A stretch of 20,335 nucleotides of DNA from a virus. Position numbers and translations under genes: made by a program. The stretch is taken from positions 1 to 20,335 of the IMG/VR virus record IMGVR_UViG_3300045919_000001; one strand, written 5' to 3'. How positions within the stretch are numbered: position 1 is the first letter of the stretch; the number at the start of each line of letters is the position of its first letter. Below are positions 1 through 20,335 of the stretch, in pieces. Below the pieces are notes generated by a model. It saw only the letters and a program-made list of their open reading frames with translations. It was not told where the DNA came from and did no database searches.

Positions 1-589
1 ATGCAGGGCATACGCGCACATCGGGCGCAGATATAATTGCTGTCACTGTCATTGTCGTGGCAGATTGTGAAGCCGTAACACTTGATTGCGGTGCGATGAA
101 GTATTCCGCTTGTGCGCCTGTCGCTGAACCAATATGTACTCGATAAGCCGATATGGTAAAGCCAGATGGTGCAGTCCATGCCCATGCAATCGAACCAGTC
201 GGACCCGTTACCGCAACAGCCGCCGATTCAGTACTCACCACCCCAACATCACCACCTTGACCGATTGCCACAATTTTAGCAAACTGGTTACCCGTACTAA
301 TCGTGCCGCCTGTCGTAGCTGGTGTGCCTGTAGGAGTTCCACTTGTTGCGATGACTTGCTGGTTAGGTAATCCGTTATTGATGAAAATTCGCGCCAAACT
401 TGCTACGTTCGTACTGATTGCCTTGAATCGTATCGAACGAACAAATCCACCGTTGCTGTCATCTGCGTCGAATATCTCTTCGTTCAATGATGAGAAACAG
501 GTGTAATCATTGGCTGCCGTAGTCATCGGGGCTTGCCACTGAATATCACCAGCTCGGGAAAAAATTGGGTCGGTATTGGGCGTACTCAT
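1..589 (-). CDS. Phage virion/tail-associated protein, C-terminus cut by window edge
   Basis: An open frame starts at 589 and runs off the left edge without a stop, giving at least 196 residues. The start is fixed by AAGGAG five bases upstream, which overlaps the stop of the preceding gene. The N-terminal part reads NDYTCFSSLNEEIFDADDSN, then FVRSIRFKAISTNVASLARI and FINNG. From memory this resembles a small family common near the tail genes of environmental tailed phages. A Thr/Gly/Pro-rich linker (about residues 84-100) leads to a segment with WAWTAPSGFTISAYRVHIGS, which looks like a fibronectin-III or Ig-like beta domain. Position after the tip genes and beta-rich composition suggest a structural or host-contact protein. 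The function is unproven and the length unknown. Confidence 0.75.
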   Translation of the reverse strand, partial: MSTPNTDPIFSRAGDIQWQAPMTTAANDYTCFSSLNEEIFDADDSNGGFVRSIRFKAISTNVASLARIFINNGLPNQQVIATSGTPTGTPATTGGTISTGNQFAKIVAIGQGGDVGVVSTESAAVAVTGPTGSIAWAWTAPSGFTISAYRVHIGSATGAQAEYFIAPQSSVTASQSATTMTVTAIISAPDVRVCPA

Positions 590-594
590 AGTTT

Positions 595-600
595 CTCCTT
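595..600 (-). promoter_or_regulatory. Ribosome binding site (AAGGAG) for the left-edge gene
   Basis: AAGGAG lies five bases before the ATG at 589 and overlaps the TAA stop of the upstream gene (599-601). It fixes the start of the truncated left-edge gene and implies coupled translation. Confidence 0.7.
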
Positions 601-985
601 ATGGCATTTGCCAGCCTGTCGATGCGGCGACTGACTGACCTTTGGTAAATATCTCTTCGATGCGTTCTGCGGGTATCGTACTGAATACATCCATACTTGC
701 ACCACTAAACGTCACAGGTGCAAAAGTGATATTAGGTGGCAGTCCACTCACGGAGCTTGTTTCTTGCTGCGCGTCAATCACTAGATGGGTCGCATCACTC
801 AAATGTCCGCGATACGTTCCCCATGTCGTGCCGTCAACGCAAGCGAAGTATATAGGCTCACCAATGGTAAATCGTGTGGAGAATGAACCGAAGCCCGACG
901 CTGCTCCAGATAGTGTAACGACACTGCCAAGCGATGACGCTGTAGCAGTGCCAGTTTCCTTTATCCTATCGTGGCAGCGTTGCAT
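599..985 (-). CDS. Small phage virion-type protein (128 aa)
   Basis: The layout matches a small family often found beside tail genes in environmental phages. A Gly/Thr-rich opening (TGTATASSLGSVVTLSGAAS) precedes FGSFSTRFTIGEPIYFACVD. A WGTYRGHLSDATHLV strand follows, and the end contains the usual DVFSTIPAERI. The predicted structure is mostly beta, with no signal peptide or membrane segment. It follows the 155-aa gene with one base between stop and start and has no clear ribosome binding site, so translation probably depends on reinitiation. A structural tail or receptor-contact role is inferred from family resemblance and position. No enzymatic motif is seen. Confidence 0.75.
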   Translation of the reverse strand: MQRCHDRIKETGTATASSLGSVVTLSGAASGFGSFSTRFTIGEPIYFACVDGTTWGTYRGHLSDATHLVIDAQQETSSVSGLPPNITFAPVTFSGASMDVFSTIPAERIEEIFTKGQSVAASTGWQMP

Positions 986-986
986 T

Positions 987-1454
987 TTATGCTAACTGCA
1001 AAAGTGAAGTGCCAGAACCAGCAGTCGGCATTGTCAGAGTGAACGTGCCAGCAACAATCGTTTGTGAGCCGAAGTTACACAGCTCAATCGCCTTGTTACT
1101 TTGGCTGGAGTTGTAAAACAAGGCAGTGTCAAATGCCGTCGCCGTGAATGTTGTTACCACTATTGATGCCGATGGTGTCCAACCGCCCTGAGCCGTATAT
1201 AACGCTGGAGCAGTTGCTTGCGTTACCGTCACGCCACCAGCAGTATATGATCCTGAGTTTGCTACCTCACTGGTAGCAGAATAGGCTGAGGTAGCACTCG
1301 GACTGAGTGAGCCTGACGCTAAATACAGCGCACATTTAACCGCGTCGGCGGTAGCTGCCGTGCGAGCTGGTACGCCCGTTCCTGGTCCTAGTGCGTGAAT
1401 CCCTGTCAATACTTCCCACTTGAAATTGTAACAAACGCCTGCTGTATTCGCCAT
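987..1454 (-). CDS. Small phage structural protein (155 aa)
   Basis: The N-terminus MANTAGVCYNFKWEVLTGIH, a middle ALYLASGSLSPSATSAYSAT and a YTAGGVTVTQA strand form a pattern I recognise as a widespread small structural family next to phage tail genes. The C-terminal LFYNSSQSNKAIELCNFGSQ followed by GTFTLTMP belongs to the same pattern. The protein is beta-rich and Thr/Ser/Ala-rich with no membrane segment. Full length is typical for the family. The start has AAAGGAG seven bases upstream, overlapping the end of the preceding gene. It probably decorates the tail tip or a fibre. That role comes from context, not from a characterised motif. Confidence 0.8.
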   Translation of the reverse strand: MANTAGVCYNFKWEVLTGIHALGPGTGVPARTAATADAVKCALYLASGSLSPSATSAYSATSEVANSGSYTAGGVTVTQATAPALYTAQGGWTPSASIVVTTFTATAFDTALFYNSSQSNKAIELCNFGSQTIVAGTFTLTMPTAGSGTSLLQLA

Positions 1455-1465
1455 GACCTACTCCT

Positions 1466-1654
1466 TTATGAAAAAACGCCAGCAATCACGCCAGATGATG
1501 CACCTTGTTTAATTTGTACATGAGCCGAGCGATGCACTAACTCGCCATCATTCCAATACTCAACCCATTCGGTATGCTCGTTGTCATCGTCAAATGCGCC
1601 TGTTTTTTTTTGGAGATTGCGTTCGTCCATTTCCCCGTAGATTGTATTTATCAT
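1466..1654 (-). CDS. Small acidic phage protein of unknown function (62 aa)
   Basis: This short gene encodes a soluble acidic protein with a central GAFDDDNEHTEWVEYWNDGE stretch and a C-terminus of GVIAGVFS. No catalytic or DNA-binding motif is visible. AAGGAT lies about seven bases before the ATG and overlaps the last codons of the membrane-protein gene, so the pair is probably translationally coupled. The close fit between neighbours and the good start site support a real gene. A minor virion or assembly role would suit the location, but nothing in the sequence shows it. Confidence 0.6.
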   Translation of the reverse strand: MINTIYGEMDERNLQKKTGAFDDDNEHTEWVEYWNDGELVHRSAHVQIKQGASSGVIAGVFS

Positions 1655-1657
1655 AGC

Positions 1658-1996
1658 CTAATCCTTACAATGATTTACGTCAATACGTGCAAGCTGGCTG
1701 CACAGCCACTTTGCAACTGATTTTTGCCAGTCATTTCCATCTCGCTTTAATCGTATCATTCGATTAGTTGTGAGCAATTCTTGCGGAAATTCTAACAGAA
1801 TCGGCGTTAGAAGCATATTCAAAAGTGTATCAGAAAAGAAGCCGATGAATAGGGTTAAATAAGCAAACATTCTGAATATCCAAGGTGAATCGTAAAGCAT
1901 GTCCTTATCCCGAATATCGCGCAGTTTAATCACCGCACAGAATAGGATGAAGGTTGAAAAAAACACCAGCATTGTCAAACCGAGATAAATTAACAT
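1658..1996 (-). CDS. Small membrane protein with two hydrophobic segments (112 aa)
   Basis: Two hydrophobic stretches, about residues 3-24 and 43-68, flank a charged loop (KLRDIRDKDMLYDSPWIFR). A basic, soluble C-terminal tail has spaced Cys and His (WLCSQLARIDVNHC). The start is the ATG at 1996, which has AAGGAG five bases upstream. An upstream GTG at 2014 would overlap the fibre gene and lacks such a site. The gene lies between the adhesin and small virion genes. The two-helix layout fits a holin-like or membrane-anchored protein, but the long soluble tail is not typical of a holin, and no endolysin gene is nearby in the window. I assign no function. Confidence 0.65.
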   Translation of the reverse strand: MLIYLGLTMLVFFSTFILFCAVIKLRDIRDKDMLYDSPWIFRMFAYLTLFIGFFSDTLLNMLLTPILLEFPQELLTTNRMIRLKRDGNDWQKSVAKWLCSQLARIDVNHCKD

Positions 1997-2001
1997 AAAT
2001 T

Positions 2002-2007
2002 CTCCTT
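2002..2007 (-). promoter_or_regulatory. Ribosome binding site deciding the membrane-protein start
   Basis: AAGGAG lies five bases before the ATG at 1996 and immediately after the fibre stop (2008-2010). It favours the 112-residue protein over the six-residue-longer version starting at the GTG. Confidence 0.7.
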
Positions 2008-2844
2008 TTACCACTCAACGATGCAGTATGCAGACTGCCCAGCAGTACCCGCAGAACCACCAGTACCACCAGCACCAGCAGCCCCGCCTGAATTGTTTAT
2101 CGTAACTGTGATTGTACCGCCAGAAGTAAGACCAGTGATTAAAGCGTAGATACTTGCGCCAGAACCACCACCTCCACCACTGCCACCACCACCACCACTA
2201 CTTATACCGTTCAAACCTGCCCTAAATGGCAGTGCTAATCCACCATCATTAACGTTACTTGCTCCACCATGCCCGCCGCTACGGCGTGATGAATAGCCCT
2301 CTATTAAGGTAACTCCACTTATCGAATAAGTCCCTAATGCTCCACCTGCACCCCTAATGCCGCTAGGGTAAGCTGTCCCGCCACCACCACCACCACCGCC
2401 ATTGACAATAATATAAGAGCCAAATGACGTTGAATTTGAACCTGCCCCGCCAGCACTGCCAGCAGAACCAGCCCCAGAAGAATCACCACCACCCCCACCG
2501 CCACCACCACCACCTTGAGCATTGATTAAAACTTTAATCGCTGTCACGCCAGTCGGCACTGTGAATGTACCTGTAGCTGTGAACACTTGCGCCCCACGCT
2601 GAATGTAGCTTTGTGTCGCCCAAGTCGGAGCGGCTGCACCGTTGCTTTGCAGGAGTTGACCAGCCGTACCCGTTCCAAGTTTAGTCGTCACACCCGCCGC
2701 TGACTGGTAGAGTAATTGCCCTACCGTCCCGCCATCAATGTGAGCCGCTGAAGGTGCAACACCCGTTAATCCATTTGCCGCGTCAAGTTTTCCAGATGAA
2801 TTGACCTTATTGGCTAACTGTGAAAGATTCCATGCTTGTGTCAT
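2008..2844 (-). CDS. Glycine-rich tail fibre / receptor-binding adhesin
   Basis: The N-terminal third has fibre-type repeats, GTVGQLLYQSAAGV and GTAGQLLQSNGAAAPTW, that probably connect to the virion. A beta entry segment follows (VFTATGTFTVPTGVTAIKVL), then a glycine-rich domain from about residue 110 to the C-terminus. That domain has at least four uninterrupted glycine runs, one of ten residues, and ends in SAYCIVEW. This layout is typical of phage glycine-rich tail domains and recalls the polyglycine-II sandwich tip of the T4-like gp38 adhesin. Its probable role is reversible receptor recognition at the tail tip. A strong TAAGGAG site precedes the ATG, and the gene follows the gpJ-like gene by ten bases. 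The fold is inferred from composition and pattern. Confidence 0.8.
   Translation of the reverse strand: MTQAWNLSQLANKVNSSGKLDAANGLTGVAPSAAHIDGGTVGQLLYQSAAGVTTKLGTGTAGQLLQSNGAAAPTWATQSYIQRGAQVFTATGTFTVPTGVTAIKVLINAQGGGGGGGGGGDSSGAGSAGSAGGAGSNSTSFGSYIIVNGGGGGGGGTAYPSGIRGAGGALGTYSISGVTLIEGYSSRRSGGHGGASNVNDGGLALPFRAGLNGISSGGGGGSGGGGGSGASIYALITGLTSGGTITVTINNSGGAAGAGGTGGSAGTAGQSAYCIVEW
2183..2197. repeat. (CCA)5 triplet repeat in the adhesin gene
   Basis: Five perfect CCA triplets on the plus strand read as glycine codons (GGT) in the adhesin. It is the left-most of three such tracts in this gene. Confidence 0.8.
2381..2400. repeat. CCA/CCG triplet tract in the adhesin gene
   Basis: Five CCA triplets followed by CCG and CC encode part of the second glycine run. 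Change by whole triplets would lengthen or shorten the run without breaking the frame. Confidence 0.8.
2484..2514. repeat. Imperfect CCA/CCC/CCG triplet tract in the adhesin gene
   Basis: An imperfect triplet tract encodes the longest glycine run, near the start of the glycine-rich domain. It ends with four perfect CCA units. Confidence 0.75.
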
Positions 2845-2853
2845 TTTTTCTCC

Positions 2854-5800
2854 TTACGCCGCACCGATGCGAGCGAATGTCTGTTGGAATAATACTGTAG
2901 TTGAATTGGTTGGGGTAGAGGTGAACGTATAATTACCTGAGCCTTCGGTGTAATCACCTGAGCTTAATTCTACGCCATTAGCAAATAGGTCAAAAGCTCC
3001 CGATGTTAATGGGAAACTATATGTTGCAATTCCGCTGGCTGTAAAAGCCACCACGTTGACAGGTGTCCCCACTGGAGTAGTGAGGTTGCTCATGGCGAAT
3101 TGCAGCACAGTTAATTTACCATCAGCGTTTGAAGGTAAGCCCGTCAGCGTATTGCCGACGATGTTGTAATCTTGATCATTTACAACCGTGCCATTCATAA
3201 ACAACCATTCCGAACCTGAGTTGAATTGCCATGTTGTCGGCGCGTAGCTACTTGCTGCGACTAAATCAGCCGTGTACCTGCTCAATACTGGGTACGAAGC
3301 TGACACCGCACGATAACGGTAAATTACATTCCCAGCGGTAGCGGTCACCGCTGCCGTGAATGTTATTGTTCGCGCCGTGTAATTCACACTTGCTACCGTG
3401 TATTGTGTGGGTGAACCTGTATTTGCAAATGTTAGAATATCCCCAGCGTTGATAGTTTGCCATGGCATGGAGGCAATGTTCCACGTAATCGTTGGAGTGG
3501 CTACGCTCAAAACTGTGATGTTCAATGTTTCGTAAAATACCGCACTCGATACCGCACGGAATGAATCACATTGCAAAATATCCCCAGCCGTCGCCCCGAC
3601 AGACAAAGTGAAGGTCGTCGATGTTTCGCTGTATTCAGATTTGTCTAGCAAACATCCGTTTTGATAAATAAGAGATTGTCCAACAATCCACCCCGCCGCC
3701 CTAGCCGTGGGAGTGAATACCGTTTGACCACTCGTAGCCGTACCCATCCAGTCAGTGAAGTAAAAATTATCTGACTGTGTAAACCCGACAACTCTACCGT
3801 AAATATCAATCGTGATTTGAGCTGGCGTACCCGTGTAGGTAGAAGCCCCGCCAAAGTTTAGGAAAGGGTCAAGACTTGCGACGATCTTGCCGTCGGTTGT
3901 ATTGACTATTTTCACTTGTCCCGTTCCGACAGTAGTCGTGCCTGATTGAATCACTTGCCCTGTAGGGTAATCTAAGTTAATCACATTAGTCCCGTCTTGC
4001 AGGGCTTGCCAGATGGTTGGGTTGAACTTGATAACACTAGTAGGTACGAAAGCCCCAGAGCCACCCGCAAACGCTGCGTAATCGCTATCAAACGAGAACT
4101 TTCTACCCGTCCTATTAGAGTAAACCAAATAAATCACCGTGCCGAACGCAGGAGAGGCTAAATACCACTTATAGTCAGCCACGTTTAACGATGCCGAGCT
4201 TGATGATTGATTTGCTAATCCGTAGTAAGTCTTCCCACGTGGGTTAAGACTAAATCCCGTCCCTACCAAATCATCCGCGTAAGCCACTGATAAATACTGA
4301 TCGGTGAATTGAAATGTAGTCGGTCGCCAATTAAACACACTAGAAGCTGGTGATAAATTACTTTTCCCCAAATTATTAACCATGCGTGAAAAGAAGTACC
4401 AGTTACCCGCTGGAATGTTAAACAATCCCACCGACGGCATAGCTACGCCATGTCCGTATGGGTCGCCACTTGCGTTTATTGCCGTCGTACCAGCAAAGAT
4501 GCGCTGTGCGTCGGTAGGGCTAGCGTAGGCTGAATACCACAACTCAGCATACTGAGTAATCCCCGCGCTTGAGCTAGTGATGTCAACATAGAAAGCAGGG
4601 TTTGAAATCGTTGGCAGCGATGTTGAAATAGTTGGAGCGTACATCGTGCCGAATGCAATCGGGTTAGCAAATCCAGTGTTTGGGGAAAGCTGAAACTCCA
4701 CCACGCTCACATCATCATAAACGCTTGGGTTGTATTCGTGGAGCGTTAATCCTACTGAGATTTGCCCCGTGTCGCTGATTCTTTGCGTGACTTTCATCAC
4801 ACGGAAAAACTTTAAACTCCAGCCGTAATTCGTATTTGTAACCGTAACGATGTTGCCTGCTTCGAGTTGTAATCCAGTGAAATCTACTTCACAACTAATC
4901 TGCAAATCCTCACGTCCTGCCTTCAACATTCGGTTCGCAAGGTACTGAGCTTGGATGTTGTTGTTGCATAACATCAAGCTAACAGATTGCTTATTGATAG
5001 GCTCATTGGGGTACATCAACACGGGATTGAGTACGGCTAAATCAAAGTTAGCTGTGCTGAAATTATCCTGCGTTGTCACGTCTGGGAATTTGGTTTCAAT
5101 TTGATTGAACGAACTGGACAGGTCGAATGGTGAAATGCTCAAGCCTGAAATGATGTTTGAATCATTTAGGTCTAATGCTATGTCACTCGCCACATAACCG
5201 CTTGCTACATAACCAGTGGTCACATATCTCGCAGGCACAACGCCAGTTTGAACCACAACACCCCATTGAGATTCGACTTCGTTATACCTAACCAAACAAT
5301 CACAACAATCAGACATTGCCTGAATGTTGGTCATTATCTTTTGATTCGTATCTAGCGTCCCGTTAAACTTAAATCGAGGTTGTGAAACTGGATTACCTGC
5401 GTAATTGATATAGTTGAACAATGAGTTTGAATAGGTATTCAACGCAGTAATCGAGTAAGCATCAACCTCGCTAGGCTTCAATCCTGCCCCGTAACGAGCA
5501 GAGGTTAAGTAATCCTGAATGCAATCACCCGCTGAATCTCGCGGGTTAATAACTTGGAAGTTAGTCTTTTGCAGACTCGTTAAATTGCGTGATTGGCTGT
5601 ATTGCAAATGCACAATCGCAAATGCACAGTTCGGCATGTTCTTTGAGCTATCCCACTGGTAGGTTAGGATAGGATTACTCATCACAGCAATGGCTGATTG
5701 TGAATTATTGGTTGGGAGATTTGAGCCATTGCGGTATAGGTAAATGTCCATGTACCCAGTGATGTCCTGAATCTGCCCTGTCGATTCGTCAAGTAGTCCC

Positions 5801-6198
5801 GTGACTGAATATCCGTTCGCACCGAATACGACCTTTTTACCAGCCCAGTAGATATTACCAAAAGAGTAAATATCACCACCGCCGCCATTCTCCGAACCCG
5901 TTACCTCAGCTAATGCCAGCACCCAATATAAATGCTGATTATCGGCTGAAATGGAAAGGTCAACAAGCGTCCCACCAATATACGCAGAACCGTAAAGGAC
6001 GGGTAGTTTGTTGTTGCCTGCTGGCGGGACTTGCTGACGATTGCCAGGGTTTTGTTGCCCCGCTGCACTACCGCCGTTAGGCATGTCGGGCGCGAATACC
6101 TGAGCAATCACCGCTGAGATCAGCATGTTAATAGCAAAGGCTGCGACTGCCTGCGCTGCGGCTGTTTCAAATATCGCTGCTGCTATCACCATTCCCAT
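2854..6198 (-). CDS. gpJ-like central tail tip / host-specificity protein (1114 aa)
   Basis: This large tip protein probably closes the tail and carries receptor-contact domains. The N-terminus has a hydrophobic Ala-rich helix (about residues 5-35). LPVLYGSAYIGGTLVD follows, the usual opening of gpJ/megatron-type proteins. Next come CIQDYLTSARYGAGL near residue 230 and the phage tail_3-like stretch at about 400-495 (AQYLANRMLKAGREDL, then GNIVTVTNTNYGWSLKFFRV). A fibronectin-III-like segment lies at about 505-630 (FFSRMVNNLGKSNLSPAS). The C-terminal third holds at least three related modules with an NG...DY/EY signature near residues 851, 1005 and 1078. Length fits the family. The start lies two bases from the stop of the GNAT-like gene. 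Confidence 0.88.
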   Translation of the reverse strand: MGMVIAAAIFETAAAQAVAAFAINMLISAVIAQVFAPDMPNGGSAAGQQNPGNRQQVPPAGNNKLPVLYGSAYIGGTLVDLSISADNQHLYWVLALAEVTGSENGGGGDIYSFGNIYWAGKKVVFGANGYSVTGLLDESTGQIQDITGYMDIYLYRNGSNLPTNNSQSAIAVMSNPILTYQWDSSKNMPNCAFAIVHLQYSQSRNLTSLQKTNFQVINPRDSAGDCIQDYLTSARYGAGLKPSEVDAYSITALNTYSNSLFNYINYAGNPVSQPRFKFNGTLDTNQKIMTNIQAMSDCCDCLVRYNEVESQWGVVVQTGVVPARYVTTGYVASGYVASDIALDLNDSNIISGLSISPFDLSSSFNQIETKFPDVTTQDNFSTANFDLAVLNPVLMYPNEPINKQSVSLMLCNNNIQAQYLANRMLKAGREDLQISCEVDFTGLQLEAGNIVTVTNTNYGWSLKFFRVMKVTQRISDTGQISVGLTLHEYNPSVYDDVSVVEFQLSPNTGFANPIAFGTMYAPTISTSLPTISNPAFYVDITSSSAGITQYAELWYSAYASPTDAQRIFAGTTAINASGDPYGHGVAMPSVGLFNIPAGNWYFFSRMVNNLGKSNLSPASSVFNWRPTTFQFTDQYLSVAYADDLVGTGFSLNPRGKTYYGLANQSSSSASLNVADYKWYLASPAFGTVIYLVYSNRTGRKFSFDSDYAAFAGGSGAFVPTSVIKFNPTIWQALQDGTNVINLDYPTGQVIQSGTTTVGTGQVKIVNTTDGKIVASLDPFLNFGGASTYTGTPAQITIDIYGRVVGFTQSDNFYFTDWMGTATSGQTVFTPTARAAGWIVGQSLIYQNGCLLDKSEYSETSTTFTLSVGATAGDILQCDSFRAVSSAVFYETLNITVLSVATPTITWNIASMPWQTINAGDILTFANTGSPTQYTVASVNYTARTITFTAAVTATAGNVIYRYRAVSASYPVLSRYTADLVAASSYAPTTWQFNSGSEWLFMNGTVVNDQDYNIVGNTLTGLPSNADGKLTVLQFAMSNLTTPVGTPVNVVAFTASGIATYSFPLTSGAFDLFANGVELSSGDYTEGSGNYTFTSTPTNSTTVLFQQTFARIGAA

Positions 6199-6199
6199 A

Positions 6200-6610
6200 T
6201 TAAATCGCCCAGTGCTGCTCTAATCGTGTCAAACCTAATCGCTCAAGTCTGTCATCATTAAAAGTTGAAAGTGTCGCCTGCATCACTTCGCCGCGTGTAA
6301 TCATTCCTCTTGCCGCTTGTATGTAACCGCGAATCAATCGCATTGTGGAAAATTTATTCTTTCCGTAAAGCATTATTTCATGAAGCTGGAAAGCATTTTC
6401 AATCCAAAGAATAGGAGCTTTCAAGGCTATCAATAACCCGCCGTTGTCCAAAATAATGAAGCCTTTACCAGCGAATATCTCCGCCAGAACTTTGTCAATA
6501 TGCTTGCGCGTCCATAACTTTGAATTGGTCAAAGGATTGTCTTTATTCTTGGCAAATTCGCACATCAAAGAATAAATTAAATCACCGTCAAACTTCGTGG
6601 CGTATCTCAT
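6200..6610 (-). CDS. GNAT-fold-like protein within the tail-tip cluster (136 aa)
   Basis: The predicted order resembles a GNAT acetyltransferase. N-terminal helices (about 8-48) are followed by a beta pair (GFIILDNGGLLIALK, about 50-64) and a strand EIMLYG (78-83). A helix runs from about 86 to 104, and the end (DDRLERLGLTRLEQHWAI) resembles the usual 'xLGF' closing motif. The acetyl-CoA phosphate-binding loop, normally Q/RxxGxG/A, is not preserved: the equivalent KNKFSTMRLI has no glycine. GNAT-like virion or virion-associated proteins are known in T7-like phages, as T7 gp13 is often annotated. The gene overlaps the hub gene by ATGA and lies in the slot where many phages encode an NlpC/P60 peptidase. 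The fold is inferred and activity is doubtful. Confidence 0.6.
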   Translation of the reverse strand: MRYATKFDGDLIYSLMCEFAKNKDNPLTNSKLWTRKHIDKVLAEIFAGKGFIILDNGGLLIALKAPILWIENAFQLHEIMLYGKNKFSTMRLIRGYIQAARGMITRGEVMQATLSTFNDDRLERLGLTRLEQHWAI

Positions 6611-7221
6611 GAGCCACTTGAACCTAGTCCGAATTGATAGGTAACGTTTGAAATAAAATTCACCCTATTCATCGAGGTATCGCCTGCGTTGTAAAACTGC
6701 CACGAGTTATCGTTTGTGTAACGTCCTGCGATACGATTTTGCAAGATGATTTGAATGTTTGCCGCACTGACTGTAATCGCACCGACGAAGCTGCGCGCTG
6801 CTTCCATCCATTGTTCTGTTATTGAGAATGTGTTAATGATCCCCGTGAATGATTTATACAATCCACCCGTGCCGCCCGTTGTAATCAATACGCCGTTGTC
6901 ATCGAAAAACCCCCTCCACACTTCAATCTTCGCACCTTTAATCGCTTGTCCGAGTACCCAGCCAAGCAAGGAAGTATCAATTCCCACTAACGTGATAGTG
7001 GTTTCATTCGCTGTCGATTTAATATCGCGTTGTACCTCTCCTACTTTCACCAACGCGCCTAGCCCGTCAAATGGTGAAGCGTCAACCGCTGTGATAGTCA
7101 TTGACCTGGGAGCGGTTGAGAATCGGTACACTGTGGCCACACCCGCAATGGTAGTCGTGACACGCACGAACTCAGCAAGCGAGATATGCTGCACGTTTTG
7201 CAATGGCGCGATGTTTATCAT
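6607..7221 (-). CDS. Tail hub / minor tail protein (DUF2163/BR0599-like)
   Basis: The protein probably joins the distal tail ring to the gpJ-like tip. The C-terminal segment ILQNRIAGRYTNDNSWQFYN, followed by AGDTSMNRV, matches the repeated 'R.aGR.TN...Q....GD..f..v' signature I know from DUF2163/BR0599-type and gpL-like minor tail proteins. The preceding part is beta-rich (TITAVDASPFDGLGALVKVG, IKGAKIEVWRGFFDDNGVLI). There is no cysteine, so it cannot carry the iron-sulfur cluster reported for lambda gpL. It overlaps both neighbours by ATGA. The gene order tape measure, distal tail, hub, tip is the usual one in RcGTA-like and many siphoviral tails. Family-level confidence is moderate. Confidence 0.7.
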   Translation of the reverse strand: MINIAPLQNVQHISLAEFVRVTTTIAGVATVYRFSTAPRSMTITAVDASPFDGLGALVKVGEVQRDIKSTANETTITLVGIDTSLLGWVLGQAIKGAKIEVWRGFFDDNGVLITTGGTGGLYKSFTGIINTFSITEQWMEAARSFVGAITVSAANIQIILQNRIAGRYTNDNSWQFYNAGDTSMNRVNFISNVTYQFGLGSSGS

Positions 7222-7898
7222 ACGACCGATTCCATCGCCTGAAACGAACCATTGAAGCTTATATAACTATCGTTCGTCATCGGGACTAAATTGTAGTTTG
7301 GATAATTCCGCACAATGACGGGAAAGGTCACACCCGTATAAGCCGAACCACCCATTGATACAGTCGTCCCGTACTGCCCTATGACTGCATTAACAGGGCT
7401 TGCAAGCGTTGCAATTAAATTCCTATGCACAGGTATAGAAACAGTTGAGCCAGCCCCGCGCTGAACGTCTGCGGTAGCTATGTAAGCATATCGCCCGACC
7501 TGCAAGAAGTCGCCCGTCTTGCAAATGTACAAAGTCGAAGTTATAGAGGGCAGGCTTCCAAGAACCAACACTTTATTTGCCGAAGTGATTTGCCACTGAC
7601 ACGCCGCCGCCTGAACGCCAGTCATGTCGCCTTGGTAAGCAATATAATTTAACCAGCCGGTCGAACCGAAGTTGAGATACTGCTCAGTTAGTCTATCCGC
7701 TGTCCGAAGTGCAGAAAGCATCGCCCTGCTCTTTGAATAGAGCATAAATGACATAGGCTTCATGTCGAAAGTAAACGGCTGAACAGAGAGGATTTCAGCG
7801 GTTGAAATGCGCTGATTCCGACTGACAGTTTGACCTACAAACTTCTGGTCGTTTATTCCAACTGTTTCAGAGTTGGCTAGGATTATATTTAAACTCAT
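7218..7898 (-). CDS. Distal tail / minor tail protein (226 aa)
   Basis: It lies immediately after the tape measure gene (ATGA overlap) and before the hub gene, the position of distal tail proteins (Dit or DUF2460 class). The sequence is beta-rich and soluble, with VQPFTFDMKPMSFMLYSKS near residue 40, a DFLQVGRYAYIATADV strand near 130-145 and a conserved-looking C-terminus (VIVRNYPNYNLVPMTNDSYI). These features fit a ring protein that starts tail-tube assembly at the tip. I cannot name an exact family from the sequence alone, so the distal-tail call rests mainly on gene order. Confidence 0.65.
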   Translation of the reverse strand: MSLNIILANSETVGINDQKFVGQTVSRNQRISTAEILSVQPFTFDMKPMSFMLYSKSRAMLSALRTADRLTEQYLNFGSTGWLNYIAYQGDMTGVQAAACQWQITSANKVLVLGSLPSITSTLYICKTGDFLQVGRYAYIATADVQRGAGSTVSIPVHRNLIATLASPVNAVIGQYGTTVSMGGSAYTGVTFPVIVRNYPNYNLVPMTNDSYISFNGSFQAMESVV

Positions 7899-9862
7899 CG
7901 GCTGGTCGGCATCGAACGTGCCGCTGACTGGTTAGCTGAAAAAATCGCATTTTTATTACTCGCGATAAACTGCATAGCTGATTGCGTGTCGATTGCGCTC
8001 ATGTTTTGTATCACCGTCCCGTTATAGGTATCGCCACCGCCGCCACTCATGGAAGCCATCATGTCATTGTTTGGAATAACCGCACCTGACCGAGAAGGGA
8101 AGAATAATTCAGGACCACGCTCACCCACAATAACTGGGCTGCCAGCACTTACCGTTCCGCCGTTTGCCTTAAAATTGCCTGTCTGCCAAGCCGCCGCTTC
8201 TGAACCTGCTGGACTGCCACCACCAAACGAACCAGCAAACGCTGAAATCATTTTCATTGCTGACATTTTCAATTGAATGGCGATTAAATCTTGAATGATT
8301 GACTTTGCAAAATCTCCAAAATTCAACTTGCCAGTTCTAACGAAGTTGTCCAAAAAGCTATTCATGTTGTTCGTCATAGACGAGAACATATCGCTTGCCA
8401 ATTTAGAATCATTCTTTGCATCTTCCAAGAATTGATTAAAGGCGTTTGTCCATCCGAATTTAAACGAGTTTTGCAAAGTCCGTTGCGATGCGAGTTCATC
8501 TTGTGTAAGTTTACGGTATTTTTCAGCCACTTGATCAACGAGGGTTTTTTGCCTTTCGAGTTCGTCAATCACAGCTTGGCTTCGCGATGCGTCAGGCTTG
8601 GCTTTTTCCTTCTCCAGCTTTTTATTGATTTCATCCAGCTTTTTTTCACGCTCAGAATCAATTTGCAATAATGCTTGCGCTAATTGCTGCTGGTCTTTGG
8701 TCATCGACAACATTTCACCCGAACTTTGGATCAGACTTAGCTTGGTATTTTCCTGATTATCGTACTCACTACTAATCAGCTGTGCTAGGCGCAATTCCTC
8801 AGCTTGTCGTTCTGCTTCACGGTCTGCCTTTTCTGTCTTGGCATCAACTCCAACCGTCACGCTGCGTTTAATCTTGACTGATTTTTTCTCAACAGTTTTG
8901 TCTAGTTGCCCGTTGATTATTTTGTCCATTTCATCAGCGACCGATAACGTCGAGGTTTTTAAATCCTCAACCATCGCGTCAAAGATTCCTTTGAAGTTTG
9001 ACTTGCCGTGTATCCAATCGCCCGTGAACACCTCAACGATCATCGCGCTTAAGCCGCCTAGGATTTTACCCAGCCCGACCACCGCCGCACCTGCGCCCAA
9101 TGCTACCGCTGCAATTCTTCGCAAAGTGGTGTCGAGCAGTTTGATTTTAGTATCTGAACCGTCAGCACCCTTGCCAAGGTCATCGAATACTGAAACCATG
9201 TCATTTATGGCAGGGAAAGCACCTTGGATAAACGTGAGCGTTAGTTGGTCTGCACTTTTCTGCAATCTGTCGTGCATATTCCCCGCAATCTCAACGGCTT
9301 TAGCATGAGCTTCAAACTCAGGGTTGACTTGCTGCATGTCATCCAACATGCCCTTTAAGTCTACGTTCTTCGCTGCCTTTCCGAAGGTTGTCATCGCTAC
9401 CGCATTGCGTGAAACCACATCGGGCATTGCGTTCAACCCTTCGAGGGTTTTCTTCATTAACTCTTCGTTTGACATCGAAGCAAGGTCTTTTAGACTTACC
9501 CCGACACGTTTAAACGCATCTTGCGCGGTCTTTGAGCCTTGCGCTGCGCTGTCTATGTGTGCTGTGAATGAAGAGAGGAATTTGCCTGCATTTTCAGATT
9601 CGCCGCCGTTCTGTTGGAGTGCGCGTGAGAGCTGAAGCACCGAAGCTATACCAACCTCGTTCGCCTTGGCTGTGTCCTGCATACGGTCTGCATATTCCAT
9701 AGCCTTGTACGCCATAGCAGTGAAAGCTCCTACCGCTATGGTCGAGGCAATCTTCATCTTGTCAGCGAGTTCTGAAACAGTCTTTTTTGCCGCAGCAATG
9801 CCTGTCGTAAACTCAGCCGAATCTATCCCAAGAACTACACCCAATCGCGCAATGTTTGCCAT
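7895..9862 (-). CDS. Tail tape measure protein (655 aa)
   Basis: This protein sets tail length and is threaded inside the tube with the G/GT chaperones. The N-terminus (GVVLGIDSAEFTTGIAAAKK) is typical of tape measures. An Ala/Gly-rich hydrophobic segment lies at about 248-280, and long charged coiled coils at about 344-360 and 394-461. The C-terminal block SFKFGWTNAFNQFLEDAKND, followed by GKLNFGDFAKSIIQDLIAI, matches the lambda-type tape-measure C-terminal domain. The end carries a GGTVSAGSPVIVGERGPELF stretch common in these proteins. At about 0.15 nm per residue, 655 residues would predict a tail near 100 nm before any processing. The ATG abuts the stop of the GT reading frame. Confidence 0.92.
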   Translation of the reverse strand: MANIARLGVVLGIDSAEFTTGIAAAKKTVSELADKMKIASTIAVGAFTAMAYKAMEYADRMQDTAKANEVGIASVLQLSRALQQNGGESENAGKFLSSFTAHIDSAAQGSKTAQDAFKRVGVSLKDLASMSNEELMKKTLEGLNAMPDVVSRNAVAMTTFGKAAKNVDLKGMLDDMQQVNPEFEAHAKAVEIAGNMHDRLQKSADQLTLTFIQGAFPAINDMVSVFDDLGKGADGSDTKIKLLDTTLRRIAAVALGAGAAVVGLGKILGGLSAMIVEVFTGDWIHGKSNFKGIFDAMVEDLKTSTLSVADEMDKIINGQLDKTVEKKSVKIKRSVTVGVDAKTEKADREAERQAEELRLAQLISSEYDNQENTKLSLIQSSGEMLSMTKDQQQLAQALLQIDSEREKKLDEINKKLEKEKAKPDASRSQAVIDELERQKTLVDQVAEKYRKLTQDELASQRTLQNSFKFGWTNAFNQFLEDAKNDSKLASDMFSSMTNNMNSFLDNFVRTGKLNFGDFAKSIIQDLIAIQLKMSAMKMISAFAGSFGGGSPAGSEAAAWQTGNFKANGGTVSAGSPVIVGERGPELFFPSRSGAVIPNNDMMASMSGGGGDTYNGTVIQNMSAIDTQSAMQFIASNKNAIFSANQSAARSMPTSR

Positions 9863-10665
9863 TTATCGACTCACATTCATGGCGAAGCTCATCAACCCCT
9901 TCGAGGCTTGATTGGCTTGCTCTTCGGGTGATAGAGGTGGATATAGATACGCATGAGCGGACGGGATGATGTCTTTCAATTTGTAGGGCATTACGCCTTG
10001 CTTCAAATTCATATTGAACGTCCCCGCTGTGAGTGAACCGAGTGCCTCAATTATACCAAGATTCCCAATGACACCATCGTTAAACATGATGCAAATATCA
10101 TTAAATGTTTCAAGGTCAACACTATCAGGATCAGTACCGTGAGCCGTTAAATAAGCCCGAACCTGCCGACTTACCGACCCGATTACTTTCCCCGCGCATC
10201 CTTATAAATTGGTGAAACTACGTTCGCAATTTCCTCAACTATTTGTAACTGGATTGCGAGCGGGAATAATTCTTCAATCATCGGGTAATCAATCGTTGCC
10301 ATGTCGAAGCCTTCTTCGGCTGGCACAAGTAGCTTGAACATCTCAATGATGCGCGTTTCAGTAGCATAACGAGTGCGTGATGCTTCGCGCATTGACCGCC
10401 CCATTACCACCACGTCATCATCTGAATACTTGATGTTGTCACCTTCTTGCTCAACCGCTGGACGCGATGCAATCAGTTCCTTGGTTGATTCCAAGTAATA
10501 AGCAAGAACCTTCTCTTCGTCCACGACTTCCATGCGTTTATACATCGCATCATATTCAGCCGTTAAAGGGATTTTAACTTTGAAGGTATGCCCGCCGAGT
10601 TCAAAAGTACGAACCCGTATTGAATCTGCATTGACCACGCCGAGCGCTTGTCCGAATTTTTTCAT
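9863..10665 (-). CDS. Tail assembly chaperone GT, -1 frameshift fusion (267 aa)
   Basis: This is the predicted ribosomal frameshift product. The upstream 160 residues are read to the GGGAAAG heptamer at 10186-10192. Slipping back one base re-reads the base at 10186 and continues as VIGSVSRQVRAYLTAHGTDP for 107 more residues with no stop until 9863. The downstream frame is open from the slip site, and its first ATG (10087) is internal, so it is not an independent gene. The arrangement is that of lambda G/GT: the same heptamer, placed directly before the tape measure, with the slip just before the zero-frame stop. GT probably bridges the tape measure and tube subunits during assembly. I saw no obvious downstream hairpin. 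Confidence 0.88.
10183..10665 (-). CDS. Tail assembly chaperone G, zero-frame product (160 aa)
   Basis: This is the non-frameshifted chaperone. It is an acidic alpha/beta protein opening MKKFGQALGVVNADSIRVRT and containing GHTFKVKIPLTAEYDAMYKR, a common layout for G-type chaperones. The C-terminus (VSPIYKDARGK) is encoded over the slippery site, and the TAA follows it directly. An AAGGAA site lies upstream, overlapping the stop of the gp10-like gene. Position before the tape measure and the matching frameshift make the call firm, although G proteins diverge quickly in sequence. It is probably made in excess over GT and coats the tape measure. Confidence 0.85.
   Translation of the reverse strand: MKKFGQALGVVNADSIRVRTFELGGHTFKVKIPLTAEYDAMYKRMEVVDEEKVLAYYLESTKELIASRPAVEQEGDNIKYSDDDVVVMGRSMREASRTRYATETRIIEMFKLLVPAEEGFDMATIDYPMIEELFPLAIQLQIVEEIANVVSPIYKDARGK
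10186..10192 (-). promoter_or_regulatory. Slippery heptamer GGGAAAG for -1 frameshifting
   Basis: In the zero frame the heptamer is read G-GGA-AAG and is followed at once by TAA. It is identical to the slippery site of lambda G/T. A tandem slip leaves the two tRNAs on GGG and AAA, with the downstream frame open for 107 codons. Confidence 0.9.
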
Positions 10666-10668
10666 GTC

Positions 10669-11184
10669 TTATTTTCCTTTGTGTTTTGATTTATATTTTT
10701 CTAATGCGCTTCCAATGGTTTGACCTAACTCATTTACTACTTGCTGCCCTTTTGATTCCAAAGCAGGGCGAAGGTAAGGCTTTGCTGGCATCTTGTAACT
10801 TCCAAACTCCTGAACTGTTGCCCGTGCGTCGCTATCAATTCCAGTTACTTTCGCGCCAGTCTTCGCATTGGTGTATTTCATTTTTGCCAGTGCCGAGCCT
10901 TTTATATAAGCCGATACCACACCAATTGCAACATCACCAGCATTAACATATTTACTGCGACGGTCTTTTGCGCTTGGCTTCTTTGCACTGACTTTAATCG
11001 TGGTCTTTAAAGCACCCGTATCAACTGCCACTAAAGCCTTCGCCGTTTCCATTACTGGCTTCATCGAAGCCCTTGCTGCATTAGTCAGAATGTTCTTCTG
11101 GTCTTTTATTCCAAAATCGTTCTGCATATCCTCAAATAGTGCGTTCAGTTCTTGCGCGCCTTCCATTTGAAATGTCTGTTTCAT
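10669..11184 (-). CDS. HK97 gp10-like tail/neck protein (171 aa)
   Basis: The sequence fits the HK97 gp10 family: an N-terminal amphipathic region with ILTNAARASMKPVMETAKAL and VDTGALKTTIKV, a basic KKPSAKDRRSKYVNAGDVAI loop, and the C-terminal FGSYKMPAKPYLRPALESKG. The last matches the usual 'E.Gt...pArPFmRPA' signature of the family. It is basic (C-terminus KYKSKHKGK) and soluble. Such proteins usually lie between head closure and tail terminator. Here the gene is downstream of the tail tube, next to the chaperones. It starts by ATGA overlap with the 73-aa gene. A neck or tail-completion role is inferred. Confidence 0.8.
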   Translation of the reverse strand: MKQTFQMEGAQELNALFEDMQNDFGIKDQKNILTNAARASMKPVMETAKALVAVDTGALKTTIKVSAKKPSAKDRRSKYVNAGDVAIGVVSAYIKGSALAKMKYTNAKTGAKVTGIDSDARATVQEFGSYKMPAKPYLRPALESKGQQVVNELGQTIGSALEKYKSKHKGK

Positions 11185-11402
11185 CGCCCGACGATCATCT
11201 TTGTGAAAATGCAGTTATTCAACTTGACCACGTAATCCACAATCTCTTCAGGGGTCATTTTGTCGCCATGCTCAACAGCCATGTTATAAGCTACGAACAT
11301 TCCCGTAATCTTTTGTTGTGGATACCCAAACCAGTCCTTTTGTCCAGAGTTCATCTGTAACAAAAGGTAGGCTAGTAGGTCATTCGTATTCTTTATTTCC
11401 AA
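11181..11402 (-). CDS. Small protein of unknown function, TTG start (73 aa)
   Basis: This is a soluble helical protein with KNTNDLLAYLLLQMNSGQKD, GYPQQKITGMFVAYNMAVEH and TPEEIVDYVVKLNNCIF, and no motif I can name. The start is a TTG at 11402 with AGGTGG six bases upstream. An internal ATG at 11354 lacks a good site. The first 23 bases overlap the 65-aa gene in the +1 frame, and the end overlaps the gp10-like gene by ATGA, so all three are probably coupled. The location between tail tube and chaperone suggests an accessory tail-assembly role, but I see no direct evidence. Confidence 0.6.
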   Translation of the reverse strand: MEIKNTNDLLAYLLLQMNSGQKDWFGYPQQKITGMFVAYNMAVEHGDKMTPEEIVDYVVKLNNCIFTKMIVGR

Positions 11403-11577
11403 CTTCGACCACCTGATTGTATTTAGCCAAAACTGTCAACACGACGAACTCCACCGAATCAGGCGAAGCGTTAGCCAGTGCGTCAGCTACCTCTTGAGCA
11501 TCGACCACCAGTCCCCTCGCCACGTGGTCAAGGGGTTGGTAAGTTGACACCATCTCTTCAATAGCGTCATTAAGCAT
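11380..11577 (-). CDS. Small acidic protein of unknown function (65 aa)
   Basis: This is a helical acidic protein (LNDAIEEMVSTYQPLDHVAR, VVDAQEVADALANASPDSVE). The ATG at 11577 has GGAG six bases upstream and lies two bases after the tail-tube stop. A longer version starting at 11628 would run back into the tube gene and is not favoured. No family is recognised. Tail chaperones usually follow the tube gene directly, so a chaperone-like role is conceivable, but a full G/GT pair is already present downstream. Confidence 0.6.
   Translation of the reverse strand: MLNDAIEEMVSTYQPLDHVARGLVVDAQEVADALANASPDSVEFVVLTVLAKYNQVVEVGNKEYE
11409..11414 (-). promoter_or_regulatory. Ribosome binding site AGGTGG for a TTG start
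   Basis: AGGTGG lies six bases before the TTG at 11402, inside the 65-aa gene. It supports the non-ATG start of the 73-residue protein. Confidence 0.5.
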
Positions 11578-11579
11578 GA

Positions 11580-12065
11580 TTAACTCCAGCCGAATTGATT
11601 GCCGACAGGATGGATACTGAACACGCACTTAGCTTCTGCACCAGGCTGTGCGTCGATATGGAACATCGACACGCGAGCATTGAATGAGAAGTATTTGTTC
11701 GTTGCGCCGTCCACAAAGCCAATGATGAAGGTACGCGTTACTGTACCCAAATCAGAATCAGCTTGCATCAATAACAAGTTCGTATCTGATGGATTCCATG
11801 CCGCTGTTACTGTCATCGAAGTCGGAGCAGATTGAACAGGAATTTTTGCCGATTCGCGTGAACCAGCTACTGAGTAAGTCGCAACCGCATCATCACGCCC
11901 GAACACTGGCACAGACTCAACAGGCAGTTGATTGCCTGTAATCGCCAAGGCTGCGATGGTAGCGTTCACTGACAAGTTAGCCAATGTTATGGGGGTTGGG
12001 GTAGCTGTAGGCTGGCAATACAACGCTGCTACAAATCCTGGTAATACTTTATTGGGGGCTGCCAT
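11580..12065 (-). CDS. Major tail tube protein (161 aa)
   Basis: This protein probably polymerises into the tail tube. It is beta-rich with no membrane segment: VFGRDDAVATYSVAGSRESA, then TAAWNPSDTNLLLMQADSDL and TRTFIIGFVDGATNKYFSFN. The C-terminal half has the alternating pattern of tube proteins that carry an extended loop and a beta sandwich. Length is in the usual range for short siphoviral tubes. Position after the terminator-like gene and upstream of the chaperones and tape measure supports the call. AAGGAA precedes the ATG. The family match is from pattern and context rather than an invariant motif. Confidence 0.8.
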   Translation of the reverse strand: MAAPNKVLPGFVAALYCQPTATPTPITLANLSVNATIAALAITGNQLPVESVPVFGRDDAVATYSVAGSRESAKIPVQSAPTSMTVTAAWNPSDTNLLLMQADSDLGTVTRTFIIGFVDGATNKYFSFNARVSMFHIDAQPGAEAKCVFSIHPVGNQFGWS

Positions 12066-12088
12066 GATTTATTTCCTTTCTCGGTTAA

Positions 12089-12484
12089 TTAAGTTGGAAC
12101 GTCAAACTGACAATCCAATACAACTTGGTGAAGTCCTATAGTGTCGTCATAGGTGTCGTATAGCCATGCACAATCAATCTTTGATACTGACAACGAGCCA
12201 ACTAATCCAGTAAAGCCGTGCCATGCTGTTAATAACGTGTCACCCATCGTAAAAGCATCCGTCATCGTCTTTGCAAAAATCGTTACTTGAACAATCGGTC
12301 TGTCAATACCCTTGAAAGTCCCAGCATAAACAGGCTGATGAATGTTCCGCATGTGCCACGTAACGAACTTAGGCTCGTTTGCATAATTACGATTAAAACT
12401 GGCATACACTGGAACAGCCCCGAATATCGTTTGAATCGCTGGTTGAATTGCCTGAGCATAAGCCAATGCTGACATCTGACTCAT
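12089..12484 (-). CDS. Tail terminator / tail completion protein (131 aa)
   Basis: This protein probably caps the tail tube at the neck end and joins it to the head. The fold looks alpha/beta, with an N-terminal helix (LAYAQAIQPAIQTIFGAVPV), a VTWHMRNIHQPVYAGTFKGI segment and a C-terminal strand VVLDCQFDVPT. These fit the DUF3168/lambda gpU-like tail terminator layout. I chose the ATG at 12484 because it forms an ATGA overlap with the head-closure stop. A start 28 codons upstream would lie inside that gene. Adjacent closure and tube genes support the role. Confidence 0.7.
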   Translation of the reverse strand: MSQMSALAYAQAIQPAIQTIFGAVPVYASFNRNYANEPKFVTWHMRNIHQPVYAGTFKGIDRPIVQVTIFAKTMTDAFTMGDTLLTAWHGFTGLVGSLSVSKIDCAWLYDTYDDTIGLHQVVLDCQFDVPT

Positions 12485-12825
12485 ACTGGTGCGCCCGTTT
12501 CGTTTCGATATGCCAAAATAGTCACACTCATTCTGTCTATTGACTCCTTCACATCCGTGATGCGCCAATCTTGCGCGCGCCAGTTCAGTGAGTAATTATG
12601 TTGGTTATCAACAATCGCCTTAATCGCTGGCGTGTAATTAAATGTTAAATGTACCAAGTCAGAATAAAGCCTGTATTTTTCTGAAATGCTTAATGTGTTT
12701 GCAACGTCAGCTACTTTCGCGCTAGTCGTAAACTGTTTTGTTATTGTTGATATTTGTTCACCGAGTGAATTTTTAGTCGAACCAACTAAACAAATATCAA
12801 CAGTTTCATATCTAGCAATCCCCAT
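12481..12825 (-). CDS. Head closure / head-tail adaptor protein (114 aa)
   Basis: This is a small beta-rich protein with a C-terminal motif WRITDVKESIDRMSVTILAY, typical of head-closure proteins related to SPP1 gp16 and HK97 gp7. Earlier strands include ETVDICLVGSTKNSLGEQIS and KYRLYSDLVHLTFNY. The ATG at 12825 shares one base with the connector stop (TGATG). A GTG one codon upstream is a weaker alternative. It probably seals the filled head below the connector ring and receives the tail. Gene order connector-closure-terminator supports this. Confidence 0.78.
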   Translation of the reverse strand: MGIARYETVDICLVGSTKNSLGEQISTITKQFTTSAKVADVANTLSISEKYRLYSDLVHLTFNYTPAIKAIVDNQHNYSLNWRAQDWRITDVKESIDRMSVTILAYRNETGAPV

Positions 12826-13415
12826 CACATCACCAAAGGTTTGTAGGGGCGAAGCAAAGCATCAATACCGTAAGGTATCTTGTTCAAACTACCCGTTACC
12901 GTGTCGCTCCTGTTGTTGTACAAGTGAGTGAGTAAAAGCAGCCCAGCTTGTTTTATAACGGGGTATTTCGCCATTACGTTTGCAGTTTGGCTATACGTCA
13001 CCACTACTGGGCTGACAACGCCTGCATTGATGTTTGTCGGCAATGTAGCTACTACCTTAAACGCTGTTGCATCGTAAAAATAATTACCACCAGCGAGCGT
13101 TGTGAGTGTGTTCGTTAAGTCGTAAAACTCCACCGCCGAAACAGTTGCTTGAACTGTTGATGGTGGTAGGCTCAATGCAATCTGAGTACCTGATACATTC
13201 GCGGAAAAATAAGCCTTGAACGTCTGAGCAAATATCGCCATGCCGAGATAATCTTCAATTGCAAAGCGTGTTGCCAGCTCAAGGTTCTGCAACATTTCAT
13301 ACTGCGAATTATCCTCAAACAAATTAAGCTGATTCTGAACCTCAGTCGCACTGAGCCAAGGGGTCGTGACATCACGAACTGTTTGATCAATGCGCTGTGG
13401 GCTGAATGTTTGCAT
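12825..13415 (-). CDS. Head-tail connector, phiE125 gp8 / HK97 gp6-like (196 aa)
   Basis: This connector ring protein probably binds under the portal. The C-terminal signature YPVIKQAGLLLLTHLYNNRS followed by LNKIPYGIDALLRPYK matches the phiE125 gp8-type family and its usual 'iP.gv..LL.PYr' ending. The N-terminal part is helical (EDNSQYEMLQNLELATRFAI), followed by beta strands. Length matches the family. The ATG overlaps the stop of the second capsid gene (TAATG), which links its translation to that gene. This is a confident call from motif plus position. Confidence 0.88.
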   Translation of the reverse strand: MQTFSPQRIDQTVRDVTTPWLSATEVQNQLNLFEDNSQYEMLQNLELATRFAIEDYLGMAIFAQTFKAYFSANVSGTQIALSLPPSTVQATVSAVEFYDLTNTLTTLAGGNYFYDATAFKVVATLPTNINAGVVSPVVVTYSQTANVMAKYPVIKQAGLLLLTHLYNNRSDTVTGSLNKIPYGIDALLRPYKPLVM

Positions 13416-14428
13416 TAGAATGTCAATCGTGCGCCAGCAAAGACATCACGAACACTCGTCGCCACGCGCTTTTCAGCGAACAGTGTCAAGAAGCCCGGTT
13501 GCGTTTGGTCAAAACGCTGAATCGTCATCTCCTCAGAATCAACAATCGTCATAAAGCTATCCCAACAAGCCAAATACACAGGGAATTTAGTCGAACCCTG
13601 CAAATCCAAATAAGGATTCGGCACAACTGGCAAGCCAAACATAAACGCTAAAGCTCCACCGTCACCGTCACCCGCTTCAAAGAAAAAAGGCGCGCCGCCA
13701 GTTGATTTCAATTTGCGAATCGCGCTGATAGTGGTTGGATGAATCATCCATGCAGTGGTTGGCATATTCCAGTAAACCGCTGGCAGTGCCGATGCCAATG
13801 ACACTAAATCATCGTATGCAATCGCTGCACCTGCTTGAGTTACTGTCGCAATTGAATGTAGCCCGTTTGTTATGGCTGAACCACTTGAGCCATACGCAGC
13901 ACTTGCCGCGCTTGGGTAGAAGTTCAATCCACGCAAGCCTGCTGTACCGCCTGAGGTCGTTGTAACTGACCCCGCTTGGTCATTATTCGAAACACAGGAT
14001 TGACCCTCAATCGCGCTGAACTCCAACGCCAAATCTGAAACAAGCGTTTCTTCTAGTCCGCTAATATCAGCGAGCGCAGATGTTCGAATCGGCAATTGAG
14101 CCGTGATTGCGCGCATAGGTAATTGCCAAATCGCCGAAGCCGTAGAAGGTGTGCCAGCGTTGGGCGTGAAGGTGTAGCCGAATGGGTTTGCTTGGTCTGC
14201 TGCATTGCCTACCTTGGCAACGAACAAAGCATCTGAACCATCCGTTAGAATTTGTCGTGCGCCTTGACGCATCGGATTGGCATGACGTAGTGCTGCAAAG
14301 ACACTGTCAGGTTGCACTTTACCGCCAACGCCTGACCCGCCACCTGTGAGCGTTGCCGCTTCCTTTAGGTTTGCCGTAGCCTTGCCGTCAACGAGTGCCG
14401 TTTTTATTGCTTCTAAAATTTTACTCAT
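13415..14428 (-). CDS. Second HK97-fold capsid protein, lacking the delta domain (337 aa)
   Basis: This is a paralogue of the upstream capsid protein. A hand alignment of residues 113-169 with residues 203-259 of that protein gives 40 identities in 57. Further shared blocks are PIRTSALADI, TNGLHSIAT and FDQTxPG...EKR..TS. The opening MSK.ILEAI is also shared, but the ~110-residue coiled-coil scaffold is replaced by about 20 residues. The frame is intact and conserved, so it is unlikely to be a recent decaying copy. It may be a minor capsid component, a vertex or special capsomer, or the main shell protein with the longer one as helper. Sequence alone cannot decide. Confidence 0.88.
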   Translation of the reverse strand: MSKILEAIKTALVDGKATANLKEAATLTGGGSGVGGKVQPDSVFAALRHANPMRQGARQILTDGSDALFVAKVGNAADQANPFGYTFTPNAGTPSTASAIWQLPMRAITAQLPIRTSALADISGLEETLVSDLALEFSAIEGQSCVSNNDQAGSVTTTSGGTAGLRGLNFYPSAASAAYGSSGSAITNGLHSIATVTQAGAAIAYDDLVSLASALPAVYWNMPTTAWMIHPTTISAIRKLKSTGGAPFFFEAGDGDGGALAFMFGLPVVPNPYLDLQGSTKFPVYLACWDSFMTIVDSEEMTIQRFDQTQPGFLTLFAEKRVATSVRDVFAGARLTF

Positions 14429-14454
14429 AGCGTTACTCCAAATAAGTTTAGAGA

Positions 14455-14472
14455 GAGGGGCTTGCGCCCCCC
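14455..14472 (-). promoter_or_regulatory. GC-rich hairpin with GCAA tetraloop between the capsid genes
   Basis: The transcript can fold GGGGGGC-GCAA-GCCCCUC, a seven-pair stem (one G-U pair) closed by a GNRA loop. It lies just after the first capsid stop. A CUCUCU stretch follows instead of a U run, so it is not a standard intrinsic terminator. It could affect mRNA stability or the ratio of the two capsid proteins. Confidence 0.5.
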
Positions 14473-14478
14473 GCGCTA

Positions 14479-15855
14479 TTAGTTCGCTGCTGTTACTGTT
14501 GAGCGATAACGCACAATCGCGTTAGGGTCGATGATTGAGGTACACAAACGCTTTTCACCGTAGAACGTGATAGAGCCTGGCAATGTTTGGTCGAAACGCT
14601 GCATCACCATGCTCAAACGGTCAACGATGCCGTGTGCGCGATTCCAGTCACCGAAGTACATCGGATATTTAGGAATTGCACCAGCGGCAGCCGTAGTGCC
14701 TTGGCTTGGGTTGTCGAGATACTTATTGACCACCACATCAAAGCCGCATAGCTGTCCAATGATACCGTCTGAACGTGACAAGCCGTCAACGTAGATAGGG
14801 CGACCGTTACTATCAACCAAGCCACGAATACCCTGCAACAAAATAGGGTTAATCATAAACTTCGCCGAGCTAGTCCAGTATTGCTGTGGCAAGCTGTAAA
14901 TCAAGTTGATAACGTCTTTGTACGTGATTCCGTTCGCACCGACTGTATTGACGTTTGAGGTCAATTGGTCGAGCGTTGCAATGCTGTGCAAACCGTTAGT
15001 CGCTGCTGTACCGCTAGAGCCGAATGCTGGAACACTTACCAACCCGCCTGTGTAGGTAGCATTTGCGCCGCCGTATTGGTTCAATCCGCGTAAGCCAGAT
15101 GTCGCACCTGTCGCTGTAGTGGTGGAGCCTGATTGGTCGTTGTTCGATACCATCGACTGTGCCTCAGCTTGTGAAAATTCAGCAAGCATGTCAGATACCA
15201 CGTTAGATTCTAAACCATCAATGTCAGCCAAAGCAGACGTGCGGATCGGGAACTGTACGTTCAAGTCAGACATCGTCAATTGCCAGATTACAGATGCTTC
15301 AGTCGTCGCCGCGCCGTTGTTTTGGATTGGATAGCCCCAAGCTGCACCTGCGTTACCTGTCTTAGTGCGGAACTGGTAAGTGCTACCAGCCGTTGACAAA
15401 GAACGTGACATGCCGCGCATCGGATTAGCCAAACGCAAAGCCACAAACAACGGGTCGTATTCGGTACGTCCACCGATACCATCGCCTGAGCCTGTAAATC
15501 CAGCGGCTTCATTCAAAAACGCAAAGTGTTGAGCTTCATCTTCGAAGAGTTTGATCTCTTTTTGCAAACGACCACCATCTTTAACGAAGGCATTGATTTG
15601 CTCTTTAACCATCTTGTTTACTTCGCCGCGCAGGGTCTTTTCAGGCTTGATGAAAGCGGGAACTTGAACTTGTGCGATTTTCGCCTCAAGTGCAATCAGC
15701 TTGTCTGTGATGGTGTTGGAGATTTCTTCAACCTTGGCGAGCGTTTCAACCTTTGCGGCTTCTACGCTTGCAGCGGTTTCAGTTTTGATGGTGACAATTT
15801 CAGCAACTTGCTTCGCTTCGATTTTGTCAATAGCTTCGAGGATTTCTTTACTCAT
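14479..15855 (-). CDS. Major capsid protein, HK97 fold with N-terminal delta-like domain (458 aa)
   Basis: This is the likely shell protein. Residues 1-65 are a Glu/Lys/Ala-rich coiled coil (KIEAKQVAEIVTIKTETAAS), and the scaffold-like region extends to about 110. Capsid-fold motifs follow: LFVALRLANPMRG, QFPIRTSALADIDGLE, LRGLNQYG and C-terminal FDQTLPGSITFYGEKR. The protease upstream probably removes the N-terminal domain as in HK97, but the cleavage site is not visible. AAAGGAG precedes the ATG. A 74-base leader with two small hairpins separates it from the protease gene. Length is slightly above HK97 gp5 (385 aa). Confidence 0.93.
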   Translation of the reverse strand: MSKEILEAIDKIEAKQVAEIVTIKTETAASVEAAKVETLAKVEEISNTITDKLIALEAKIAQVQVPAFIKPEKTLRGEVNKMVKEQINAFVKDGGRLQKEIKLFEDEAQHFAFLNEAAGFTGSGDGIGGRTEYDPLFVALRLANPMRGMSRSLSTAGSTYQFRTKTGNAGAAWGYPIQNNGAATTEASVIWQLTMSDLNVQFPIRTSALADIDGLESNVVSDMLAEFSQAEAQSMVSNNDQSGSTTTATGATSGLRGLNQYGGANATYTGGLVSVPAFGSSGTAATNGLHSIATLDQLTSNVNTVGANGITYKDVINLIYSLPQQYWTSSAKFMINPILLQGIRGLVDSNGRPIYVDGLSRSDGIIGQLCGFDVVVNKYLDNPSQGTTAAAGAIPKYPMYFGDWNRAHGIVDRLSMVMQRFDQTLPGSITFYGEKRLCTSIIDPNAIVRYRSTVTAAN

Positions 15856-15877
15856 GGTCGTACTCCTTTGTTTTGGT

Positions 15878-15891
15878 TGCCTTCACAGGCA
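15878..15891 (-). promoter_or_regulatory. Small hairpin in the capsid-gene leader
   Basis: TGCCT and AGGCA form a five-pair stem with a four-base loop, 22 bases before the first capsid start. It is weak alone and may occur by chance. Confidence 0.3.
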
Positions 15892-15910
15892 GTTCAATTG
15901 GAAAGATTCT

Positions 15911-15922
15911 CCTCCGTAGAGG
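15911..15922 (-). promoter_or_regulatory. C(UACG)G tetraloop hairpin after the protease gene
   Basis: CCTC-TACG-GAGG forms a four-pair stem with a UNCG-class loop, an unusually stable tetraloop. It lies seven bases after the protease stop, in the leader of the first capsid gene. It may protect or punctuate the transcript. Confidence 0.35.
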
Positions 15923-15929
15923 TGAATTT

Positions 15930-16691
15930 TTATACTCTTTGTTGCAACTCCTTGAGCAAAATACGCTCGTTTAGTGCTTGTAAAATTGCTGCTTCGACTA
16001 CCGCATCAGAATCACTCCGAGGTGGCGTTTTATTTTGAGCCTCTATGATGCGCTTCAAAATTGAAGATGCGGTAGTCGCACTCTTCTTGGATATGCCTGC
16101 ATCTCGCAAACACTTCTCAATGTTTCGCAAATCGGCTTTACCGTCTGCGTTAAAAAATTCTAATTGACTGATTTCAGCGGCTGGATTGTTTGGGTACATC
16201 ACCACGGACACTTCACGCAAGCCGCCTTTAGTAATCTGGAAAAATCCTTCTTCGTCATCTTCTTTAAGAGGATTGCCAAGGGCATCAACCATGCAGGCTT
16301 CGTCGGCATACGCGCCAACAGACACACCGCCGAACATGTTGGGCGATTCCTTCAAAACTTTGTAGAGGTCTGAACCTGTATTGGTATTGGTGAATAAACG
16401 ACCCGATGCGCTCATTCCTTCATCGTCAAATGTGAGTTCGTCCCATTGACCGACTGGCATACCTAAATCATTGTGATTTAAAAACATCGGCAAGGGCTTG
16501 CCACTTGCTGCGAATTCGGCTGCCCAACTTGCGAAGCCTTCTGGCTTGTAGTTGAATTTTCGCCCGTCTGCACCTTCGCGCGCTCCCCATGTCGTAACTC
16601 GCGCTTCAATCTTTCCTGTGGGGGTCGTCGATTCGTCCGTCTGTTGACCGACTGTCAATTTGGCTTCGCATACGAGCGTGATATTCTTCAT
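15930..16691 (-). CDS. Prohead protease, HK97 gp4-like, with C-terminal extension (253 aa)
   Basis: This maturation protease probably cleaves the capsid delta domain and itself. Candidate catalytic residues are H73 in LPMFLNHN and S124 in GGVSVGAY, about 51 residues later; E160/S162 in LREVSVVMYPNN could complete the site. The PVGQWDELTFDDEGMSASGR block is also typical of S78-like proteases. The core ends near 180. Residues 180-253 form a helical charged extension (DLRNIEKCLRDAGISKKSAT) similar to the tails of other prohead proteases. An in-frame stop lies immediately before the ATG at 16691, and a GAGGG site lies eight bases upstream. The gene is between portal and capsid, as in HK97. Confidence 0.9.
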   Translation of the reverse strand: MKNITLVCEAKLTVGQQTDESTTPTGKIEARVTTWGAREGADGRKFNYKPEGFASWAAEFAASGKPLPMFLNHNDLGMPVGQWDELTFDDEGMSASGRLFTNTNTGSDLYKVLKESPNMFGGVSVGAYADEACMVDALGNPLKEDDEEGFFQITKGGLREVSVVMYPNNPAAEISQLEFFNADGKADLRNIEKCLRDAGISKKSATTASSILKRIIEAQNKTPPRSDSDAVVEAAILQALNERILLKELQQRV

Positions 16692-16808
16692 TTATTAACC
16701 CTCGCGTAATCGCTTGATTGTTGTCATGTATTATCGCGGTCTTATGAGTAATTGCTGGAAGCCTAACATAACTCTTCTTGATTTGCAAAAATAATTTAGT
16801 GAGTAGGT

Positions 16809-18191
16809 TCATTTTCCAATGTTCATCTTCTTGGTTTGACTTCCACCGCCGCCGCCCGTGTCCTGTGGCGAAGTTCCACCTATTGGCTCGGCTGGTTTAG
16901 GGTCTTTTATCTCGTCACCGCCTTCAATGTTTCCAAGTCCAAGATGCTGGCGAGCTTCGTTTGGCGTTAATATCCCAGCACCCACCCCAGCAACAGCATA
17001 ATTCATCTGGTCAAGTGGCGCGCCCTTGATAAAGTCGGCTGTGTAAAATTCAACCTTCAAATTCGGGTAGCCTTGAAATAATTGAACATTAAGATTCTGC
17101 TGAACATTCACGCAGGTTGGGTACATGATGGATTTGTAAAACTCATCAAGTACGGTTTGCGAGTTGTTGAATTTTTCACCAGGCAAGCCAATCATCAAAG
17201 GAGGAATACCAAACAACCCACAAATGCGGCGCATGGTCTGTTCTTTTAACTTCGCTGCGTCAGCATCTTGCAGGGTAAGCATATTCACTGGCAGGTACTT
17301 CAATCCGTTATCAAGCAACATGCCTTGACCCGGCTTCGATAAGTCTGATTCCTTCGAATTGGACATTTTCGCCCATGCTTCTTTTAAGCGTTTAGCCAAT
17401 TCCTCATATTTACCAGCGGGTACGACCTGTTCTGTCATAAATACGCCAGAAGGCTTCGCGCCGTTCTGCATTACATAATTCGCGTATAGGTCAATGTCTT
17501 GGTCGAGGGCGATTAGCTCCGCTGCGAGTATGGCTTTGTTAAATCCACCCACACCCTGCCAGCCTGCTTCTTTTGTGTGCATGACTTGGTAGTGTGCAAG
17601 GTCTGCATTTTTGGCAAACCCATACGTGGAAGTTGAAAGCCGATACGAAGGGTAGCGCGTAGAGCTAACTTGCGTTGTGATCAGCGTAGAATCGAGCGCA
17701 TACATCTCAATAGGGGTTTGTGTAGGGTCATCCTGATTCTTGCGCCAGAACAGCGTAAACGCTTCCCCTGATAAGTCCATCCACATGCACCACTGATACC
17801 AGAACTCATATTGTGTCTGGAAGTTGTTGGGATTTCGCAAAAGTGATAAAACTTGCTTTGCTTTCGCCGCGTCACGCTTGCCTATCTTTGCCGCGTCCTT
17901 AACTGCATCGACATACGTCCCATCATCCAATAGGCACATGACGTTAATCGGTAGTTGAGAGAGTGCGCGAGCTTTAGTGCCGACACAGGACATAACCGTA
18001 CTGTTTTTGGTCAGCATCGTCATATCGACGGCGCGACCAGCTTCTGTAGTCCCCGAAGTGGTTACATATAGGAGTTGCTGACTTTGTCGGTTGCCATTTG
18101 CGGCAATGACGTTATTTCCAAGGGTAGCCTGTCCGAATAAACTATTAGATTCGTTCGTTTTTTTCTTGCTGAAAATGTCAAAAATTCCCAT
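16809..18191 (-). CDS. Portal protein, HK97 family (460 aa)
   Basis: This protein forms the dodecameric DNA channel at one vertex. It has the family motifs MRRICGLFGIPPLMIG (about 320-335) and GILTPNEARQHLGLG (about 402-416). An N-terminal part (VMSCVGTKARALSQLPINVM) and WYQWCMWMDLSGEAFTLFWR are also typical. The C-terminus is Gly/Lys-rich and disordered-looking. AGGTGA precedes the ATG, and the gene starts 39 bases after the large terminase. Length is in the usual range. The adjacent terminase and protease genes confirm the role. Confidence 0.93.
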   Translation of the reverse strand: MGIFDIFSKKKTNESNSLFGQATLGNNVIAANGNRQSQQLLYVTTSGTTEAGRAVDMTMLTKNSTVMSCVGTKARALSQLPINVMCLLDDGTYVDAVKDAAKIGKRDAAKAKQVLSLLRNPNNFQTQYEFWYQWCMWMDLSGEAFTLFWRKNQDDPTQTPIEMYALDSTLITTQVSSTRYPSYRLSTSTYGFAKNADLAHYQVMHTKEAGWQGVGGFNKAILAAELIALDQDIDLYANYVMQNGAKPSGVFMTEQVVPAGKYEELAKRLKEAWAKMSNSKESDLSKPGQGMLLDNGLKYLPVNMLTLQDADAAKLKEQTMRRICGLFGIPPLMIGLPGEKFNNSQTVLDEFYKSIMYPTCVNVQQNLNVQLFQGYPNLKVEFYTADFIKGAPLDQMNYAVAGVGAGILTPNEARQHLGLGNIEGGDEIKDPKPAEPIGGTSPQDTGGGGGSQTKKMNIGK

Positions 18192-18230
18192 GCGTCACCT
18201 CGTTTCTTGCTGATTTGCTCAATAATACGC

Positions 18231-19892
18231 CTAAAATACACCGAAAGTAAAGCCGCCTGATTCATAAGGGTTATCAAGTGAGCAATGAGCCGCGATTATC
18301 ATAGCGATAATGCCATCAACCTTAGCAGACTTGTCAGCTTCATTCTTTCGCACCTTGATATTCCCGTTCACATCTTCGTAAACTTCGCAGTTCCCAAGCT
18401 GCCAGCCGACAAACGGATTACCGTCGTGTTTAATCTGTCCACCCATTATCATCTTTTCGACCAGTTTTGCAGGCTGCGACATAACTGCCATGCCCTGCCC
18501 TACCTTTTTGACGGGTATGCCTTCATCATGCAGCCTAGCCACGATAGACGCTGCATTATAGGCATCATAGCCAACTTCTTTTACATCATAAATCCCGCAT
18601 TGTGACTTTATGTACTCGCTGATTTCGCGGTCATCCATTACGTTACCCTCAGTCAATTTCAATATGCCTGAATTGATTGCAACGCGGAATATGTCTTGGT
18701 AATGTTTTGGGATTAACTCATACCCAGCTTCGGGAAGGAAGAACTGGAACTCAACATCGTAGTCTATTTCCCCGTAACGTTTAAGCGTACAGACTGCGTT
18801 CAAATCTCGCGTTGCTGCCAAGTCAAAGCCTATAAACACCGCTTCGGGTTCTTCTTCGCGTTTTGTAATAAGTGATTTGTCCCAATAAGCCCGATCTAAC
18901 CAAGCGGTATTGGCTGAAACGTAGATATTGAGTGATTTACAGAGAAAGTCATTAAGTGCAGCTGGCTTATGCTTTGCCTCTTCTGCCCGTTGTTCAATGG
19001 CTGAATCAAACACCGTGATGCCGTGCATCGGGTTCGCCTTCGCCCAGCTTGCAGGGTCGCGCCAATCATCTTGTGGGTCAAGTCCGTAAAGCAATCCAAA
19101 CCACTTAGGGTTATCGGTAGCCTCGCCGTTAAGCATTGACCTGTACATCTGCATATCTTCGTGGAATTTAGTGTCTTTAGTGAAGCTGGCGGTCGTGATG
19201 TATATACGTAAAGGATTTTCACGTGCCACCATACCAGAATGCAATACCTCGATTGAATTGCGGTCAACAATCTGTGCGGCTTCGTCCACAATCACGCAGG
19301 ACGGGTTCTTGCCGTCACCCGACTTCTTGGTATCGCGGGAAAGCGCAGAGAATTTAGACTGAGAATCGCCGACCTTCTTTACTTCATACGTCAGAGCATT
19401 GAAAAGCTTCGCCGCAAATCGCGGCATGGTTTCAACAAATCCCTTGGCAGAATCGAATACGATAGTTGCCTGCTCGCGGTTGGTCGCCAAAGTATAGACT
19501 TCTGATCCAGCTTCACCGAACTGCAATTCATACAGCCCGATTACCGCTGTCAGGGTAGATTTACCAGCCTTTCTGGGTATGTATAAGATGACATCCGACA
19601 CCATGCGGACGTTACCGTCTTTCTTTGACCGAAAGCCGTAGATTGCACAAATAAACAGGATTTGAAAAGGCTCAAGCTCTACAGGTTTGCCAGCGTCTTT
19701 GCCTTTAGTGTGGACTAAATAGCCTGCAAAATCTAAAACGTGCTGCGGGAAAGCTGGGCTGAATTCCCACTTCCAAGACTTATCTTCCATCTGATCAATA
19801 AATCGCTGGCAAGCTAAGCGAACATCGTTACAGACGTTTATTTCACCCTTTACAACTTGGTGTGCATACTCTACACCTGACTGCCATTTCAT
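18231..19892 (-). CDS. terL: Terminase large subunit, HK97-like (553 aa)
   Basis: This is the packaging motor and nuclease. Walker A is PRKAGKST (106-113) and Walker B is VIVDEA (200-205), with the catalytic Glu after the Asp. The nuclease centre is marked by GFDLAATRDL (Asp357), by D443 in VGYDAYNAAS and by D526 in KVDGIIAM. The order and spacing match HK97/P27-associated large terminases. Full length, no frameshift. It overlaps the small terminase by ATGA. Packaging strategy (cos or headful) cannot be stated from these motifs. Confidence 0.95.
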   Translation of the reverse strand: MKWQSGVEYAHQVVKGEINVCNDVRLACQRFIDQMEDKSWKWEFSPAFPQHVLDFAGYLVHTKGKDAGKPVELEPFQILFICAIYGFRSKKDGNVRMVSDVILYIPRKAGKSTLTAVIGLYELQFGEAGSEVYTLATNREQATIVFDSAKGFVETMPRFAAKLFNALTYEVKKVGDSQSKFSALSRDTKKSGDGKNPSCVIVDEAAQIVDRNSIEVLHSGMVARENPLRIYITTASFTKDTKFHEDMQMYRSMLNGEATDNPKWFGLLYGLDPQDDWRDPASWAKANPMHGITVFDSAIEQRAEEAKHKPAALNDFLCKSLNIYVSANTAWLDRAYWDKSLITKREEEPEAVFIGFDLAATRDLNAVCTLKRYGEIDYDVEFQFFLPEAGYELIPKHYQDIFRVAINSGILKLTEGNVMDDREISEYIKSQCGIYDVKEVGYDAYNAASIVARLHDEGIPVKKVGQGMAVMSQPAKLVEKMIMGGQIKHDGNPFVGWQLGNCEVYEDVNGNIKVRKNEADKSAKVDGIIAMIIAAHCSLDNPYESGGFTFGVF

Positions 19893-20293
19893 TGATTTAC
19901 CCTAGTGGATGGTCCCATCATAAATTTCTCGAACTTCTCAGGCGTTGTTTGCGATGCTTTCTTTAAGCTTTTTGGTGTAAGACAAAGTTCGTTAAGTATC
20001 CCTAAAGATAATGAAGCGGCTTTCTCTCTAATCGCTACATGATGATTTCGCCCAGATACGCCATTAGGATAATCCACAACCAACCCGTTCTTTTCTATAT
20101 CTTCACAGCATTTTATATATGTTTGGATTTGATCAGCCAACATACTAACTAAAACATCGTGCGAGTGCGGACTTGCCCCGCCATCTACTAAATAAGCTTC
20201 AATCTTCGTCACAAAATCAGCCCTAGTAAAGCTTGCAAAGTCTGCAATCATGTCAGCTCTTGCCTGCCTTATTGGCTTTCCGTTGCCTTTCAT
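19889..20293 (-). CDS. terS: Terminase small subunit, P27-like (134 aa)
   Basis: This protein probably recognises viral DNA for the packaging motor. The middle and C-terminal part fit the P27 family: LADQIQTYIKCCEDIEKNGL, then YPNGVSGRNHHVAIREKAAS and LGILNELCLTPKSLKK, the last equivalent to the usual 'l..lGLtP.sR' ending. Length is typical. GAGGG lies about seven bases before the ATG. It precedes and overlaps the large terminase (ATGA), the standard order. Confidence 0.85.
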   Translation of the reverse strand: MKGNGKPIRQARADMIADFASFTRADFVTKIEAYLVDGGASPHSHDVLVSMLADQIQTYIKCCEDIEKNGLVVDYPNGVSGRNHHVAIREKAASLSLGILNELCLTPKSLKKASQTTPEKFEKFMMGPSTRVNQ

Positions 20294-20335
20294 AAGATTA
20301 CCCTCTTTTCAAAAACTACTTTGCGGAAGTTTGTG
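20290..20335 (-). CDS. C-terminal end of an upstream gene, cut by the right edge
   Basis: One frame is open from the right edge and ends TNFRKVVFEKRVIL, with its TGA overlapping the small-terminase ATG (ATGA). The same overlap is used at several junctions in this operon, so a real gene end is plausible. Fourteen codons are too few to identify it. HNH endonucleases often lie here in HK97-like phages, but nothing visible shows that. Confidence 0.35.
   Translation of the reverse strand, partial: TNFRKVVFEKRVIL

Follow-up and report, generated by a model that had tools for sequence, protein, structure and literature searches.

Most tailed phages build the hexamers and the pentamers of their heads from one protein. 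In HK97-type heads, the delta region of this protein serves as an internal scaffold and is cut off by the prohead protease. The DNA analysed here (the window; a virus record from IMG/VR, 20,335 bases long) carries two complete capsid genes side by side, MCP-A and MCP-B, and only MCP-A has a delta region. This raises the question of what a second capsid protein without a scaffold does for the phage, and where in the shell it is placed.

Late-gene organisation and the capsid gene pair

The late genes of the window all lie on the minus strand (Table 1). The series runs from the small and large terminase subunits through the portal protein, an S78-type prohead protease, MCP-A and MCP-B to a head-tail adaptor; more connector and tail genes and the tape measure follow. 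A long open reading frame at 2854-6198 lies where phage P19250A encodes its host-specificity (J) protein.

Table 1. Features of the packaging and head region of the window, in order of transcription
Feature	Coordinates	Strand	Basis
Terminase small subunit	19889..20293	-	PF05119, E 1.4e-10
Terminase large subunit	18231..19892	-	PF20441 and PF03354
Portal protein	16809..18191	-	PF04860, E 5.1e-56
Prohead (S78) protease, presumed to remove the MCP-A delta region	15930..16691	-	PF04586, E 5.1e-9; phrog_80
MCP-A, full-length HK97-fold capsid protein of 458 aa; coiled-coil delta (scaffold) region at the N-terminus	14479..15855	-	ORF; PF05065, E 3.5e-28; phrog_10
MCP-A delta region, about residues 2-91, present in no MCP-B	15583..15852	-	A/B alignment; helix prediction, low global model confidence
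A-B gap with hairpin and MCP-B ribosome-binding site (TTTGGAGTAACGCT-ATG)	14429..14478	-	
Hairpin GGGGGGC-GCAA-GCCCCTC, then TCTCTAAAC; terminator-like position, weak T-tract	14455..14472	-	Sequence; fold of the gap
MCP-B, HK97-fold paralogue of 337 aa that lacks the delta region	13415..14428	-	ORF; PF05065, E 8.4e-25
Head-tail adaptor (Ad1-like), starting at the MCP-B stop codon	12825..13415	-	phrog_40 and phrog_442

MCP-A and MCP-B are intact, adjacent HK97-fold paralogues located between the protease and the adaptor. A preliminary description of the window had recognised them as such, and its coordinates are exact. The two proteins are identical at 152 of 352 positions (43%; BLASTP, 225 bits, E 2e-74). 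Both match nearly the full length of the PF05065 (Phage_capsid) profile, with 99.2 bits for MCP-A and 88.1 bits for MCP-B against a cut-off of 24.2. Both also match PHROG major head protein families and, in profile comparisons, the Rhodobacter GTA capsid (1.8e-10 for MCP-A, 1.4e-6 for MCP-B). A recount of the block A203-259 versus B113-169 gives the 40 identical residues out of 57 that were reported before.

Three other details of the preliminary description hold in part. The scaffold region is indeed missing from MCP-B, but it comprises about 90 residues (approximately A2-A91) rather than about 110. The FDQT..PG..EKR block is present in both proteins, but it lies close to the C-terminus and does not form the very end of either. 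Both proteins of the window do start with MSK.ILEAI, but this is specific to the window; most relatives start with MSxKIIEKLDAIE (A) and MNTSERILNGIK (B). Since these starts differ from MSK.ILEAI, a common origin of the first residues of MCP-A and MCP-B is unproven.

An assembly artefact or a frameshift that split one gene in two is excluded: the capsid domain is covered from end to end by either gene alone, and an isolate and hundreds of contigs have the pair too.

Structure prediction for both proteins, which the preliminary description had recommended, indicates an HK97 fold for MCP-B and a partial match for MCP-A, in both cases at low model confidence. The AF2 model of MCP-B (pLDDT 54) has the Rhodobacter capsulatus GTA capsid as its best match (Foldseek E 5.5e-9; VIA Z 13.2 over 218 residues); the VIA comparison with HK97 (1ohg) gives Z 9.7. 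The MCP-A model (pLDDT 45) matches the GTA capsid in part (Foldseek E 1.7e-5). Foldseek and VIA group the MCP-B model with ordinary capsid proteins and not specifically with vertex proteins. T4-type capsid proteins are absent from its best fold matches, from which nothing firm follows about relatedness.

Conservation, age and selection

The capsid pair is a fixed trait of a phage group. A total of 265 loci were compared, some of them overlapping on the same contig; 227 are informative in that they extend at least 400 nt past MCP-A, and MCP-B lies directly downstream in all 227. Relatives with a broken or absent second copy had been named beforehand as grounds for refuting the proposed roles of the pair; this refutation fails, as all 227 loci keep MCP-B, one of them (L097) with a broken frame. 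The MCP-A frame is broken in L186. The pair is also kept in 57 of 57 loci retrieved via the portal gene, a route which favours neither capsid gene, and in 81 of 81 retrieved via MCP-A. Alignment-based searches of IMG/VR give at least 594 and at least 584 confirmed relatives for the two capsid genes; a search of IMG/VR with the single MCP-B sequence gave no match, and alignment queries were needed.

The group consists mostly of environmental, largely freshwater viruses of bacteria and is abundant in metagenomes. Five relatives are present in the genome collection; all five carry the pair, and all are contigs in metagenome bins. These bins are assigned to unlike organisms, and host inference from them was dropped.

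Methylophilaceae phage P19250A (KX815270; host in the LD28 clade) has the same order of portal, protease, A, B and adaptor as the window, with gp5 and gp6 as the capsid pair. Its proteins are 62% (A) and 59% (B) identical to those of the window, identity between A and B is about 45%, and its A-B gap contains a hairpin. The window has orthologues of both capsid genes, adjacent and flanked by the protease and adaptor genes, and belongs to the P19250A-type tandem capsid group.

A maximum-likelihood tree covers 34 of the pairs and, as phages with a single capsid gene, HK97, mEp235, Marinobacter AS1, Rhizobium X2_25 and NatCom_9287. All 34 MCP-A sequences fall in one clade (100/99) and the MCP-B sequences on one side (81/52); the five single-capsid phages lie outside on long branches, and the exact root position is unsure. 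The simplest reading is that one duplication preceded the radiation of the group. A recent duplication in the window is ruled out by the tree.

Both proteins are under purifying selection. The check in relatives that the preliminary description had called for gives pairwise dN/dS values (Nei-Gojobori) well below 1, at 0.09-0.29 for MCP-A and 0.05-0.42 for MCP-B.

Structural differences between MCP-A and MCP-B

The delta region is absent from all 143 distinct MCP-B sequences. Comparison with 145 MCP-A sequences defines two segments that occur in MCP-A only, A2-34 and A46-91, and helices are predicted in the delta region of MCP-A at residues 2-62 and 75-92 (AlphaFold; overall confidence low). 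MCP-B retains an N-terminal remainder of about 20 residues beside the missing delta region, and its first 12 residues are a possible remnant of that region. Its length is 335-359 aa, with two exceptions of 416 aa.

Three segments of the A-domain are shorter in every MCP-B than in every MCP-A, and the ranges never overlap. A257-279 has 22-25 residues in MCP-A (median 23) and 13-16 in MCP-B (median 15); A288-323 has 35-44 (median 36) versus 28-29 (median 28); and A377-410 has 30-35 (median 34) versus 21-29 (median 25). The E-loop segment is about 3 residues longer in MCP-B (medians of 27 versus 24). Identity between the A and B consensus sequences shows a mild gradient, from 0.40 in the E-loop and 0.42 in the A-domain to 0.54 and 0.53 in the spine/P parts, with region borders read from the AF2 secondary structure of MCP-B. 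A sequence signature for pentamer versus hexamer use was sought in the A/B alignment; there are nine fixed differences, none of them decisive.

The hairpin between the capsid genes

The gap between the two genes is typically 50-70 nt long. A hairpin followed by a T-run is present in 117 of the 129 distinct gaps; the background frequency is 1.3% in shuffled gaps and 1.6% in 75-nt tiles from the same loci. Most of the twelve gaps without a match are short or interrupted, have fewer Ts, or form a longer loop. Stem sequences vary widely yet stay complementary (e.g. GGGGAAG/CTTCCCC, AAAAGGGCGAG/CTTGCCCTTTT and CAGGGGGGAGG/CCTCCCTCCTG); stems that differ in sequence but still pair point to selection on the hairpin itself. 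In the window, the 50-nt gap has a fold of -21.7 kcal/mol. The window hairpin (14472-14455) has an interrupted T-tract (TCTCTCTAAAC) and is not called by a terminator consensus scan of the window.

HK97 (gp5), mEp235 and Marinobacter AS1 also have a protease gene upstream of their single capsid gene and a hairpin 3' of it, which is an annotated terminator in HK97 and mEp235. Because single-capsid phages share the hairpin, it is probably ancestral and tells only on which side of it MCP-B lies. In the group, the A-B hairpin is GC-rich and has the strand and place of an intrinsic terminator; it is likely a leaky one. The duplicate probably came to lie past a capsid-gene terminator older than itself, together with the connector genes, which are of low copy number.

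Proposed division of labour

Our preferred reading, with a probability of about 0.5, is that MCP-B is a dedicated low-copy capsomer protein that needs the scaffold of MCP-A and most likely forms the pentameric vertices. An HK97-type capsid gene would have been duplicated once in the ancestor of the group, and the copies would have split the work. MCP-A would form most of the shell, as hexamers, and would provide the internal delta scaffold, which the S78 protease would then remove. MCP-B has no delta region and would bring no scaffold; we infer that it depends on that of MCP-A. As the MCP-B gene lies beyond a hairpin that is likely a leaky terminator, the protein is proposed to be made in smaller amounts than MCP-A. 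The status of MCP-B as a minor capsomer is well supported, and both a low copy number and incorporation into the virion are likely. MCP-B would enter the MCP-A shell as a minor capsomer, most probably at eleven pentameric vertices, much as gp24 does beside gp23 in T4; for a T=7 shell and a 38-kb genome, this would correspond to about 55 copies of MCP-B versus about 360 of MCP-A. Placement at the vertices is suggested by the analogy with T4 and is less certain, at about even odds.

The preliminary description had offered a mixed shell, a gp24-like vertex protein and the borrowing of a scaffold as possible roles, an interpretation that is supported in part. The conserved hairpin and the loss of three A-domain loops specifically in MCP-B speak for a minor capsomer with a dedicated role rather than for a merely redundant copy.

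To our knowledge, a division of labour between major and minor shell proteins has been proven mainly in T4, a much larger phage. T4 gp24 fills 11 vertices and has a propeptide of 10 residues versus 65 in gp23 (PMC9958956; PMC5694885). A-domain positions at the intra-capsomer interface are among the sites of the gp23 mutations that bypass gp24 (PMC9958956). The T4 gene order is portal (20), protease (21), scaffold (22), capsid (23), a hairpin with six Ts, segD and vertex (24). Both pairs are HK97-fold paralogues that arose by duplication; in both phages the portal and protease genes precede the major capsid gene, and the second copy lies downstream of it and of a hairpin; the N-terminal propeptide of the minor copy is short in gp24, and in MCP-B the delta region of about 90 residues is missing. 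T4 differs in that its scaffold is a protein of its own (gp22), its protease is gp21, its head is prolate and holds about 170 kb, and its two copies are only about 20% identical. The likeness would be convergent, and we do not assign the group to the T4 lineage; since MCP-B groups with its own MCP-A in the tree, neither do we claim a duplication shared with gp23/gp24.

It is tentatively suggested, at slightly less than even odds, that small siphophages evolved a strict hexamer/vertex two-gene shell independently of T4, with the ratio set by a conserved leaky terminator. If true, this would be a second case, apparently independent of T4, in which the copies are still 43% identical, the genome has only about 38 kb and the scaffold has no gene of its own. 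It would also be a far simpler system in which to study the division of a quasi-equivalent shell between two gene products.

Alternative roles for MCP-B

MCP-B might instead join MCP-A in the same hexamers, or occupy several lattice positions, and dilute the delta domains of the procapsid. It does keep the HK97 core: 55 positions in the N-arm, E-loop, spine and P regions are near-invariant in both proteins, and the MCP-B model has structural matches that include encapsulin shells of two components (9bje, 9bix). Family 2B encapsulins (Streptomyces lydicus) likewise contain two HK97-fold proteins in one shell, but these are cellular compartments with no portal, maturation protease or DNA packaging. 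A-domain elements ring the capsomer axis, and the A-domains pack together within the capsomer. As every MCP-B is without the three A-domain loops kept by every MCP-A, it is expected to fit an MCP-A hexamer poorly. The pattern of divergence also speaks against a mixed shell, which is considered unlikely. In 131 locus pairs, MCP-A is less than 10% different and MCP-B more than 30% different, and the reverse is never seen; among 338 pairs with close portals, MCP-B is far apart in 150 and MCP-A in only 11. MCP-B diverging beside a conserved MCP-A fits faster evolution of MCP-B and exchange of MCP-B between phages alike. Since MCP-B diverges where MCP-A does not, the two are not tightly co-evolving.

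A role as an assembly factor or portal-proximal capsomer, with a few copies at the portal vertex or in the procapsid only that set size or nucleation, is less likely again. The gene is suitably placed, with the adaptor gene next to it and the hairpin separating it from the high-copy MCP-A gene, and a missing delta region would suit a subunit that leaves room for the portal or scaffold. MCP-B is, however, a complete HK97-fold subunit of mature length, and we know of no phage in which a capsid paralogue is restricted to the portal vertex.

MCP-B could also be a display subunit which exposes variable outer loops or domains, in which case its position would matter less. In three loci (L039, L040 and L249), a beta-rich domain of about 70 residues is inserted in the E-loop of MCP-B; it is never found in MCP-A. 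MCP-B also evolves about 1.5 times faster than MCP-A (mean pairwise distance 0.39 versus 0.25), and its divergence is uncoupled from that of MCP-A. With the insert in only three sequences and the great majority of MCP-B proteins without any extra domain, display as the main role is improbable. It is compatible with the vertex reading, as a vertex protein is also located on the surface.

A non-structural or redundant leftover of the duplication, or a decoy, might explain the faster rate of MCP-B and its one frameshifted copy, but it is highly improbable: presence in all 227 informative loci across about 40% amino-acid divergence, with dN/dS well below 1, strongly disfavours a redundant or decaying duplicate, and this reading was rejected on fixation and selection.

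Relation to other HK97-type systems

MCP-A resembles the HK97 capsid protein in being fused to its own scaffold, the delta region. HK97-type single-gene heads differ from the proposed arrangement in that one protein serves for hexamers and pentamers, and there is no second copy. The nearest solved relative of both MCP-A and MCP-B, by profile and by fold, is the R. capsulatus GTA capsid (Rcc01687); this shell is likewise made from a single capsid gene product.

We know of no earlier description of small siphophages in which an HK97 shell with two genes is both fixed and ancient. Searches of mostly open-access literature gave no match for small tailed phages whose HK97 capsid gene is duplicated or present in tandem. 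The gp6 protein of P19250A is annotated only as a hypothetical protein; if the preferred reading is true, hundreds of such annotations would become capsid proteins. The P19250A isolate is reported with a host, which makes the question directly testable.

Divergence of the second capsid protein

In a group-wide comparison of 138 distinct tandem capsid pairs, 131 pairs of loci were found in which MCP-A is nearly identical while MCP-B, its paralog without the delta region, is strongly different; the reverse was never found. This suggests that MCP-B evolves fast or is exchanged.

In three relatives, the E-loop of MCP-B carries a beta-rich insert of ~70 residues (GAVVTGSITGTTLTVT...GTGTGGNGTYTV), which is found in MCP-B only. 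Other open reading frames in L092, L090 and L167 give weak matches to this insert module.

Features in the window and in related loci
Feature	Location	Strand	Remark
MCP-B with E-loop insert	L039:3900-5150
MCP-B with E-loop insert	L040:1339-2589
MCP-B with E-loop insert	L249, B ORF at 4234
Hairpin-plus-T match in protease coding sequence	L003:4410-4428		example
Glycine-rich putative tail or fibre protein	window 2008-2844	minus	long Gly runs

Other features and host assignment

The glycine-rich protein gave no match in a Pfam search. Phage contigs of the group (L193-L197) were binned into metagenome-assembled genomes of organisms as unlike as Betaproteobacteria, Alphaproteobacteria and Nitrosotalea; consequently, such bins are unusable for host assignment.

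Many loci have a recurring hairpin-plus-T match (AGATGCG...CGCGTCT; TCAATTTTC) ~185 nt ahead of MCP-A. It lies within the coding sequence of the prohead protease and may reflect conserved codons only.

In one relative, L139, the gap between the two capsid genes is enlarged by an insertion of ~342 nt, whose open frame is HNH endonuclease-like (PF01844, E 3.7e-5). This placement is similar to that of segD, which lies between genes 23 and 24 in T4.
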